Shown here piece after piece: positions 1 through 64,000 of a stretch of 64,000 nucleotides of DNA. How positions within the stretch are numbered: the stretch's first letter is position 1; the number at the start of each line of letters is the position of its first letter. The position numbers and the translations under genes were made by a program. Location of the stretch: assembly GCF_001292625.1 (NCBI RefSeq), contig NZ_LAJH01000009.1, positions 620,001 through 684,000 of the forward strand, written 5' to 3'. Below the pieces are notes generated by a model. That model did not search any database, was not told the DNA's origin, and worked only from the letters and a program-made list of their open reading frames with translations. This DNA comes from Shimia sp. SK013 (lineage in GTDB: Bacteria; Pseudomonadota; Alphaproteobacteria; Rhodobacterales; Rhodobacteraceae).

Positions 1-276
1 TTTGCGGAAGTCAGCGCCGGTGATGTGCGGAACCGCGCCTTTGTTGCCGCCCACCCCGATATTGACCGAAGGTTCGCGAAAATAGATCGGCTTCATCTGC
101 GCGTGAATGTCGGTTATGTGGATCAACGAAACGTTGCCGTAGGTCTGAAACTCCAACAGCTGATCCTGCGTCAACGCCTGCTGTGCCGCCAATCGCGCCC
201 AATTACCAAAACCGGATGCGCCGACCAAAGCCGAAGCCGCCATCCCTACTTGCAGAAAGTCACGACGCGAGATCAT
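1..276 (-). CDS. soxB: SoxB, N-terminal part (cut by window edge)
   Basis: SoxB is the periplasmic dimanganese hydrolase that releases sulfate from the SoxY-bound intermediate during thiosulfate oxidation. Only the first 92 codons are here; the frame stays open to base 1. The start at 276 gives a twin-arginine signal (SRRDFLQ, residues 3-9) followed by a hydrophobic stretch, so export should be by Tat. The first metal-binding motif of the metallophosphoesterase fold, D-x-H, is visible in HITDIHAQ. It is the last sox gene seen and is separated from soxA by a terminator and an operator-like palindrome, so it may have its own promoter. Identification is firm although partial. Confidence 0.93.
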   Translation of the reverse strand, partial: MISRRDFLQVGMAASALVGASGFGNWARLAAQQALTQDQLLEFQTYGNVSLIHITDIHAQMKPIYFREPSVNIGVGGNKGAVPHITGADFRK

Positions 277-294
277 CAGACCGATTTTCCTTAT

Positions 295-310
295 ATTCGA
301 ATATGTGAAT
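295..310. promoter_or_regulatory. Candidate SoxR operator upstream of soxB
   Basis: ATTC (295-298), eight bases, GAAT (307-310). The left arm also lies inside a perfect 12-base palindrome, ATATTCGAATAT (293-304). The site is about 20 bases upstream of the soxB start. The same ATTC-N8-GAAT layout occurs between soxW and soxX and, with one mismatch, between soxV and soxS. It matches the motif known for SqrR/SoxR-type ArsR repressors. Binding is inferred. Confidence 0.55.
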
Positions 311-320
311 GCGTTAGTCG

Positions 321-350
321 TAAAAAGAGGCCCGACACTCCGGGCCTCTT
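321..350 (-). terminator. Intrinsic terminator after soxA
   Basis: Perfect 10-bp inverted repeat, AAGAGGCCCG (325-334) and CGGGCCTCTT (341-350), with a 6-base loop. Reading leftward it ends in a run of five T. It lies just past the soxA stop and before the soxB operator, so leftward transcripts from soxXYZA should end or be attenuated here. Confidence 0.8.
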
Positions 351-355
351 AAACC

Positions 356-1210
356 TTAGTTGCGGACCGAAGGGCCCTCAACGCTCAACCCATTGCCGCG
401 GGAGGCGACATAGAGTTCAAGCGCGATGAATTCTGGCGAACCGGGCTTGAACGTATGCGCCCGTGTGTCCCGCACGCAGCCTTTAAAGCGGGCGTGCACA
501 GAATTCAGTTTGGTGTTTTTCAGACGATAGGTCGGAAAGCCATTGATCTGACCCTGGCTCAAGTGGTCCGCCCGGATCATGTTGCCATAGTTGTCCTCGT
601 GGCAGTTCGCACAGGACAATTCCAACTGACCATAGCGGGTATAGTAGATCTCTTTACCCTGCTCCCATGTCTCTTGCGCCGGACCGTCGATTGCCACGCT
701 GATCGGCATGCCCCGGCTGACCGAAGACAGCAAACCCACCATCGCGGCCATGTCGCCACCGGTGTATTTCAAAGGCTCAGCACCCATCTGGTTTTCGCGG
801 CAGTCGTTGATTTGCATCTCCAGCGTGCGCACTTCGCCCGCGCCTTCGTTCCACTTGGGATAGACCGCGCGAACGCCCTTAAGGTTTTCCACGTCCTCAT
901 GGCAGCTCGCGCAGGCTTTGCCCTCTGTGCCTTCGGGCTTGTTCCAGTCTTCACCGGCTGTCTCGACAAAGATCATGGCCGGGTTGTCAAAGTCGTCCAT
1001 CTGAAACGCTTGCGTTTCATCAGACCGGAACCGCCAGCCGGAATACACCGTGTCGACGTATTCCAGATGCTCCGGCGCCGCCGCCTCGGTTACCATCTCG
1101 ATTTCACCGTTCACAACCAACTGGTCGTCATCGGCGTCCGCGAAAGCCGTTGTGGCAGCCATCGCAGCCACAACAGTCAATGTGCCGGCATATGTTTTTG
1201 CTCGCTTCAC
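356..1210 (-). CDS. soxA: SoxA, diheme c-type cytochrome subunit
   Basis: With SoxX this forms the SoxXA cytochrome, which joins thiosulfate oxidatively to the carrier cysteine of SoxY in the periplasm. I place the start at the GTG at 1210, preceded by GGGAGGAG; an upstream ATG at 1234 has no ribosome site and would spoil the signal peptide. The 284-residue product has a Sec signal (about residues 1-24), two heme motifs CASCH (100-104) and CANCH (200-204), and C245 in the position of the active-site cysteine heme ligand. C137 may pair in a disulfide. It sits 26 bases after soxZ in a soxX-Y-Z-A operon. Confidence 0.95.
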   Translation of the reverse strand: MKRAKTYAGTLTVVAAMAATTAFADADDDQLVVNGEIEMVTEAAAPEHLEYVDTVYSGWRFRSDETQAFQMDDFDNPAMIFVETAGEDWNKPEGTEGKACASCHEDVENLKGVRAVYPKWNEGAGEVRTLEMQINDCRENQMGAEPLKYTGGDMAAMVGLLSSVSRGMPISVAIDGPAQETWEQGKEIYYTRYGQLELSCANCHEDNYGNMIRADHLSQGQINGFPTYRLKNTKLNSVHARFKGCVRDTRAHTFKPGSPEFIALELYVASRGNGLSVEGPSVRN

Positions 1211-1236
1211 GTGATCTCCTCCCTTTTTCCCCAAGA

Positions 1237-1566
1237 TCAGCTGACAGCGATCTGTTTGGCTGTTTCGTAGACGTCACCGTCATCGTCGTACCAAGTGAAC
1301 TTGAACTCGCCGCTTTCCGGCACAGTCGCGTCAAACTGGAAATAGGGGTTTGTCGAAATCGCCGGCTCTAACGTGACGTCGATCACGTTCTGGCCATTAA
1401 AATCGACCACGAAGCGGTTGATGATCGAGCGCGGGATCAGATTGCCGTCGCCGTCCTTGCGCTGGCCGCTTTCCATTTTGTGGCTGATCAGCGTTTTGAT
1501 GGTGATCTCATCGCCCGCAGCAGCTGTTTTCGGGACTTTGACGCGGGGTTTTACTCCAGATGCCAT
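1237..1566 (-). CDS. soxZ: SoxZ, carrier-protein subunit
   Basis: SoxZ binds SoxY to form the SoxYZ carrier on which thiosulfate sulfur is processed. The 109-residue product is an immunoglobulin-like sandwich protein with no signal peptide and no cysteine, as expected for a subunit exported with its Tat-carried partner. The start at 1566 is chosen over an ATG six codons upstream because it follows AAGGAGAG and gives the usual MASGVKPRVKVP amino end. It lies between soxY and soxA with short gaps. Confidence 0.94.
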   Translation of the reverse strand: MASGVKPRVKVPKTAAAGDEITIKTLISHKMESGQRKDGDGNLIPRSIINRFVVDFNGQNVIDVTLEPAISTNPYFQFDATVPESGEFKFTWYDDDGDVYETAKQIAVS

Positions 1567-1602
1567 GATATCTCTCCTTCCCAAATAAGGGGTGTCTCTG
1601 GA

Positions 1603-2025
1603 TCAGCCGCCGCAGCCGCCGATGGTCACTTTTACGTTGGCCATTGCCTTCTGGAAGGAACCGTCTTCCATTTGCGCAAGCGCCACCACATTCTGGGTCT
1701 TTGCCAACCGGATCCGCGTCGACGCCGAGCGTGTCGCATTCAACGGACCAAAATTCACAGTTGCAACGGCAGGCGTCGGGTTGCCGTCCGCAAAAATCAC
1801 AACCATCGCAGCACCCGGCGCGCTGACCTCGATTGGCACCGTGTTGCCGTTTTCCGCAATTTCCGGGGCTGTCACCACCAGATCACCCGCGCCCACATCG
1901 GCGCCGGCGGTGATCTTGGCAATTTCATCATCAGTCAGGGAGGCCATTGCCGGGCTTACGCCCAGTGCAGTCAGACCCATTCCGACCGATCCCATGACAA
2001 GCAAGTCTCGCCGTGTCAGTTGCAT
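1603..2025 (-). CDS. soxY: SoxY, sulfur carrier with C-terminal GGCGG
   Basis: SoxY carries the sulfur substrate on a cysteine near its end while SoxXA, SoxB and SoxCD act on it. The 140-residue product has a twin-arginine signal (TRRDLLV, residues 4-10; cleavage probably after ASPAMA-like residues near 28) and ends in the diagnostic GGCGG motif with C138 as the carrier residue. The start follows GAGGAGAGA. It is 24 bases downstream of soxX. Confidence 0.96.
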   Translation of the reverse strand: MQLTRRDLLVMGSVGMGLTALGVSPAMASLTDDEIAKITAGADVGAGDLVVTAPEIAENGNTVPIEVSAPGAAMVVIFADGNPTPAVATVNFGPLNATRSASTRIRLAKTQNVVALAQMEDGSFQKAMANVKVTIGGCGG

Positions 2026-2049
2026 CGTTCTCTCCTCAATTCTTTGAAA

Positions 2050-2523
2050 TCACTCGTCTTTGAGCGTCATCAGGTATGCGACCACATCTTCGATCTGCTG
2101 CGCAGATAACAGTGGTACAACGTCTCCCTCGTGGGCTTTGCCGCTGTATGCGTTGCCCAGCCGAATAAAGCCTTCGGTCTTGTAAAAAGATGGCATCATG
2201 GTCTCGTCGAACATCATCTTGGCGTTCGCCACGATCCCGCGCAGTTCCGCCTCGGTCCAGCGATCCGCGACGCCGTCCAGCATCGGGCCAACTTCGCCAT
2301 GGAACGGCAACATATTCAACGCTGTCACCTCGTGACAGGCGATGCAGTTGCCCGCGCCTTTGTTCATGATCTTTTCGCCGCTGGCCACGTCGCCAGCCAC
2401 GCCAGTCAGGGATTGCGCAACCGCGCCATCCTCAAACACAACTTCTGTCGGTTTGGTCTCGCTTGCCTGCGTCATTGCCGCACAGACAGCCAATACCGCA
2501 GCTCCTCCAAATGCACGTTTCAT
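2050..2523 (-). CDS. soxX: SoxX, monoheme cytochrome c subunit
   Basis: SoxX is the electron-accepting subunit of SoxXA. The 157-residue product has a Sec signal (about residues 1-20), one heme motif CIACH (60-64), and methionines at 109/110 before PSFY that can give the axial ligand. The start follows GAGGAGG. It is the first gene of the soxXYZA unit, with a 153-base upstream gap that holds an ATTC-N8-GAAT palindrome. Confidence 0.95.
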   Translation of the reverse strand: MKRAFGGAAVLAVCAAMTQASETKPTEVVFEDGAVAQSLTGVAGDVASGEKIMNKGAGNCIACHEVTALNMLPFHGEVGPMLDGVADRWTEAELRGIVANAKMMFDETMMPSFYKTEGFIRLGNAYSGKAHEGDVVPLLSAQQIEDVVAYLMTLKDE

Positions 2524-2598
2524 GCGCCCTCCTCAAGACGATTCCTTCCGGTGTTACTCAGTAGACTACGGCACACAATCACGAGAACGCAACAACAA

Positions 2599-2614
2599 AT
2601 TCAATTACATGAAT
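2599..2614. promoter_or_regulatory. Candidate SoxR operator, soxW-soxX gap
   Basis: ATTC (2599-2602), eight bases, GAAT (2611-2614); the arms extend to AAATTC and GAATTT, so six bases pair on each side. It is 75 bases upstream of soxX. In the related Pseudaminobacter system SoxR is known to bind in both the soxS-soxV and soxW-soxX gaps, which matches this placement. Confidence 0.65.
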
Positions 2615-2676
2615 TTTTGCATTCATGCGCGAGGCTTGCGCCTGACGAAACATAATTGCAGCGCTTGCAGCATAAC

Positions 2677-3249
2677 TCAGCCGCCCTGATCCGCAAATTT
2701 GCGGGCATGGTACTTCTGAAACGGCTCCTCGCCGTCATACCCCTTTTCCAGCACCCAACTCAGCAGGTTCAACGTTGTCCACTTGCCAAAAGCCCCCGGC
2801 ATATTGGCAACTGCGGCCTGCGGTGCCGTGACGTCTTCGGCCACCTCTTCGGGCAGGAAAATCATGTTCGGCGTGAACAAGGCCCCCCAGCGTTTGACCA
2901 TATCCTTTTCCGGCAAGGTAACCCCGTCGAAATCGGTGACTTCAACATCGCCGAACATGTTGATCTGGATCACAAAATACCTCTCGCGCAAAAGGCTCGC
3001 GACCGCCGGCACCACAAACACTTCTTCATGCATCTTCTTGCAATAGATGCAGCCACGCTGCTCGATCACCACCAACATGCGCTTGCCCTCCGCGTTGGCC
3101 TCCTCAAGGTCTTCGCGCAGATCTTTGAACGTGTCGCGCATCCAATCTGCCTTGTGCAATCCGTCGTCACCCAGCTCGGCCGCCCATACCGGCACTGCCA
3201 GCGCCGCCACGGCCAAGGCGGCGGCAATCCGTTTCACCAAACGTTTCAT
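2677..3249 (-). CDS. soxW: SoxW, periplasmic thioredoxin
   Basis: SoxW is a periplasmic thioredoxin-fold protein that takes electrons from SoxV and is thought to keep SoxYZ reduced. I start it at 3249, after GGGAGATTTTGAG, giving 190 residues with a Sec signal (about 1-24). The active-site pair is CIYC (C67, C70). It follows soxV by 13 bases, so the two are probably co-transcribed. The more upstream ATG at 3312 would run back into soxV and break the signal peptide. Confidence 0.9.
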   Translation of the reverse strand: MKRLVKRIAAALAVAALAVPVWAAELGDDGLHKADWMRDTFKDLREDLEEANAEGKRMLVVIEQRGCIYCKKMHEEVFVVPAVASLLRERYFVIQINMFGDVEVTDFDGVTLPEKDMVKRWGALFTPNMIFLPEEVAEDVTAPQAAVANMPGAFGKWTTLNLLSWVLEKGYDGEEPFQKYHARKFADQGG

Positions 3250-3262
3250 CTCAAAATCTCCC

Positions 3263-4003
3263 TCACCCAAGTCCACCAAACCACGGAACCACTTCCAGCA
3301 TCCATTGCGCAATAACGTTCACCGAATTGGTGGCGATCAACACGCCGAACAGAATCAAAAACACGCCCATAATCTTTTCAACCGTGCCCAAGTGTCGCCG
3401 GAACCGCGCCATCCAGCGCATGAACGGCCCGACAAACAGCGCGGCCACCACAAACGGCAGGGTCATGCCGACGCCATAGGCAAACAACAGACCCGCACCC
3501 TGCTCTGCACTCTCCTGCCCCGCCGCCGTGAACAGGATCGCCGCAAGCACCGGCCCCACACAGGGCGTCCAGCCAAAGGCAAAGGCCAGCCCAATCACAT
3601 AGCCCCCCAGATAGCTCACGTTCGAGGTGTTGCCAGCGTCCATGCGAAACTGTCGGTACAAAAACCCGATCCGCACCACGCCAAGAAAATGCAATCCCAT
3701 CACTATGATCAAAGCCGCCGCCAACCAGCGCAGCACGTCAAAATATTCGCGCACCATCTGGCCAAACACTGTCGCCGTCGCGCCCAATCCCATGAACACC
3801 GTGATCACACCCAATGCAAAACAGATCGCCGTCAGCACCGCGCGTCGCCGCACTTGCGGCGAGATTTTGGCACTGTCCGAGATCTCCGACATGCTCACGC
3901 CCGCCAGATAACTCAGGTAGAACGGCACAATTGGCAAAATGCAGGGGGACGCAAAGGACAACAGCCCCGCCGCAAGCGCTCCCAAAAACGTGACGTCGAA
4001 CAT
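3263..4003 (-). CDS. soxV: SoxV, CcdA-type membrane reductant carrier
   Basis: SoxV passes electrons from cytoplasmic thioredoxin across the inner membrane to SoxW. The 246-residue protein has about six membrane segments and the two conserved cysteines of the CcdA/DsbD family, C21 in SFASPCILP and C148 in WTPCVGP. It heads the leftward soxVW unit and is divergent from soxS, with a 74-base AT-rich gap between. Confidence 0.92.
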   Translation of the reverse strand: MFDVTFLGALAAGLLSFASPCILPIVPFYLSYLAGVSMSEISDSAKISPQVRRRAVLTAICFALGVITVFMGLGATATVFGQMVREYFDVLRWLAAALIIVMGLHFLGVVRIGFLYRQFRMDAGNTSNVSYLGGYVIGLAFAFGWTPCVGPVLAAILFTAAGQESAEQGAGLLFAYGVGMTLPFVVAALFVGPFMRWMARFRRHLGTVEKIMGVFLILFGVLIATNSVNVIAQWMLEVVPWFGGLG

Positions 4004-4023
4004 CGCAGGCCCAATCTTGATAA

Positions 4024-4039
4024 ATTCAAATATTAGATT
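4024..4039. promoter_or_regulatory. Candidate SoxR operator, soxV-soxS divergent gap
   Basis: ATTC (4024-4027), eight bases, GATT (4036-4039), one mismatch from ATTC-N8-GAAT, in an AT-rich stretch between divergent soxV and soxS. A nearby TGAATTCA (4051-4058) is also palindromic. The position would let one repressor control both directions. Confidence 0.5.
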
Positions 4040-4077
4040 ATGATTGTTCGTGAATTCAGGTCAACAGGGAGAGTTGC

Positions 4078-4464
4078 GTGCTGCGTTCCATACAATCGCT
4101 TCTTATTGGCGCTTTGGTCTCACTGCCGTTTCCGGCGCTTGCAGACGCTTATCTTCTCATGGCCGAGGAGAAAGGCTGCATGTATTGCGCGCAATGGAAC
4201 GCCGACATTGGGCCGATCTATCCCAAAACCACCGAAGGCCGCGCCGCGCCACTGGTGCGCTATGACTTGCACGCCGACAAGCCCGAGGTGGAGTTCGCAG
4301 GTCGTGTGCTCTATACGCCAACCTTTATTCTGGTCGTCGACGATCAGGAAGTTGGTCGCATCGAGGGCTACCCGGGCGAGGATTTCTTTTGGGGATTGCT
4401 TGCTAAATTGCTGGAACGCGCCGACATTGATCTAGATACGCAACCCCGCCACTCCGGGACATGA
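4078..4464 (+). CDS. soxS: SoxS, periplasmic thioredoxin-like protein
   Basis: The 128-residue product has a Sec signal (about residues 1-23) and a CMYC thiol pair (C34, C37). In Paracoccus SoxS is a periplasmic disulfide reductase that reactivates SoxYZ. Translation starts at GTG 4078 after AGGGAGAG. It is 3 bases upstream of soxR. The order soxS then soxR is the reverse of that I recall for Paracoccus (soxRS). A plain SoxW-like thioredoxin is the alternative name; the function class is secure. Confidence 0.8.
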   Translation: MLRSIQSLLIGALVSLPFPALADAYLLMAEEKGCMYCAQWNADIGPIYPKTTEGRAAPLVRYDLHADKPEVEFAGRVLYTPTFILVVDDQEVGRIEGYPGEDFFWGLLAKLLERADIDLDTQPRHSGT

Positions 4465-4467
4465 CAG

Positions 4468-4845
4468 ATGACTGAACCGCTACAGACCTCCACCCAAGAG
4501 CCCGCGCCCTCGCGCCTGCCGGTGTTTGATGAAAACACCTGCCCCGAGGATATGGCCAAGATGATGACCAACGCACAACTGGCGTCCAATTTCCTCAAGG
4601 CAATCAGCCACGAGGGCCGCCTGATGATCCTGTGTCAGCTGGCGTCGGGTGAAAAATCAGTCACCGAACTCGAAGATTTGCTGGCCGCACGACAAGCGGC
4701 CGTGTCCCAGCAACTTTCGCGCCTGCGTCTTGAAGGGTTGGTGAAACCCCGTCGGGACGGCAAAACCATCTACTATAGCTTGACGGATGACCGTCCTCGG
4801 CAAATCATAGAGGTTGTCTACGACCTCTTCTGCAAAGACGACTAA
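4468..4845 (+). CDS. soxR: SoxR, ArsR-family sulfur-responsive repressor
   Basis: SoxR represses the sox operons and lets go when sulfur compounds modify its cysteines. The 125-residue protein has a winged-helix domain (about residues 35-110) with the recognition helix AAVSQQLSRLR. Cysteines are at 25, 56 and 122. The 66-residue spacing of C56 and C122 equals that of the sensing pair C41 and C107 in SqrR of Rhodobacter capsulatus, and C25 matches its third cysteine to within one residue. It is translationally close to soxS. Confidence 0.88.
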   Translation: MTEPLQTSTQEPAPSRLPVFDENTCPEDMAKMMTNAQLASNFLKAISHEGRLMILCQLASGEKSVTELEDLLAARQAAVSQQLSRLRLEGLVKPRRDGKTIYYSLTDDRPRQIIEVVYDLFCKDD

Positions 4846-4886
4846 GGTCGGCTCCCTTTTGCATTCGGTCCTGGGGAGGAGCCCGC

Positions 4887-5942
4887 ATGCTGGATATTTT
4901 GGGCGAGGCCAACGCGGTCGCGCTACTTGGATTGCTCGGAGGCATGCTGCTTGGATTGGCGGCCCGCATCGGACGTTTCTGCACGCTCGGCGCCATCGAA
5001 GATCTGCTGTATTCCTCAGATGACAGGCGCATGCGCATGTGGGGCGTTGCCATCGGCATCGCCATTATCGGCACCCATATCGCCATGCACACCGGCGCAA
5101 TGGCTTCGGGCGAGGCCGCATATCTGGATCGTGTCTGGAATCCCATTGCCACCATCGTCGGCGGGCTGATGTTTGGCTATGGCATGGCGCTGTCCGGCAA
5201 CTGCGGGTACGGCGCGCTGGCCCGTTTGGGCGGTGGCGACATTCGCGCCTTCGTTATCGTGATTGTGCTGGGCCTGTCCGCATATGTGGTGATGTCCGGC
5301 CCACTCGCCCACGCCCGCATCTGGCTTTTCCCGGTTGAGGAAGGCGCAGCCAATCCGCAAGGCTTCGCCCATCTCCTCAAAACAACACTTGGCCTCTCGC
5401 CCTTGTTCACGGGCCTTTTGGCGGGCGGTGCCATTCTTGCAGTCTCACTTGCGTCAAAACGCATGCTGACGTCGCCGATGATGATCCTATGGGGCGTCGC
5501 CGTTGGCGCCGTGATCGTGTCCGGCTGGGTCGGCACTTACTGGGTCGCCAACGTCGGTTTTGGCAACGAACCTGTGGAATCGCACTCTTTTGCCGCCCCG
5601 ATTGGCGACACCATCTACTACGCGATGACCGCCTCCGGAAATATGCTCTCCTTCAGCGTCGGCTCCGTGGTTGGCGTGGTGTTTGGCGCTTTCCTTGGCT
5701 CCATCCGCAAAGGTCACTTCCGCTGGGAGGCCTGCGATGATCCGCGAGAACTCAAACGCCAAATGTTTGGTGCTGCACTTATGGGTCCGGGCGCAATTCT
5801 CACCATGGGCTGCAGTGTCGGTCAGGGCCTGTCTGCTTTTTCGGTGCTGTCCTACAGTGCCCCGGTCACGTTCATCGCCATCATGGTCGGCGCCGCACTC
5901 GGCCTGCGCCACCTGATCGCTGGCCTGCATTTCGCAGAATAG
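4887..5942 (+). CDS. soxT: YeeE/YedE-type sulfur-compound permease (SoxT-like)
   Basis: Inner-membrane protein of 351 residues with about nine to ten membrane segments. It has the repeated G-x-C patterns of the YeeE/YedE (TsuA) family: GRFCTLGA (C32), SGNCGYGA (C106) and MGCSVGQG (C309). TsuA imports thiosulfate through such cysteines. Start at 4887 follows GGGGAGGAG. It follows soxR by 41 bases, in keeping with soxT next to soxRS in Paracoccus. Whether it brings in thiosulfate for assimilation or moves another sulfur species is not set by sequence. Confidence 0.82.
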   Translation: MLDILGEANAVALLGLLGGMLLGLAARIGRFCTLGAIEDLLYSSDDRRMRMWGVAIGIAIIGTHIAMHTGAMASGEAAYLDRVWNPIATIVGGLMFGYGMALSGNCGYGALARLGGGDIRAFVIVIVLGLSAYVVMSGPLAHARIWLFPVEEGAANPQGFAHLLKTTLGLSPLFTGLLAGGAILAVSLASKRMLTSPMMILWGVAVGAVIVSGWVGTYWVANVGFGNEPVESHSFAAPIGDTIYYAMTASGNMLSFSVGSVVGVVFGAFLGSIRKGHFRWEACDDPRELKRQMFGAALMGPGAILTMGCSVGQGLSAFSVLSYSAPVTFIAIMVGAALGLRHLIAGLHFAE

Positions 5943-5991
5943 GCCGACCTGTCCGCCGAGCCGACGCGAATTCATCTTTTTCGTAGAAAAG

Positions 5992-6076
5992 TGGTGCGGG
6001 TGAAGGGACTCGAACCCCCACGCCTCGCGGCGCCAGAACCTAAATCTGGTGCGTCTACCAATTCCGCCACACCCGC
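5992..6076 (-). tRNA. tRNA-Leu (UAG)
   Basis: Class II tRNA of 85 bases including an encoded CCA. The acceptor stem GCGGGTG pairs with CACCCGC, the anticodon loop is TTTAGGT (anticodon TAG), a long variable arm is present, and the T arm contains GGTTCGAGTCC. It is convergent with the permease gene. Confidence 0.95.
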
Positions 6077-6161
6077 ATCTCCGCGCCTCTTAGCAAAGCT
6101 TTTTGGGGGATGCGAGAGGAAATCGCGCGACCATGTGTTTGTTGTCGACATTTTGGCAGGA

Positions 6162-7220
6162 TCACCCCGTCGCCAAAATCGCTTCCACCTCACGTCGATA
6201 CGCCAAAGGCCGCGCGGGCGCGCAGGCCGGCCCCTCTTCAAGCTCGGGAAACAACGCCCTAAGCTCCGCTTTGGAAGCCTCAGGCAAAGCACTCATCGCG
6301 ACCTCTCCCGGGTTCAGGCTTTCGGTCGGCACCCCGTCTGACAGCAAAATCTCGTGCCGGTCCAATTGCAAATGCACATAGGTCACCATGCGCGCGCTAT
6401 CGGCCACCCGCACCCCGTCGCCATCCACCAGATGCGCTGCTGCCGCCAGAACCTGTGGCTCACCACAGATCAACTCGGCCCGCCAGCCGCCCAGCAAAAT
6501 GCGATGCTGTGGCGACACCATCATGTCGCGCTCCGGCATCATCACACCCAATGCGCCTTTGCGGATCAGGATTGGCCGAAACTCGGGGCGCGTGCGCAAA
6601 ACGTCCTCAGACACCTCGACATGGCCAACCCAACGCACAGTCTGAGGCCCGCGATCCAGCGTCATGACCTCATCGCCAACAACGATGTCCTCTACCCGTT
6701 TTTCCCCGCGCTTCATTCGAATACGCGTGCCAGGCGTGAAACACGGCGGAGAGGCGATGTTGCCTTGATCCACCGCCGAACCACCACTCGGCCCTTCTTG
6801 CGCGGAAATCACTGTCAACGGCACGCCAACAGGAGGAAATTCGCCAACAAACGCCAACCCCTCAATGGTGCCGTAAGCTGGCGACGAGTTACGGAAGTTC
6901 ACAGACACCACGCGATACGTCAAACCCGTCGCCGGATCTTGCAGGATAAACTCGTATTCGGCCTCAATACGTGTGTCGTCACCATAGGTTGCGCCATCAA
7001 ACGTTTGCGCGCCGTCCAGTCGCTGATTGCCATCGTTGTCGTCAAAGTTGCTGTCGCTGCCCCCGTCACTCACGTGGATTTGTTCCCACGCGCTTGCGTT
7101 CAGGGTGATTGTCTCGCCAACCAGATGAGAGCCGTCCCCTTGCGAGACGCCGTCCAGCTGTTCGCCGCCCGAAACCGAGACGTGGGACTCGCCAAGAGCC
7201 CAAAAACTGTAATCTGTCAT
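6162..7220 (-). CDS. Hint-domain protein
   Basis: A 352-residue protein whose second half is a Hint (Hedgehog/intein-type) domain, starting at C160 in PCFTPGTRI and running through VEDIVVGDEVMTLD and the HRILLGG block typical of the family. The first 150 residues form a separate acidic, beta-rich region with no known motif that I recognise. Such proteins are common in Rhodobacterales, often secreted by type I systems, but their role is unknown. There is no strong ribosome site at the chosen start. The catalytic cysteine is present; self-cleavage is possible but not shown. Confidence 0.8.
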   Translation of the reverse strand: MTDYSFWALGESHVSVSGGEQLDGVSQGDGSHLVGETITLNASAWEQIHVSDGGSDSNFDDNDGNQRLDGAQTFDGATYGDDTRIEAEYEFILQDPATGLTYRVVSVNFRNSSPAYGTIEGLAFVGEFPPVGVPLTVISAQEGPSGGSAVDQGNIASPPCFTPGTRIRMKRGEKRVEDIVVGDEVMTLDRGPQTVRWVGHVEVSEDVLRTRPEFRPILIRKGALGVMMPERDMMVSPQHRILLGGWRAELICGEPQVLAAAAHLVDGDGVRVADSARMVTYVHLQLDRHEILLSDGVPTESLNPGEVAMSALPEASKAELRALFPELEEGPACAPARPLAYRREVEAILATG

Positions 7221-7294
7221 TGTGTTAGGACCCGCTCGATCCGAATGTTTTTTTGATTAACAAAACCCTAACACAATATGGCCTATCGCGGCAA

Positions 7295-9473
<2,179 letters not shown>

Positions 9474-9522
9474 TTCGCCTTTAAACCAACCGTTTCCAAA
9501 CATATCAGAAGGAACATAGAGA

Positions 9523-10929
9523 ATGAGCGCAGATGCAGTTCTCCAGCTGATCAAAGACGAAGACGCGGCCTATGTGGACATCCGTTTCACCGACACCCGC
9601 GGCAAGCTTCAGCACGTAACCGTAGACGTTGACCTGGTTGACGAAGACTTCCTCGAAGAAGGCTTCATGTTCGATGGCTCGTCCATCGAAGGCTGGAAGT
9701 CGATCGAAAACTCCGACATGAAACTGATCCCCGACACCACGTCGGCCTATGTTGATCCGTTCTACGCCGAGAAAACCATCTGCATCCACTGCTCCATCGT
9801 TGAGCCCGACACAGGTGAATCCTACGAGCGTGACCCACGCGGCACCGCCGAAAAAGCCGAGGCTTACCTCAAGTCTTCCGGCATCGGTGATGTGGCCTAC
9901 ATGGGCCCAGAAGCAGAATTCTTCCTGTTTGACGACGTTCGTTTTGAAAATAAAATCAACAAAGTATCTTACGAAGTTGATGCGATCGACGGCTCCTGGA
10001 ACACAGACACCGAATACGAAATGGGCAACATGGGCCACCGCCCGGGCATCAAGGGCGGCTACTTCCCGGTCAACCCAACTGATGACAGCCACGACCTGCG
10101 CTCCGAGATGCTCTCCACCATGAAGCGTCTGGGTATGAAAACTGACAAACACCACCACGAAGTGGCGTCCTGTCAGCACGAACTGGGCCTGATCTTTGAC
10201 AGCCTGACCAAACAGGCCGACGAGCTGCAGAAATACAAATACGTGATCCACAACGTGGCGCATGCTTACGGCAAATCCGCAACCTTCATGCCCAAGCCGA
10301 TCTACGGCGACAACGGCACCGGCATGCACGTGAACATGTCCATCTGGAAAGACGGCAAACCGCTCTTTGCTGGCGACAAATACGCTGACCTGTCTCAGGA
10401 AGCGCTTTACTTCATTGGCGGCATCCTGAAGCACGCCAAGACCCTGAACGCCTTCACCAACCCGTCGACAAACTCCTACAAGCGTTTGATCCCTGGTTTC
10501 GAAGCCCCCGTTCTGCGCGCCTACTCGGCACGTAACCGCTCCGGCTGTGTCCGTATTCCTTGGACTGAATCGCCCAAAGCCAAGCGCGTAGAAGCCCGCT
10601 TCCCCGATCCGTCGGCGAACCCTTACCTCTGCTTCGCAGCTCTGCTGATGGCTGGCCTTGACGGCATCAAAAACAAGATCGATCCCGGCGAAGCCATGGA
10701 CAAGAACTTGTATGATCTGCCTGCCGAAGAACTGGCCGGTATCCCGACAGTTTGTGGCTCCCTGCGCGAAGCGCTGGAATGCCTAGAGGCCGATCACGAC
10801 TTCCTTCTGGCCGGTGACGTGTTCACCAAAGACCAGATCGAAGGCTACATCGAACTCAAGATGGGCGAAGTTGAGCACTATGAGCACACGCCTCACCCTG
10901 TTGAGTTTGGCATGTACTACAGCTGCTAA
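9523..10929 (+). CDS. glnA: Glutamine synthetase type I
   Basis: Makes glutamine from glutamate, ammonia and ATP. The 468-residue length and motifs [10 protein letters not shown], the ATP-binding [10 protein letters not shown] segment and RIPWTE fit the dodecameric type I enzyme. The adenylylation tyrosine is Y397 in NLYDLPAEE, at the same number as in enteric bacteria, so control by GlnE (encoded at 43.5-46.3 kb) is expected. A strong terminator follows at 11000-11026. Confidence 0.98.
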
Positions 10930-10999
10930 TCAGCGCAGGGGCCGACACACAAACGGCCCCGCGCTCTGCCTAACCGCAGTACTGGACAGTGAAACGATT

Positions 11000-11026
11000 G
11001 GGCGCCTCTCGAGGCGCCCTTTTTTT
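11000..11026 (+). terminator. Intrinsic terminator after glnA
   Basis: GGGCGCC (11000-11006), a short loop, GGCGCCC (11013-11019), then seven T. A second GC hairpin without a T-run lies at about 10938-10960, from GGGGCCG to CGGCCCC. Confidence 0.88.
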
Positions 11027-11403
11027 GCGTCGCGATCCTCGCAAGAGGCTGCTGTTCACATCGCCATAAATCGCTCAAAACCATGGTCAACAACGACCGA
11101 CGGCCGCCGGCACTGATCAAGAAGCAAGAAAACGCTGAGACCAGTGCCACAATCAGCCAGTTTTAGCGCATTCCCGTCCCGTTTCACATTCCAATTTGTG
11201 AAGACATATTTCCGCCGCTACCAAAACCACCGGAACGCGCGATATAGCAAAACTTGATTTTTGCGACCCAGCTGGTCTTGATAGACCCAGTTGATTAGGC
11301 ACGGCAACGCAGCCGGGTCGCCGCTATCCTACGTTCGGCGATGCGGTGACATATTCGAAACTGCACATTTGGCTTTCCAGATTTGTGCGAAAAGGACCGT
11401 TAA
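11027..11403. other. Gap without a gene upstream of abgT-like gene
   Basis: No coding frame with a ribosome site was found here on either strand. The stretch presumably holds the promoter of the transporter gene at 11404, but I see no clear -35/-10 pair or operator. Confidence 0.5.
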
Positions 11404-13098
11404 ATGACCGACGCAAATGACCCCGCCAAGAAGAGCGCAATGCAGCGCTTTCTTGGGATGATCGAGGCACTGGGCAACCGACTTCCACACCCCACAATTC
11501 TGTTCATCGGCCTGACTTTGTTTATTCTGGCCCTGACCGCCATCTTCTCCGCTCTTGGGATGTCGGTCGAAACGCCCACTGGCCTTTATGAAATCAACAA
11601 TCTGATTGGCAACGCGCCTATCGAGTTGCAAAACCCCCGAAACGGTCAGGTCTACGCAACCTACGACTCCGGTTGGCAGTATCTCTTCAACACCCTTACA
11701 CCCAACTTTGTGAACTTTGCACCCTTTGGCATGGTCGTGGTGATCATGATCGCCATCGGTGTTGCAGAACACAGCGGCCTGATCGGCGCCACCATTCGCA
11801 AACTTGTGACTTCGGTTCCCGCTTATCTGGTAACGCCCACTGTGGTTTTTGCCGGTGTGATGGCCAACATCGCAGCAGACGCGGGATACTTCGTGCTTAT
11901 CCCATTGGGACCCTTGGTATTCTGGGGTCTTGGCCGCCACCCTCTGGCTGGCCTTGCAGCCGCCTTCGCGGGTGTGTCGGGTGGCTTCTCTGCCAATCTT
12001 GTCATCACCTCGCTTGACCCGCTGCTCGGCGGCTTTACACAGCCCGCTGCCGCAATTGGCGACGGTCTGCTTGGCACCGACTTTGCCGCGACCATGAACA
12101 TTGCGACGATGAATTACTACTTTCTGATCGTCTCCACATTCTTTGTGGTTTTGATAGGCACGTTGGTTGTTGAGCGCATTGTCGAGCCTCACTTGGGCAC
12201 CTATTCACCGCCTGAAAGCGCCGATGTTCCGGCCATGCCCGACGGCATCAGCGCCGATGAAACCCGCGCCCTGCGCAAGGCCGGCCTTGCCGCCCTCGCC
12301 TACATAGCCGTCATTGTCTGCACCGCCATTCCCGTGGACAGCAACATCCCGCTTTTGGGCGTTTTCTCCACAGCAACCCTGCCGCCTGAAACGGTAGAGG
12401 CTCTGGTGGCGCGTTACGGCTCTGTAAACCTGACCCATGCTCCGCTGTTTCACACGCAGATCATCGTCACGATGCTGTTCTTCTTCTTCCTGATCCCAGG
12501 TCTGGTCTATGGCCGTTCCATAGGTGCCTTTGCAAACGGCGCCGACTTTGTCCGCACGATGGAAAAGGCCACTGTCTCGATGGCTGGTTTCATCGTCATG
12601 GTGTTCTTCATGGCGCAGTTCATCGCCTACTTTAACGCCTCCAACATCGGCATCGTTATTGCCATGCAGGGTGCGGAACTGCTTGAGAAAATGCCAGCAG
12701 ACAGCACAGGCGGACTGATCGTGTTGATCTTTGGCTTTGTGGTTCTGTCGGGCTTCATCAACCTCTTCATGGGGTCTGCCTCGGCCAAATGGGCCATTCT
12801 GGCACCGATCTTCGTACCGGTGATGATGACTGTCGGGATCACACCAGCGGCAACCCAAATGCTCTATCGCATCGGGGACAGCTCAACCAACCTGATCACA
12901 CCGCTGATGACCTACTTCGCGTTTGTCATCACTGTGGGTGCGAAATACCGCCCCGGCTTTGGCATCGGATCTCTGGTATCGCTGATGCTGCCGTTCTCGA
13001 TCTCCTTCATGCTGGGCTGGACGGTACTGTTCCTGCTCTGGGCTTTCGCCGGCTTGCCGCTCGGCCCAGGCGAAGCGATCTTCTTCACAGTGCCTTAA
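11404..13098 (+). CDS. AbgT-family transporter
   Basis: The 564-residue protein has about 12-13 membrane segments and the AbgT family blocks VMANIAADAGYFVLIPLGP, GVSGGFSANL and DSSTNLITPLMTYFA. Characterised members import p-aminobenzoyl-glutamate or export sulfonamides and p-aminobenzoate. No metabolic neighbour tells which applies here. The gene stands alone and ends in a long shared hairpin with the convergent gene. Confidence 0.88.
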   Translation: MTDANDPAKKSAMQRFLGMIEALGNRLPHPTILFIGLTLFILALTAIFSALGMSVETPTGLYEINNLIGNAPIELQNPRNGQVYATYDSGWQYLFNTLTPNFVNFAPFGMVVVIMIAIGVAEHSGLIGATIRKLVTSVPAYLVTPTVVFAGVMANIAADAGYFVLIPLGPLVFWGLGRHPLAGLAAAFAGVSGGFSANLVITSLDPLLGGFTQPAAAIGDGLLGTDFAATMNIATMNYYFLIVSTFFVVLIGTLVVERIVEPHLGTYSPPESADVPAMPDGISADETRALRKAGLAALAYIAVIVCTAIPVDSNIPLLGVFSTATLPPETVEALVARYGSVNLTHAPLFHTQIIVTMLFFFFLIPGLVYGRSIGAFANGADFVRTMEKATVSMAGFIVMVFFMAQFIAYFNASNIGIVIAMQGAELLEKMPADSTGGLIVLIFGFVVLSGFINLFMGSASAKWAILAPIFVPVMMTVGITPAATQMLYRIGDSSTNLITPLMTYFAFVITVGAKYRPGFGIGSLVSLMLPFSISFMLGWTVLFLLWAFAGLPLGPGEAIFFTVP

Positions 13099-13108
13099 AG
13101 ACAATAGG

Positions 13109-13144
13109 TTGGGGCAGCGTTCAGCCTTTGAACAGCTGCCCCAA
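13109..13144. terminator. Shared hairpin between convergent genes
   Basis: TTGGGGCAGC (13109-13118) pairs with GCTGCCCCAA (13135-13144), and inside it GTTCA (13119-13123) pairs with TGAAC (13129-13133), leaving one bulged A. No strong T-run on either side. It overlaps the last codons of the gene at 13121-13669 and could end transcripts from both directions. Confidence 0.6.
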
Positions 13145-13669
13145 TTCCCCAAGCTGGATGTTTGAAAACACATCCTGCCCTTGCGCAAAATTGCGCGCGT
13201 TCATCTCATAAAATTTCGCGTTTGCAAGATTGGCCGCACCAGCATCACGCGTCGCCACAACTTTGGCCGGCACGCCGGCAATGACCGAATTTTCCGGAAG
13301 GACCGATCCTTCCGACACGATGGCATGACCGGCGACAATCGAATTCGCCCCAATCTTGGCCCCGTCCATAATGGTTGCGCCAATTCCTATCAGGCATCGG
13401 TCGCCGATTTCACAACCATGCAACGTAACACGATGGGTGATCGAGCAATCCTCGCCAACGATGGTCGGCGTGCCCATGCCCACATGGATCATCACAAAGT
13501 CCTGAATATTGCTGCGCGCACCGATTCTGATCTCAAAGACCTCAGCCCGCGTCACCACATGCGGCCAGATCGACGCGCCCTTGCCTACATGAACTTTCCC
13601 ATAAAGCAGCGCGCTCTCGTGCACGAATGCTGGCGCATCCAGCGTCACATGTTTCCCAATATGTCCCAT
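13121..13669 (-). CDS. Gamma-carbonic-anhydrase-like hexapeptide protein
   Basis: A left-handed beta-helix protein of 182 residues related to YrdA/PaaY. Metal-ligand candidates of the gamma class are seen as H in QDFVMIHVG, and H in ITHRVTLHGC (two histidines five residues apart). Start at 13669 follows AAGGAGG and gives MGHIGKHVTLD; an ATG eight codons upstream is less likely. Carbonic anhydrase activity is possible but many members are of unknown function. Confidence 0.85.
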   Translation of the reverse strand: MGHIGKHVTLDAPAFVHESALLYGKVHVGKGASIWPHVVTRAEVFEIRIGARSNIQDFVMIHVGMGTPTIVGEDCSITHRVTLHGCEIGDRCLIGIGATIMDGAKIGANSIVAGHAIVSEGSVLPENSVIAGVPAKVVATRDAGAANLANAKFYEMNARNFAQGQDVFSNIQLGELGQLFKG

Positions 13670-13786
13670 GGCGTCCTCCTTGGGGACATCCAAAGGAGGC
13701 GGGACCCGCAGGTCAACTCACGTACTAACGCGCATCGCAACGTCACCGTCGTGATGCAGACGCAATACCGACGCGATACCGAAGGC

Positions 13787-15595
13787 CTATCCTTCGGCCT
13801 TTTCTTCCAGCATCAGCCACTCTTCCTCGGCCTCTGCCAAGGCCGTGTGGCGCTCGACAAGCGCCTCCGTGGCCTTCTGAAACTTAACTGGTTCTTTGCT
13901 AAACAGCTCCGGATCCGCCATGAAAACTTCCAGTTTGGCAATTTCCGCTTCCAGACGTTCCATGATCGCCGGCAGCGCTTCAAGGCGGTGTTTTTCGGTA
14001 AAGTTCAGCCCCTCTTTTTGGGCCTTATCCTGCTTTACCTTCTCCGTCTTAGTCTTTGTTTTTTCTACTTTTTTATCATTCTCATCCGACTGTCTCTGGG
14101 ATCGATAATCCGACCAGCCGCCCGCATATACTACCGTACGGCCATTGCCCTCCATTGCGACCGTCGTGGTCGCAACCCGATCCAGAAAATCACGGTCGTG
14201 GCTTACCAACAAAACGGTTCCGTCATAGTCGTCCAACAACTCTTGCAGCAGATCGAGCGTTTCCACATCCAGGTCGTTTGTCGGCTCATCCATGACCAAA
14301 AGATTGCTTTCCTTCGCCATCAGCTTGGCCAGCAACAACCGCGCTTTCTCACCACCTGACAAAGACCGAACAGGCGCCCGCGCCTGCCCATCGTCAAACA
14401 GAAATTCTTTAAGGTATCCAACGACATGTCGTGGTTGTCCGCGCACCATCACTTGATCCGCCTTGCCCGAAACCCGCATGTCGGGATCACCTGTCAGGCT
14501 GTCCCAAAGTGTCATGTTAGGGTCCAATTGCGCCCGCGCCTGATCGAATACTGCAGGCAAGAGATTCGTGCCCAAAACCACGGTTCCGGCATCTGGCGTC
14601 TCGTCCCCCATCAGCATCTTGATCAAGGTGGTCTTGCCAACTCCATTCGGGCCAACAAAGGCCACGCGATCGCCGCGCTGAATGGTCAGAGAGAAATTCT
14701 GCACGATCGGATTTCCGTCAAAAGCCTTGAATACCTCCTTGGCTTCAATGACTTTTTTCCCGGACTTGGGTCCAGCCTCAAGCGCCATCGCCGCTGCGCC
14801 TTGTCTGCGGATCATCGAGGCGCGTTCGCTGCGCAAGTCCTTCAGCGCACGCACCCGCCCCATATTGCGTTTGCGCCGCGCACTGATGCCTTCCACGGCC
14901 CAGCGGGCTTCGGACTTGATCTTGCGATCCATCTTGTGCCGCGCCGTGTCTTCTTCGTCCCAAATCTTGTCCCGCCAGACTTCAAAGGCTTCAAATCCTT
15001 TTTCTTGTCGACGCACCATTCCTCTATCAATCCAAAGCGTTGCGCGACTAAGCTCACGCAAAAATGCGCGGTCGTGGCTTATCAAAACAAACCCCGCGCG
15101 CGTCGCCTTTAGCTCTTCCTCAAGCCAGCCAATTGCTTCAATGTCCAAGTGATTGGTGGGCTCATCCAGCAACATCAAGTCCGGAGCCTCAGCCATAAGC
15201 CGCGCCAAGGCCGCCCGACGACGCTCCCCGCCCGAGGCGGTTTCAACCGGCCTTTCCGGATCAAACTTCAACCCTTCGCCAGCCCGCTCGACTTTATACA
15301 TTTCGCCCGGCTCCAGCCCGGCCGACGCAAACTCTCCAAGCGTAGAATATCCGGACATATCAGGATCTTGATCCATATATCCGACACTGATTCCACTCGG
15401 CACGACGATGTCGCCCCGATCCGGCTCGACCAATCCAGCCATGACTTTCATCAAAGTGGATTTTCCCGATCCGTTGCGGCCCACCAGAGCCACCCTGTCA
15501 CCAGGTTGAACCACCAGCCCAAGCTGGTCAAAAATCGGATCTCCGCCAAACGTCAGGGAGATGTCGCTCATCTGCAAAAGAGGTATACGTGCCAT
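13787..15595 (-). CDS. uup: Uup-type ABC-F ATPase
   Basis: A soluble ATPase of 602 residues with two ABC domains: Walker A GRNGSGKST and GPNGVGKTT, signatures SGGERR and SGGEKA, and the ABC-F linker between. The last 90 residues are Lys/Glu-rich and predicted coiled coil, the DNA-binding tail typical of Uup. ABC-F proteins act on ribosomes; Uup also affects transposon excision and replication forks in E. coli. It lies 117 bases after the hexapeptide gene and appears to be a single gene. Confidence 0.9.
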   Translation of the reverse strand: MARIPLLQMSDISLTFGGDPIFDQLGLVVQPGDRVALVGRNGSGKSTLMKVMAGLVEPDRGDIVVPSGISVGYMDQDPDMSGYSTLGEFASAGLEPGEMYKVERAGEGLKFDPERPVETASGGERRRAALARLMAEAPDLMLLDEPTNHLDIEAIGWLEEELKATRAGFVLISHDRAFLRELSRATLWIDRGMVRRQEKGFEAFEVWRDKIWDEEDTARHKMDRKIKSEARWAVEGISARRKRNMGRVRALKDLRSERASMIRRQGAAAMALEAGPKSGKKVIEAKEVFKAFDGNPIVQNFSLTIQRGDRVAFVGPNGVGKTTLIKMLMGDETPDAGTVVLGTNLLPAVFDQARAQLDPNMTLWDSLTGDPDMRVSGKADQVMVRGQPRHVVGYLKEFLFDDGQARAPVRSLSGGEKARLLLAKLMAKESNLLVMDEPTNDLDVETLDLLQELLDDYDGTVLLVSHDRDFLDRVATTTVAMEGNGRTVVYAGGWSDYRSQRQSDENDKKVEKTKTKTEKVKQDKAQKEGLNFTEKHRLEALPAIMERLEAEIAKLEVFMADPELFSKEPVKFQKATEALVERHTALAEAEEEWLMLEEKAEG

Positions 15596-15679
15596 GCAGA
15601 TGCGCTAGCCCGCCTCGCCGCAAGCGTCAACCAAACAGCAGGCTTCTGGTGAAATTTCCACGGCCAGGTGACCAATGTT

Positions 15680-16417
15680 TCAGGTACTGATTGCCCGCAA
15701 AAGACGCTTACGTCCCGGGGGAATTGCCTTTATTTCCAAACCGGTAAACACATGCAACGTGTTCATTTTTTGATCCACAACGGCGTGATCGCTGACCCAT
15801 CCGCCCATCAAAAGATACGTGCGCAACAAAGGGGGCATGTGCATTTGGGCCAGCTTTAGATTCGGCTTGCGTCGCAACCGCGCGGCAAAGCGAAACACTT
15901 TGGGTGCCTTCACCCTAGGCAGCCATCGTTTTGGCGCGATATAGCGATCCCGCAACATGGCAAACGCATCCAGATACTGGCCCTCGTCCGTGCCTTCAAA
16001 TGACGAACACCCAAATAGCATTTCAATGCCATTTTCATCGACATAAGCGGTCATCGCGCCCCAGGCCACACGCAAAATGTCGGGATCTGTCCAATCAGGA
16101 TGGATGCAGAACCGTCCCATTTCGATCATCGGACCATCAAAATCTCGCAATGCGGCCAACTCATAGAACTGTGCCGAATAGGATTGATCGATTGCGGCGC
16201 CGTTGCTGAGATGCAGAAATCTGAAACAACACACCAACACGCCCGTGACGCGTTCTTCAACAAGGATATGGCTGCACGCTAAATCAAACACGTCCTGATC
16301 AACCGGACCGCCAACGACGCCAAAAAATGCGCGATGACGCAACCTTTGCGCAGCATCAATATCCGCTGCCGCCTCAGTTATCCTTGCCCGATAGCGTCCT
16401 TTGTTCAACGTCACCAT
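15680..16417 (-). CDS. olsB: OlsB-type ornithine N-acyltransferase
   Basis: A GNAT-fold protein of 245 residues matching OlsB, which transfers a 3-hydroxyacyl group from ACP to ornithine, the first step of ornithine lipid synthesis. Motifs: RHRAFF, the acidic EMGRFCIHPDW block, and GCSSFEGTD. Start chosen at ATG 16417; an upstream ATG at 16489 lengthens the end without family support. The usual partner olsA (O-acyltransferase) is not adjacent; neighbours are uup and bamE. Confidence 0.83.
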   Translation of the reverse strand: MVTLNKGRYRARITEAAADIDAAQRLRHRAFFGVVGGPVDQDVFDLACSHILVEERVTGVLVCCFRFLHLSNGAAIDQSYSAQFYELAALRDFDGPMIEMGRFCIHPDWTDPDILRVAWGAMTAYVDENGIEMLFGCSSFEGTDEGQYLDAFAMLRDRYIAPKRWLPRVKAPKVFRFAARLRRKPNLKLAQMHMPPLLRTYLLMGGWVSDHAVVDQKMNTLHVFTGLEIKAIPPGRKRLLRAIST

Positions 16418-16505
16418 GTTCGGCTCATTCCTGAAACTCCAACACGAGCATACCAGACGGATGTTGTATCCGAATGACAATTCGCTCAAAGCCTTAGATA
16501 AACCG

Positions 16506-16964
16506 CTACTGAGTGGTCAACGACGAAGGATCAAAGTTGCCGATGTTCGCCAACAGCTGCCTCAGGAAACTGCTTCTCTGAATGCCATTGTCGGTGATCC
16601 GACGTGTGAGCGGCACAGCCTGACCATCTGCCAAGGCATAATGTTCGACATTGCGGGCGATGCCGCGCTGGTCAAACCCAATTGCCACCACTTGACGCTC
16701 AACCACCTGCGGCGCACGTCCGCCGTAGTGTTTAATTCTCGTGCGAACATAAACATACGACGAATCTGACAACATCCCGGACGCTGATGGCGATCCTATC
16801 GTCTCAGAAATCGAATCTTTGGTGTCCGCGCCCAACGCAATTTCAGCAAGCTCGGCCTCGCTGGGCACATAGCCGTGATTACGAAAACGCGTCGTACACG
16901 CGACCGAGGTGGCCAATAGCACCCCTAAAACCGCGTATTTTATCGCTTTATTGCCTCGTGCCAT
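16506..16964 (-). CDS. bamE: BamE/OmlA outer-membrane assembly lipoprotein
   Basis: A 152-residue lipoprotein with a signal ending in ATSVAC (lipidated C23) and the SmpA/OmlA fold, including the segment ALGADTKDSISETIGSPS. BamE is a small subunit of the outer-membrane beta-barrel assembly machine. It is divergent from the DUF177 gene, an arrangement common in Rhodobacterales. Confidence 0.9.
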   Translation of the reverse strand: MARGNKAIKYAVLGVLLATSVACTTRFRNHGYVPSEAELAEIALGADTKDSISETIGSPSASGMLSDSSYVYVRTRIKHYGGRAPQVVERQVVAIGFDQRGIARNVEHYALADGQAVPLTRRITDNGIQRSSFLRQLLANIGNFDPSSLTTQ

Positions 16965-17043
16965 CCCTGCCCTCTTGTCTTGGCCCTCACGGCCTTCTAT
17001 CTCGCTTACAGAATGAACGCCATCGGTTCAAGAATGTAAGCAA

Positions 17044-17601
17044 ATGCAAAACACTTCCAAATTGGGACCTGTCTTCAAGGTCCGCGCCCTGCCGCAGAAT
17101 CAGCCGCAGCCGTTTGAGCTTCGCCCCACCAAGGCGGAGTTGGCGAAGATTGCTGCCGACTTTGACCTGCTTGACCTGCGTAAAACCACGTTGATCGGCA
17201 CCATTCAGGCCGAGGGCAAGACTGACTGGACTCTTACTGCCCGTCTCGGCGCCACTGTGGTTCAATCCTGCGTAGTCACCCTCAATCCGGTGACCACGCG
17301 GCTGGAAACCTCCATCGAACGGCATTATCTCGCTCAAGTACCGGACCAGCCCGAAGACGAAGAAGTCGAAATGCCGGAAGACGAGAACGCCGAGCTTTTG
17401 GGCAGCGAAATAGACATCTCCGCCGTGCTTTACGAAGCATTGGCGCTGTATCTCCCGCAATTTCCCCGCGCCAATAATGCGGAAATGGAGAATGCGGTCT
17501 TTACTGAGCCTGGAAAACAGGCCATGACCGACCAAGAGGCGCGCCCCTTCGCGTCACTTGCTGCTCTTCGGGACAAACTCGGATCAGCAGAGGACGAATA
17601 G
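17044..17601 (+). CDS. DUF177 (YceD) protein
   Basis: A 185-residue cytoplasmic protein of the YceD/DUF177 family, found next to rpmF in most bacteria. The central region has the cysteine-containing ATVVQSCVVTLNPV block and an acidic loop (about residues 100-120). YceD has been linked to 23S rRNA maturation in plants and E. coli. It starts the rightward DUF177-rpmF-plsX-fabH-ihfA-merR run. Confidence 0.9.
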   Translation: MQNTSKLGPVFKVRALPQNQPQPFELRPTKAELAKIAADFDLLDLRKTTLIGTIQAEGKTDWTLTARLGATVVQSCVVTLNPVTTRLETSIERHYLAQVPDQPEDEEVEMPEDENAELLGSEIDISAVLYEALALYLPQFPRANNAEMENAVFTEPGKQAMTDQEARPFASLAALRDKLGSAEDE

Positions 17602-17740
17602 GGCTTGCGCCGCGCAGAAATAGCAGTATTTTCGCGCGCTCATTAGGAATTACATGTCGACTCGGGCACGCGGACCGCGTATTGCCCCGAGACGCTTACG
17701 GAAACGGGCTCGACGCCCCAATATATCGAAGGTTGCGACA

Positions 17741-17947
17741 ATGGCTGTCCAGCAGAACAAAGTATCGAAATCGCGCCGCAACAACCGCCGTGCACATGAC
17801 GCGCTGGTTGCCGGCAACCCTAACGAATGCCCAAACTGTGGCGAGCTTAAACGCCCTCACCATGTGTGTGCGTCCTGCGGCCACTATGACGACCGTGAAG
17901 TCGTGGCTATGGTTGACGATGTCGACCTGGACGACGACGCAGCATAA
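17741..17947 (+). CDS. rpmF: Ribosomal protein bL32
   Basis: Large-subunit protein of 68 residues with the basic amino end [20 protein letters not shown] and two cysteine pairs, CPNC and CASC, that bind zinc. The start at 17741 follows AAGG; the open frame running from 17654 is an in-frame upstream extension without support. The acidic tail [10 protein letters not shown] is typical of alphaproteobacteria. Confidence 0.97.
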
Positions 17948-17968
17948 ACAATTGAGATCCGCGCCCGT

Positions 17969-19072
17969 ATGTCAGGTTTGACTCAAACTGCAAACTCCGA
18001 CACCGGGCGCACGGTGATCTCCGTTGACGCCATGGGTGGCGACCGCGGGCCGGCAGCTATTGTTGCCGGCATTTCGCTTTCTGCGAAAAAAAATCCCGAG
18101 ATCGCATTCATTCTGCACGGACCAGAAGAGCAGCTGCGCGCCCTGGTGGCGCGCAAACGCAATCTGGAAGGCAGGGTGGAGTTTCGCGACGCGCCCGATA
18201 TTGCTTCAATGGATGCCAAACCCTCTCAGGTGATGCGCCAAGGCAAATCCACGTCAATGTGGTCTGCCATCGAATCCGTGCGCAATGGCGAAGCCGCCGC
18301 AGTCGTCAGCTGCGGCAACACAGGCGCTCTGATGATGCTTTCGGTTGTGCGTTTGCGCAAGTTGCCCGGCGTGAATCGTCCGGCGATCGCGGTGTTGTGG
18401 CCAAGCACGAACCCGCAAGGGTTCAACATTCTTCTGGATGGTGGCGCGGACATTCGCGCAGACGAAGGCGACCTGCTGCAATACGCGCTTATGGGGGCCT
18501 CATACGCCCGCAACGGCATGGAAGTGGCCACCCCCCGCGTTGGCCTCTTGAACGTCGGCACCGAAGAACACAAAGGCCGCGCCGAACTGAAAGCCGCGCA
18601 TGATTTGATGGCGCGCAACGCGGATGGCTCCAATTTCGAATTTGTCGGCTTTGTCGAAGGCACCGACTTGCCCGGCGACAAAGTGGACGTGATCGTGACT
18701 GACGGTTTCACTGGCAACGTGGCGCTAAAAACCGGCGAGGGCACGGCAGCCATGATTGGCGCGCAGCTGCGCGAAGCTTTCAAGTTTTCACCTCTTTCGC
18801 GCCTCGCCGCGATTATGGCCTATACCTCCTTGAACCGCCTGAACAAACGCATCGACCCGCGGCGTGTGAACGGAGGCGTTTTCCTTGGCCTGAACGGCAC
18901 GGTCGTGAAATCTCACGGGTCCTCTGATGCGACCGGTGTCAGCGCAGCCGTCAAACTCGCTTTCAAACTGGGGCAGTCCGGCTTTTCAGAAAGGCTTGCG
19001 GCGCGGGTTGCATCCGCTGTATCCCTGCCGCAAGATGACCCAACGTCGACTTCGGCCGACGAAAACGAATAA
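17969..19072 (+). CDS. plsX: PlsX phosphate acyltransferase
   Basis: Makes acyl-phosphate from acyl-ACP for phospholipid synthesis (used by PlsY). The 367-residue protein shows SVDAMGGDRGP near the amino end, SCGNTGALMMLS, and GFTGNVALKTGEG. It is 21 bases after rpmF and 20 before fabH, the standard order. Confidence 0.97.
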   Translation: MSGLTQTANSDTGRTVISVDAMGGDRGPAAIVAGISLSAKKNPEIAFILHGPEEQLRALVARKRNLEGRVEFRDAPDIASMDAKPSQVMRQGKSTSMWSAIESVRNGEAAAVVSCGNTGALMMLSVVRLRKLPGVNRPAIAVLWPSTNPQGFNILLDGGADIRADEGDLLQYALMGASYARNGMEVATPRVGLLNVGTEEHKGRAELKAAHDLMARNADGSNFEFVGFVEGTDLPGDKVDVIVTDGFTGNVALKTGEGTAAMIGAQLREAFKFSPLSRLAAIMAYTSLNRLNKRIDPRRVNGGVFLGLNGTVVKSHGSSDATGVSAAVKLAFKLGQSGFSERLAARVASAVSLPQDDPTSTSADENE

Positions 19073-19092
19073 CAAAAAAGCTAGGCACCGAT

Positions 19093-20067
19093 ATGACGAC
19101 ACGCGCCGTAGTGATTGGCGTTGGCCACTACTTGCCGGAACGGGTCGTTCCCAACTCGGAATTTGAGCAAACACTCGACACCACAGACGAATGGATTCGC
19201 TCACGCTCAGGCATTGAGCGTCGCCACTTTGCAGCCGAGGGGGAAACCACCTCTATGCTGGGCGCGCATGCGGCAACAGCTGCGCTCAAGAGCGCGGGTC
19301 TGGCGCCGGATGATATCGACGCCATTGTTGTCGCCACTTCAACTCCGGATCTGACGTTTCCGTCTGTTGCTACCATGATTCAAGAAAAAATTGGCATGAC
19401 CCGCGGCTTTGGCTTTGACGTGCAAGCTGTCTGCGCCGGATTTATCTATGCGCTTACCAACGCCAACGCTCTCGTTGTCTCCGGACAGGCGAAACGCGTG
19501 ATGGTAATCGGCGCAGAAACTTTTTCACGCATCATGGACTGGACAGACCGCGCAACCTGCGTGCTGTTTGGTGACGGTGCCGGTGCCCTGATCCTTGAGG
19601 CGCAAGCCGGAAGCGGAACCACTCAGGACCGCGGCGTGCTTTCCAGCGACCTTAACAGCGACGGCCGTTACCGCGACATGCTGTATGTCGACGGAGGCGT
19701 CAGCTCGACCGGCACATCCGGAAAACTGCGCATGCAAGGAAATCCCCTTTTCCGCCAAGCCGTTGAAAAGCTTGCTTCAACCGCAACAGCGGCTCTGAGC
19801 AAGGTTGACTTGGACGACAGCGCTGTTGATTGGATTGTCCCTCATCAGGCCAACATCCGAATTATTCAGGGCACCGCCAAAAAACTTGGCGTACCGATGG
19901 AGCGTGTGATTGTCACGGTTCAGGACCACGGCAACACCTCTGCGGCCTCCATCCCTTTGGCGATGTCGGTGGGCGTTGCGCAAGGCAAAATCAAAAAGGG
20001 CGACTTGCTTGTTGCGGAAGCCATTGGCGGTGGTCTGGCATGGGGTGCCGTCGCCCTACGCTGGTAA
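19093..20067 (+). CDS. fabH: FabH, 3-oxoacyl-ACP synthase III
   Basis: Starts fatty-acid synthesis by condensing acetyl-CoA with malonyl-ACP. The 324-residue protein has the full catalytic triad C114 (QAVCAGF), H251 (VPHQAN) and N281 (HGNTSAAS). It follows plsX closely. Confidence 0.97.
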   Translation: MTTRAVVIGVGHYLPERVVPNSEFEQTLDTTDEWIRSRSGIERRHFAAEGETTSMLGAHAATAALKSAGLAPDDIDAIVVATSTPDLTFPSVATMIQEKIGMTRGFGFDVQAVCAGFIYALTNANALVVSGQAKRVMVIGAETFSRIMDWTDRATCVLFGDGAGALILEAQAGSGTTQDRGVLSSDLNSDGRYRDMLYVDGGVSSTGTSGKLRMQGNPLFRQAVEKLASTATAALSKVDLDDSAVDWIVPHQANIRIIQGTAKKLGVPMERVIVTVQDHGNTSAASIPLAMSVGVAQGKIKKGDLLVAEAIGGGLAWGAVALRW

Positions 20068-20148
20068 AATCATCTGCCTTTGACGCAGAAAACCCTCCTA
20101 ACCCATTGTGGAAACTCGCAGATAATCGCCTGCGCATCCCTTCTGTCA

Positions 20149-20178
20149 TTGACTCGGAATTTCCCTTTCCCCTATTCT
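20149..20178 (+). promoter_or_regulatory. Candidate ihfA promoter
   Basis: TTGACT (20149-20154), 18 bases, TATTCT (20173-20178), ending 30 bases before the ihfA start. Fits a vegetative promoter of moderate match. ihfA may therefore be expressed apart from fabH. Confidence 0.45.
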
Positions 20179-20208
20179 CCCACAATACATTGAAAAAAGG
20201 GGGAGAAG

Positions 20209-20511
20209 ATGACCGACAAGACATTGACCCGCATGGATCTCAGTGAAGCCGTTTTTCGCGAAGTGGGCCTGTCCCGCAATGACTCGGCGCAACTGGTAGA
20301 GAGCGTGCTCGACCATATGTCTGACGCGCTGGTGCGCGGCGAACAGGTCAAGATCTCCTCGTTTGGCACCTTTAGCGTGCGCGACAAGGCCGCACGCGTT
20401 GGTCGCAACCCAAAAACTGGCGAGGAGGTTCCGATCAACCCCCGCCGCGTCCTGACTTTCCGGCCTTCGCATCTGATGAAAGATCGCGTAGCGGCTGGCA
20501 ATAAAAAGTAA
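20209..20511 (+). CDS. ihfA: Integration host factor subunit alpha
   Basis: A 100-residue DNA-bending protein of the HU/IHF family with the arm segment [20 protein letters not shown]. Length and amino end ([22 protein letters not shown]) match IhfA. Start follows GGGGGAGAAG. It is followed by the MerR-type gene, as in other Rhodobacterales. Confidence 0.95.
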
Positions 20512-20535
20512 CCGTTCAACCTTGAGGCGGCAGGT

Positions 20536-21225
20536 ATGGCCAAATCCCGCGATGCGTTTCGCACCATAAGCGAAGTCGCCGAGTGGCTCGACATTCAGGC
20601 GCATGTTTTGCGGTTCTGGGAAAGCAAGTTTTCTCAGGTCAAACCCGTAAAACGCGCCGGCGGCCGCCGCTATTACCGTCCACAGGACATGCTGCTTTTG
20701 GGCGGCATAAAAAAGTTGTTGCACGATGACGGTCTGACCATCAAAGGCGCGCAAAAACTGCTGCGAGAGGAAGGCATCAAATACGTCTCCTCGCTGTCAC
20801 ATTCCTTGGATGAGACGCACGGCGCAGAGATCGACAGCTCGGCCGCAAGCGTTGAACCCGCAGCCTCCGCGTCTGAAGACGCCCCGACAGAGGCCGCAGA
20901 CCCATCTGCGGCACCGCTGGTTGATGCGCCGGCGACTGCTGCTGAATCCGATTCCCTCGAGGACATCGGGTCTGATGTGGCACCAGCAGAGACCGAAGCG
21001 GAAAGCGTGGTTGCCACCCAGACACCGGACGCTGCCGTAGTCGAACCGGAGGCCGGTGCCCCCGTTGAAGACACGGCCCGCGATCCTGACGAAGTGCTCG
21101 AAGACTTCCTTGAACTCCTGCGCAGAGCCACGCATATCCACCCGGCTCAGGCCAACGAGGCCAACGAACTGGTCGCCCGTTTCCAAACCCTCTTTGAGGC
21201 GCCTCAGGAAACCATACAGGCCTGA
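20536..21225 (+). CDS. MerR-family regulator with acidic tail
   Basis: Residues 1-90 form a MerR winged helix ([19 protein letters not shown], then [10 protein letters not shown]). The rest (about 90-195) is a low-complexity Ala/Glu/Asp/Pro tail, followed by a short helical end ([21 protein letters not shown]). No metal-binding cysteines are present, so it is not a metal sensor of the CueR kind. The gene regularly follows ihfA in this group; its targets are unknown. Confidence 0.82.
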
Positions 21226-21284
21226 GAAAAGTTGTTATTTTTGACTTGCCCCCGCCCGCAATTTCGTTATGAACAGCCCATCGT

Positions 21285-21361
21285 CGGGCTATGGCGCAGC
21301 CTGGTAGCGCGTCCGTCTGGGGGACGGAAGGTCGCAGGTTCGAGTCCTGCTAGCCCGACCA
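21285..21361 (+). tRNA. tRNA-Pro (GGG)
   Basis: 77 bases with encoded CCA. Acceptor CGGGCTA pairs with TAGCCCG, the anticodon stem TCCGT/ACGGA encloses CTGGGGG (anticodon GGG), and the T arm reads AGGTTCGAGTCCT. Confidence 0.95.
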
Positions 21362-21369
21362 CTAAAAAC

Positions 21370-21401
21370 CGTCCGTGTGCCGCAAGGCCCGGGCGTTTTT
21401 T
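21370..21401 (+). terminator. Intrinsic terminator after tRNA-Pro
   Basis: CGTCCG (21370-21375) pairs with CGGGCG (with a G-T pair) and an inner GCC-GCAA-GGC stem; six T follow (21396-21401). It lies between the tRNA and dcd. Confidence 0.7.
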
Positions 21402-21419
21402 GTATCCGGGGGGACGACG

Positions 21420-22496
21420 ATGACTGGCGTTTTACCAAGCCAAACCATTGAGACTATGCTGACATCTGGTGAGATTTCGGTCACGCACCCTCCTGCCGAA
21501 GGTCAGGTGCAACCGGCTTCGCTGGATTTGCGGCTTGGCGCTGTCGCCTACCGCGTGCGCGCTTCATTTTTGTCGGGCCAGGATCGCTCTGTCACCGACC
21601 GGTTGTCCGAATTTGAAATGCACCGCATCGATTTGACCGACGGCGCCGTACTGGAAAAGGGCTGCGTTTACGTTGTGCCTTTGATGGAAAGCCTCGCCCT
21701 GCCTGACGATGTGCAAGCCGTTGCCAACGCCAAAAGCTCAACCGGACGGCTTGACCTTCTGACCCGCACCATCACCGATGGCGGCACCGAATTTGACCGC
21801 ATCAACGCGGGCTATAGCGGCCCGCTTTATGCGGAAATCTGCCCGCGCAGCTTTTCTGTGCTTGTGCGTCCGGGCATGCGCCTGAACCAGATCCGGTTCC
21901 GCAAAGGCCAAAGCACGCTGACCGACGCCGATCTGCGCACCCTGCACGACCGAAGCCCGCTGGTGGACGGCGAGGCGGTGATTGACGACGGCCTCGGGTT
22001 CTCTGTCGATTTGCAACCGGCGACCGGCACGCTTGTGGGATACCGCGCCAAACCGCATACCGGCGTTATCGATCTGGACAACATCGGTCACTACGACCCT
22101 GCAGATTATTGGGAAGAATTGCACGCGTCTGACGGAAAAATCATCCTCGATCCCGGCGCGTTCTATATTCTGGTGAGTCGCGAAGCCGTGCACATTCCGC
22201 CTGCCTATGCGGCTGAAATGGCACCATTCTTGGCTATGGTCGGTGAGTTTCGGGTCCACTACGCAGGGTTCTTTGACCCGGGTTTTGGTCACGGCGCAGT
22301 TGGTGGCACCGGCTCCCGTGGCGTGCTCGAAGTGCGCTGCCACGAAGCCCCCTTCGTTCTGGAACATGGGCAAGTGGTTGGTCGGCTGGTTTATGAACGT
22401 ATGGCCGACGTGCCCGACCAACTTTATGGTGCGGGCATCGCGTCAAACTATCAGGGCCAGGGCCTGAAACTTTCCAAACATTTCAAGAGCGCCTAG
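21420..22496 (+). CDS. dcd: dCTP deaminase (long form)
   Basis: Makes dUTP from dCTP. The 358-residue length is about twice the classic Dcd, the duplicated dUTPase-fold type usual in alphaproteobacteria. The active-site block NAKSSTGRLDLLTR is in the first half, followed by GYSGPLYAEICP. Start at 21420 follows GGGGGGACGACG; the earlier ATG at 21375 lies in the tRNA terminator. Its stop codon sits inside a 20-base palindrome shared with the next gene. Confidence 0.9.
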   Translation: MTGVLPSQTIETMLTSGEISVTHPPAEGQVQPASLDLRLGAVAYRVRASFLSGQDRSVTDRLSEFEMHRIDLTDGAVLEKGCVYVVPLMESLALPDDVQAVANAKSSTGRLDLLTRTITDGGTEFDRINAGYSGPLYAEICPRSFSVLVRPGMRLNQIRFRKGQSTLTDADLRTLHDRSPLVDGEAVIDDGLGFSVDLQPATGTLVGYRAKPHTGVIDLDNIGHYDPADYWEELHASDGKIILDPGAFYILVSREAVHIPPAYAAEMAPFLAMVGEFRVHYAGFFDPGFGHGAVGGTGSRGVLEVRCHEAPFVLEHGQVVGRLVYERMADVPDQLYGAGIASNYQGQGLKLSKHFKSA

Positions 22497-22504
22497 GCGC
22501 TCTT
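22485..22504. terminator. Perfect 20-bp palindrome spanning two stop codons
   Basis: AAGAGCGCC-TA-GGCGCTCTT, palindromic through its whole length. It contains the dcd stop (TAG 22494-22496) and the first two bases of the opposed gene's stop (22503-22505). As RNA it gives an 8-bp stem with a CUAG loop from either strand. T-runs are absent, so it may also act as a 3' end stabiliser. Confidence 0.55.
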
Positions 22505-22721
22505 ACATCTTGTTCATGCGGCGCATCATGCGCATGGCCTGCTTGGCTTGCTTGGCACCGTTCTGGCCCTGTGCAGGCCGTCCGCCACCATGTTCATTGC
22601 CATTCTGTGCCTGCTTTTGGCCTTTGCCAGACACCGCACTGATGCCTGCATTAATGCCACCATTCACCACACGGCGCATGATGGTTCGGGTAATCATCTT
22701 GATGATCTGCTCAACGTTCAT
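22503..22721 (-). CDS. Small conserved-looking protein, unknown
   Basis: A 72-residue basic protein. Residues 1-28 could form an amphipathic helix (MNVEQIIKMITRTIMRRVV), residues 28-55 are rich in Gly, Gln and Asn, and the end is a Met/Arg-rich helix (AKQAMRMMRRMNKM). No family is recognised and no signal peptide is seen. It lies downstream of scpB, where tatABC is commonly found in relatives. Confidence 0.6.
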   Translation of the reverse strand: MNVEQIIKMITRTIMRRVVNGGINAGISAVSGKGQKQAQNGNEHGGGRPAQGQNGAKQAKQAMRMMRRMNKM

Positions 22722-22808
22722 TGCATAACTCCCAGTCTGCTCCTGCGCTATCTAAGCGCTAATTGTGCCCAATTTAAGGCCAACCCAGCTCCAAGAAACT
22801 GATTGTCC

Positions 22809-23501
22809 TCAGTCCTCGAACAATTCCGATTGACCTTCTATCACCTCATCTTCGTCCTCATCTTCATCTGACGGCTCGCCAAACGGCATGATACCGGGCG
22901 GTGGACGGTTCTCCAAAAGGCCGGCTGCACGCAGCTCTTTTAGCCCAGGCAGATCACGCGCGCTGGCAAGTCCGAAGTGATCCAGAAACTCGGACGTCAC
23001 CACAAAAGTCACTGGTCTGCCCGGTGTCATTTTGCGCCGACCAAACCGGATCCATTCCATCTCAAGCAGTTGATCAACCGTGCCCCGACTGACACTCACG
23101 CCGCGGATTTCTTCAATTTCAGCCCGTGTGACCGGTTGGTGGTAGGCGATGATCGCCAAAGTCTCGATCGCAGCCCGGCTCAACTTGCGCGTCTCGACCG
23201 TTTCTTTCTGCATTAGAAATCCAAGATCAGGCGCCGTGCGCATCGCCCAGGTGTCACCAACCTTGACCACCTGCACACCGCGCCCTTCATAGCGTTTGCG
23301 CAGATGCAGCATCGCCTCCGCTGCATCGCAACCATGCGGCATGCGCGCGTTCATATCCTTGATCGTCACAGGCTCAGCCGAGGCAAACAAAATCGCCTCA
23401 CACATGCGTTCTTGCTCGGCGATCGGTGGTGCTTCAAAAAGGCTTTCTTCTTGATGTTCAACCTCTTGTGCCCCGATCTTCTCGTCGTTGTCTTCAGTCA
23501 T
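22809..23501 (-). CDS. scpB: ScpB, condensin accessory protein
   Basis: Works with ScpA and SMC in chromosome condensation. The 230-residue product has two winged-helix regions (KLSRAAIETLAIIAYHQPVTRAEIEEIRGVS is the hallmark area) and an acidic tail DEDEDEDEVIEG. The start at 23501 overlaps the scpA stop by 8 bases, so translation is coupled. The frame upstream of this ATG lies inside scpA and is ignored. Confidence 0.94.
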   Translation of the reverse strand: MTEDNDEKIGAQEVEHQEESLFEAPPIAEQERMCEAILFASAEPVTIKDMNARMPHGCDAAEAMLHLRKRYEGRGVQVVKVGDTWAMRTAPDLGFLMQKETVETRKLSRAAIETLAIIAYHQPVTRAEIEEIRGVSVSRGTVDQLLEMEWIRFGRRKMTPGRPVTFVVTSEFLDHFGLASARDLPGLKELRAAGLLENRPPPGIMPFGEPSDEDEDEDEVIEGQSELFED

Positions 23502-24318
23502 CCCTGTCTTCCCGTCGGCGCACTTGGATCGGCGCGAATGTTTCTGTCTGGCGGAGCAGAACCTTACCTTCTTTGGCCAGTTCCAGTGATGCCGCAAAGG
23601 TCGACGCTGTGGCCGAACGCCGCTTCACCGGATCGTCTTCCCACCCTTCGGGCAAATAGCTCATGATGTCGGTCCAGTTGCCGGCAAACCCGATCAAGCG
23701 CCGCATGCGTTCCAGCGCTTCTTCCATCGTGAAAACCGACTCGCGGTCCATCACAAACGGGCGGAACTCGTCGCGGGTTCGCAACCGCGCATAGCCTTGC
23801 ATCAAATCAAGCAATGTCGCTGTATAGGTTACGCTCCGCACCCGCTCCACGCCCTCCGGCACACCGCGCTGAAAGAAATCACGCCCCAACCGGTCCCGCG
23901 CCATCAACTTGGCCGCCGCATCGCGCATCGCCTGCAACCGCTCCAGCTGAAACGCCAGATGCGCCGCCAGTTCTTCGCCGGACGGGCCCTCTTCCGTCGG
24001 ATCAGGCGGCAGCAAGAGACGTGATTTAAGAAACGCCAACCACGCCGCCATCACCAAATAGTCCGCCGCCAACTCCAATCGCAGCGCTTTGGCCTTTTCC
24101 ACAAAAGCCAAATACTGTTGTGCCAAATGCAAAATGGAGATCTTACGCAGGTCCACCTTTTGCGTTCGCGACAACGTCAGCAAAAGGTCCAATGGGCCCT
24201 CAAACCCGTCAACGTCAATGATCAACGCCTCCGCCACCAAGCGGTCGGCCACAGAGACCCCGCCCACCAGCGTTTCGGCACCATCCGGTGCATTGTCGTC
24301 AAAAAGATTTTCGGCCAT
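23494..24318 (-). CDS. scpA: ScpA, kleisin subunit
   Basis: Kleisin that bridges the SMC heads. The 274-residue product has the amino-terminal block VDGFEGPLDLLLTLSRTQKVDL and a winged helix near the end. The start at 24318 is 13 bases past the nagZ stop; longer frames upstream lie within nagZ. Part of the leftward nagZ-scpA-scpB run. Confidence 0.94.
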   Translation of the reverse strand: MAENLFDDNAPDGAETLVGGVSVADRLVAEALIIDVDGFEGPLDLLLTLSRTQKVDLRKISILHLAQQYLAFVEKAKALRLELAADYLVMAAWLAFLKSRLLLPPDPTEEGPSGEELAAHLAFQLERLQAMRDAAAKLMARDRLGRDFFQRGVPEGVERVRSVTYTATLLDLMQGYARLRTRDEFRPFVMDRESVFTMEEALERMRRLIGFAGNWTDIMSYLPEGWEDDPVKRRSATASTFAASLELAKEGKVLLRQTETFAPIQVRRREDRDD

Positions 24319-24331
24319 GCCTCTGCCTGCT

Positions 24332-25315
24332 TTAGAACGCTTTAAGTTCGGCAGAGAGCGCTTCAATGTCAACAGTATCAGGCGATTTGCGCGCGGCCAA
24401 CGCCGCCTCCGCCCGTGTTTGAGCGGCATCTGTCATTTCGCCCGAAGCCTGCGCCACTTCTTGCATCTCGGCAAAGTCACCGTTGCAGTGCAAAATCACA
24501 TCACATCCCGCATCTAAACTGACGCGCGACAAAGCCCCCAAAGAGCCCTTGAGCGCCTTCATGTTGATGTCGTCAGTCATGATCAGACCGCCAAAGCCGA
24601 TGTCGTCGCGGATCATCCGCATCATCTTGGCCGAGGTCGTGGCAGGCGCGTCGTCAATCGCCTCATAAACCAGATGCGCCGTCATCCCCATCGGCAGGTC
24701 ATTGAGCGCTTTGAAAGGTGCAAAATCTGCATCCAACTCCGATATCGGTGCAGCAACTGTTGGCAAATCAAAATGACTGTCCACAACGGCACGCCCATGT
24801 CCGGGTATATGTTTGACCACCGGCAACACACCGCCGTCCGACAGCCCGTCGGCCACCGCCCGACCAATTCGGGACACATATTCAGAGTCAAACCCATAGC
24901 AGCGGTTCTTCAGAAAGGGATGAGTGCTTTCATGCGCCACGTCCACCATCGGCGCACAATTGGCGTCCACGCCCAACGACAAAAGCTCATGCGCGATAAT
25001 GCGATAGCGCACATACATCGCGCGTTCGGCATTCTCGCCCGCGGCAACGACTTGTTCCAGAGGTGGCAAAAACTCAGACGCCAACGGCGCACGAAAGCGT
25101 TGAACCCGTCCGCCTTCCTGATCAATCAGAATGGGCGCGTGATGCGCCACGCAAGCGCGCAACTCTTCACACAAAGCCCGAACTTGATCCGAGCTTTCGA
25201 TATTACGGGCAAAAAGGATGAACCCAAACGGACGCACATCTCGAAAAAAGGCGTGTTCGTCGTCACTTAGCCGCAATCCTTCGCAGCCAAAAATCGTCGC
25301 GCCAAACCGATCCAT
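24332..25315 (-). CDS. nagZ: NagZ, beta-N-acetylhexosaminidase
   Basis: Cytoplasmic GH3 enzyme of peptidoglycan recycling that removes GlcNAc from muropeptides. The 327-residue protein shows KHIPGHG (168-174) and the nucleophile aspartate D248 in MTDDINM. No signal peptide. It sits 7 bases after the SPOR gene. Confidence 0.95.
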   Translation of the reverse strand: MDRFGATIFGCEGLRLSDDEHAFFRDVRPFGFILFARNIESSDQVRALCEELRACVAHHAPILIDQEGGRVQRFRAPLASEFLPPLEQVVAAGENAERAMYVRYRIIAHELLSLGVDANCAPMVDVAHESTHPFLKNRCYGFDSEYVSRIGRAVADGLSDGGVLPVVKHIPGHGRAVVDSHFDLPTVAAPISELDADFAPFKALNDLPMGMTAHLVYEAIDDAPATTSAKMMRMIRDDIGFGGLIMTDDINMKALKGSLGALSRVSLDAGCDVILHCNGDFAEMQEVAQASGEMTDAAQTRAEAALAARKSPDTVDIEALSAELKAF

Positions 25316-25322
25316 TAGGTCC

Positions 25323-26327
25323 TCATCGGGTGGTTACAGGGATGCAATCCGCGTTTTCAGCCTTCAAAGCGGAACACAAACGCCGCGCGTCTGACACATC
25401 GCCAAACCCCATCGCGCGCAAGCGATAGAACGTCCGCCCCCCGCTGCTGGCTTTCTGGATCACGCGGGTTTTGCCACTAAGATAGGCGTCAAACCGACCC
25501 AACAGCTTGTCCCATTCTCGCGAGGCAATCTCGGGGCTTGCAAACGCACCGAGCTGCACCATTCGGGTGCCTGCCGGAATGTCAGCCGCATCCATTGTTT
25601 TGGGTGCGGTGTCGCTCGCAAGCGCGGCGGATGCCGTACGCGTTGCCAAATCCGCGGGTCGCGCAACTGGGCGCAATGAACGTTTCAGACCGCCTTTGAC
25701 CACCGGCTTCGCGGGGTCAACAATCTCTTTGATCAGCTCATCCACATCTGACAGCGATACTTTCACCGGCGCGCTCTCGCCCACATCGCCGGTAAGAGGT
25801 GTGACACCAGCCGCCAACTGCGCAGCCAGTTCTTCAACCCCCATGGCCTTGCTCGCGTCGATCGGCTCAGGCGCAACAATCGGAGCAACCGCGGCCACTT
25901 CTATCTCTTGCAGGTTTTCGCTTTCTACCGGCGACGCAACAGCTGTCAGCGTCCGCGGCGCCTCTCCGGAAATAGAGATTGGCGGTGGCGCAACAACAAG
26001 ACGGTCCGCCGGTTTCGCTGCCGACCCTTCGGCCGCAACATTATTCACAGACAGCCCCTGATGGTCGGCTTGACTGCCGCCCGGGTCTTCGGGCTGGATG
26101 CGCATTGGCCCTTCCAGCGCGCGTACCACCGGCACGCCGCTCACGTCTCGCGACAGGATTTGAAAGCCCCACACGCACGCCCCAATCACCAAACCCACGG
26201 ACACAAGTCCACCGGCTTTGTTCACAAGATTGGCCGCACCGCCACTGCTCACCGCAGCGCCGTGTCTCGCATCTACACGATGACCCACATCGCGCCTGAC
26301 GACGCCATCTACGGGATAGTCTGCCAT
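25323..26327 (-). CDS. SPOR-domain membrane protein
   Basis: A 334-residue bitopic protein: short cytoplasmic end, one membrane helix (about residues 40-58, AGGLVSVGLVIGACVWGF), a long Pro/Ala-rich spacer, and a C-terminal SPOR domain (about 255-334, MVQLGAFASPEIASREWDKL). SPOR domains bind denuded peptidoglycan at the septum. Start at 26327 follows GAGG. Located between argS and nagZ, its normal place in this group. Confidence 0.9.
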   Translation of the reverse strand: MADYPVDGVVRRDVGHRVDARHGAAVSSGGAANLVNKAGGLVSVGLVIGACVWGFQILSRDVSGVPVVRALEGPMRIQPEDPGGSQADHQGLSVNNVAAEGSAAKPADRLVVAPPPISISGEAPRTLTAVASPVESENLQEIEVAAVAPIVAPEPIDASKAMGVEELAAQLAAGVTPLTGDVGESAPVKVSLSDVDELIKEIVDPAKPVVKGGLKRSLRPVARPADLATRTASAALASDTAPKTMDAADIPAGTRMVQLGAFASPEIASREWDKLLGRFDAYLSGKTRVIQKASSGGRTFYRLRAMGFGDVSDARRLCSALKAENADCIPVTTR

Positions 26328-26410
26328 TTTTGCCTCGCTGCCCACACCGATACATTGCCGGTGGAGTCGTCTTGCCTAGTTCCTCAAAACCCGTGCGACG
26401 TGCAGCTTGA

Positions 26411-28159
26411 CTACCGCATCTCTTGCGCAGGTGTTACGCCCAGAATACCAAGACCTGCGGAAATAACAACGGCCACGGACCGTGCCAGCGCAATTTTCGC
26501 CTGACTGGTCTCTGGGTCGTCCTCCTGAATAAAGCGCAACGAGGTGTCGTCGTTGCCTTTGTTCCACAAGGAATGTAGTTCGCTGGCCAGTTCATAGAGG
26601 TAAAACGCGACCCGGTGCGGCTCGTTGGTGCGCCCGGCGATTTCCACCAAACGCGGCCATTCCGCGATCTTCTTGGCCACGGTGATCTCTGCATCACTGC
26701 TAAGTTTGGTCAGATCGGCCGCCGCCAAAGTCGCGTCGTCCACGCCGATGCCGGCCTCGGCGGCTTTGCGCAGCACCGAACACACCCGTGCATGCGCGTA
26801 TTGCACATAAAACACAGGGTTGTCCTTGGATTGCTCCAGCACCTTGTCAAAATCAAAATCCAGCGGCGCGTCGTTGCGACGTGTCAGCATGACAAAGCGG
26901 GTCACATCCGGGCCAACCTGCTCGATCACGTCGCGCAGGGTGATAAACGTCCCTGCCCGCTTGGACATCTTGAACGGCTCACCATTTTTGAACAGCTTCA
27001 CCAATTGGGTCAGCTTGATATCAAAATGCACCCGTTTTTCGGTGTCCAACGCGGCGACAATCGCCTTCATGCGCTTCACATAACCACCGTGGTCTGCGCC
27101 AAACACATCGATGATCACGTCAAAGCCGCGCTTCACCTTGTCATAGTGATAGGCCAGATCCGGCGCGAAATAGGTCCATCCGCCGTCAGATTTCTGCACC
27201 GGACGGTCGACATCATCGCCATATTCGGTCGCTTTGAACAAGGTTTGCTCCCGCGGCTCCCAGCCATCAGGCTCCTTACCCTTAGGCGGCTCAAGCACGC
27301 CACGATACACGAGACCCATCTCACTCAGTTCTTCCAGAGTCTTCTCAATCTTGCCGCTGTCGTAATACGACCGCTCGGATGTCCAGACCTGCATGTTCAC
27401 ATTCAGCGCTTCAAGATCTTCGCGGATCTGGCGCAGCATCTCTTCCATGGTGATATCGCGAAACGTTTCCATCCATTCGGACTCGGGCTTGTCGATAAAG
27501 CTATCGCCAAACTTTTCCTTCAGCGCCTCACCAACCGGCACAAGGTAGTCGCCGGGATACAAGCCTTCCTTGACTTCAAACTCGAGCCCGTTGGCCTCGC
27601 GATACCGCTCATAGGCCGACCGCGCCAACACTTCGACTTGCCCGCCGGCGTCATTGACCCAATATTCGCGCGTCACGTCATAGCCACAGTAGGCCAGCAA
27701 TCCGGCCAGAGCGTCGCCAAACACTGCACCACGACAATGGCCGACGTGCAGCGGGCCAGTCGGGTTGGCCGACACATACTCCACGTTTGCGGACTTGCCA
27801 GCGCCCATGTCGGAGCGACCGAATTCATCGCCCCCCTCAAGCGCGGCCTTCACCACGCCCTGCCACAAGTTTGCCGCCAGACGCATGTTCAAAAAGCCGG
27901 GGCCTGCCACTTCGGCCACAACAACACGATCGTCTTCAACCAGCTTCGCAGCCAAGACATCCGCAATATCACGGGGCTTCATCTTGGCGGGTTTTGCCAA
28001 CACCATCGCGGCGTTTGTGGCCATATCGCCATGCAGCGCGTCTCGCGGCGGCTCGACGGCCACGTTTTTAAATTCGAGGCCCTCAGGCAGCGCGCCCTCA
28101 GCTTGCATCGCAGTCAGCGCATCAATCACCAGCGCACGCATCTCGGTAAAGAGGTTCAT
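26411..28159 (-). CDS. argS: Arginyl-tRNA synthetase
   Basis: Class I synthetase of 582 residues with the HIGH-type motif HVGH (138-141, after NPTGPL) and KMSKR in the later part (FKMSKRAGTFITLRD). The C-terminal anticodon-binding region ends in GVTPAQEMR. It follows the dGTPase gene by 66 bases. Confidence 0.97.
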   Translation of the reverse strand: MNLFTEMRALVIDALTAMQAEGALPEGLEFKNVAVEPPRDALHGDMATNAAMVLAKPAKMKPRDIADVLAAKLVEDDRVVVAEVAGPGFLNMRLAANLWQGVVKAALEGGDEFGRSDMGAGKSANVEYVSANPTGPLHVGHCRGAVFGDALAGLLAYCGYDVTREYWVNDAGGQVEVLARSAYERYREANGLEFEVKEGLYPGDYLVPVGEALKEKFGDSFIDKPESEWMETFRDITMEEMLRQIREDLEALNVNMQVWTSERSYYDSGKIEKTLEELSEMGLVYRGVLEPPKGKEPDGWEPREQTLFKATEYGDDVDRPVQKSDGGWTYFAPDLAYHYDKVKRGFDVIIDVFGADHGGYVKRMKAIVAALDTEKRVHFDIKLTQLVKLFKNGEPFKMSKRAGTFITLRDVIEQVGPDVTRFVMLTRRNDAPLDFDFDKVLEQSKDNPVFYVQYAHARVCSVLRKAAEAGIGVDDATLAAADLTKLSSDAEITVAKKIAEWPRLVEIAGRTNEPHRVAFYLYELASELHSLWNKGNDDTSLRFIQEDDPETSQAKIALARSVAVVISAGLGILGVTPAQEMR

Positions 28160-28225
28160 CAGACCCGTCCTTTGTCGGTTTGAGGTCGGTTTACCACCAT
28201 AGGGCGGCGCGTCAATGTAATGTGC

Positions 28226-29365
28226 TCACTTGCCCAGCAAACGAGCGTGTTCCTGCAAAGCATAGCGGTCTGTCATACCTGAAATATAATCCGAAACTTT
28301 GCGCGCCACCGCCGTCTGTGACGTGTTTGTGGCCAAATCCCCTTGCCAGCGTTCCGGCAACAATGTCGGCGTTTGCAAAAACAGCGGGAACAAATCGGTG
28401 ACCACCACTGTCACTTTCTCACGCATCTCGACAACAGATGGTGCGCGATACATGCGGGTGAAAAGAAATGCACGGATGACCTTCAGGTCTTGCCACAACG
28501 TGTCACTGAACCGGATCACCGGCGCACCGTACAATCGGATGTCTTCAACCGATTTCGCGCCCGACGCCTCCAAAAGCACGCTCGACGTGTCGATCACATC
28601 GCTGACCATCACGCCAAACACCCGCCGCAATGCCTCATGGCGACGCCGGATTGGTTCAAGACCTGGGTATTTCGCATCCACTTGCGCAAAGGCCGGGCCA
28701 ACAATCGGTAAATCGCAAATCGCGTCTTCGTCAAAAAGCCCCGCCCGCAACCCATCGTGCAGATCGTGATTGTTATAAGCAATGTCATCAGACAACGCCG
28801 CCACCTGCGCCTCGGCACTCGCGTGGGTGTGCAATTCCAAATCATGTTCGGCGTTATAATCTGCCAGCGCATACGGCAGATCTCCAACCACCGGACCGTT
28901 ATGTTTCGCAATACCTTCAAGGGCTTCCCAGGTGAGGTTCAACCCGTCAAACTCTGCATAATGCCGTTCCAAAGACGTCACGATCCGCACCGCCTGCGCG
29001 TTGTGATCAAACCCTCCATAGGGCGCCATCAGCGCATCCAGCGCGTCCTCTCCGGTGTGTCCGAACGGCGTGTGACCAAGGTCATGCGCCAACGCAACGC
29101 CTTCGGTCAGTTCCTGATTAAGCCCCAGTGCGCCCGCGATCGTGCGTGCTACTTGCGCCACCTCGATCGAATGCGTCAAACGGGTGCGGAAATAGTCGCC
29201 CTCGTGTTCGACGAACACTTGCGTCTTATGCTTCAACCGCCGAAAGGCGCTGGCATGAATAATCCGGTCCCGATCCCGCTGAAAGCTGGAGCGAAAACCA
29301 CTTTCCTCTTCCGCAAACCGCCGTCCCCGGGCGGTCATTGGATCCGAGGCATAGGGCGCGCGCAT
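28226..29365 (-). CDS. dGTPase-like HD phosphohydrolase
   Basis: A 379-residue member of the deoxyguanosinetriphosphate triphosphohydrolase-like family, acting on dNTPs. HD-domain metal ligands are H65 (RLTHSIEVA), H94-D95 (AHDLGH) and the later SDDIAYNNHD. It starts the leftward argS operon and is divergent from erpA. Confidence 0.93.
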   Translation of the reverse strand: MRAPYASDPMTARGRRFAEEESGFRSSFQRDRDRIIHASAFRRLKHKTQVFVEHEGDYFRTRLTHSIEVAQVARTIAGALGLNQELTEGVALAHDLGHTPFGHTGEDALDALMAPYGGFDHNAQAVRIVTSLERHYAEFDGLNLTWEALEGIAKHNGPVVGDLPYALADYNAEHDLELHTHASAEAQVAALSDDIAYNNHDLHDGLRAGLFDEDAICDLPIVGPAFAQVDAKYPGLEPIRRRHEALRRVFGVMVSDVIDTSSVLLEASGAKSVEDIRLYGAPVIRFSDTLWQDLKVIRAFLFTRMYRAPSVVEMREKVTVVVTDLFPLFLQTPTLLPERWQGDLATNTSQTAVARKVSDYISGMTDRYALQEHARLLGK

Positions 29366-29458
29366 GGCGATGGTCCTTGTAGCCTGTTACTGGCCTTTCT
29401 ATATTGCACTCACGCGCCGGTTTGAACCGGCCATTTGACTGACAACCGCAGGTGACCC

Positions 29459-29782
29459 ATGCAAATCCCACCCAAAGTGACCAATCGCGCCTTTGAACGC
29501 CTTGCCGAAATCGGAGCATCCGGTCAGGGTCAGGCGCTGCGCGTCGCCGTCGAAGGCGGCGGCTGCTCGGGATTTCAGTACGAAATCAAGCTCGACACCG
29601 CCAAAGACGACGATCTCGTGCTTGAAGGCGGTGGCGAAAAGGTTCTGGTGGACAGCGTGTCGCTGCCGTTCCTTGCGGACGCGGTGATCGATTTCACCGA
29701 AGAGCTGATCGGCGCGCGGTTTGTAATCAACAATCCTAACGCCACCAGCTCCTGCGGCTGCGGAACCAGTTTCTCTATGTAG
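29459..29782 (+). CDS. erpA: ErpA-type iron-sulfur insertion protein
   Basis: A-type carrier of 107 residues that passes Fe-S clusters to target enzymes. Cysteines C36 (GGGCSGF), C99 and C101 (SCGCG) are the three conserved ligands. Its end overlaps that of the opposed EamA gene by 8 bases. Confidence 0.92.
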   Translation: MQIPPKVTNRAFERLAEIGASGQGQALRVAVEGGGCSGFQYEIKLDTAKDDDLVLEGGGEKVLVDSVSLPFLADAVIDFTEELIGARFVINNPNATSSCGCGTSFSM

Positions 29783-30668
29783 GGGACTTGCTGACCGGTT
29801 CGGCACCCGGCTGCGGCATCATGCGCTGCAATACCAGCACTGCGCCCGCCGCTGTGACAACGGCCGCTCCGATATAGACGTGCATCCCCGGCACCTCGCC
29901 AAAAAACCGACCGCCCAACCAGACCATCCAGACAAACTGTAGGCTCATCAACAACGTGACCACATGAACCGGTAGCAGTCTCAGTGCGAGAACACAGAGC
30001 CACCGCGCCGCAAACAGTGCCACAGAGTAAGCCGCAACCAGCAACAGCTCCGCCGTGCCCATGGGACGCCAGACAAACGGCAAGGCCAACGCCATTACTG
30101 CGCCCATGGCGAGGTTTGGATAGAACACCTGCGCCAAACTGGCACGCTCGCGATTGGAAATGTAGCGCGCCAGGACAAGCGACAGTGAACCAGTGATTGC
30201 TGCACAAAGCGCCACTGCGTGCCCTGCACCAATGTTGTGCAAACCGTCAGGAAACAGGAAAAACACACCCAACGCTCCAAGCGCCAAGGCAAACCAGGTG
30301 CCAGGTTGCAAACGCTCTCCTAACATTGGTCCTGAAAGCGTCGCCGACATGATGGGCATCAGTCCGATAAACAGGAACACTTCCGCCATCGGCAACAACC
30401 GAAACGACAGAAAAAATGCAACCGATGCCACGATTCCCAAAGCACACCGAGCCAATGTCGGTCGCCATAGCCTTGTTCTTGGCACCGTGCCAGCGGGGCG
30501 CGTTACCAGCATACAAAGCCCCGCGACGGCGAGGCCGGAGATCGCGAATAGCTGGGGCGCTGTGTATCCACTGGCAATATGTTTGGTGATGGCGTCGGCA
30601 CAGGAAATCGCGCCGGTATACAGCACCACCAAAGCCACCCCGAGCAAAGCTTCTTTGCGCGGACTCAC
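29775..30668 (-). CDS. EamA/DMT-family transporter
   Basis: A 297-residue inner-membrane protein with about ten membrane segments in two EamA repeats (SCADAITKHI near the amino end is typical of the family). Members export amino acids, nucleobases and other metabolites. It starts at GTG 30668, which overlaps the stop of the gene before it (GTGA), so the two are translationally coupled. Substrate unknown; it could carry out a product of the upstream pair. Confidence 0.85.
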   Translation of the reverse strand: MSPRKEALLGVALVVLYTGAISCADAITKHIASGYTAPQLFAISGLAVAGLCMLVTRPAGTVPRTRLWRPTLARCALGIVASVAFFLSFRLLPMAEVFLFIGLMPIMSATLSGPMLGERLQPGTWFALALGALGVFFLFPDGLHNIGAGHAVALCAAITGSLSLVLARYISNRERASLAQVFYPNLAMGAVMALALPFVWRPMGTAELLLVAAYSVALFAARWLCVLALRLLPVHVVTLLMSLQFVWMVWLGGRFFGEVPGMHVYIGAAVVTAAGAVLVLQRMMPQPGAEPVSKSPT

Positions 30669-31747
30669 GATGCGACCCTCAGCAAAAGACTGACTCTTGA
30701 AAAATATTCAAAGAAGGTTTCAAAGCACGCGCTTGATGCCTCGGCCCGGGCCACTTGATCGCGCGCTTCTGGCGACAGATCCGCCCAAATCGCCGGCCGC
30801 ATCGTTGACCAGTCAGCCGTGCGTCGCTCGTGCATGCCATAAAGGCTTTCACTCAATTCCCGTAGCGGCGCAAATCCGGCTTGAGGGCTTTGAAAAACCG
30901 GCACAACACCCGGCGGCGGCGCTGCCGTAAACCCGTCAACGTTGCCTGCAATCATGCCGGCCCACTGACACATCAGGAATTCATGGTAATTGTCTGACGC
31001 CACAACCGACATGCCGGGATCAAAATCAAACCTGCCAGTGTGCCCATGCAGCCAAGCGAGCCAATCCTGTGGGGGCGCTTTACCACCAAATCGCATTGCC
31101 ACGCATATTTCTGAGAGCAAATCCGCGTTCTGCTCAACAAATGCCCAAAGCCCGACAAATTCCAAAGACGTCATCGCCTCAGGTGTCAGTTCTGGATCTC
31201 GCGTCCCGTAATCAGACAGGTAAAACACAGTATGTGTCAGTTCATAAGCGATCTTTTTGTTGGGCAACGCAAATTGTGCTGTGCGACTCATGAACGTCCG
31301 CGCGCGCATGTCCAGTCCGTCGTCAACCTTGCTGCAGTGCACCCCACGCCGCGCCATAAGCCGACGCGCCTCCATGCGTTGCAAGTCCGACAACTCCGCA
31401 AGCGCAAGGCCCTCTGTCTGGACCCAGCGCACCAGCTTCTCACTGGTATCGCCCTGCCCTCGCAGATCCTCGATGTCCAGGCAGATCGACAACAAAAACC
31501 GATAGTACTGTGGGAAGAATTCAATCCGCGTTTCGATGGTCTCGTAAAACTGATCGTAAAGCGCCAGCGTGTCCTTCGCGTCCTGACCTGTGGACTGCAA
31601 TACGTTCAGAAACTCCGCGTTTTCCTTTAGCCAAAACACATCGTTTTCGCCGCGCCGTTCACTGGCAAAAACCTGTGCCAGCCGTGCTGAGGTAGACGTC
31701 TCTAATATTTGCCGTTTTGGGACGGCCAGAGTGATGACGTTAGACAT
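30665..31747 (-). CDS. Unknown protein paired with the repeat peptide (DUF6902-like)
   Basis: A 360-residue, mostly helical protein with no signal peptide or membrane segment. I believe it matches an uncharacterised Rhodobacterales family (DUF6902), which I could not check. Notable polar motifs are ELTHTVFYLSDYG (169-181), WLHGHTGRF (232-240) and DNYHEF (252-257); their histidines (H172, H234, H236, H255) could bind metal or act in catalysis. The H-x3-Y-x4-G pattern recalls alpha/alpha-barrel enzymes of natural-product pathways, but this is a weak guess. Start at 31747 follows AGGGAGA. It lies 68 bases after the 86-residue repeat peptide and overlaps the EamA gene. Confidence 0.75.
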   Translation of the reverse strand: MSNVITLAVPKRQILETSTSARLAQVFASERRGENDVFWLKENAEFLNVLQSTGQDAKDTLALYDQFYETIETRIEFFPQYYRFLLSICLDIEDLRGQGDTSEKLVRWVQTEGLALAELSDLQRMEARRLMARRGVHCSKVDDGLDMRARTFMSRTAQFALPNKKIAYELTHTVFYLSDYGTRDPELTPEAMTSLEFVGLWAFVEQNADLLSEICVAMRFGGKAPPQDWLAWLHGHTGRFDFDPGMSVVASDNYHEFLMCQWAGMIAGNVDGFTAAPPPGVVPVFQSPQAGFAPLRELSESLYGMHERRTADWSTMRPAIWADLSPEARDQVARAEASSACFETFFEYFSRVSLLLRVAS

Positions 31748-31815
31748 GGTCTTTCTCCCTATATCCGCAGCCACTAGGGCCGCCCCTAAAGTGTTATCTG
31801 CCGGTCAAATCAGTT

Positions 31816-32076
31816 TCACAGACCCGACGAGAACATCTCGACGCCATCGCCGCCTACCAGACGCAGGCCCTCTTTCTGAGGTGCTAGCCCGCTGGAGAAC
31901 ATTTGGACGAGACCGCTGGAGAACAGAGCCGTGCCGTCGCCAGCAAACGCGTCAGATGCGCTGGCCTCCAGACCGGAGGAAAACAGGGAAGCACCGTCCC
32001 CTGAGAACATGTCGCAGGCTACGGAGTCGGTGGTTGGCATTTCGGTAGCAATTTCAGTGGATGTGTAAGCAAGCAA
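31816..32076 (-). CDS. Repeat peptide with four [L/M]FSSGL motifs
   Basis: An 86-residue peptide starting at TTG 32076, set by AAGGAGAG five bases upstream. No signal peptide. The hexapeptide [L/M]FSSGL occurs at residues 31-36, 51-56, 59-64 and 81-86, the last being the exact carboxyl end. GDG occurs at 26-28, 47-49 and 77-79, so the basic unit is roughly D-[M/A]-F-[S/A]-GDG-x2-LFSSGL. The repeats use different codons (TTT TCC TCC GGT, TTC TCC AGC GGT, TTC TCG TCG GGT), so the protein sequence rather than DNA is kept. One cysteine (C21). The layout, leader plus repeated short cores followed by an unknown protein and an exporter-like gene, resembles a ribosomally made, modified peptide precursor. 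It could instead be a small structural repeat protein. Confidence 0.75.
   Translation of the reverse strand: MLAYTSTEIATEMPTTDSVACDMFSGDGASLFSSGLEASASDAFAGDGTALFSSGLVQMFSSGLAPQKEGLRLVGGDGVEMFSSGL
31819..31986 (-). repeat. Four coding repeats of [L/M]FSSGL
   Basis: Hexapeptide-coding copies at 31819-31836, 31885-31902, 31909-31926 and 31969-31986. The two middle copies share TTCTCCAGCGG and may be a recent duplication; the outer two differ at synonymous positions. Confidence 0.85.
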
Positions 32077-32495
32077 TGGATCTCTCCTTGATGAGTTGTA
32101 GTGGGTCAAGACTACACGCAAAGCGTGTTTCGTGAAGTCCAAGTTCCCCTTATAAGTGTTTATCAGCACTCAATTTCAGCCGCGAGTTGCGACCCAAATC
32201 TGGTAAGCAGCTGAACTTACCAAACTTTCCCTTACGTTAATTTCTCCAAATTTTTTCCACTTTCCTGCCACATATTTGCCTCATTTCAGCGAAGTGTCTC
32301 GGCAAGCACCCCGAATCAGCTTGATCCAAGGACCCCGTCATCGACCAACGTTTTGCACGCAGCAGAGCCGGTTTCATGGCTCTCTGGTCAGACTGTGCCA
32401 ACCTTCTGGAACCCAGGATTTGGCGGCCACTTCGGGTTGCTCAGACCGGGTAAACCGGCCTAAAGTGACGCACCCAAAACCACAGGCAGGCCGAC
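32077..32495. other. AT-rich regulatory gap between repeat peptide and xth
   Basis: No credible gene. The left part (32090-32290) is clearly richer in A and T than its surroundings and holds a palindrome at 32201-32222 and a possible leftward -10 TATAAG (32150-32155). The right part leads to xth. The composition is consistent with an inserted cassette. Confidence 0.5.
32201..32222. promoter_or_regulatory. Palindrome upstream of the repeat peptide
   Basis: TGGTAAG (32201-32207), eight bases, CTTACCA (32216-32222), perfect in both arms, about 125 bases upstream of the TTG start. Likely operator for a dimeric regulator that I cannot identify. Confidence 0.45.
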
Positions 32496-33275
32496 ATGAA
32501 AATCGCGAGTTTCAACATCAATGGCGTTAAGGCGCGGATCGAAACGTTGCCGCGCTGGCTGGACGAAGCACAACCCGATGTTGCGCTGCTACAGGAAATC
32601 AAATCGGTCGATGAAAACTTCCCGCGCGAGATATTTGAAGACCGCGGCTACACCGTCGAAACCCACGGCCAGAAAAGTTTCAATGGCGTGGCGATTTTGT
32701 CCAAACTACCGCTCGAGGATGTGACTCGCGGCCTGCCAGGCGACGCAACAGATGAACAGGCCCGCTACATTGAGGCGACGGTCATGGGCGAAACGCCCAT
32801 TCGGGTGTGCGGCCTCTATTTGCCAAATGGCAACCCGACACCGGGACCAAAGTACGACTACAAATTGGCGTGGATGAAACGCCTTGAGGCCCGCGCCATT
32901 GAACTTTTGACCACAGAAGAACCCTTCCTGATGGCGGGCGATTACAACGTGATTCCACAGGATGAGGACGCCAAACGCCCCGACGTCTGGCAAGAAGACG
33001 CGCTTGCTCTGCCGCATAGCCGCGCGGCGTACCGACGCCTGTTGAACCTTGGCCTGACCGAGGCCTTTCGCGCCCGTAACGCGGCCGCGGGCCAATTCAC
33101 ATTTTGGGATTATCAGGCTGGCGCATGGAACAAGGATGATGGCATCCGCATCGATCACTTCCTGCTCAGCCCTCAATGCGCTGATCTTTTGCAGAATGTG
33201 CAGATCGACAAAGAAGAACGTGGCCGCTCAAAACCCTCTGACCATGTCCCCATCTGGATTGATCTGGCCGCTTAG
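32496..33275 (+). CDS. xth: Exodeoxyribonuclease III
   Basis: DNA repair enzyme (AP endonuclease, 3' exonuclease, 3' phosphatase). The 259-residue protein has LLQEIKS (metal glutamate), GDYNVIP (aspartate and asparagine) and the catalytic end SDHVPIW. The start at 32496 gives MKIASFNINGVKAR, the family amino end. Confidence 0.95.
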   Translation: MKIASFNINGVKARIETLPRWLDEAQPDVALLQEIKSVDENFPREIFEDRGYTVETHGQKSFNGVAILSKLPLEDVTRGLPGDATDEQARYIEATVMGETPIRVCGLYLPNGNPTPGPKYDYKLAWMKRLEARAIELLTTEEPFLMAGDYNVIPQDEDAKRPDVWQEDALALPHSRAAYRRLLNLGLTEAFRARNAAAGQFTFWDYQAGAWNKDDGIRIDHFLLSPQCADLLQNVQIDKEERGRSKPSDHVPIWIDLAA

Positions 33276-33284
33276 CCCTTTGAT

Positions 33285-34460
33285 CTAGCTGTCTTTTGTC
33301 ACGTCGTACCGATAGATCCAGTCAAAATGGCCCATCATCGTTTTGGGTGCCAGCGTCGACGCAATCGTCAGCCCAAGATGCGCCGCTATGCGAACTGGTG
33401 GCGCGCTCAGGTGGTAACGGCCCGCGTTTTTGGATGCAGTATCGACCACCCGCCGAACCCGCGCCTGCCGCCGTGTCTGGTATGCGGCCAGGCCGGTCTC
33501 TATGTTGTCAGCTTTGGCAAGAGCATCGCCCAAAACCCACGCGTCCTCCATCGCCATGACGGCACCTTGTGCCATAAATGGCAACGTCGGATGCGCCGCA
33601 TCGCCAAGCAACGCCGTGTGCCCGTTGTGCCAGATCGGCGCCACTGGATGACGGAACAACCCCCACTTTCGAACACTCTCGACATTTGCCAGTAACGCCT
33701 TGGTTTCGCCTTCAAAATCCGAAAAGCAGCCACGCAGATTTTCCGGATCATCCGCGATATGCCAGCCTTCTTCGTGCCAGCCCGACCGCTCCTGCACCGC
33801 CACGATGTTGACCATCTCACCGCCGCGCAGGGGATAGCTCACAACGTGACGGCGCGGTCCCATATGCACTTTGGCCACCGGACCGTGCCCTACTGTGTTC
33901 GGCACCGTCGCGCGCCAGGCCACCTGCCGCGTGAAAAACGGCGCGACCGTGCCGTTCAACACAGCCCGCAGCTTGGAGTGCAGCCCGTCCGCACCAATTA
34001 CCAAATCAGCAGCGATTTCCTGTCCATGCGCCAGCACAACGCGCGGCGTCTCCCCTGGCCGCACGGTTTCGACTTTCTGCAACAGCCGAACTTTCACGCC
34101 AGCTGCGCGCACAGCTTCGGCCAAAATGTCAATTAAATCAGATCGATGGATGAAATAATACGGCGCTTCATCGCCAAGCGCGCCCAGATTAAGCCGCGAC
34201 ACCAGCCTCCCACGGGCATAGTCGCGCAATTCTACCGCTTGCCCGCGCACCGCGCGCGTTTGCAACGCCGCCTCAAGTCCCAAAGTGCGCAGAACGGCCA
34301 TGCCATTAGGCGAAACCTGCAATCCGGCACCAACCTCGGTGATCGCGTTTGCCTGCTCCAACACGGTGACATTCGCGCCGCGTTCCCGCAGCACCAACGC
34401 GGCTGTCAAACCGCCAATGCCAGCGCCAATCACGCTGATTTTGAGTCCGTTCAGATCCAT
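33285..34460 (-). CDS. FAD-dependent monooxygenase (salicylate-hydroxylase-like)
   Basis: A 391-residue group A flavoprotein monooxygenase. Motifs: VIGAGIGGLTAALVLRERG (FAD dinucleotide fold at the amino end), DLVIGADGLHSKLR (the DG motif), and GDAAHPTLPFMAQGA (second FAD motif). It should use NAD(P)H to hydroxylate an aromatic substrate; no pathway genes are adjacent to show which. Convergent with xth, and it has no visible cluster partner. Confidence 0.87.
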   Translation of the reverse strand: MDLNGLKISVIGAGIGGLTAALVLRERGANVTVLEQANAITEVGAGLQVSPNGMAVLRTLGLEAALQTRAVRGQAVELRDYARGRLVSRLNLGALGDEAPYYFIHRSDLIDILAEAVRAAGVKVRLLQKVETVRPGETPRVVLAHGQEIAADLVIGADGLHSKLRAVLNGTVAPFFTRQVAWRATVPNTVGHGPVAKVHMGPRRHVVSYPLRGGEMVNIVAVQERSGWHEEGWHIADDPENLRGCFSDFEGETKALLANVESVRKWGLFRHPVAPIWHNGHTALLGDAAHPTLPFMAQGAVMAMEDAWVLGDALAKADNIETGLAAYQTRRQARVRRVVDTASKNAGRYHLSAPPVRIAAHLGLTIASTLAPKTMMGHFDWIYRYDVTKDS

Positions 34461-34494
34461 GATGGTTTTTTATCCCGTCGAAATGGGGCATTGC

Positions 34495-34531
34495 AAAAAA
34501 AAGAACGCCGGGCCTTGTTGACCCGGCGTTC
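34495..34531 (-). terminator. Intrinsic terminator after dksA
   Basis: GAACGCCGGG (34503-34512), nine-base loop, CCCGGCGTTC (34522-34531). Leftward it ends in eight T. Strong. Confidence 0.9.
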
Positions 34532-34554
34532 TCTATGTCAGCAAAGCGCGATCA

Positions 34555-35028
34555 TCAATCGTCGCGGTGGACCTTTTCGCGGCGCTCGTGGCGCTCTTGA
34601 GCCTCAAGGCTCATAGTCGCAATGGGTCGTGCATCCAAACGTTTGAGTGAAATAGGCTCACCGGTCACTTCACAATAACCGTATTCGCCTTCATCGATCC
34701 GGCGCAATGCGCTGTCGATCTTCAGCACCAGCTTGCGCTGACGATCGCGTGTCCGCAACTCCAACGCCCGGTCTGTTTCTTCACTCGCACGATCCGCCAC
34801 ATCCGGAATGTTTCGCGTGCTATCCTGCAAACCTTCGATGGTGTCGCGGCTTTCGGCAAGAAGCTCACCGCGCCATTCGTACAATTTGCGTCGGAAGTAC
34901 TCGATCTGCCGCTCATTCATGAACGGCTCATCTTCTGCGGGACGATAGTCGTCGGGCAGGAAAGTCTCGGCCTTCATTTCTGCTCCCTCATCGCGGTTCA
35001 CGTCCTCAATTGTGTTCAGGTCAGACAT
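34555..35028 (-). CDS. dksA: DksA-family RNA polymerase-binding protein
   Basis: Acts with ppGpp at RNA polymerase to set stringent control. The 157-residue form starts at 35028 after GGGGGG; an internal ATG at 34977 after GAGGGAG gives 140 residues with the common MKAETFLPDDYRP end and is equally likely. The coiled coil spans about residues 50-115. The zinc-finger region keeps only one cysteine (C119 in YGYCEVTGEP); the other positions are T, A and S. Single-cysteine or cysteine-poor DksA forms are known in alphaproteobacteria. Confidence 0.92.
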   Translation of the reverse strand: MSDLNTIEDVNRDEGAEMKAETFLPDDYRPAEDEPFMNERQIEYFRRKLYEWRGELLAESRDTIEGLQDSTRNIPDVADRASEETDRALELRTRDRQRKLVLKIDSALRRIDEGEYGYCEVTGEPISLKRLDARPIATMSLEAQERHERREKVHRDD

Positions 35029-35160
35029 GCAACCCCCCTTTATTCGCCTGCCAATACCGCCTTCGTGACGTAATGTCCACCTCCCCTAGCACCGCATTGC
35101 GGACAAATTATGTTCACGCTAGGGTCGCGCCCGAAACAGGACAATGCGCAGGGACTTTTG

Positions 35161-36000
35161 ATGAAATTTGCAGGCACCAAGGAATATGTGGCCACCGACG
35201 ATTTGACCATCGCGGTCAATGCTTCAGTGGCTTTGGAGCGGCCTTTGCTGGTCAAAGGTGAACCAGGCACAGGTAAAACCGAGCTGGCCTTGCAGGTGGC
35301 ACAATCCCTAGGTTTGCGCATGATCGAGTGGAACATCAAATCCACCACCAAAGCCCAACAAGGTCTTTATGAATACGACGCTGTTTCTCGCTTGCGTGAC
35401 AGTCAGTTAGGCGAAGAGCGCGTGCATAACATCGGAAACTACATCAAGCGCGGCAAGCTTTGGGAAGCCTTTGATTCCGACGAGCGCGTGGTGCTTTTGA
35501 TTGATGAAATCGACAAGGCTGACATCGAGTTTCCAAACGACCTTTTGCAGGAACTCGATAAGATGGCGTTCCACGTCTATGAGACCGGCGAGACTGTGAG
35601 CGCGAAACACCGCCCGATCATCATCATCACGTCCAACAACGAAAAAGAACTCCCCGACGCCTTTCTGCGTCGCTGCTTTTTCCACTACATCCGCTTCCCC
35701 GAACTCGACACGCTGAAACAAATCGTCGAAGTGCACCACCCGGGAATCAAATCGTCACTTCTGACCACCGCGCTGACACAGTTTTACGAAATCCGCGACA
35801 CGCCGGGTCTGAAGAAAAAGCCGTCGACCTCCGAGGTGATCGACTGGCTCAAACTGCTTCTGGCCGAAGACCTTTCACCCGAAGATCTCAAGCGCGATGG
35901 GGCCAGCGCCCTGCCCAAACTGCACGGCGCGTTGCTCAAGAATGAGCAAGACGTGCATCTGTTTGAGCGACTGGCCTTCATGGCGCGGTCGGGCCGTTGA
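35161..36000 (+). CDS. MoxR-type AAA ATPase
   Basis: A 279-residue AAA+ protein with Walker A GEPGTGKT (33-40), Walker B LLIDEIDKA and sensor TSNNEKELPDAFLRRC. MoxR ATPases act with VWA-domain proteins as chaperones for metal-cofactor or complex assembly. Its likely partner, a CoxE-like VWA protein, is encoded at 38147-39331 on the same strand. The start at 35161 follows AGGGAC; the frame upstream from 35110 is not supported. Confidence 0.92.
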   Translation: MKFAGTKEYVATDDLTIAVNASVALERPLLVKGEPGTGKTELALQVAQSLGLRMIEWNIKSTTKAQQGLYEYDAVSRLRDSQLGEERVHNIGNYIKRGKLWEAFDSDERVVLLIDEIDKADIEFPNDLLQELDKMAFHVYETGETVSAKHRPIIIITSNNEKELPDAFLRRCFFHYIRFPELDTLKQIVEVHHPGIKSSLLTTALTQFYEIRDTPGLKKKPSTSEVIDWLKLLLAEDLSPEDLKRDGASALPKLHGALLKNEQDVHLFERLAFMARSGR

Positions 36001-36050
36001 CCACCCGAATAATCGCGGCCACCCGAAAACCGACCTGATACGTTCGAATT

Positions 36051-36072
36051 CTTGCCCCATTTGCGGGGCAAG
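36051..36072 (+). terminator. Hairpin after the MoxR gene
   Basis: CTTGCCCC (36051-36058), six-base loop, GGGGCAAG (36065-36072), perfect stem but no T-run. It may end or stabilise the moxR transcript before the next gene. Confidence 0.45.
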
Positions 36073-36131
36073 ATGCTACGATCTGAGCACAAAATTGGCC
36101 GCGCCCGTCAGAGGCGCGTCAGGGAGGCCGC

Positions 36132-36590
36132 ATGACCAAGATTTCACAGACCGTTTCTGTGCGCCCGCTCTCCACAGCGGACGAGGCCGACTGGCGTCGT
36201 CTTTGGACCGACTATTTGACTTTTTATGAAACCTCCGCCCCGGAAGAGGTCTACGAAACCACGTTTGCGCGCCTCTTGGGAGATGATCCGCAGGATTTCA
36301 CCTGCCTGATCGCCGAGGTCGATGGCACTCCTGTTGGTCTGACCCACTACCTGTTTCATCGCCACGCGTGGAAAATTGAAAACGTCTGTTACTTGCAAGA
36401 CCTCTATGCCGATCCAGCTGTGCGCGGCCAAGGCATCGGTCGCGCCTTAATCGAGGCCGTCTATGCGGCCGCTGACGCCGCCGGCACCCAGTCCGTTTAT
36501 TGGCTGACCCAGGATTTTAACGCCACGGCGCGTCAGCTTTATGATCGCGTGGCTGTAAAGACCCCCTTCATAAGGTACCAGCGTCCCTAA
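36132..36590 (+). CDS. GNAT-family acetyltransferase
   Basis: A 152-residue GNAT protein with the acetyl-CoA loop motif VRGQGIGRALIEAVY (about residues 96-110) and the usual YWLTQDFNATARQLYDR end. Substrate unknown. Its stop overlaps the start of the next gene (TAATG), so the two are coupled. Confidence 0.88.
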   Translation: MTKISQTVSVRPLSTADEADWRRLWTDYLTFYETSAPEEVYETTFARLLGDDPQDFTCLIAEVDGTPVGLTHYLFHRHAWKIENVCYLQDLYADPAVRGQGIGRALIEAVYAAADAAGTQSVYWLTQDFNATARQLYDRVAVKTPFIRYQRP

Positions 36591-37966
36591 TGCTTTTCCG
36601 GTTTCTTCTTCCTCTTACTTTTGTCGCCGCCGCGTGTGCGCCAGTGCCCAATTCCGGGCAAGGCAACGGCCTAGCAACCCGTGCCGCTATCTCTGACACG
36701 ACCCTGCCCCCTGTCAAAAGATTCGCCACGCCAAGACCAACACCTCCCGCACGCTCCAACCGGGACATCGGGCGTGATTTCCTTGACCTGAGCTTCGCTC
36801 TGGAAAGCGGCCGCGCGCTGCCGCATCTCACCCGATTTGAAGGGCCGATAACCGTACGTGTCACGGGCAAAGCTCCCGCAAATCTGACCGCCGATCTACA
36901 GGGCCTGCTGTCCCGTTTGCGCAACGAGGCGCAGATCAACATCCGCCTGACCAACAGTGACACCGCCAATATCACTGTCGCCGCCGTGACCCGCCGCGAC
37001 ATCCGCCGTACGTTGCCTCAGGCAGCCTGCTTTGTGGTCCCAAACATTTCATCGCTGTCGCAATATAAATCGGCCCGTCGCAGTGGCGCCGCAAATTGGC
37101 TCAACCTCAAAGAACGTGAGAAAATCGCAATCTTTGTGCCAAACGACACCACACCGCAAGAAACCCGCGACTGCTTGCACGAAGAACTGGCGCAAGCGCT
37201 TGGACCGCTCAACGATCTATATCGCCTGCCTGACAGCGTGTTTAACGACGACGACGTACACGCGGTGCTGACCGGTTTTGATATGACCATTCTGCGGGCC
37301 TACTATGATCCCTTATTGCAAAGCGGCATGACCCGGGACCAGGTCGCGGCCCGCCTACCCGACATCCTGACGCGCATCAATCCGCGCGGTGATCGTCTCT
37401 CTCCGCAATACCTGTCCGCGACGCCGCGCAGCTGGATTGATGCTGTGCAACTGGCGCTAGGCTCCGGCACCACCAGCGCCGAAGGCCGTCGCACGGCTGC
37501 CCGCCAAGCCCTGAAAATTGCGCAACAGGAAGGCTGGAGCGATCATCGACTCAGTTTTTCGCACGATGCACTCGGCCGCCTTCTTGTAAGCAGTGATATC
37601 AATGCCGCGCATACCCAGTTCATCTATGCAGATCAGGTACTCGCCCGCTTCCCTGAATACGGACCTCATCGTGCATTCGTCTCAACCCGCCTCGCGGCCC
37701 ATGCAATCGCTGCCGGTCGCGGCCAAGAGGCGATCAACCTCACCGCGCCATATATCGCCACCGCCGGACGCCACGAAAACGCAGCTCTCCTATCCAGGCT
37801 GATGCTTTTGCAGGCCGAGGCGCTTGAACTTGAGGGCCGTCTGGACGAAGCAGGCCAGCTGCGTCTGGACAGTCTCGGTTGGGCGCGCTACGGGTTCGGA
37901 CCGGACTGGGCAGTGCGCTCTAAACTGCGCGAAATCTCTGCGCTCAGCCCACTCAAAGGGAGTTAG
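36590..37966 (+). CDS. DUF2927 lipoprotein
   Basis: A 458-residue predicted lipoprotein: signal with lipobox VAAAC (C16) and a DUF2927 region in the first half, with the HEELAQALGPLNDLYRLPDSVF block typical of that family and recalling a degraded metallopeptidase (HEE-x-x-Q). The second half is helical and repeat-like. Function unknown. Coupled to the GNAT gene upstream. Confidence 0.8.
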   Translation: MLFRFLLPLTFVAAACAPVPNSGQGNGLATRAAISDTTLPPVKRFATPRPTPPARSNRDIGRDFLDLSFALESGRALPHLTRFEGPITVRVTGKAPANLTADLQGLLSRLRNEAQINIRLTNSDTANITVAAVTRRDIRRTLPQAACFVVPNISSLSQYKSARRSGAANWLNLKEREKIAIFVPNDTTPQETRDCLHEELAQALGPLNDLYRLPDSVFNDDDVHAVLTGFDMTILRAYYDPLLQSGMTRDQVAARLPDILTRINPRGDRLSPQYLSATPRSWIDAVQLALGSGTTSAEGRRTAARQALKIAQQEGWSDHRLSFSHDALGRLLVSSDINAAHTQFIYADQVLARFPEYGPHRAFVSTRLAAHAIAAGRGQEAINLTAPYIATAGRHENAALLSRLMLLQAEALELEGRLDEAGQLRLDSLGWARYGFGPDWAVRSKLREISALSPLKGS

Positions 37967-37975
37967 TAAGGCACA

Positions 37976-38143
37976 ATGATAGTCATCCTGGGGGCCCTAC
38001 TGGGCGTGCTGATTGGCGGCGTCACTGCAAAAAGACGTGGCGGCAAAAAACTGGACATTCTGCGATATGCGGTGATTTACGCGATGATCTTTGGCATGCT
38101 GGGCCTGTTCATCACTCTCATAATCCATCGGTTGTCTCTCTGA
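37976..38143 (+). CDS. Small two-helix membrane protein (55 residues)
   Basis: Too short for usual gene lists. ATG 37976 to TGA 38143 gives 55 residues: helix 1 (about 2-17, IVILGALLGVLIGGVT), a basic loop AKRRGGKKLD, helix 2 (about 31-51, YAVIYAMIFGMLGLFITLII). The loop charge places both ends in the periplasm. It begins 9 bases after the DUF2927 gene and ends 3 bases before the CoxE-like gene, so co-translation is likely. No family is recognised. Confidence 0.7.
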   Translation: MIVILGALLGVLIGGVTAKRRGGKKLDILRYAVIYAMIFGMLGLFITLIIHRLSL

Positions 38144-38146
38144 TCT

Positions 38147-39331
38147 ATGTTCCTGCGATTCTTTGAAAATCTTCGTTCCGCTGGCGTGCCAGTGTCCCTG
38201 CGTGAATTCCTCGGGTTTCTTGAGGGACTCAAGGCGGGACTGGCCACCTACGACATTGACGCCTTCTACTATCTTGGGCGCACGATCATGGTCAAAGACG
38301 AGCGCAACATTGACAAGTTCGACCGCGCTTTCGCGGCGACGTTTGACGGGTTGAACGAAATTTCGGCGCAAGACGTGCTGGACGCCGTCGACATACCCGA
38401 AGAGTGGATCCGCAAGATGGCGGAAAAACATCTCAGCGCCGAAGAAATGGCCGAGATCGAGGCGCTCGGTGGCTTTGACAAACTGATGGAGACGCTCAAG
38501 GAGCGCCTCAAAGAACAAGAAGGCCGCCATCAAGGCGGCAACAAATGGATCGGCACAGCAGGCACCTCACCTTTTGGCGCTTACGGCTACAATCCCGAAG
38601 GTGTGCGCATCGGCCAAAAAGAAAGCCGTCACCAACGCGCCACCAAAGTCTGGGACAAACGCGAATTCCGCAATCTGGACGATGGCGTCGAACTGGGCAC
38701 CCGCAATATCAAAGTTGCCCTCAAACGCCTGCGCCGCTGGGCCCGCGAAGGCGCCGTCGAAGAACTCGATCTTTCCGGAACAATCAAATCGACGGCAGAG
38801 AACGGCTATTTGGATGTGAAAACCCGCCCTGAACGTCACAATGCCGTGAAAGTTTTGCTATTTCTTGATGTGGGCGGCTCAATGGACCCGCACGTAAAAG
38901 TTGTAGAGGAACTTTTTTCAGCAGCACGTGCGGAATTCAAGCACCTTGAATACTATTACTTTCACAACTGCCTATACGAAGGCGTTTGGCGTGATAACAA
39001 GCGCCGTTGGAATGATCAAACTTCAACTCATGAAGTCATGCGCACTTACGGTTCGGATTATAAATGCATCTTTGTGGGCGACGCGGCGATGTCGCCTTAC
39101 GAAGTTGCCTATGCCGGAGGCGCAAATGAACATTGGAACGCAGAACCCGGTCAGGTCTGGCTGGAACGCGCACGCGATCAGTGGAACTCGAACCTCTGGA
39201 TCAATCCGACGCCCGAGGCCCAATGGCAATACACCCATTCGGTTCAGATGATCCGCGAGATTTTCGAGAACCGAATGGTGCCGATGACCCTTGCGGGACT
39301 GGAAAAAGGCATGCGCGAACTGGTGCGCTAA
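38147..39331 (+). CDS. CoxE-like VWA-domain protein
   Basis: A 394-residue protein of the CoxE/YehP-like VWA group, normally the partner of a MoxR ATPase. The C-terminal half holds the VWA domain; the metal site begins LFLDVGGSMDPHVK, with G in place of the first S of the D-x-S-x-S motif, a variant usual in this subfamily. The MoxR gene lies 2.1 kb upstream on the same strand with three genes between. Confidence 0.87.
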   Translation: MFLRFFENLRSAGVPVSLREFLGFLEGLKAGLATYDIDAFYYLGRTIMVKDERNIDKFDRAFAATFDGLNEISAQDVLDAVDIPEEWIRKMAEKHLSAEEMAEIEALGGFDKLMETLKERLKEQEGRHQGGNKWIGTAGTSPFGAYGYNPEGVRIGQKESRHQRATKVWDKREFRNLDDGVELGTRNIKVALKRLRRWAREGAVEELDLSGTIKSTAENGYLDVKTRPERHNAVKVLLFLDVGGSMDPHVKVVEELFSAARAEFKHLEYYYFHNCLYEGVWRDNKRRWNDQTSTHEVMRTYGSDYKCIFVGDAAMSPYEVAYAGGANEHWNAEPGQVWLERARDQWNSNLWINPTPEAQWQYTHSVQMIREIFENRMVPMTLAGLEKGMRELVR

Positions 39332-39789
39332 ATCCCGCTGGAACTTTGACCAAAAACCGCGCGGCTGCCGGATACGTCACTGAAAAGACTGACAACTACA
39401 CCGGTTGTGCCCGCCACAGTGCCAAGCGCCATGGCGACACACCACAACACAATCGTCATCTGTTGGCCTGCCGCGAGGCTCAAGTCAGACATCACCACAG
39501 CCTTGGCGGCCAGTTCTCCGGTTGAGAACCCAAGAACCACCAAAGTCAGAAAAATCATTATGCCTTGCGTCCACCCCAAAGGCCGGTCCACCCACTTGGG
39601 TCGCAGGCCCCTAAATATCAGAGCGCATCCAGACAGCGTCAGCAACAGATAAAACACAGTCGCATGCGGCAAAGCGCCTATCGACAGCTTGGACAACAGC
39701 CCCGGCATTGCGACCAAAACAATCAGGGCAGCAAACCCTCCCAAAGCACGCAACATTCCGCGATAGCTGAGGTAGATCCAAAAATTCAT
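39328..39789 (-). CDS. Small integral membrane protein, unknown
   Basis: A 153-residue protein with about four membrane helices (near residues 15-33, 43-60, 72-92, 108-130). Residues 60-75 (GLRPKWVDRPLGWTQG) form a basic loop. No family recognised. Its end overlaps the CoxE-like gene by 4 bases. Confidence 0.65.
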   Translation of the reverse strand: MNFWIYLSYRGMLRALGGFAALIVLVAMPGLLSKLSIGALPHATVFYLLLTLSGCALIFRGLRPKWVDRPLGWTQGIMIFLTLVVLGFSTGELAAKAVVMSDLSLAAGQQMTIVLWCVAMALGTVAGTTGVVVSLFSDVSGSRAVFGQSSSGI

Positions 39790-39963
39790 AGTAATACCTA
39801 TCTACCCTAAATTGAATATAAGTTTGTTTATTCTATCTTGCGAAAGATTGCGACCAGACTTTGGCGGCAACTGGATAAATACCCGTCACCGTCCGCAATA
39901 TTGGACCAGTCCTATCTACAAATTGCGTATTGTTCTTTTTTCAGGACCAACCATATTGATCCT

Positions 39964-40656
39964 ATGATCAAATTTCTGCCCATCCTGCTTGCCCTAGGCT
40001 ATGGCATCCTCATGGTGCGGTTCTCCGCATGGAGCACCGCCCGCAATCTGGATGCCAACGCCACCGAGATGACGGACCCCGTGCTCTCGAGCCTTATCAA
40101 CAAGATGGCAAAGGCCCTCGATTTGCCGCGCATCAAAGTCCACATCTACGAGATTGAGCCGATCAATGGCCTCGCTGCTCCGGACGGGCGTATCTTTTTG
40201 ACCCGCGGATTCTTTGATCGTTATGAGGCCGGTCTGGTATCCCCGTCCGAGCTGGCCTCGGTGGTTGCTCATGAATTGGGTCATGTCGCCCTCGGCCACA
40301 CGCGCCGCCGAATGATCGACTTTTCCGGCCAAAACGCGGTGCGCACGGCGCTCGCGATGGTCTTGAACCGCTTTCTTCCCGGGGTTGGCGTGGTGATTGC
40401 AAACTCGGTGATGAGCTTGCTGATGGCCCGCCTGTCGCGGGTTGACGAATATGAGGCCGACGCCTACGCAGCCGCACTACTGGTGAAATCCGGCATCGGC
40501 ACCAGCGCGCAGAAAAGCCTTCTGGAACGCTTGCCCCATCTGACCGGTGCACATGGCGCAACAACGCCTGCATGGCTGCTCAGCCACCCAAAAACCGAAG
40601 AACGCGTCAAGGCGATCGAAAAACTCGAACGTGACTGGGGTATTGCCTCGACCTAA
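39964..40656 (+). CDS. M48-family metallopeptidase
   Basis: A 230-residue membrane-anchored zinc peptidase with an amino-terminal hydrophobic helix, zinc motif HELGH (103-107) and a third ligand at E164 in DEYEADAYAA. Related to HtpX/Ste24 and quality-control proteases, though lacking the four-helix layout. The start is taken at ATG 39964 because it begins the hydrophobic segment; there is no good ribosome site, and an upstream TTG at 39838 in the same frame cannot be excluded. A TTGATC-CTAT-GATCAA palindrome spans the start codon. Confidence 0.82.
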   Translation: MIKFLPILLALGYGILMVRFSAWSTARNLDANATEMTDPVLSSLINKMAKALDLPRIKVHIYEIEPINGLAAPDGRIFLTRGFFDRYEAGLVSPSELASVVAHELGHVALGHTRRRMIDFSGQNAVRTALAMVLNRFLPGVGVVIANSVMSLLMARLSRVDEYEADAYAAALLVKSGIGTSAQKSLLERLPHLTGAHGATTPAWLLSHPKTEERVKAIEKLERDWGIAST

Positions 40657-41207
40657 ATCGAGGCGCTCTGCCCAACAGCTTTCGCCAGTCGCGGCAACCG
40701 CGCTTTCTTGAGCAACGCCCGCATCTCCCAGTGCGCACCACTCAACCGATCCGCCTCACGTCGCACAGCCTCACACACCGCCCCCACAGTCTCGGGGTCT
40801 TGCAACCAAATCCCGTAAAGCAATCCGTCCGGATCAATGCGCTCCAGCCCCTCTTCCGCCAAAAGGTGTTTGGGGAAATCTTTGGCGTTCAAGGTGACAA
40901 TCGCGTCCGCAGACCCAGAAATTGCAGCCGCAAGCACGTGAATGTCATTCTCGTCCGGCAAATACAGCCGATCTTCCAGCGATGGTTTCCACGTCACCTC
41001 GGCCTTGGGCCAAGCGGCCCGCACCAGCGCGATCTCACCCCGCGCCTGCGCTTCACCCGTCGGCCCGATTTTTCGCGCGGCGCGGGCCCATTCCTCGAGT
41101 ATTCGCGGGGACCACTGCGGTTCAAACGCGCCGGTTTTGGCCACACCAAGCAGAACCTCCCGCATCACAGTCGGGAACAGCACACAGGTGTCCAGCAACA
41201 GCCTCAC
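40653..41207 (-). CDS. PIN-domain protein (RSP_2648 type)
   Basis: A 184-residue PIN-fold protein with acidic residues expected for an RNase: D6 in LLLDTCV, E in ILEEWARA, and the DENDIHVLAAAI block. It resembles VapC-like nucleases, but there is no antitoxin gene next to it. It starts at GTG 41207 overlapping the stop of the RNA methyltransferase gene (GTGA), so it is coupled with an rRNA-modifying enzyme. Confidence 0.8.
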   Translation of the reverse strand: MRLLLDTCVLFPTVMREVLLGVAKTGAFEPQWSPRILEEWARAARKIGPTGEAQARGEIALVRAAWPKAEVTWKPSLEDRLYLPDENDIHVLAAAISGSADAIVTLNAKDFPKHLLAEEGLERIDPDGLLYGIWLQDPETVGAVCEAVRREADRLSGAHWEMRALLKKARLPRLAKAVGQSASI

Positions 41208-42403
41208 AGACGGAAAAACAGCGATTTGAGATATCCGCTTTCGGCAAGCTGCGGCATCAATGGATGGTCAGGCCCGGCAAACCCCGTGTGGATCAACTGC
41301 GCGTGACGCCCTGCCCGCCCGATACCGCGCAGGCTCGCGCCGCGAAAACGCGCCAGATCGGCGGCGTGCGAACAGGAACACAGCCCGAGATATCCACCTT
41401 CCGCCACCAAGGGCGCCGCCAGACGTGCCACCCGCTCATAGGCCCGAAGCCCCTTTTCCAACGCAGGTTTTGACGGCGCAAATGCCGGCGGATCACAGAT
41501 CACCACCTCAAATTTTGCACCTTCTTCGTTCAAAGCTGTCAGCACATCAAATGCATCGCCCTTACGGGTGGAAAACTGCTCAGTCATTCCAGCAGCCGCC
41601 GCGCCGGCTTCGGCCAACTTCAGTGCTGGTGCCGACCCATCAACAGCAACGGCCTCTGCCGCCCCCCCAGCCAAAGCCGCAAGGGAAAAGCCGCCGACAT
41701 GGCTGAAAACATCCAGAACCTTTGCATCTTTGCAAAGCGATGCCGCGAATCCGTGGTTGGGACGTTGATCAAAGAAAAGCCCGGTCTTCTGCCCGCCAGT
41801 CAGGTCGGCCATATAGGTCGCCCCGTTCATCACAACCGGCACCGGTGCGTCTGGTGCCACACCCACCACAACGCCGCTATCTTCCTCAAGCCCTTCCAAG
41901 CCGCGCGCGCGCCCTGATCCGTTCTTGATCACATTGGTGATGCCAGTGACCGCCACGAGGGCCGCAACCATCGGCTCAAGCAAGACGTCGGCCCAGGCTG
42001 CGTTTGGCTGTACAACTGCGGTGTCGCCAAACCGGTCCACCACCACACCGGGCAAGCCATCCGCCTCGGCATGGATCAACCGATAAAACGGCGTCGGATA
42101 AAGCCGCTGTCGCATCGCCAGCGCACGGGCAAACTTGGCTTCAAACCACGCCTGATCAATCACTGCTTCGGTGTCACGTTCCAGCATCCGGCAAAAAATC
42201 CGGCTTTGGCTGTTGGTGGCGACAATGCCCATCGGTTGGCGGTTGTCATCTTCCAGCACCGCAAGCGCACCCGGGCTCAGCCCTTTGGTGCGCCGGTCGG
42301 TGACCAGTTCATTGTCATACACCCACGGAAATCCATGACGGATCGCGCGGGCGTTGGCCTTGGGCTTTAGTCGCACAACAGGCAAAGAGGACGGCATATT
42401 CAT
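41204..42403 (-). CDS. RlmI-like class I SAM-dependent rRNA methyltransferase
   Basis: A 399-residue protein with an amino-terminal PUA-like domain (RLKPKANARAIRHGFPWVYDNEL), an internal SAM-binding site (VLDVFSHVGGFSLAA) and the catalytic CDPPAFAPSK. Family members make 5-methylcytosine in 23S rRNA. It is followed by the PIN gene with a 4-base overlap. Confidence 0.88.
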   Translation of the reverse strand: MNMPSSLPVVRLKPKANARAIRHGFPWVYDNELVTDRRTKGLSPGALAVLEDDNRQPMGIVATNSQSRIFCRMLERDTEAVIDQAWFEAKFARALAMRQRLYPTPFYRLIHAEADGLPGVVVDRFGDTAVVQPNAAWADVLLEPMVAALVAVTGITNVIKNGSGRARGLEGLEEDSGVVVGVAPDAPVPVVMNGATYMADLTGGQKTGLFFDQRPNHGFAASLCKDAKVLDVFSHVGGFSLAALAGGAAEAVAVDGSAPALKLAEAGAAAAGMTEQFSTRKGDAFDVLTALNEEGAKFEVVICDPPAFAPSKPALEKGLRAYERVARLAAPLVAEGGYLGLCSCSHAADLARFRGASLRGIGRAGRHAQLIHTGFAGPDHPLMPQLAESGYLKSLFFRL

Positions 42404-42445
42404 GCCGCCCTCCTACTCAATTCTTCCGTCGCTGAAAAGGTGCGA

Positions 42446-43102
42446 TCAGAGCGGACGCACCGAAGTCAGCGGCATCACCGATGCTGTCACGCCACCTTTA
42501 GGCGCCACAAAGCCTTTCGATTTGGTCATCTCGTCCAGAACCACACGCGCCAGATGCTGGGTAATGCGATATTTCTGGGTCAAACCACGCGCCTCGGCCT
42601 GCAACGCTTTTTCGCCACCATAGCCCACAAGGCTCGCCTTGATTTCTTTTGGCCCGCGCAGCACCACACCTGTCAGCGGATCAGTGATGGTCATGGTGAA
42701 TTCAAGCGAGTGAACGCCCCCCACGCTGTAACGGGTCTTTTCGGTCAGCGCGTGAAACCGTGTCACTTCGATAAACACGTTCACAGGAATTTCACCCTCG
42801 GCCAGACCACCGCCCAACGCGATGCTGTCTTCAAAGATGGCTTTGACCTGCTCATAGCGGTTGCCATAGGCATCGCCGCGCCAAACGATGTCACCACCGG
42901 GGTAATAGCGGTTGCTCTCAGACACTTTCAAGGTTGTCGGAACAGACACGCTCATGCCGGCCAGCTGAAAAGATGGCGCTGGCGCCACGGCTTGCGTCGG
43001 AGCGTTTTCATACGGTGCATTCCGGGTCGCGGTATCCACCGAGCTGCATGCCGCCGCACTCATTCCCAGAACCATCGCTGCAATCAATCGAACATGTTTC
43101 AT
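42446..43102 (-). CDS. Lipoprotein of unknown function (DUF6778-like)
   Basis: A 218-residue predicted lipoprotein with signal ending MSAAAC (C19). The mature part is a mixed alpha/beta domain with no known catalytic motif; ITDPLTGVVLRGPKEIKASLVGYGG is the most characteristic area. The family name is from memory. The gene sits 42 bases upstream of the methyltransferase on the same strand. Confidence 0.72.
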   Translation of the reverse strand: MKHVRLIAAMVLGMSAAACSSVDTATRNAPYENAPTQAVAPAPSFQLAGMSVSVPTTLKVSESNRYYPGGDIVWRGDAYGNRYEQVKAIFEDSIALGGGLAEGEIPVNVFIEVTRFHALTEKTRYSVGGVHSLEFTMTITDPLTGVVLRGPKEIKASLVGYGGEKALQAEARGLTQKYRITQHLARVVLDEMTKSKGFVAPKGGVTASVMPLTSVRPL

Positions 43103-43237
43103 GTCAATCTCCTAGGGCCTTTGGCCTCTGCTATTCCCCGTCGAGACTCGCGCCGAAATAGGGCGGGAATGCGTCACAGGCCGGACGATTCAGGGGAATT
43201 TAGCCAAATTTTAGAGGAAATGAGCGGACCAGCCGCC

Positions 43238-43507
43238 TCAGTTACGCTGACGGCTGCGCCATCCGCCGCGTCGCTTTGGCGCGTGCATCTGCACCAAGCC
43301 TTCACGCAAAACCGGGCTCATCGGATGGTCCAGCGCAACGTCTGCATGCCGCTCCACCAGCACATCCAAGGCATCTTTTGTGTCCAAATCGTCGCCCAAT
43401 GACAAAGCCCAGTCCAAAAAGATGGACCGGCATTCTTCGGAAACGATGCCTTCGATCTTATAACTTTCGGCAATCAAGCCTTTGGGATCAAACCTGTCTC
43501 TGGCCAT
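43238..43507 (-). CDS. Small protein coupled to glnE, unknown
   Basis: An 89-residue protein starting at ATG 43507, after GGGGAGACTTGAA, one base past the glnE stop. It is helical and acidic for most of its length (EECRSIFLDWALSLGDDLDT) with a basic end (KRRGGWRSRQRN). No family recognised. Tight spacing suggests it is made with GlnE. Confidence 0.7.
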   Translation of the reverse strand: MARDRFDPKGLIAESYKIEGIVSEECRSIFLDWALSLGDDLDTKDALDVLVERHADVALDHPMSPVLREGLVQMHAPKRRGGWRSRQRN

Positions 43508-43508
43508 T

Positions 43509-46319
43509 TCAAGTCTCCCCATCGGCCGAACCGGCCACCTGCCCCGGCGCGCGCTCCAGCGCTGCCGCGATGATTTCCGCCGCACGCGCGGTTCCCGCAT
43601 CAATGTCGGCCAACAACCCGCCGATGTCTTCATTACCGGTCTCCCGCAACAAAAACGCCCGCCCACCAGCTCCAATCGCCTCAGGGTCAAGTGTCGACCC
43701 GCTCAGCAGCTTTGACGCCAGTTGCACCTGCCAACAAAGCCCGTAAGTCGCGCCCAGCTCTGCCGCCTCAGCGGCGCTCAACCAGCCAATTGCGACACCT
43801 GCCTGCGTGCCTTCGGCCACAGCCCGCCGTGCATGCCCCGCCAACAAGGCTCCGGCTTGCGAGACCAACTCGATGTCCTGCAGCCGCCCGGCCCCGATTT
43901 TGGCATCCCACGCCCCGTCCGGTTTTTTCGCATCCGAAATCCGTGCACGCATTTCAGCAACTTCCGCGCGCACCTGTGCCTGATCGCGCTCAGCCGCCAG
44001 AATTTCACAACGAAACGCCTCGACCTCATCCATCAGACCTGCCTCACCGGCAATTGGCCGCGCACGTGTCAGCGCCAGATGTTCCCAAGTCCAAGCTTCA
44101 TTGGCCTGATAGTTCTTGAAGGACGCCAACGAGGTCGCAACCGGTCCCTGCGTGCCGCTGGGCCGCAAACGCATGTCGACCTCATAAAGCCGTCCCTGCG
44201 CCATCGGAGCTGACAGCGCCGTAACCAACGCCTGTGTCAGCCGCGCATAATACGCCCGCGCCGCCAAAGGCCGCCGCCCTTCTGACGCATCCACGCCCGC
44301 CGCATCATAGATCACGATCAGATCAAGATCAGAGGTGGCATTGAGCCGCCGCGCCCCAAGGCTGCCCATGCCCAAAACCATCGCGCCGCGCCCCGGCTGC
44401 TCCCCGTGTTTCTCCGCAAAATGATCCGCAACCGCAGGCCAGACACCGGCCACAACCGCTTGTGCCAGATCCGCATATTGCGCGCCGGCCTCCTGCGCAT
44501 CAATCAGCCCGCGCAAATGATGCACCCCGATGCGGAATTGCCATTCCTTACCCCAGCGCCGCGCCGCGTCGAGCTTGTGCTCATAGTCCCCCTCAAGCGC
44601 CAGACGGTCGCCCAATTCGGCGCACAGCCCGTCGATCCCCGGCCACTCCGTGAAGAATGACCCGCCGATCACCGCATCAAACACCCCGGAATTTCGTGAC
44701 AAATGCTGTGCCAATGCCGGCGCCGTGCCAACGATGTCCACCAACAGGTCAATCAGATGAGTGTTGGCCTCAAACAGCGAAAACAGCTGAACGCCAGCTG
44801 GCAGTCCCTTTAGAAACCCGTCGAGCGCCAACAAGGCCTCATCCGGCCGCGCGGTTTCGGCAAGTCGCCGCAAGATTTCGGGTTTCACCCGCTCAAAGAT
44901 TTCAACCGCCCGCGAGCTGCGCAACGCCGGATAAGTCGCCCAGCGGTCAATCACCGCCTGATCCAACACATCATTATGCGCGGCGTCAGATTCGCCTGCA
45001 TCCGGCGCAAAGAAGCCCTCGGTTACCTCATGCACCTCGGTCAGCCGCGCGCGCAGATCGGCTTTGACGTCGGCCACATCGCGCCCCATCAAGCCCGCAA
45101 CCCGCCCCCAACCATCGTCTGTTTTCGGCAACAAGTGCGTCTGCGCGTCATTCACCATCTGCACCCGATGCTCGACCTCGCGATGGAACCGGTAATGTTT
45201 GGCCAAGGTCGCCGCGGCATCTTCCGGCACCCAGCCCTTTTCCGCCAAATGCCCAAGGGCCGGCACCGTTCGCCGATCGCGCAAATCACGATCGCGCCCG
45301 CCTGCAATAATTTGCCGCGTCTGTGTGAAAAACTCGATCTCCCGAATGCCCCCACGCCCGAGCTTCATATTGTGCCCATCGAGAGAAATCGGCCCACCCA
45401 GCCCTTTGTGCTCACGGATACGCAGGCGCATGTCATGCGCGTCCTGAATGGCGGCAAAGTCCAGATGCTTGCGCCACACAAACGGCTTGAGCGTGTCCAG
45501 AAACCGCTGTCCGGCTTCCAGATCCCCTGCAGACGGCCGCGCCTTAATATAGGCCGCCCGCTCCCATGTGCGACCAAGGCTCTCGTAATACCGTTCCGCC
45601 GCCTCCATCGCGAGACAGACAGGCGTCACCGCCGGATCCGGCCGCAAGCGCAAGTCCGTGCGAAATACATAGCCGTCCCCCGTCAGATCATTCAGCATCG
45701 CTGCCATCTTGCGGGTGGCGCGGATGAAACTGGCGCGGGCGTCATGATAATCGTCCGGATCAAACCGCGATTCGTCAAACAAACAGATTAGATCGATGTC
45801 CGAACTATAGTTCAGCTCATGCGCGCCCATTTTGCCCATGGCAATGCTGACCATACCGCCCGCCGTCGCAATATCGTCTTCTGTCGCCCCCGGCAGCTTG
45901 CCCCGCCGGATTTCGGCACCGATTGTGGTCTCAAGCGCCAACTGGCTGGCAAGATCGGCAAAATCGGTCAGCGTACCGGTGACCTGCTCCAGCGCCCAAA
46001 CCCCGCTCAGGTCGGCCAAGGCAGTCAACAGCGCCACGCGCCGCTTGCCTTGTCGCAAAGCCACTGGCATCTGATCCGGGGCCGTTCGCCGCAGCTCCGC
46101 AAAAAGTGCCACCACCGCAGCCTCCGGATCATCAAGCGCTTCGGGTAACCACTCCGCTTCTTTGGCAATCAAGCCTTTCAGGTAGGGCGACGAGCCGCCC
46201 GTGCCATCAATCAGCTTTTGCAGATCGCCGCCAAACGCGGGCACAAACCCCGCCGCCTCCGCGCCAAGGTCGGTGTCAAAAGCAATCGGAAGGCGGGTGA
46301 TACGGCTAACAAATGTCAT
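43509..46319 (-). CDS. glnE: GlnE, glutamine synthetase adenylyltransferase/removase
   Basis: Adds and removes AMP at Y397 of glutamine synthetase under PII control. The 936-residue protein has two nucleotidyltransferase domains: adenylyl-removing motif GKMGAHELNYSSDIDL (162-177) and adenylylating motif GSLGARRLNATSDLDL (652-667), each followed by its helical domain. Both active sites keep the D-x-D pair. glnB and glnA are 33 kb away in this window. Confidence 0.96.
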   Translation of the reverse strand: MTFVSRITRLPIAFDTDLGAEAAGFVPAFGGDLQKLIDGTGGSSPYLKGLIAKEAEWLPEALDDPEAAVVALFAELRRTAPDQMPVALRQGKRRVALLTALADLSGVWALEQVTGTLTDFADLASQLALETTIGAEIRRGKLPGATEDDIATAGGMVSIAMGKMGAHELNYSSDIDLICLFDESRFDPDDYHDARASFIRATRKMAAMLNDLTGDGYVFRTDLRLRPDPAVTPVCLAMEAAERYYESLGRTWERAAYIKARPSAGDLEAGQRFLDTLKPFVWRKHLDFAAIQDAHDMRLRIREHKGLGGPISLDGHNMKLGRGGIREIEFFTQTRQIIAGGRDRDLRDRRTVPALGHLAEKGWVPEDAAATLAKHYRFHREVEHRVQMVNDAQTHLLPKTDDGWGRVAGLMGRDVADVKADLRARLTEVHEVTEGFFAPDAGESDAAHNDVLDQAVIDRWATYPALRSSRAVEIFERVKPEILRRLAETARPDEALLALDGFLKGLPAGVQLFSLFEANTHLIDLLVDIVGTAPALAQHLSRNSGVFDAVIGGSFFTEWPGIDGLCAELGDRLALEGDYEHKLDAARRWGKEWQFRIGVHHLRGLIDAQEAGAQYADLAQAVVAGVWPAVADHFAEKHGEQPGRGAMVLGMGSLGARRLNATSDLDLIVIYDAAGVDASEGRRPLAARAYYARLTQALVTALSAPMAQGRLYEVDMRLRPSGTQGPVATSLASFKNYQANEAWTWEHLALTRARPIAGEAGLMDEVEAFRCEILAAERDQAQVRAEVAEMRARISDAKKPDGAWDAKIGAGRLQDIELVSQAGALLAGHARRAVAEGTQAGVAIGWLSAAEAAELGATYGLCWQVQLASKLLSGSTLDPEAIGAGGRAFLLRETGNEDIGGLLADIDAGTARAAEIIAAALERAPGQVAGSADGET

Positions 46320-46381
46320 ATCGCGACAGTGCGCAGGACCAACGCCAAGGTCAATCTGCGCCTGTGTCGCGGGCAGACGGC

Positions 46382-46768
46382 CTATGGCACATTCGCACCG
46401 CTCAATGGTGTGTCCTGACTGAAGGTATTAATCCAAGCTCCGTCACGGCATTCCCAAAGCGAACTGACAAGCATAACCTCCCAGATTTCCCGCCCCGCCC
46501 GAAGATAATCCGCACGGTAAATCAACAACCCCGAAACGCCGCTGGTCTGGCGCAATTGCACCTCACTCAATCGATAGCCCGCCACGGTGCTGCCTCTATC
46601 AAGCTGACCGACATGCGCGTCTTTGCCGGCAAACCCATCCGGATATACACCGATAAAATCGTCGGCCAACAAAGCGTCGTCTGCGCCACTGTCACCCGAC
46701 ACAAGCGCCTCCCACACACGTGTTTCGAGGTCCAACAAGCGGGTTTGCATAGATACCTGATCAGTCAT
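46382..46768 (-). CDS. DUF4440/SnoaL-like small protein
   Basis: A 128-residue NTF2-fold protein (LLDLETRVWEALVSGDSGADDALLADDFIGVYPDG), of the DUF4440 type. Members include steroid isomerase-like and polyketide cyclase-like proteins, but many have no known role. It lies 62 bases upstream of glnE on the same strand. Confidence 0.72.
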   Translation of the reverse strand: MTDQVSMQTRLLDLETRVWEALVSGDSGADDALLADDFIGVYPDGFAGKDAHVGQLDRGSTVAGYRLSEVQLRQTSGVSGLLIYRADYLRAGREIWEVMLVSSLWECRDGAWINTFSQDTPLSGANVP

Positions 46769-46942
46769 ATTTTCAAAATGTTACACCAATCCAGCCGACG
46801 CAAGAGAGCATATTTTGGGCAGAAACTCCGGCGCCAGCGGCACAAATGGACATCCAAAGTGCTGTGACCAGCGCGCTTTCTCTGGGTTTCCGCCTCAGAC
46901 AAACGTCTCATAAATAAATTTTTTCAAAGACTTAGCTCAAAA

Positions 46943-46961
46943 ATGTAAAAAACATTCACAT
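46943..46961. promoter_or_regulatory. 19-bp palindrome, distal copy
   Basis: ATGTAAA (46943-46949), AAACA, TTCACAT (46955-46961): one mismatch from the proximal copy at 47001-47019. The centres are 58 bases apart. Confidence 0.5.
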
Positions 46962-47000
46962 CGCCCCTTGCATTGCCACGGCAAAATGCCAATCTTGGAT

Positions 47001-47019
47001 ATGTAAACACGATTTACAT
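47001..47019. promoter_or_regulatory. 19-bp palindrome, proximal copy
   Basis: ATGTAAA (47001-47007), CACGA, TTTACAT (47013-47019), perfect arms, 30 bases upstream of the DUF2852 start. A possible promoter (TTGCCA, 17 bases, TGGATA) lies between the two copies with its -10 abutting this one, so a bound protein would block transcription. The regulator is unknown to me. Confidence 0.55.
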
Positions 47020-47049
47020 TAACCGTCACGCCAAACACCGGAGACTCAA

Positions 47050-47475
47050 ATGACACCTGCTGCAACCGCCCACCCAGCTAACACCCAGCACATGAGCTGG
47101 ATTGGCAAGTCTGAGGCCTGGCTCGACAGCAAAGGCAAAGGCGCGTGGATCGCTGCCATGGTCCTTGGCTTTGTCTTCTTCTGGCCCGTTGGACTGGCCC
47201 TTCTGTTTTACATGATCTGGAGCAAAGATATGTTCAAGAAAAGTCGTAGCCACGGCTGTGGCCGCTCGCGCCGCATGCACATGATGTCCACCTCGGGCAA
47301 CAGCGCCTTTGACAGCTACCGCGACGAAACCCTGCGTCGTCTTGAGGACGAACAGCGCAGCTTTGAGGACTTCCTCCAGCGTCTGCGCGAAGCCAAAGAC
47401 AAGGCCGAGTTCGACGACTTTATGGACGAGCGTGCCAAAGCCGCCGCTGATCCAAAAGAGACCGAAGACGCCTAA
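47050..47475 (+). CDS. DUF2852 membrane protein
   Basis: A 141-residue protein with one or two membrane helices (about residues 33-57, WIAAMVLGFVFFWPVGLALL) and a charged, helical C-terminal half (DETLRRLEDEQRSFEDFLQRL). Matches the DUF2852 family, common in alphaproteobacteria and of unknown function. It is preceded by two copies of a 19-base palindrome, so it appears to be tightly regulated. Confidence 0.85.
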   Translation: MTPAATAHPANTQHMSWIGKSEAWLDSKGKGAWIAAMVLGFVFFWPVGLALLFYMIWSKDMFKKSRSHGCGRSRRMHMMSTSGNSAFDSYRDETLRRLEDEQRSFEDFLQRLREAKDKAEFDDFMDERAKAAADPKETEDA

Positions 47476-47556
47476 GCCAGCCTTGGCTATAATCACCGGA
47501 GCGGCGGTTCTCGCCGTTCCCATTCTTTTGTTCGCAACGTCCCAAGAAAGAGACCC

Positions 47557-48006
47557 ATGTCGCATCGCAGCTTCACCCTGCCCGATCCTGAAATTCAGTC
47601 CGAATTTTATGCCGACGTTCCGCTCAAGCGGTTCCTCGCTTGGGTCGTGGACTCCCTTCTGGTGGTTTTGCTCTGCATTTTGGTCCTGCCGCTCACAGCG
47701 TTCACCGGCATCTTCTTTTTCGGCTTCCTGCTTTTGGTTGTGGGGTTTGCCTACAGGACGATCACTTTGGCCAATGGCTCGGCAACATTGGGGATGCGGC
47801 TTGTATCCATCGAAATGCGCCGCGCCGATGGTGACCGATTTGACCTTGGCACCGCGTTTTTGCACACCCTTGGCTTTCACCTGAGCTTTGCGTTTTTTGT
47901 CGTCCAGATCGTGTCGATTGTGCTGATGTTGACCACCAACCGTGCACAGGGTCTGACCGACCATGTCCTCGGCACGGTCGCCATCAACCGCGCGGCAAGA
48001 TCGTAA
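47557..48006 (+). CDS. RDD-family membrane protein
   Basis: A 149-residue protein with three membrane segments and the RDD signature residues (FLAWVVDSLLVV; ATLGMRLVSIEMRRADG). Function not established. It lies 81 bases after the DUF2852 gene and may share its transcript. Confidence 0.85.
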   Translation: MSHRSFTLPDPEIQSEFYADVPLKRFLAWVVDSLLVVLLCILVLPLTAFTGIFFFGFLLLVVGFAYRTITLANGSATLGMRLVSIEMRRADGDRFDLGTAFLHTLGFHLSFAFFVVQIVSIVLMLTTNRAQGLTDHVLGTVAINRAARS

Positions 48007-48113
48007 CCGACGCCGATATACAAGCTTGCGTTAACCACTGAGGTAGAATCCGGGGCTTGGCGCGCTCACAACCTATTGCTATCGTGGAAAGTGATCTTAT
48101 TTTCCGGAGCGCA

Positions 48114-48935
48114 ATGCGCCATACATTACCCTTAACGCCCCAGTTCTATGTGACGGCCCCGCAGCCCTGCCCTTATCTGGAAGGGCGCATGGAGCGAAAG
48201 CTGTTCACAGCCCTGCAAGGCGACAGCGCCGGCGCCCTCAATGATGCGCTCAGCCACCAAGGCTTCCGTCGCTCGCAAAATGTGCTCTACCGCCCGTCCT
48301 GCGCCGATTGCGCCGCCTGCCTTTCGGCGCGCATTGATGTGTCAAAGTTTTCGCCAAACAAAAGCCAGCGCCGCACCGCTCGCCGCAATGATGGCCTACA
48401 ACGTCGCGCTACCTCACCATGGGCCACGGAAGAACAATACGACCTCTTCCGCACCTATCTGGATCAGCGGCACTCCGATGGTGGCATGGCTGATATGGAT
48501 GTGTTCGAATTCGCCGCCATGATCGAGGAAACGCCGATCCGCTCCCGCGTGGTCGAATACACCGATTCCGAATCCCGTGACCTGATCGGCGTGTCGCTCA
48601 CCGATGTGTTGTCTGACGGTCTCAGCATGGTCTATTCGTTTTATGCGCCTGACCGAAAACAACAGTCGCTCGGCACTTACCTGATTCTGGACCACATCGA
48701 AATCGCCCGCGAGGCTGGGTTGCCCTACGTCTATCTTGGCTATTGGGTGCCAGGCAGCGACAAGATGCACTACAAGTCGCGCTTCGCCGGTCTTGAGGTC
48801 TTCTCAGAAGGCCACTGGCAACCGATTGGGGATCCGCAACGGTTTGCCGACAAACAACACCCGCTCAGCGCCGATCCAATCGCAGAACAAGTGGCCAATA
48901 TCCAGCTGCCCGACATTCTCGGACACCGCAAATAA
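48114..48935 (+). CDS. bpt: Leucyl-tRNA--protein transferase, Bpt type
   Basis: N-degron enzyme that adds leucine to proteins with amino-terminal Asp or Glu, marking them for ClpAP. The 273-residue product has the amino block [21 protein letters not shown] and the cysteine-rich PSCADCAAC segment, and PVYLGYW-like [17 protein letters not shown] near the end. The start at 48114 follows CCGGAG; a longer frame begins at 48057 without support. Confidence 0.93.
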
Positions 48936-48967
48936 CACTGCCGATCGGCCCGAAAGGACCACACAGC

Positions 48968-49384
48968 ATGATTGCCTACGTCACCGTTGGTGCAGATGAC
49001 ATCGCGCTTGCGAAACGGTTTTATTCTGCGTTCCTGCCAGCGCTTGAGTACACTTTAGAAGAAGGCCCCGAAGGCCTCAGCTTTGCCCTGCCCGTGCCAA
49101 AGGGCCGGACGCCCTTTTTACCGGATTTTTACGTCAAACCGACCTTTGATGGCCATCCCGCATCGGCAGGAAACGGGTCCATGGTGGCCTTTGAAGCTCG
49201 CAACCAGAACCAGGTCCGCGACCTGCACGCAGCCGCCCTTGCCGCTGGTGGTACAAACGAAGGGCAGCCGGGGTTTCGCGACGCATACGGTCCACAGTTT
49301 TTTGTAGGATATCTTCGCGACCCTCAGGGCAACAAGATCGCCTTGTTCTCAAGTGATCCGACCGACCCTGCCCGCGACGAATAA
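48968..49384 (+). CDS. VOC/glyoxalase-fold protein
   Basis: A 138-residue protein of the vicinal-oxygen-chelate superfamily (ITVGADDIALAKRFYSAFL-like amino end; YLRDPQGNKIALF near the carboxyl end, with the usual glutamate site replaced by A). Likely a metal-dependent or metal-free lyase/binding protein of unknown substrate. It follows bpt by 32 bases. Confidence 0.82.
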   Translation: MIAYVTVGADDIALAKRFYSAFLPALEYTLEEGPEGLSFALPVPKGRTPFLPDFYVKPTFDGHPASAGNGSMVAFEARNQNQVRDLHAAALAAGGTNEGQPGFRDAYGPQFFVGYLRDPQGNKIALFSSDPTDPARDE

Positions 49385-49437
49385 CCCGACAAGCGCTTGT
49401 TCCTGCTGCCTTTGCACCACTCACAAAATTCACTTCA

Positions 49438-49466
49438 AAACGAAAACGGGGGCCCGAAGGCCCCCG
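49438..49466 (-). terminator. Intrinsic terminator after the TRAP operon
   Basis: CGGGGGCC (49447-49454), CGAA loop, GGCCCCCG (49459-49466). Leftward it ends in TTTTCGTTTTG. It closes the dctP-Q-M transcript and faces the glyoxalase-like gene. Confidence 0.85.
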
Positions 49467-49487
49467 CTCAAATCTCTGTTACGTCGA

Positions 49488-51842
49488 TCAGTTCCCGATC
49501 AAGGCCGGCAAAATCGTCACGATGGATGGGAAAAACCACAAGAGCCCCAACCCAGCGACCTGGATCAGCACAAAGGGAATGATGCCCTTATAGATGTGCC
49601 CGGTCGTGACCTCTTTTGGCGCCACCCCTCGCAAGTAGAAGAGCGCAAAGCCAAACGGCGGTGTCAGGAACGATGTCTGCAGGTTCACAGCGATCATGAT
49701 GGTAACCCACTTCGGATCAAACGTGCCGCCATAGATCACCGGCCCGACAATTGGGATCACGATGTAGATGATCTCTAGGAAGTCGAGCACGAAGCCGAGG
49801 AAGAACAACACCAACATCACAATCAGGAAGACCGTGAACTCGTTGTCAAACGACTTCAGGAACCCCTGAATATAGTGCTCTCCGCCAAAGCTGATGACCA
49901 CAAGGTTCAACAGCTGCGAGCCAATCAGAATGGTGAACACCATCGATGTGACCTTGGCCGTCTCCCGCACAATCGGCGTCAACACTTTGCCGCGCATCAA
50001 AACCCAGCAGCCGTAAAGGAAGCCGAACATCGCGAAAAGATAGGCAATCTTGGCCACACCAAAGGCAATCCAGTTCTCAACCGACACGTCTTGTTGGTTG
50101 ATCCGCAGATCAAAGTTCACGCCCACAAGGATCATGACGATGATCGCAAAAGTCGACCAGATCACGATACCGCCGGATTTGCCCTGATCATGCAGCTTGC
50201 GATAAGCCGCCAACAGGATCGCGCCACCTGCCCCAAGCGCCGCTGCCGGCGTCGGGTTGGTGATGCCGCCCAGAATGGACCCAAGAACAGCGATGATCAA
50301 AACCAGCGGTGGGAAGACCACGCGCAACAGCTCGTTACGCCCCAACAAGCCCGCCGCGTACCGCACACCGTAAAGTGTCATTGCCAACGGGATCGCCAGA
50401 TAGACCAGCGTAAAGCCCGGCGTTGCCACCGGCGACACCAGAACGATGTCCACAGCCATGGCCAACAGGATGCCTGCTCCACCAATCAACAACGGACGCG
50501 TATCCGCGCTTGGCGCTACCCCCCGTGCCGTGGTCAGAATCAGGGCCAGCAACAAGAACCCGATTGCAATGCCGGACCCAATCGGAGCAGCCGCTGCGAT
50601 TTTCTCGACACGACGCTCGGCGCGTTCTTCATCAGACAGCGCGCGCGCTTCCGTCACGCCACCCGCCTCATTGATCGCCGTTTGTTCAGCAACCGCCGTA
50701 TCCCACGCCAACTGACCATGCAGATCAATCATCGAGGCTTGGCACTCTTCACCAACGTTGGTGCGCAGGCTTGCGGTTTGACCCGCATCCGAGAAGCTGT
50801 CGACAGTCACATCCTGATCACCGATCACGTTGACTTGGCCAAGCAGGATCACACCGGCAATCAGACCAACAGGAACCGCAAGGAACCATGTCAGGCCTTC
50901 GCCGCGCGTCACAACTTCGCCTGTTGAGTCTCCAAATTCCACCGCCGGGGCTTCCTTCGGGTTCAACAGCGCATAGCCAAAGGCATAGAGACCATAGAGC
51001 ACCGCCAGCATGATGCCGGGGATCAGGGCCGCCTGGAACAATGTTCCAACAGACACAACCGCCGGTTCACCCAGGAACGTCAAAGCATCCGAACACCCGG
51101 CCACCTGTGCGCGGTTCTCCTGCGCAGCGGAGTACAAGTCCCCCGCCAGCGTGCCCAAAAGAACGATCACAATTGACGGCGGAATGATCTGCCCCAACGT
51201 TCCCGAGGCCGCTATCACACCGGTTGCCAGCTTCGGGTTATACCCGTGCTTCAGCATGGTGGGCAGCGACAACAGACCCATGGTCACAACAGTTGCACCC
51301 ACGATGCCGGTAGAGGCCGCAAGAAACGCGCCCACAACCACAACAGACACAGCCAGACCACCGGGAAGCGGGCCAAAGACCCGCGCCATTGTGGTCAACA
51401 GATCGTTCGCAATCTTGGAACGCTCCAGCGTGATGCCCATCAGAACAAACATCACAACCGCCAACAGCGTTTCGATCGACTGACCGGCCAGAACCCGTTC
51501 GTTCATACGGTTCACGATGAACGAAATGTTGCGGTCCATCGCGGTTTCCCAACCGCCCTTAAAGACCGGTTCTGCGATCCTCGGCAGATCCGGGTATCGG
51601 AATACCGAGATCGTGTCCGACTTGATGCCTTGGGCAATCAAATCCGCATACATGGTCGAGCTTGAATCAATCGCCTGGTGGATCAGGATGCCAGCGCTGT
51701 CCAGCGCGGCAATGATGCCAAACGAAATGACCCCGGCGCCGCCGATGGCGAACGCCACGGGAAAGCCCGACAAAATGCCTCCGAAGAGGCAGAGAAAGAC
51801 GATAATCAGGCCGACTTCGACCCCATCAAGTCCAAATAGCAT
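49488..51842 (-). CDS. dctM: TRAP transporter large membrane subunit (oversized DctM)
   Basis: The sodium-driven channel subunit of a TRAP importer. Family blocks are clear: LERSKIANDLL, GALFAAS-type GAFLAASTGIVGATVV, GQIIPPSIVIV, LGGITNPTPAAALGA, and the end block FLTPPFGFALFYLRGVAP. At 784 residues it is far longer than the usual 430-450. Extra material lies at about residues 50-115, 315-480 (with a soluble, acidic stretch and added helices) and 550-620. Such long forms occur in the subgroup tied to mannitol/chloroaromatic annotation. The start is at ATG 51842. Confidence 0.92.
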   Translation of the reverse strand: MLFGLDGVEVGLIIVFLCLFGGILSGFPVAFAIGGAGVISFGIIAALDSAGILIHQAIDSSSTMYADLIAQGIKSDTISVFRYPDLPRIAEPVFKGGWETAMDRNISFIVNRMNERVLAGQSIETLLAVVMFVLMGITLERSKIANDLLTTMARVFGPLPGGLAVSVVVVGAFLAASTGIVGATVVTMGLLSLPTMLKHGYNPKLATGVIAASGTLGQIIPPSIVIVLLGTLAGDLYSAAQENRAQVAGCSDALTFLGEPAVVSVGTLFQAALIPGIMLAVLYGLYAFGYALLNPKEAPAVEFGDSTGEVVTRGEGLTWFLAVPVGLIAGVILLGQVNVIGDQDVTVDSFSDAGQTASLRTNVGEECQASMIDLHGQLAWDTAVAEQTAINEAGGVTEARALSDEERAERRVEKIAAAAPIGSGIAIGFLLLALILTTARGVAPSADTRPLLIGGAGILLAMAVDIVLVSPVATPGFTLVYLAIPLAMTLYGVRYAAGLLGRNELLRVVFPPLVLIIAVLGSILGGITNPTPAAALGAGGAILLAAYRKLHDQGKSGGIVIWSTFAIIVMILVGVNFDLRINQQDVSVENWIAFGVAKIAYLFAMFGFLYGCWVLMRGKVLTPIVRETAKVTSMVFTILIGSQLLNLVVISFGGEHYIQGFLKSFDNEFTVFLIVMLVLFFLGFVLDFLEIIYIVIPIVGPVIYGGTFDPKWVTIMIAVNLQTSFLTPPFGFALFYLRGVAPKEVTTGHIYKGIIPFVLIQVAGLGLLWFFPSIVTILPALIGN

Positions 51843-51859
51843 AGTTTCTGCCCCTTAAA

Positions 51860-52783
51860 TTAGTGCGTGCCTTCATAGGCTTCTTCGCCTTCGCCCAACG
51901 AGTCGCGGTCAAGATATTTGCCCTCGCTTGCAGGCCCTTCTTTGCGCTCCAGATAAGAGCGATAGAAAAAGGCGATGGATTGCAGGAACACCATGCCCGC
52001 GAATGCCACCAGAAGTACTTTGAAGAGGAAATAGGCGTTAAATCCATTGGGAGAGAAACCGATGGTTTCAATGTTCCACTTCAGGATACGCGCTTTTTTC
52101 ATCAACAGCTCGATCTTGTCGGATGCGGATACTTTTGGTGTCACAAGGTGACGCCACAGGAAGTACCAGCCATACATCCACGTCACCACAGCCGCCGGCA
52201 TCATAAAGACCAGAGACCCGAACATGTCGACCACGCGCTTGGCGCGGAAGCTGATCGCGGAATATACAAGATCCACGCGCACGTGGCCGCCCTGTACAAA
52301 CGTGTACGTCGCACACAGGCTCACGATCATCGCGTTATAAAGCTTCAGCTCTTCCGCCCACCAGCTCACGTCTTTGGTCAGCCAATCGACACCAAAGATC
52401 AGACTGATCTCAGCGACGGTGAAAATCCGCTGCATGAAGATGATCATGATCTGCTGCAACACCATGAGCAAACCTGCCCAGGCAAAGAAGCGGCCAACTG
52501 TGTTGGCAATGCCTTCCAGCACCCGCACGCAGCCCCACATAAAGGAGTTGCGCCACAGGCCCACGGCCGTAATGATCAGGAAGGTCGTAAAGACCACGAA
52601 AAAGAATTCTGTCGAGCCACCGTAGTAAACAAAGCGCATCAGCGCCTGCTTGTCTTCAGTGGTCTCAAGACCGCCAATCCAGCTCAGCCATTGGCCCGGG
52701 TGCGTGATCGCATACCCTGTGTTGATAAAAGCCTGGCCGATGTTGGAAATGAACCAGACGAGTGCGTCCAGCATTGCCCCCAC
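51860..52783 (-). CDS. dctQ: TRAP transporter small membrane subunit (long DctQ)
   Basis: A 307-residue DctQ-type protein, longer than the usual 160-230. It has extra membrane segments at the amino end and a charged tail (YLERKEGPASEGKYLDRDSL). The central region FVQGGHVRVDLVYSAIS is the family hallmark. It lies 17 bases upstream of dctM and pairs in size with the oversized large subunit. Confidence 0.87.
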   Translation of the reverse strand: MGAMLDALVWFISNIGQAFINTGYAITHPGQWLSWIGGLETTEDKQALMRFVYYGGSTEFFFVVFTTFLIITAVGLWRNSFMWGCVRVLEGIANTVGRFFAWAGLLMVLQQIMIIFMQRIFTVAEISLIFGVDWLTKDVSWWAEELKLYNAMIVSLCATYTFVQGGHVRVDLVYSAISFRAKRVVDMFGSLVFMMPAAVVTWMYGWYFLWRHLVTPKVSASDKIELLMKKARILKWNIETIGFSPNGFNAYFLFKVLLVAFAGMVFLQSIAFFYRSYLERKEGPASEGKYLDRDSLGEGEEAYEGTH

Positions 52784-52846
52784 ATCCCCTATTTAGGTGT
52801 TTCCCGGAACCGCGTCGTTTGCCGCGCAGGTTCCCTTTTGGAAAAT

Positions 52847-52872
52847 GGCCCCCCGGAGCATTCCGGAGGGCC
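52847..52872 (-). terminator. Hairpin between dctP and dctQ
   Basis: GGCCCCCCGG (52847-52856), AGCATT, CCGGAGGGCC (52863-52872), one G-T pair when read leftward, followed by ATTTTCC. A weak terminator or stabilising hairpin here would give more binding protein than membrane subunits, a known pattern in binding-protein operons. Confidence 0.65.
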
Positions 52873-52896
52873 AAAGTATCTTATTCGCAGTGGGCC

Positions 52897-53979
52897 TTAG
52901 CCCATCACGCGGTCACGCTGGGCGCGGTAAACGCCTTCGGACTTAACCAACCAGCCGGAAGAGGCGCGCATGCTTTCCTCAACGGATGCACGGATCTTCG
53001 CGAACAGTTCGTCGTCCATGTAGCTGTCCATGGTCTCTTTTGCGGCACTGCCCATCGCGTCCCAAACGGTGTCAGGGAATTCCAGAGTTTTCACGCCACC
53101 GGCCTGAAGACGCTGCAGAGCTGCACCGTTGTTGTTCAGGAACTGAGCAAGGTTCCACTGGTGCGATTCAGCAGCAGCGGTCTCAATGATCTTCTGGTGT
53201 GCAGGTGACAGGCTGTTATAGACTTCGCGGTTGGTCGCGAGCGTCAGACCGGCACCTGGCTCGTGGAAACCAGCGGTGTAGTAGAACTTGGTGATTTCCT
53301 GGAAACCAGCTTTTTCATCAGCCCAAGGACCAATCCACTCAGTGCCGTCGATCGCACCGGATGCCAGCGCCTGATACACTTCCGAACCTGGAAGGTTCTG
53401 TACCGATGCGCCCATTTTACCCAGAGCCTGGCCACCCAGACCCGGCATACGGAACTTCAGACCTTGGAAATCTTCGGGGCCATTGATCTCTTTGGAGAAC
53501 CAGCCGCCCGCCTGTGCGCCGGTGTTACCCGCGAGGAAGGATTTCAGACCGAAGATTTCACCCAGCTCGTCATGCAGAGCGTGGCCTTCGCCGTGGTAGT
53601 ACCAGTTCACCAGTTCCTGAGCGGTCATGCCGAAAGGAACAGCTGTGAAATAGGCGTAACCTGGGTGCTGACCAGTGAAGTAGTAGTCAGCCGCGTGGTA
53701 CATGTCGGCCTGACCAGCGGTCACAGCGTCAAATACTTCGAACGCGCCAACCAGTTCGCCTGCCGCTTTGATCTCAACGGTCAGGTCGCCGCCGGACATC
53801 GCAGTGATGGTGTCTGCTGCGTGCTGCGCTGCGTCAAACACGCCAGCCAGACCGCGACCCCAAGACGTCACCATAGTCAAGGTGCGCTTGCCTTGTGCGT
53901 AAGCCGGAGCTGCCAGAGTGGTGGCCGCTGCGGCGGACCCGCCAAGTGCAGTAGTTTTCAAAAAAGAACGACGATCCAT
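52897..53979 (-). CDS. dctP: TRAP solute-binding protein, TakP/2-oxoacid type
   Basis: Periplasmic binding protein of 360 residues with a twin-arginine signal (DRRSFLK, cleavage near residue 28). It matches the TakP/lactate subgroup: R177 in LKFRMPG and E214-W215 in GTEWIGP, the positions I recall for TakP carboxylate and cation contacts. The substrate is therefore probably a 2-oxo acid or small monocarboxylate. It leads the leftward operon and is divergent from a sensor kinase. Confidence 0.9.
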   Translation of the reverse strand: MDRRSFLKTTALGGSAAAATTLAAPAYAQGKRTLTMVTSWGRGLAGVFDAAQHAADTITAMSGGDLTVEIKAAGELVGAFEVFDAVTAGQADMYHAADYYFTGQHPGYAYFTAVPFGMTAQELVNWYYHGEGHALHDELGEIFGLKSFLAGNTGAQAGGWFSKEINGPEDFQGLKFRMPGLGGQALGKMGASVQNLPGSEVYQALASGAIDGTEWIGPWADEKAGFQEITKFYYTAGFHEPGAGLTLATNREVYNSLSPAHQKIIETAAAESHQWNLAQFLNNNGAALQRLQAGGVKTLEFPDTVWDAMGSAAKETMDSYMDDELFAKIRASVEESMRASSGWLVKSEGVYRAQRDRVMG

Positions 53980-54090
53980 AAAAGTATTCCTCCCAGAATT
54001 GTTCAGCCCGCATCTCTCCCTCCAGAGAGTCCGAGCGGATCGTTTCAGTGCCCGAAGCCTAGCCCCCGCCCTCGCGGCATGGAATACCCA

Positions 54091-54101
54091 CTACCGCGTA
54101 G
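54091..54101. promoter_or_regulatory. CTAC-CGC-GTAG palindrome in the dctP upstream gap
   Basis: Perfect four-base arms, 112 bases upstream of dctP, in the gap divergent with the sensor kinase. LuxR-type regulators often bind short dyads of this kind, so it could be the site of the regulator encoded at 55658-56317. This is only a guess from placement. Confidence 0.3.
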
Positions 54102-54195
54102 AAAGCCCGAACCAAGGTAGAAAAACTGACCAATTGCATCAGTAAAAACGCGTAGTTAGCGCTCCCAACTCGGTCATTTGGTGATTCTGGCCTAT

Positions 54196-54224
54196 GATTC
54201 GTCGTAAATCTTACGTAACGAATC
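54196..54224 (+). promoter_or_regulatory. Nested palindrome at the sensor-kinase start
   Basis: Outer arms GATTCGT (54196-54202) and ACGAATC (54218-54224); inner arms CGTAA (54203-54207) and TTACG (54211-54215). It ends 3 bases before the ATG and takes the place where a Shine-Dalgarno sequence should be. It could be an operator or an RNA hairpin limiting kinase translation. Confidence 0.5.
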
Positions 54225-54227
54225 ACA

Positions 54228-55661
54228 ATGCGGCGTTTTCTTCCTCATCTGGGCCTGTCTTATGGGCATAAGCTGTTTTTGCTGGCCACCGTCCCGCTTT
54301 TGCTTGCGGTCGCCGCTATTTCTGTGCTCGTGGCCAACCAGTCGCGCCAACTGGCAGACCGCGAGATCCGCGCACTTGAGATTCAGCTGATCGAAGCCAA
54401 AAAGGCCGAGCTGAAGAACTACATCTCGATTGCCAGAACGGCGTTTGTGAACATCTACGGCCGCGCTGCACCCGATGACGCTGACGCCCAACTCGAAGTC
54501 ACACAAATCCTCAGCGCCATGCTTTACGGTCAGGACGGCTATTTCTTTGTGTTCGACTATGACGGCAACAATCTGGTGAGCCCGCGTCAGACCTATCTGA
54601 TTGGCAAAAACTGGCGTGGCCTGTCTGATCTCAATGGTGTGGAAATCACCGACCCGATAATTGACGTCGCCCGCAACGGCGGCGGGTATCACAGCTTTGA
54701 CTGGACCAAACCCAGCACCGGTGAAACCGCGCGTATGGTCACCTATGTGGTGGGTCTACAGGACTGGAAGTGGGCCGTCGGAACAGGTATTTTTATCGAT
54801 GACGTGCTCGAAACCGTTGCGGCCGCCCGCGCCGAAGTTGAGGCCCGCGTGCAGCGCACGTCTTTTTACATTCTGATCATCACCGTGGGCGCCCTGACTC
54901 TCGTGTTCCTCTCCGGTTTCTTTATCACCGTGCGCGAACGCCGTCTTGCGGACACCAAACTCAAGGCGCTGACCCAACGGGTGTTTGACGCCCAAGAAGA
55001 AGAACGCGGTCGTGTGGCACGCGAATTGCATGACGGCATCTCACAGCTTCTCGTTGGGGTTCGCTACGCACTCGATAGCGCAAGCCGCCGTCTGAAATCC
55101 GGCGACGCACGCGGGCTCGAAAGCCTCGACAAAGGCATCGATCACCTGTCCGGCGCCATTCAGGAGGTGCGGCGCATCTCCCGCGACCTGCGTCCTGGTG
55201 TGCTGGATGACCTAGGCCTTGGCCCAGCTCTCAAGGCGCTTACGGATGATTTTGGCGCTCGTACCGGCATTACAACCAGCTTTAACACGGTGGTATTCCG
55301 CAACCGGCTTGATCAAGAAAGCAAGATTGCGCTCTACCGCATTGCCCAAGAGGCCCTGACCAACATCGAGCGTCATGCCAACGCCACGCAAGTCACCATC
55401 GACGTGCGCGGTCATAAAAAAGGCGCGACCATGCGCATTGCCGACAATGGCCAAGGCCTGCCTCAGGACACCCCCATTCAGCGGCGCAGCCCCGGTGGGC
55501 TTGGATTGCGCAACATGCAGGAACGGGTGGAACAACTTGACGGCACCCTGCGCATTTTCTCCTCTCGCAGCGGCACCGTGATCGTGGCAGAAGTGCCGCT
55601 GAGTCACATTCTCAAGCCCGAGTCCGATGGCTCAGACAAAACCAGAAAGGCCCGCGCATGA
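54228..55661 (+). CDS. Cache-domain sensor histidine kinase (NarL-type)
   Basis: A 477-residue membrane kinase: helix 1 (about 14-36), a periplasmic single-Cache domain (about 37-210; GQDGYFFVFDYDGNNLVSP), helix 2 (212-234), a HisKA_3 dimer domain with H268 in ARELHDGISQ, and an ATPase domain (DNGQGLP, GGLGLRNMQERV). The Cache domain is the likely ligand sensor. It shares a gap with dctP, so it may sense the TRAP substrate. It overlaps the next gene by 4 bases. Confidence 0.92.
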   Translation: MRRFLPHLGLSYGHKLFLLATVPLLLAVAAISVLVANQSRQLADREIRALEIQLIEAKKAELKNYISIARTAFVNIYGRAAPDDADAQLEVTQILSAMLYGQDGYFFVFDYDGNNLVSPRQTYLIGKNWRGLSDLNGVEITDPIIDVARNGGGYHSFDWTKPSTGETARMVTYVVGLQDWKWAVGTGIFIDDVLETVAAARAEVEARVQRTSFYILIITVGALTLVFLSGFFITVRERRLADTKLKALTQRVFDAQEEERGRVARELHDGISQLLVGVRYALDSASRRLKSGDARGLESLDKGIDHLSGAIQEVRRISRDLRPGVLDDLGLGPALKALTDDFGARTGITTSFNTVVFRNRLDQESKIALYRIAQEALTNIERHANATQVTIDVRGHKKGATMRIADNGQGLPQDTPIQRRSPGGLGLRNMQERVEQLDGTLRIFSSRSGTVIVAEVPLSHILKPESDGSDKTRKARA

Positions 55662-56317
55662 CCGATGCACCCAAAGCCTCCCCCATTCGCGTGGCCATCG
55701 TTGACGACCATCCGATGGTGGCCGAAGGCATTCAGTCAATATTGGAAAGTTTTGACGACATTGCTGTGGTGGGCAACCTGACCAATGGCCGCGAGGCGGT
55801 GGACCAACTGCCTGCCCTGCGCCCTGACGTCGTGTTGATGGATTTGAACATGCCCGAGATTGGCGGATTGACCGCCACGGAAATGCTGCTCGAACTTGAT
55901 CCCGATCTGCGCGTTCTAATCTTGTCGATGCACGACAGTCCCGAATACATCTCCACCGCCCTCAGCCACGGGGCAATGGGCTATATTCTAAAGGACGTGC
56001 CAACAGAAGAAATCAAGTCCGCGATCGATCAGGTGATGCTGGGCAACCGCTATCTTTGCACCGGCGCCAAGGGATCTCTGGAGCCGTCCGAAGGCTCTGA
56101 ACGCGAACCGCTGACCAGTCGCGAACAAACCGTTTTGCTGCAACTGGCGCAGGGCAAATCCAACAAAGAAGTGGCACTGGAACTCAATATTTCTGTGCGC
56201 ACCGTGGAAACCCACCGCAAGAACATAAAGCGCAAGCTGGGCATTTCCTCAACCGCGGGTCTCACCCGCTATGCGATGGAACATGGCGTTCTGCAGGGAA
56301 CCGGAGTTGGCCTCTAA
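55658..56317 (+). CDS. LuxR-type response regulator
   Basis: A 219-residue regulator with a receiver domain (D16-D17, phosphoryl site D62 in LMDLNMPE, K in LKDVP) and a C-terminal LuxR/FixJ helix-turn-helix (LTSREQTVLLQLAQGKSNKE, then VETHRKNIKRKL). It is translationally coupled (ATGA) to the sensor kinase and should control genes such as the divergent TRAP operon. Confidence 0.94.
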   Translation: MTDAPKASPIRVAIVDDHPMVAEGIQSILESFDDIAVVGNLTNGREAVDQLPALRPDVVLMDLNMPEIGGLTATEMLLELDPDLRVLILSMHDSPEYISTALSHGAMGYILKDVPTEEIKSAIDQVMLGNRYLCTGAKGSLEPSEGSEREPLTSREQTVLLQLAQGKSNKEVALELNISVRTVETHRKNIKRKLGISSTAGLTRYAMEHGVLQGTGVGL

Positions 56318-56783
56318 AATCGGTGTCTCTCCCGCGCATCTGAGACGCAGCTAAGCTGCGCCGATCAAAGGCTTTGGGTCGGGCCGCGCGGGGCGCGGCA
56401 AAGGTATTTAGAGGAACAAAAAAGCCAAATCAGGCCGACGTCTCACCAAAATACGCCAGCGTGCAATTTTTGTCCGCCACATGATACTCCCGCTGCCCGC
56501 AGCCTTGATTGAACGGCGCCCGCAACCATTCGGGGCCAAGCGCACAGCAACATCATCGCGACGCATGTAGGGATAATTTTCAGCCTGAAACCCAACAGCA
56601 AACCTCCAAATTTCTCGACAAAAATCCAATTGCCGCGCCAAATTGCGGCACGGCACGATCCGTGTACTCTGTTTCAGTCACATTTCGCCTCCGATTTTTC
56701 CGCAAATGTCGCAGAAACATCGCCTCGCGCAACTTTTGCAAAGATTTTACCTCCAAAACTATGATTTCGCATCTGTTTCGTGG
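56318..56783. other. Gap without a gene between regulator and ilv promoter
   Basis: No coding frame with a ribosome site. It holds a CGCAGC-TAA-GCTGCG hairpin (56346-56360) that may end the regulator transcript, a CCGCGC-GGG-GCGCGG hairpin (56384-56398) followed by GGTATTTAGAGGAAC that resembles the element within nnr, and a TGCCGC/GCGGCA stem near 56630-56650. Confidence 0.5.
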
Positions 56784-56812
56784 TTGACGCCGCGCCGCAG
56801 CGCTCATAATGT
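56784..56812 (+). promoter_or_regulatory. ilvBN promoter
   Basis: TTGACG (56784-56789), 17 bases, TAATGT (56807-56812). Strong match for a vegetative promoter; the transcript would start near 56819, just ahead of the leader peptide. Confidence 0.75.
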
Positions 56813-56842
56813 CGCCTTCGAACACAGTTAAGGACCTCGACG

Positions 56843-56890
56843 ATGGCTAGGCTAGTCGTAACTCTAGAAACATGGCGCATGGGCCGGTAA
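56843..56890 (+). CDS. ilvBN leader peptide
   Basis: A 15-residue peptide, MARLVVTLETWRMGR, with AGGA about nine bases upstream. It has Leu-Val-Val and another Leu in the first eight codons, the amino acids made through the pathway that follows. Its last codons lie in the 5' arm of the antiterminator-like stem at 56874-56883, so a stalled ribosome would alter folding. This is the control peptide of a classic attenuator. Confidence 0.75.
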   Translation: MARLVVTLETWRMGR

Positions 56891-56944
56891 CGGACACCCT
56901 ATTGGTACCCCATGCGCCCTCGCCGAAAAGCGGGGGCTTTTTTT
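56874..56944 (+). terminator. ilvBN attenuator (two competing stems)
   Basis: Stem A: GGCGCATGGG (56874-56883) with CCCATGCGCC (56909-56918). Stem B, the terminator: GCCCTCGC (56916-56923), loop CGAAAA, GCGGGGGC (56930-56937), then seven T. The stems share 56916-56918 and are mutually exclusive. The ilvB start is 39 bases beyond. Confidence 0.82.
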
Positions 56945-56982
56945 GTGGACATAATGATGACGTCGATAAGCGGAGAAAACGG

Positions 56983-58737
56983 ATGACACGTCAAATGACC
57001 GGAGCGAAAATGGTAGTTCAAGCCCTGAAGGATCAGGGTGTGGACACAGTCTTTGGCTACCCTGGCGGCGCTGTGCTACCGATTTACGACGAGATTTTTC
57101 AGCAAAATGACATTCGTCACATCCTTGTGCGCCACGAACAAGGCGCTGTGCATGCGGCCGAAGGCTATGCTCGCTCTACTGGCAAAGTTGGCGTGGCGCT
57201 TGTGACCTCGGGCCCCGGCGCGACCAATGCTGTGACCGGCCTGACGGATGCGTTGCTGGACTCTATTCCCATCCTTGTTCTGACTGGCCAGGTGCCGACT
57301 TTCATGATCGGATCAGACGCGTTTCAAGAAGCCGACACCGTTGGCATCACACGTCCGTGCACCAAGCATAACTGGCTGGCCAAGGACACCGACACACTTG
57401 CAGAAACCCTGCACCAAGCGTTTCACGTGGCCCAATCAGGCCGCCCAGGCCCTGTGCTTGTCGACATTCCCAAAGACGTACAGTTCGCCAACGGCAACTA
57501 CACCGCACCGGAAAAATCCGACACCACGATCTATCAGCCACAGACCAAAGGCGACATCGAAGCCATCAACGAACTGGTCGAGGCTATCGCCACAGCGGAA
57601 CGCCCAGTTTTTTATACCGGCGGCGGCGTGATCAACTCAGGCCCGCAGGCGTCCAAATTGTTGCGCGAATTGGTCGAAGCCACCGGTTTCCCGATCACCT
57701 CAACCCTTATGGGCCTTGGCGCCTATCCTGCGTCTGGTGAAAACTGGCTGGGCATGTTGGGCATGCATGGTCTTTACGAGGCAAACATGGCGATGCACGA
57801 CTGCGATCTGATGATCAACATCGGCGCGCGGTTTGATGACCGGATCACCGGTCTGATCTCGGCCTTCTCACCCGGCTCAATCAAAGCGCACGTCGACATC
57901 GACCCTTCCTCGATCAACAAAGTGATCAAGGCCGACATTCCGATTGTGGGCGATGTGGCTTCTGTGCTGACCGACCTGCTCAAAGTGTTCAAAGCCCAAG
58001 GCAAACGCACAAACAAAGGTGCCGTTGCCAAGTGGCAAGGCCAGATCGCAGAATGGCGCAAAATCAACTGCTTGGCCTTCACGCAAAAAGGCAAAACCAT
58101 CAGACCGCAACACGCTTTGGCCCGCCTCGAAGCGCTGACCAAAGAACATGATCGCTACATCACAACCGAGGTCGGCCAGCACCAGATGTGGGCCGCGCAA
58201 TACCTTGGTTTTGAGGACCCCAACCGCTGGATGACTTCCGGTGGTCTGGGCACCATGGGCTATGGCTTTCCGGCCTCCATCGGCGTGCAAATGGCACACC
58301 CCGACAGCCTTGTTATCAACGTCGCGGGCGAAGCCAGCTGGCTGATGAACATGCAGGAAATGGGCACTGCGGTGCAATTCCGCCTGCCTGTGAAACAGTT
58401 CATCATGAACAACGAACGTCTCGGCATGGTGCGCCAGTGGCAGGAACTGTTGCACGGCGAACGCTATAGCCACTCGTGGAGCGAAGCCCTGCCCGATTTT
58501 GTAAAGCTCGCCGAAGCCTTTGGCGCCAAAGGGATTTTGTGCTCTGACCCCGACGATCTGGACGACGCGATCATGGAAATGATCACCCACGACGGTCCGG
58601 TGATCTTCGATTGTCTGATCGAGAAACACGAGAACTGCTTCCCGATGATCCCATCAGGCAAGCCGCACAACGAAATGCTGCTGGGCGAAGCGAACACGCA
58701 AGGCGTGATCCAAGCCGGCGGCGCGGTGATGGTGTAA
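56983..58737 (+). CDS. ilvB: Acetolactate synthase, large subunit
   Basis: First committed enzyme of branched-chain amino acid synthesis, ThDP- and FAD-dependent. The 584-residue product has the catalytic glutamate E52 in RHEQGAVHAAEGYAR and the ThDP block GEASWLMNMQEMGTA...NN (with E where D is common, as in other alphaproteobacteria). The start at 56983 follows GGAG; the frame upstream runs through the attenuator and is not translated. Confidence 0.96.
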   Translation: MTRQMTGAKMVVQALKDQGVDTVFGYPGGAVLPIYDEIFQQNDIRHILVRHEQGAVHAAEGYARSTGKVGVALVTSGPGATNAVTGLTDALLDSIPILVLTGQVPTFMIGSDAFQEADTVGITRPCTKHNWLAKDTDTLAETLHQAFHVAQSGRPGPVLVDIPKDVQFANGNYTAPEKSDTTIYQPQTKGDIEAINELVEAIATAERPVFYTGGGVINSGPQASKLLRELVEATGFPITSTLMGLGAYPASGENWLGMLGMHGLYEANMAMHDCDLMINIGARFDDRITGLISAFSPGSIKAHVDIDPSSINKVIKADIPIVGDVASVLTDLLKVFKAQGKRTNKGAVAKWQGQIAEWRKINCLAFTQKGKTIRPQHALARLEALTKEHDRYITTEVGQHQMWAAQYLGFEDPNRWMTSGGLGTMGYGFPASIGVQMAHPDSLVINVAGEASWLMNMQEMGTAVQFRLPVKQFIMNNERLGMVRQWQELLHGERYSHSWSEALPDFVKLAEAFGAKGILCSDPDDLDDAIMEMITHDGPVIFDCLIEKHENCFPMIPSGKPHNEMLLGEANTQGVIQAGGAVMV

Positions 58738-58748
58738 GGAGAACGATT

Positions 58749-59312
58749 ATGTCTGCTCTAAAAATCAAAAAAGGCTCCACGAGCCACTCCGCCTATAACC
58801 TGCGCCCGACCTTTTCGGACGAGCCGGAAACCCACACACTTGCCGTGCTGGTGGACAACGAACCCGGCGTTCTGGCCCGCGTGATCGGCCTTTTCGCAGG
58901 CCGTGGCTACAACATCGACAGCCTGACCGTGGCCGAAGTTGACCACACTGGCCACACCTCGCGCATCACCGTGGTGACAACCGGCACGCCGCAAGTCATC
59001 GAACAAATCAAGGCGCAACTGGGTCGCATCGTGCCTGTGCACGAAGTGCATGACCTCACTGTCGACGGTGCCTCCGTGGAGCGCGAACTGGCGCTCTTCA
59101 AGGTTGCCGGATCTGGCGAAAAACGCGTCGAGGCGCTGCGATTGGCCGATATCTTCCGCGCCAATGCGGTGGACAGCACGCTGGAAAGCTTCGTGTTTGA
59201 GCTCACCGGTACACCTGGCAAGATCGATGCCTTTGCCGACCTCATGCGTCCGCTTGGCTTGGTCGAGGTCGCGCGCACCGGCGTCGCCGCCTTGTCGCGT
59301 GGCGCCCAGTAA
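58749..59312 (+). CDS. ilvN: Acetolactate synthase, small regulatory subunit
   Basis: A 187-residue ACT-domain subunit that gives valine feedback control (LAVLVDNEPGVLARVIGLFAGRGYNI). Start at 58749 follows AAGGAGAAC, 11 bases after ilvB. A terminator follows at 59342. Confidence 0.95.
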   Translation: MSALKIKKGSTSHSAYNLRPTFSDEPETHTLAVLVDNEPGVLARVIGLFAGRGYNIDSLTVAEVDHTGHTSRITVVTTGTPQVIEQIKAQLGRIVPVHEVHDLTVDGASVERELALFKVAGSGEKRVEALRLADIFRANAVDSTLESFVFELTGTPGKIDAFADLMRPLGLVEVARTGVAALSRGAQ

Positions 59313-59341
59313 CACGCCTATCTTTTGCATTGGACATGACT

Positions 59342-59367
59342 AAGGGGCCGATTTGTCGGCCCCTTTT
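59342..59367 (+). terminator. Intrinsic terminator after ilvN
   Basis: AAGGGGCCGA (59342-59351), TTTG loop, TCGGCCCCTT (59356-59365), ending in four T. The left arm begins with A's, so it could also stop the opposed gene at 59389. Confidence 0.85.
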
Positions 59368-59388
59368 CAATTTGCGCTGAAGGACGCG

Positions 59389-59766
59389 TTAGTCCGCGGC
59401 CGCCGCCGTCATGGCAATTGGCCAAAGCCGCACAACGTTGCTGTCACGAGGCTTGCTTTGCAGTGCCAGCGCGGATCGCGCGCGGTTTCGCCTTGGCGTG
59501 TGTTTCTTTGGTGGGGTTTCGGCTTCCCGCAAAACTTGCGGAAGGTCAGAAAAATTGCCTTGGCCTACCGGTGTGGGATTTCTGGCAAAGCGTCTATTTC
59601 GCCCCTCACTGACGTCAAACCGCACCAAGTCACCCGCGCCAATCTGCGCAATCTCGCAATCCCGAAGCGCCTCACAGCCGTCAAAATAGGCCAGATCTCC
59701 GTGGTCTTCACACCAGATCACCGCCCTGTTGCTATTTGTATCGTGCCATAAAACCACGCCAAGCAT
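59389..59766 (-). CDS. Small cytoplasmic protein, unknown
   Basis: A 125-residue protein starting at 59766 after AAGGAGAG. The first 70 residues look like a small beta-barrel (LWHDTNSNRAVIWCEDHGDLAYFDG, then GDLVRFDVSEGRNRRFARNP), recalling cold-shock-like folds in style, but I do not claim that family. The rest is basic and of low complexity. Two cysteines (in WCEDHG and GCEALRDC). It lies between ilvN and the XRE gene, transcribed opposite to both. Confidence 0.65.
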   Translation of the reverse strand: MLGVVLWHDTNSNRAVIWCEDHGDLAYFDGCEALRDCEIAQIGAGDLVRFDVSEGRNRRFARNPTPVGQGNFSDLPQVLREAETPPKKHTPRRNRARSALALQSKPRDSNVVRLWPIAMTAAAAD

Positions 59767-59890
59767 TTGATCCGTCTCTCCTTTTCGCCCGAGTTAGAAG
59801 TCTCCCAAATGTCTGTGACGCGGAACATGGTTAATTGGAGGTTGGAGTCGACGAAATTGTGTCGATAAATCTTGGCATAGGCGCGGATTT

Positions 59891-59917
59891 GCGTCAGTAT
59901 GACGCCAGTTAGCGTCA
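59891..59917. promoter_or_regulatory. GCGTCA operator cluster upstream of the XRE gene
   Basis: A perfect GCGTCA-GTA-TGACGC palindrome (59891-59905) plus a third half-site GCGTCA (59912-59917); a further TGACGC is at 59816-59821. They lie between the divergent small gene and the XRE regulator, a fitting place for self-regulation. Confidence 0.5.
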
Positions 59918-59988
59918 GACCATGCCTGCTTTCCGGACAGTTAAAACTTAGGCAGGAAAAGGTCCAAAAAAATACACGGGAGAGATGA

Positions 59989-60807
59989 GTGTTGGCGGAA
60001 CCTCTTTTGACTCATGGCAACGGCAAATCGCCGTCCGAATTGCGCCAGATGTTTGGCCAGAATCTGCGCACTCTTGCTGCGGATTACCCCTCCGTGTCCA
60101 AGCTTTGCCGCGACCTCGGCATCAATCGCACGCAATTTAACCGCTACCTGTCGGGTGAAAGCTTTCCGCGTCCTGATGTGCTTTATCGAATTTGCGAGTT
60201 TTTTGGCACTGATGCGCGTATCCTGCTTGAACCGCTGGCCAAAATTGAACCCGACCACGGTATTCTCAACCACCCTTTTCTGGCCGATTACGTCGGCTCC
60301 GGAATGACCGATATTCCTCACGATGTGTTTCCCGACGGATTTTATCAATTCTCGCGCCGCAGCTTCATCGAAAGCGACTTGATCATCACTGGCCTGATCT
60401 ATGTCTTTCGACAAGACGACCACTGCTTCATCCGTGCCTATGAGGCCAAGGGCGCCATGAAAGAACAAGGCCTGCCGACCGATTCCGAAACCCGTGAATT
60501 TCGCGGCGTGGTCCTGCCCCAGGAAGACGGCGTTGCCGCTGTGCTCAGCCACCGGCGCACCATGGCGACATCTTTCAACTACCTGTCCCGTGTTGCGAGC
60601 TTTCAGAACCACTATTGGATTGGCTACGCCACCCGCACCGTTCGCGAAACCGTCACCGGACGCCGCGCCGCGCGGCTGGTTTATGAACATCTTGGCAAGG
60701 ACATTGGCGCGGCGCTCAAGGCTGCGCGCACTGTCGGTTTCCGCACCCCGGATGAAATCCCGGCTTATCACCGAAAATTGCTGCAACTGGGCCGGCCTTT
60801 CGCCTAA
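59989..60807 (+). CDS. XRE-family HTH regulator
   Basis: A 272-residue protein with an amino-terminal helix-turn-helix (about residues 17-62, LCRDLGINRTQFNRYLSGESFPRPDVL) and a large C-terminal region of unknown fold (FYQFSRRSFIESDLIITGLIYVFRQ) that may sense a ligand. It starts at GTG 59989 after GGGAGAG. The upstream GCGTCA cluster suggests self-regulation, and the Rieske gene downstream could be a target. Confidence 0.8.
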   Translation: MLAEPLLTHGNGKSPSELRQMFGQNLRTLAADYPSVSKLCRDLGINRTQFNRYLSGESFPRPDVLYRICEFFGTDARILLEPLAKIEPDHGILNHPFLADYVGSGMTDIPHDVFPDGFYQFSRRSFIESDLIITGLIYVFRQDDHCFIRAYEAKGAMKEQGLPTDSETREFRGVVLPQEDGVAAVLSHRRTMATSFNYLSRVASFQNHYWIGYATRTVRETVTGRRAARLVYEHLGKDIGAALKAARTVGFRTPDEIPAYHRKLLQLGRPFA

Positions 60808-60912
60808 CTCGGTCTGCTTACCGCCGTTCCGCGCCACCGCTTGTCGCACATAGACAAGCGAACCCAGCGTTCTCGCGCTTAGGCTAATCCAAGCCAAACG
60901 CGGAGAATCGCC

Positions 60913-62076
60913 ATGACACAGCCCCCAACAGATCTCACGGCGGTCCGTCGTCCCTTGGACAGCGCCCAAGGCCTGCCCAACCCCCACTATACCGACCCGG
61001 CGGTCTTTGCCGAGGAAACTCAGGCCGTTCTCCTGTCAACATGGGCGGGCCTTGCTGTGGCCGCCGACGTTCCGGAACCCGGCGATGCCAAACCCATCAC
61101 CTTCCTTGGCATGCCTCTTTTGCTGCTGCGCGACCGCGCGGGCGTTGTGCGCGTGTTCAACAACACCTGCCGCCACCGGGGCATGATCCTTGTCGAGGGG
61201 CCTCGCAAAATCGAGGGCGCGATCCGCTGCCCGTATCACAGCTGGTGCTACGCAACCGACGGCCGTTTGGTGACGACACCGCATGTCGGCGGCCCGGGCC
61301 AAAACACCCATGCCGCCATAAACCGCTCCGAACTGGGCCTGATCGAAGTCCGCAGCCACATCTGGCGCGACGTCGTCTTTGTGAACATCTCCGGCGACGC
61401 ACCCGCTTTTGAAGAGGTTCACGCCGGCTTGCTCGCCCGCTGGGCTGAATTCGACCAGCCCCACCACCACGGCGGTACGGACAGCACATTTACCCTACCC
61501 GTGCGGACCAACTGGAAACTCGCCGTGGAAAACTACTGCGAAAGCTATCACCTGCCGTGGGTGCACCCCGGTTTGAACAGCTACTCACGTCTTGAAGACC
61601 ACTATAATATCGCCGAGGCGGGCCTGTTTTCCGGCCAAGGCACCAGCGTTTACCGCCAACTGACGTCCGAAACGGGTGACACCTTCCCTGATTTCTCCAC
61701 GCTGTCAGATTTCTGGAACGAAGGCGCCGAATATATCGCGGTCTATCCCAACGTGCTGATGGGGGCGCAACGGGACCACGCCTTTGCCATCGTGCTCGAA
61801 CCGGTCGACACGCAAAACACCATCGAACACATTCACCTGTTTTATGCCACCGAAGACACTGACGCTGCTCTGCGCGCCAAAAACACGGCCCAATGGAAAG
61901 AGGTCTTTAAAGAGGACGTCTTTGTTGTTGAAGGCATGCAACGTGGGCGCCACGCTCCTGGATTTGACGGCGGGCGTTTCTCTCCCGCGATGGACGGACC
62001 AACCCACTGTTTCCACGACTGGGTTGCTCATCGCATGCAACTGCACCGCGCCGCCCAAGTAGACGCCGCTGAATGA
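60913..62076 (+). CDS. Rieske oxygenase, alpha subunit
   Basis: A 387-residue aromatic-ring-hydroxylating-type oxygenase. The Rieske cluster is bound by C86-x-H88 (TCRHRG) and C106-x2-H109 (RCPYHSW). The mononuclear iron site is H213 and H218 in ESYHLPWVHP with a carboxylate near D335. The overall type is that of GbcA/CntA-like enzymes acting on quaternary amines as well as aromatic dioxygenases; the substrate is not evident. No reductase gene is adjacent. It overlaps the next small gene by 4 bases. Confidence 0.9.
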   Translation: MTQPPTDLTAVRRPLDSAQGLPNPHYTDPAVFAEETQAVLLSTWAGLAVAADVPEPGDAKPITFLGMPLLLLRDRAGVVRVFNNTCRHRGMILVEGPRKIEGAIRCPYHSWCYATDGRLVTTPHVGGPGQNTHAAINRSELGLIEVRSHIWRDVVFVNISGDAPAFEEVHAGLLARWAEFDQPHHHGGTDSTFTLPVRTNWKLAVENYCESYHLPWVHPGLNSYSRLEDHYNIAEAGLFSGQGTSVYRQLTSETGDTFPDFSTLSDFWNEGAEYIAVYPNVLMGAQRDHAFAIVLEPVDTQNTIEHIHLFYATEDTDAALRAKNTAQWKEVFKEDVFVVEGMQRGRHAPGFDGGRFSPAMDGPTHCFHDWVAHRMQLHRAAQVDAAE

Positions 62077-62285
62077 GCGATCCGCTTGATCAACAACTGC
62101 TTGCCGCGCACGCGGCAAACGATATGCCAACGTTGATCGCGCTCTATTGCCAAGCCGCCGAAACCGCCCCAACGGATGAGGTGCGCGGTTTTTTCCTGAC
62201 GCATGCCTATGTGTTTGCTTTGGAAATTGGTGATACGCGCGCATCCGACCTGCGCCAAGAGCTGTCTCAAATGGGCCGCGACTAA
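62073..62285 (+). CDS. Small protein coupled to the Rieske oxygenase
   Basis: A 70-residue, helical, acidic protein (LDQQLLAAHAANDMPTLIALYCQAAE) with a helix-hairpin look like a short tetratricopeptide-type repeat. ATG overlaps the oxygenase stop (ATGA), so the two are made together. No family recognised. Its end overlaps the opposed DUF2189 gene by 4 bases. Confidence 0.7.
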   Translation: MSDPLDQQLLAAHAANDMPTLIALYCQAAETAPTDEVRGFFLTHAYVFALEIGDTRASDLRQELSQMGRD

Positions 62286-63094
62286 GCCGCGCCCGCCGCT
62301 TTGACCTGTGCATATAGGTGCCAACTGGCATGTCCCAGCACCGGCAACACAATGAATATGCCAAAGAATCCCGGTATCATTGCAACAAACGTCAACCCGG
62401 CCAACAGCGTCGCCCAGGCAATCATCACCACCAGGTTGTCCTGTACAAACTTGAAACTGGTGATCATCGCCGTCACAAAATCGATCTCCCGATCCAGTAA
62501 AAGCGGCAGCGACATCACGGTGATCATATAAAGCAGCATGGCAAACGCCGCGCCGACAACCGTGCCGACCGCCAGCATTTGAAGGCCATTGGAGGTCAGG
62601 TAAATGTCATAGCTGGACGAGACATTGGTCATCGTCGCCAGCCCGAGAAACAGCGCAAAAATCATGTGGGCAAGAAAGAACCAGAACAGGAACACGATGA
62701 TGATCACCGCACAGATCGACGGCAGTTGCCTCTTGCTCTGACGCCAGACGACCCCGGTAATATCGCCCCATGTCATCGGCGTGCCATTCTCAAGACGGTG
62801 GCTCACCTCATAAAGCCCCACGGCGGCAAACGGCCCAATCAAGGGAAAGCCAATCGCGGCAAATGTCAGCCAGTAACTCTGCCCGCTGGCAAGGGTCAGC
62901 CACAGCATTGCCCAACCGCCGATCACGTAGAACAGTGAAAAAGCAAAGCCATAAAGCGGTTTCTTAATGAAATCCCGCAGTCCACGACGCAGGGCTTTAC
63001 CCAACATCGAGAATTCGGCTGTGCCGAGGTTCGGCACACCCAACTCTGGCGTCTGTGGCTGTCCACCCACGGGCCCTGCCGCATCTTGCGCCAT
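62282..63094 (-). CDS. DUF2189 membrane protein
   Basis: A 270-residue inner-membrane protein with about six membrane segments and the family block KKPLYGFAFSLFYVIGGW. The start at 63094 follows AAAGGGAGAG; a longer frame from 63154 is not supported. DUF2189 members are widespread in alphaproteobacteria and have no known role. Confidence 0.85.
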   Translation of the reverse strand: MAQDAAGPVGGQPQTPELGVPNLGTAEFSMLGKALRRGLRDFIKKPLYGFAFSLFYVIGGWAMLWLTLASGQSYWLTFAAIGFPLIGPFAAVGLYEVSHRLENGTPMTWGDITGVVWRQSKRQLPSICAVIIIVFLFWFFLAHMIFALFLGLATMTNVSSSYDIYLTSNGLQMLAVGTVVGAAFAMLLYMITVMSLPLLLDREIDFVTAMITSFKFVQDNLVVMIAWATLLAGLTFVAMIPGFFGIFIVLPVLGHASWHLYAQVKAAGAA

Positions 63095-63235
63095 TGCTGC
63101 TCTCCCTTTGATCTCCTCGGGCTTGATCAAAGCCGCTTTGGCGCAACCGATCAAGTCCGCACAAGGAAAACCGCCTTAAATCAACAGGAAACCAGTCTCA
63201 AACCAGATGTCTGGATCTCGTCAGAATTTTGAAAC

Positions 63236-64000
63236 TCACGCGTCAGGCCGCCTCTCCAGCCAATCCGTGGCTTTGTGATAGGCCTGCGCGATCTCCAGAA
63301 CCGTCCGGTCCGCGCCTTTGGCCCCGATGATTTGCATGCCCATCGGCAGGCCGTCCGCGTTGAACCCGACTGGCACGCTGACCGCTGGCAGCCCCAAAAG
63401 GCTTGCGGGCACCATCACCTGCATCCATCGGTGATATGTGTCCATAGCAACGCCCGCGATGTCTTTGGGCCAATCCCATTCCGCCGGAAACGGCCAGCAC
63501 TGCGCCACCGGCAACACCACTGCGTCAACGCGTTCAAACATCTCCGCCGCCGCCGCAAACCACTGCGAGCGCACCTTGGTGGCGCGCTGCAAATCCATCG
63601 CCTCGATCTCCATGCCCCGTTCCACTTCCCATTGGGCTTCCGGCTTCAGGCGCTCTTTCTTCGCCGCGTCCTCAAACAGCGGCGCCAACTCTCCCGCCAG
63701 CGCAAACGACCGCAAGTCCGCCCAGCTCTGAAACATTGCTTCCGCATCAAACGGAGGATCCAGATCACACACCTTTGCGCCCAGTCCTCCAAGAACCTCA
63801 AATCCGGCACGGCAAACCTCAAGAATGCCGGCATCCATCGGCATCGCACCGTCCCAGTCGCCCAACCAGCCAATCCGGCGCCCGGCCACAGCACCACCCT
63901 CAGGCAAGTCCCAATCCTGCGCGGGCATATTGAACGGCACCCGTGCCTCCGGCTGCGCCATCACCGACATCATCAGCGCCATATCGCGCGGACTGCGCGC
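63236..64000 (-). CDS. Amidase-signature enzyme, C-terminal part (cut by window edge)
   Basis: The last 254 codons of an amidase-family hydrolase (aspartyl/glutamyl amidase and related). The visible part starts with the ARSPRDMALMMSVMA helix that follows the catalytic Ser-Ser-Lys region, and ends with the conserved GLPAVSVPVGFNADGLPMGMQIIGAKGADRTVL block. The catalytic residues lie beyond base 64000. The substrate cannot be told from this part. Confidence 0.9.
   Translation of the reverse strand, partial: ARSPRDMALMMSVMAQPEARVPFNMPAQDWDLPEGGAVAGRRIGWLGDWDGAMPMDAGILEVCRAGFEVLGGLGAKVCDLDPPFDAEAMFQSWADLRSFALAGELAPLFEDAAKKERLKPEAQWEVERGMEIEAMDLQRATKVRSQWFAAAAEMFERVDAVVLPVAQCWPFPAEWDWPKDIAGVAMDTYHRWMQVMVPASLLGLPAVSVPVGFNADGLPMGMQIIGAKGADRTVLEIAQAYHKATDWLERRPDA

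Follow-up and report, generated by a model that had tools for sequence, protein, structure and literature searches.

A repeat-peptide gene co-inherited with a DUF6902 gene in Rhodobacteraceae: a candidate multi-core peptide-modification cassette

The window, which is the whole stretch of DNA analysed here, comprises 64,000 nucleotides of Shimia sp. SK013 and contains a cassette of three genes on its minus strand. The first gene (31816..32076), recognised by ORF reading, homology and selection, starts with TTG and encodes a peptide of 86 residues with four copies of the pentamer FSSGL, which we call the core. These copies occupy residues 32-36 (31969..31983, minus strand), 52-56 (31909..31923, minus strand), 60-64 (31885..31899, minus strand; followed by AP) and 82-86 (31819..31833, minus strand), the last being the natural C-terminus. 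The initial annotation had described this peptide as carrying four [L/M]FSSGL hexamers, with one copy at the stop and GDG spacers, and our reading of the minus strand confirmed this: the hexamers are, in order, LFSSGL, LFSSGL, MFSSGL and MFSSGL, and there are three GDG spacers. The TTG start aligns with the ATG starts of the related loci L009 and L077, and a Shine-Dalgarno-like AAGGAG, read directly from the sequence and the same in locus L008, is located upstream of it (32084..32089, minus strand). The peptide gene is followed by a gene for a 360-residue DUF6902 protein, the putative core-modifying enzyme (30665..31747, minus strand), and by an EamA-type transporter gene (29775..30668, minus strand; Pfam EamA, 49 bits), which overlaps the DUF6902 gene by four bases, as the initial annotation had noted. 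From reading of the ORFs, the surrounding genes resemble dgt, erpA, xth and others; among these neighbouring ORFs we recognised neither a peptidase gene adjacent to the cassette nor a lasso gene. When the Shimia genome was searched with the peptide, the window copy and one unconvincing match (E 0.55) were obtained, and a search with the DUF6902 protein gave one match.

We analyzed the organization of the peptide in the relatives. The typical repeat unit is G[D/E]-x4-F-x-[S/T/C]-x-x-[A/G]P, and the number of copies per precursor ranges from 2 to 20, so that the variation in repeat number that had been proposed as a check on the initial annotation is indeed present. In 73 genes that each contain three or more copies, the identity among the copies of a gene is 0.90 for the aromatic residue and 0.98-1.00 for the next four, values that are somewhat inflated because the cores were chosen by pattern and copies were kept if at least three of their five residues equalled the commonest core of the gene. 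In the same genes, the glycine six places before the core is identical between copies at 0.95, and the outer spacers at about 0.3. The peptides of L072, L074, L076, L115, L116 and L117 fall outside the core pattern. Where the residue is the same, codon identity is 0.45-0.55 for core residues 2-5, 0.74 for the aromatic residue and 0.43-0.63 for the flanks; in the window, for example, core residue 3 is encoded by TCC, AGC, AGC and TCG in copies 1 to 4. Since core residues 2-5 show 98-100% identity within a gene while their codons vary, selection acts on the peptide, as had been proposed. On the codon identity of 0.45-0.55 we also rejected recent DNA duplication alone as the origin of the likeness between repeats. 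Recent near-identical copies are also plain in some genes, such as those of L082 and L057.

Comparison of the window with its nearest relative, L008, revealed seven synonymous and no non-synonymous changes in the cores. For the whole peptide dN is 0.071 and dS 0.298, and for the DUF6902 gene these values are 0.073 and 0.829; the peptide frame is thus under purifying selection. A protein search with the peptide gave ten rows: the peptide itself, four close homologues (60-86% identity) and five weaker matches (E 0.002 to 7). No accepted Pfam or NCBIfam match was obtained for the window peptide. The other relatives' peptides that were tried against these databases gave matches below the cut-offs, except for a CRAM_rpt match on one 159-residue relative (20.4 bits, cut-off 19.8), which we took to be a low-complexity match. 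The N-terminal part of the peptides, about 20-30 residues that often start with M[T/S/N]A[L/Q]xK, is presumably a leader.

The core word itself differs widely between genes. In 75 genes, 34 different core pentamers were found (for example FSSGS, FTSGS, FTSWS, FVSWS, FTCGL, FITSC and FTTSM), which are identical in 6.7% of the gene pairs, and a few precursors (L053, L065, L066 and L067) contain mixed cores. Within Shimia, the window, L008 and L077 each have four FSSGL cores, whereas L009 has four FSSGM cores. When the core classes, nine labels assigned by hand, were placed on the enzyme tree, they were grouped: 28 changes were required versus 47.1 in shuffles, and 0 of 200 shuffles were as low. 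Forty-nine of 79 precursors stop exactly at core residue 5 (0 of 16 for the W-type), and a proline is present at position +2 after the core in 396 of the 479 copies that are followed by further sequence. These precursor ends and the proline suggest that the core may be released with a common C-terminal end.

The initial annotation had named co-occurrence with the 360-residue protein as a check, and the two genes do occur together. DUF6902 is present in 82 of the 295 sampled genomes of the family. A peptide profile of two repeat units, built with 26 rows from peptides located beside DUF6902, matched 78 of the 295 (E <= 0.01). Seventy-six genomes have both, six only DUF6902, two (G435 and G593, both with profile E values of about 0.005) only the peptide and 211 neither (Fisher p ~1.5e-60); because of how the profile was built, diverged peptides in genomes lacking DUF6902 could escape it, and three known peptides beside DUF6902 were missed. 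These three belong to G481, G645 and G664, where direct reading revealed diverged repeat peptides with the cores MMCCS, MMSCS and LSPSC; in G521 a contig edge leaves a fragment of DUF6902, and G423 and G669 contain DUF6902 without a repeat peptide. In the class sample, DUF6902 was found in 5 of 385 genomes, four of them above the cut-off, and a search of plasmids (E 1e-5) gave no DUF6902 match. We then read 84 loci, which correspond to 80 of 81 further positive genomes (all except G521), L008-L010 and the window. A repeat peptide is encoded upstream of DUF6902 in 82 of them, the ORF that scored highest for repeats having been taken at each locus. The distance from the stop codon of the peptide to DUF6902 was measured at 81 loci; it is 30-150 nt in 76 and ranges from 16 to 342 nt overall. 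At L107 three FTSWSGP units are followed by an assembly gap.

Seven window genes were traced in these relatives in stretches of about 6 kb on each side, some of them cut by contig ends. A match to xth was found in 78 and to erpA in 73 of the 84 fetched stretches. Ten erpA loci (of 30) were fetched from genomes lacking DUF6902; xth was within reach in seven of these, and no relic of EamA or DUF6902 was detected within about 1.5 kb at any of the ten. Because the xth and erpA neighbours recur with and without the cassette, the latter lies at an old syntenic site at which it is either present or absent. The cassette had been thought to interrupt the erpA-xth region, and this view has to be dropped: the place between xth and erpA is the usual one in the relatives. 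The EamA gene, initially regarded as an exporter-like member of the cassette, is present here, but a match to it follows DUF6902 in only 64 of the 84 loci, and in at least 15 of them erpA directly follows DUF6902 without an EamA match. EamA is therefore an optional part of the cassette. EamA-family proteins usually move small metabolites; this usual cargo and the at least 15 loci without a match count against the pathway proposed below.

The 360-residue protein, labelled as unknown in the initial annotation, belongs to a family that the databases do contain. It matches Pfam PF21843 (DUF6902) with 463.3 bits (cut-off 27) over residues 1-351, corresponding to positions 1-350 of the 351 in the model, and also PF21836 (DUF6895) with 150.7 bits (cut-off 23.8) over residues 12-269. 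The names of these two families give neither a function nor a peptide partner. Residues common to DUF6902 and DUF6895 are Y168, T171, H172, D209, E213, Y254 and H255. H172, D209, E213 and H255 are retained in all 81 enzymes accompanied by a peptide, and distant DUF6895 proteins retain the same residues where their sequence reaches, those on plasmids being judged by eye. H172 and D209 are lost in both peptide-less enzymes (Fisher p 0.0003, for residues chosen after looking); one of these enzymes, L118, has diverged throughout (26% identity), so the argument from their joint loss rests mainly on L073. The predicted structure of DUF6902 is almost wholly helical (pLDDT 92.9), and no Pfam metallophosphatase match was found in the protein at E values up to 1. 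The DUF6895 model appears to resemble sugar 2-epimerases over its whole length. The UniRef name of one DUF6902 protein is 'Iron-containing redox enzyme', which would suit a chemistry other than epimerisation.

Of the 398 genomes in the phylum sample, 13 gave a DUF6895 match, 11 of them above the cut-off. Five of the 13 had been counted above as DUF6902 genomes, G738 and G748 (below the cut-off) were left out, and six loci were newly read (L134-L139); with L140 from the class sample, this gives seven. At the four loci outside the family, L134, L135, L136 and L140, the gene is immediately preceded by one or two small ORFs that have a leader-like start and an aromatic end, for instance VGPWFVL. 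L137 and L138, which are from the family and score above the DUF6902 cut-off, have LSTSSF repeats, and at L139 the frame is short and a clear peptide was not seen. DUF6895 was also verified by Pfam in all seven plasmid records read. Four of these, from Streptomyces sp. NBC_01243, Pseudalkalibacillus, Kitasatospora and Streptomyces sp. NBC_00857, have a small annotated ORF directly before DUF6895; the plasmids of S. fungicidicus and S. chartreusis carry two DUF6895 copies in tandem (the first one in S. chartreusis being judged by eye), before which lie a small ORF and one further gene, and in the Gemmatirosa plasmid, which lacks annotation, a small ORF is located just upstream. The initial portions of nine small ORFs adjacent to DUF6895 can be aligned loosely, with no invariant column, and in L135 and L136 this portion is a two-unit duplicate. 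The small ORFs beside these kin are mostly not repeats of the FSSGL-peptide kind. Thus, in the loci read, the enzyme superfamily is mostly accompanied by small ORFs.

We consider that the cassette encodes a multi-core peptide-modification pathway of the RiPP type, with a probability of roughly 0.6. A small precursor gene lies beside a dedicated, co-inherited enzyme gene (82 of 84 loci), and the precursor has a leader-like N-terminal part followed by a repeated, near-invariant core. The initial annotation had already seen the shape of such a pathway; co-inheritance, purifying selection and the small ORFs beside DUF6895 elsewhere bear this out, while modification of the peptide is what we infer. 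In the proposed pathway, DUF6902 would recognise the precursor, a leader of about 20-30 residues followed by units of the form G[D/E]-x4-F-x-S-x-x-[A/G]P, through its leader or its spacers, and would modify each F-x-S-x-x core. A peptidase, probably encoded outside the cassette, would then cut out the same short product several times per precursor, with core residue 5 as its C-terminus, a residue at which the last copy in many precursors already stops. Where an EamA protein is present, it would export the product. DUF6902 quite probably acts catalytically on the peptide; for cleavage of the cores and export of the product, we regard the chances as even.

Both the Pfam families of the enzyme and the RiPP-like plan are known. 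Microviridins, whose partner enzyme is an ATP-grasp cyclase, are similar to the present system in having several cores on one precursor, and differ from it in that the cores here are pentamers and the partner is DUF6902. Several cores per precursor are likewise described for other multi-core RiPPs (PMC5934393). The open-access literature searched for the names DUF6902 and DUF6895 yielded only a 2026 review (PMC13352647), whose references include a paper on a DUF6895 lasso-peptide epimerase (Shi et al. 2026, ACS Catal). That system, as far as its title goes, resembles ours in the Pfam family that our enzyme matches and in the ribosomal peptide partner, and differs in that the precursor here has 2-20 short repeated cores. 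MslH, the calcineurin-like epimerase of the lasso peptide MS-271, uses two His/Asp dyads (PMC10406935); the two histidines and two acidic partners of DUF6902 resemble its proposed two-base logic, whereas the almost wholly helical model of DUF6902, without a metallophosphatase match, does not resemble it. In addition, MslH acts on the C-terminal residue, which counts against the analogy because most cores here are internal and none of the 16 W-type precursors ends at a core. Sugar 2-epimerases (of cellobiose, glucose and N-acylglucosamine), with their helical-toroid fold, are also among the closest known systems. C-alpha epimerisation via H172/H255 and D209/E213 is the leading chemistry because of the cited DUF6895 epimerase title and the likeness to the two-base logic of MslH, and the apparent whole-length resemblance of the DUF6895 model to sugar 2-epimerases led us to raise our estimate a little; by analogy it is possible, at somewhat less than even odds. 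In the open-access literature searched, we found neither the peptide family nor its pairing with DUF6902 nor its promoter sites described.

Three other explanations have to be weighed. DUF6902 may modify the cores by other chemistry, either a metal-dependent oxidation, with the two histidines and two acidic residues binding a metal, or a reaction on Ser, Thr or Cys. We regard this as rather unlikely, given that a Ser, Thr or Cys position common to all cores is missing (YIAGL in L117 lacks all three residues) and that the DUF6895 relative is reported as an epimerase, going by the title cited above. Pearlin-type pathways follow a scaffold-peptide logic that is comparable to another explanation, in which the peptide is disposable and its modified residues are cut off as a small amino-acid-like metabolite exported by EamA. 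The frequent presence of EamA after DUF6902 would agree with this, as would the weak matches of the window EamA to amino-acid exporter models, which are far below the cut-offs. Such a scaffold is nevertheless improbable, because EamA is often missing and because the four to five residues that are strictly alike in each gene exceed what a single-residue product would need.

The repeat peptide could also remain unmodified and have a structural, adhesive or regulatory role, DUF6902 then being its binding partner or chaperone. Copy numbers of 2 to 20, which are like those of structural repeats, would agree with this. The following observations make it improbable: polar residues are common to DUF6902 and DUF6895, they are lost where the peptide is lost, the cores switch in concert between genomes, and the DUF6895 kin are located beside small ORFs mostly of another, non-repeat kind.

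Under the RiPP-type reading, two Pfam families of unknown function gain a testable role in peptide modification, with candidate substrates in several phyla, and the 34 core pentamers with their matched enzymes form a natural test set for specificity. The peptide genes also present a case in which all repeats of a gene change together despite their differing codons.

The upstream regions of the peptide genes were screened for TTATCCACA, which we take to be the DnaA-box consensus. Counts were made on 67 of the 84 loci; dropped were seven at contig edges or gaps or without a peptide, six with doubtful starts, three in which no start was found, and L072, which contains Ns. A site with at most one mismatch is present in 46 of the 67 upstream regions, in 36 of them exact, and a good site is missing in 21; mononucleotide shuffles of these regions gave expectations of 4.0 and 0.12, and the rest of the loci (865 kb) contain 63 such sites, two of them exact. 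The sites fall into two clusters, around -187 and around -111 relative to the start codon, and most of them share one orientation. In 22 of 68 regions both sites are present at 7/9 or better, with a spacing of 76 bp in 17, 75 bp in three and 77 bp in two. The exact pair was found in 12 of 238 genomes, once in each and always beside DUF6902, versus one match for a reversed-pattern control. The possibility that these sites belong to the divergent xth gene was rejected, as the standard deviation of the distance of the second site is 3.7 bp to the peptide start versus 42 bp to xth (40 loci). At ten loci lacking the cassette, no such site was found except for a single one-mismatch match. In the window, the first site is a degenerate 7/9 remnant, AGTGGAAAA, at -185 (32253..32261, minus strand), where many relatives have TGTGGATAA, and the second, at -111, is not recognisable (5/9). 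The pairing of DnaA-box-like sites in the promoters of relatives was unexpected.

If these promoter sites bind DnaA, replication initiation would be linked to peptide production. Taken to its furthest, the system would provide a novel class of multi-copy recognition peptides in Rhodobacteraceae: up to about 20 identical short peptides with a D-residue per precursor, made by a two-histidine epimerase of helical-toroid fold (DUF6902), with a core word that switches in all copies at once between close relatives, as a species-specific signal or an arms race would lead one to expect, and from an operon that in many species would be coupled to the replication initiator by two DnaA boxes spaced 76 bp apart, a pair that in its exact form occurs nowhere else in the genomes searched. 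We regard this full picture as unlikely.

Finally, the DNA upstream of the window peptide gene was screened for other signals. A scan for sigma-70-type promoters (29400-32600) and a search of Rfam at gathering scores (31700-32520) gave no matches. The initial annotation had mentioned an AT-rich upstream stretch with its own palindrome. The AT-richness holds: the GC content is 0.45 in 32000-32299, 0.50 in the next interval and 0.51-0.61 elsewhere in 29000-33499. The palindrome, acacgc-aaa-gcgtgt (32114..32128), was seen by eye only, its 6-base arms being too short for the inverted-repeat scan, which revealed four other imperfect or distant pairs in 32077-32495. It is identical at the same place in L008 and partly kept in L009 and L077.

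In many relatives, the promoter region of the cassette (the repeat-core peptide gene and the DUF6902 gene, with or without an EamA transporter gene) contains paired DnaA-box-like sites, which are located at -187 and -111 upstream of the peptide gene start and are spaced by 76 bp. This pair is degenerate in the window, where a remnant is found at 32253-32261. By eye, another conserved stretch, centred roughly around TTTTGCAA...GTGCAAGCGTGAAGGGGC, was observed at about -60 to -30 in many of the relatives' upstream regions.

At locus L115, a single DUF6902 gene is preceded by two unlike repeat-peptide ORFs (from about position 5398 of the oriented locus onward), one with the cores LFTSGS/LFTSRS and the other with LFGSSC. 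The peptide-less DUF6902 genes of loci L073 and L118 have lost both H172 and D209, residues that are kept in all 81 enzymes accompanied by a peptide, and their reading frames are still open; these genes have perhaps been repurposed. The two-repeat-unit profile built from peptides beside DUF6902 also matched weakly (E ~0.005) in two sampled genomes without DUF6902, G435 and G593, matches that may be due to chance or to missing data.

Within the loci of DUF6895, the other Pfam family matched by the 360-residue protein of the window, the associated ORFs L135:6937-7368 and L136:5772-6185 have a duplicated leader and core, with two units each. A papain-like cysteine peptidase (Peptidase_C70; L134:4271-4906), encoded near two DUF6895-associated peptides, is a candidate processing peptidase. 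On the Streptomyces plasmids L145 and L146, DUF6895 genes occur in tandem, two per locus, and upstream of the pair lie one small ORF plus one further gene.
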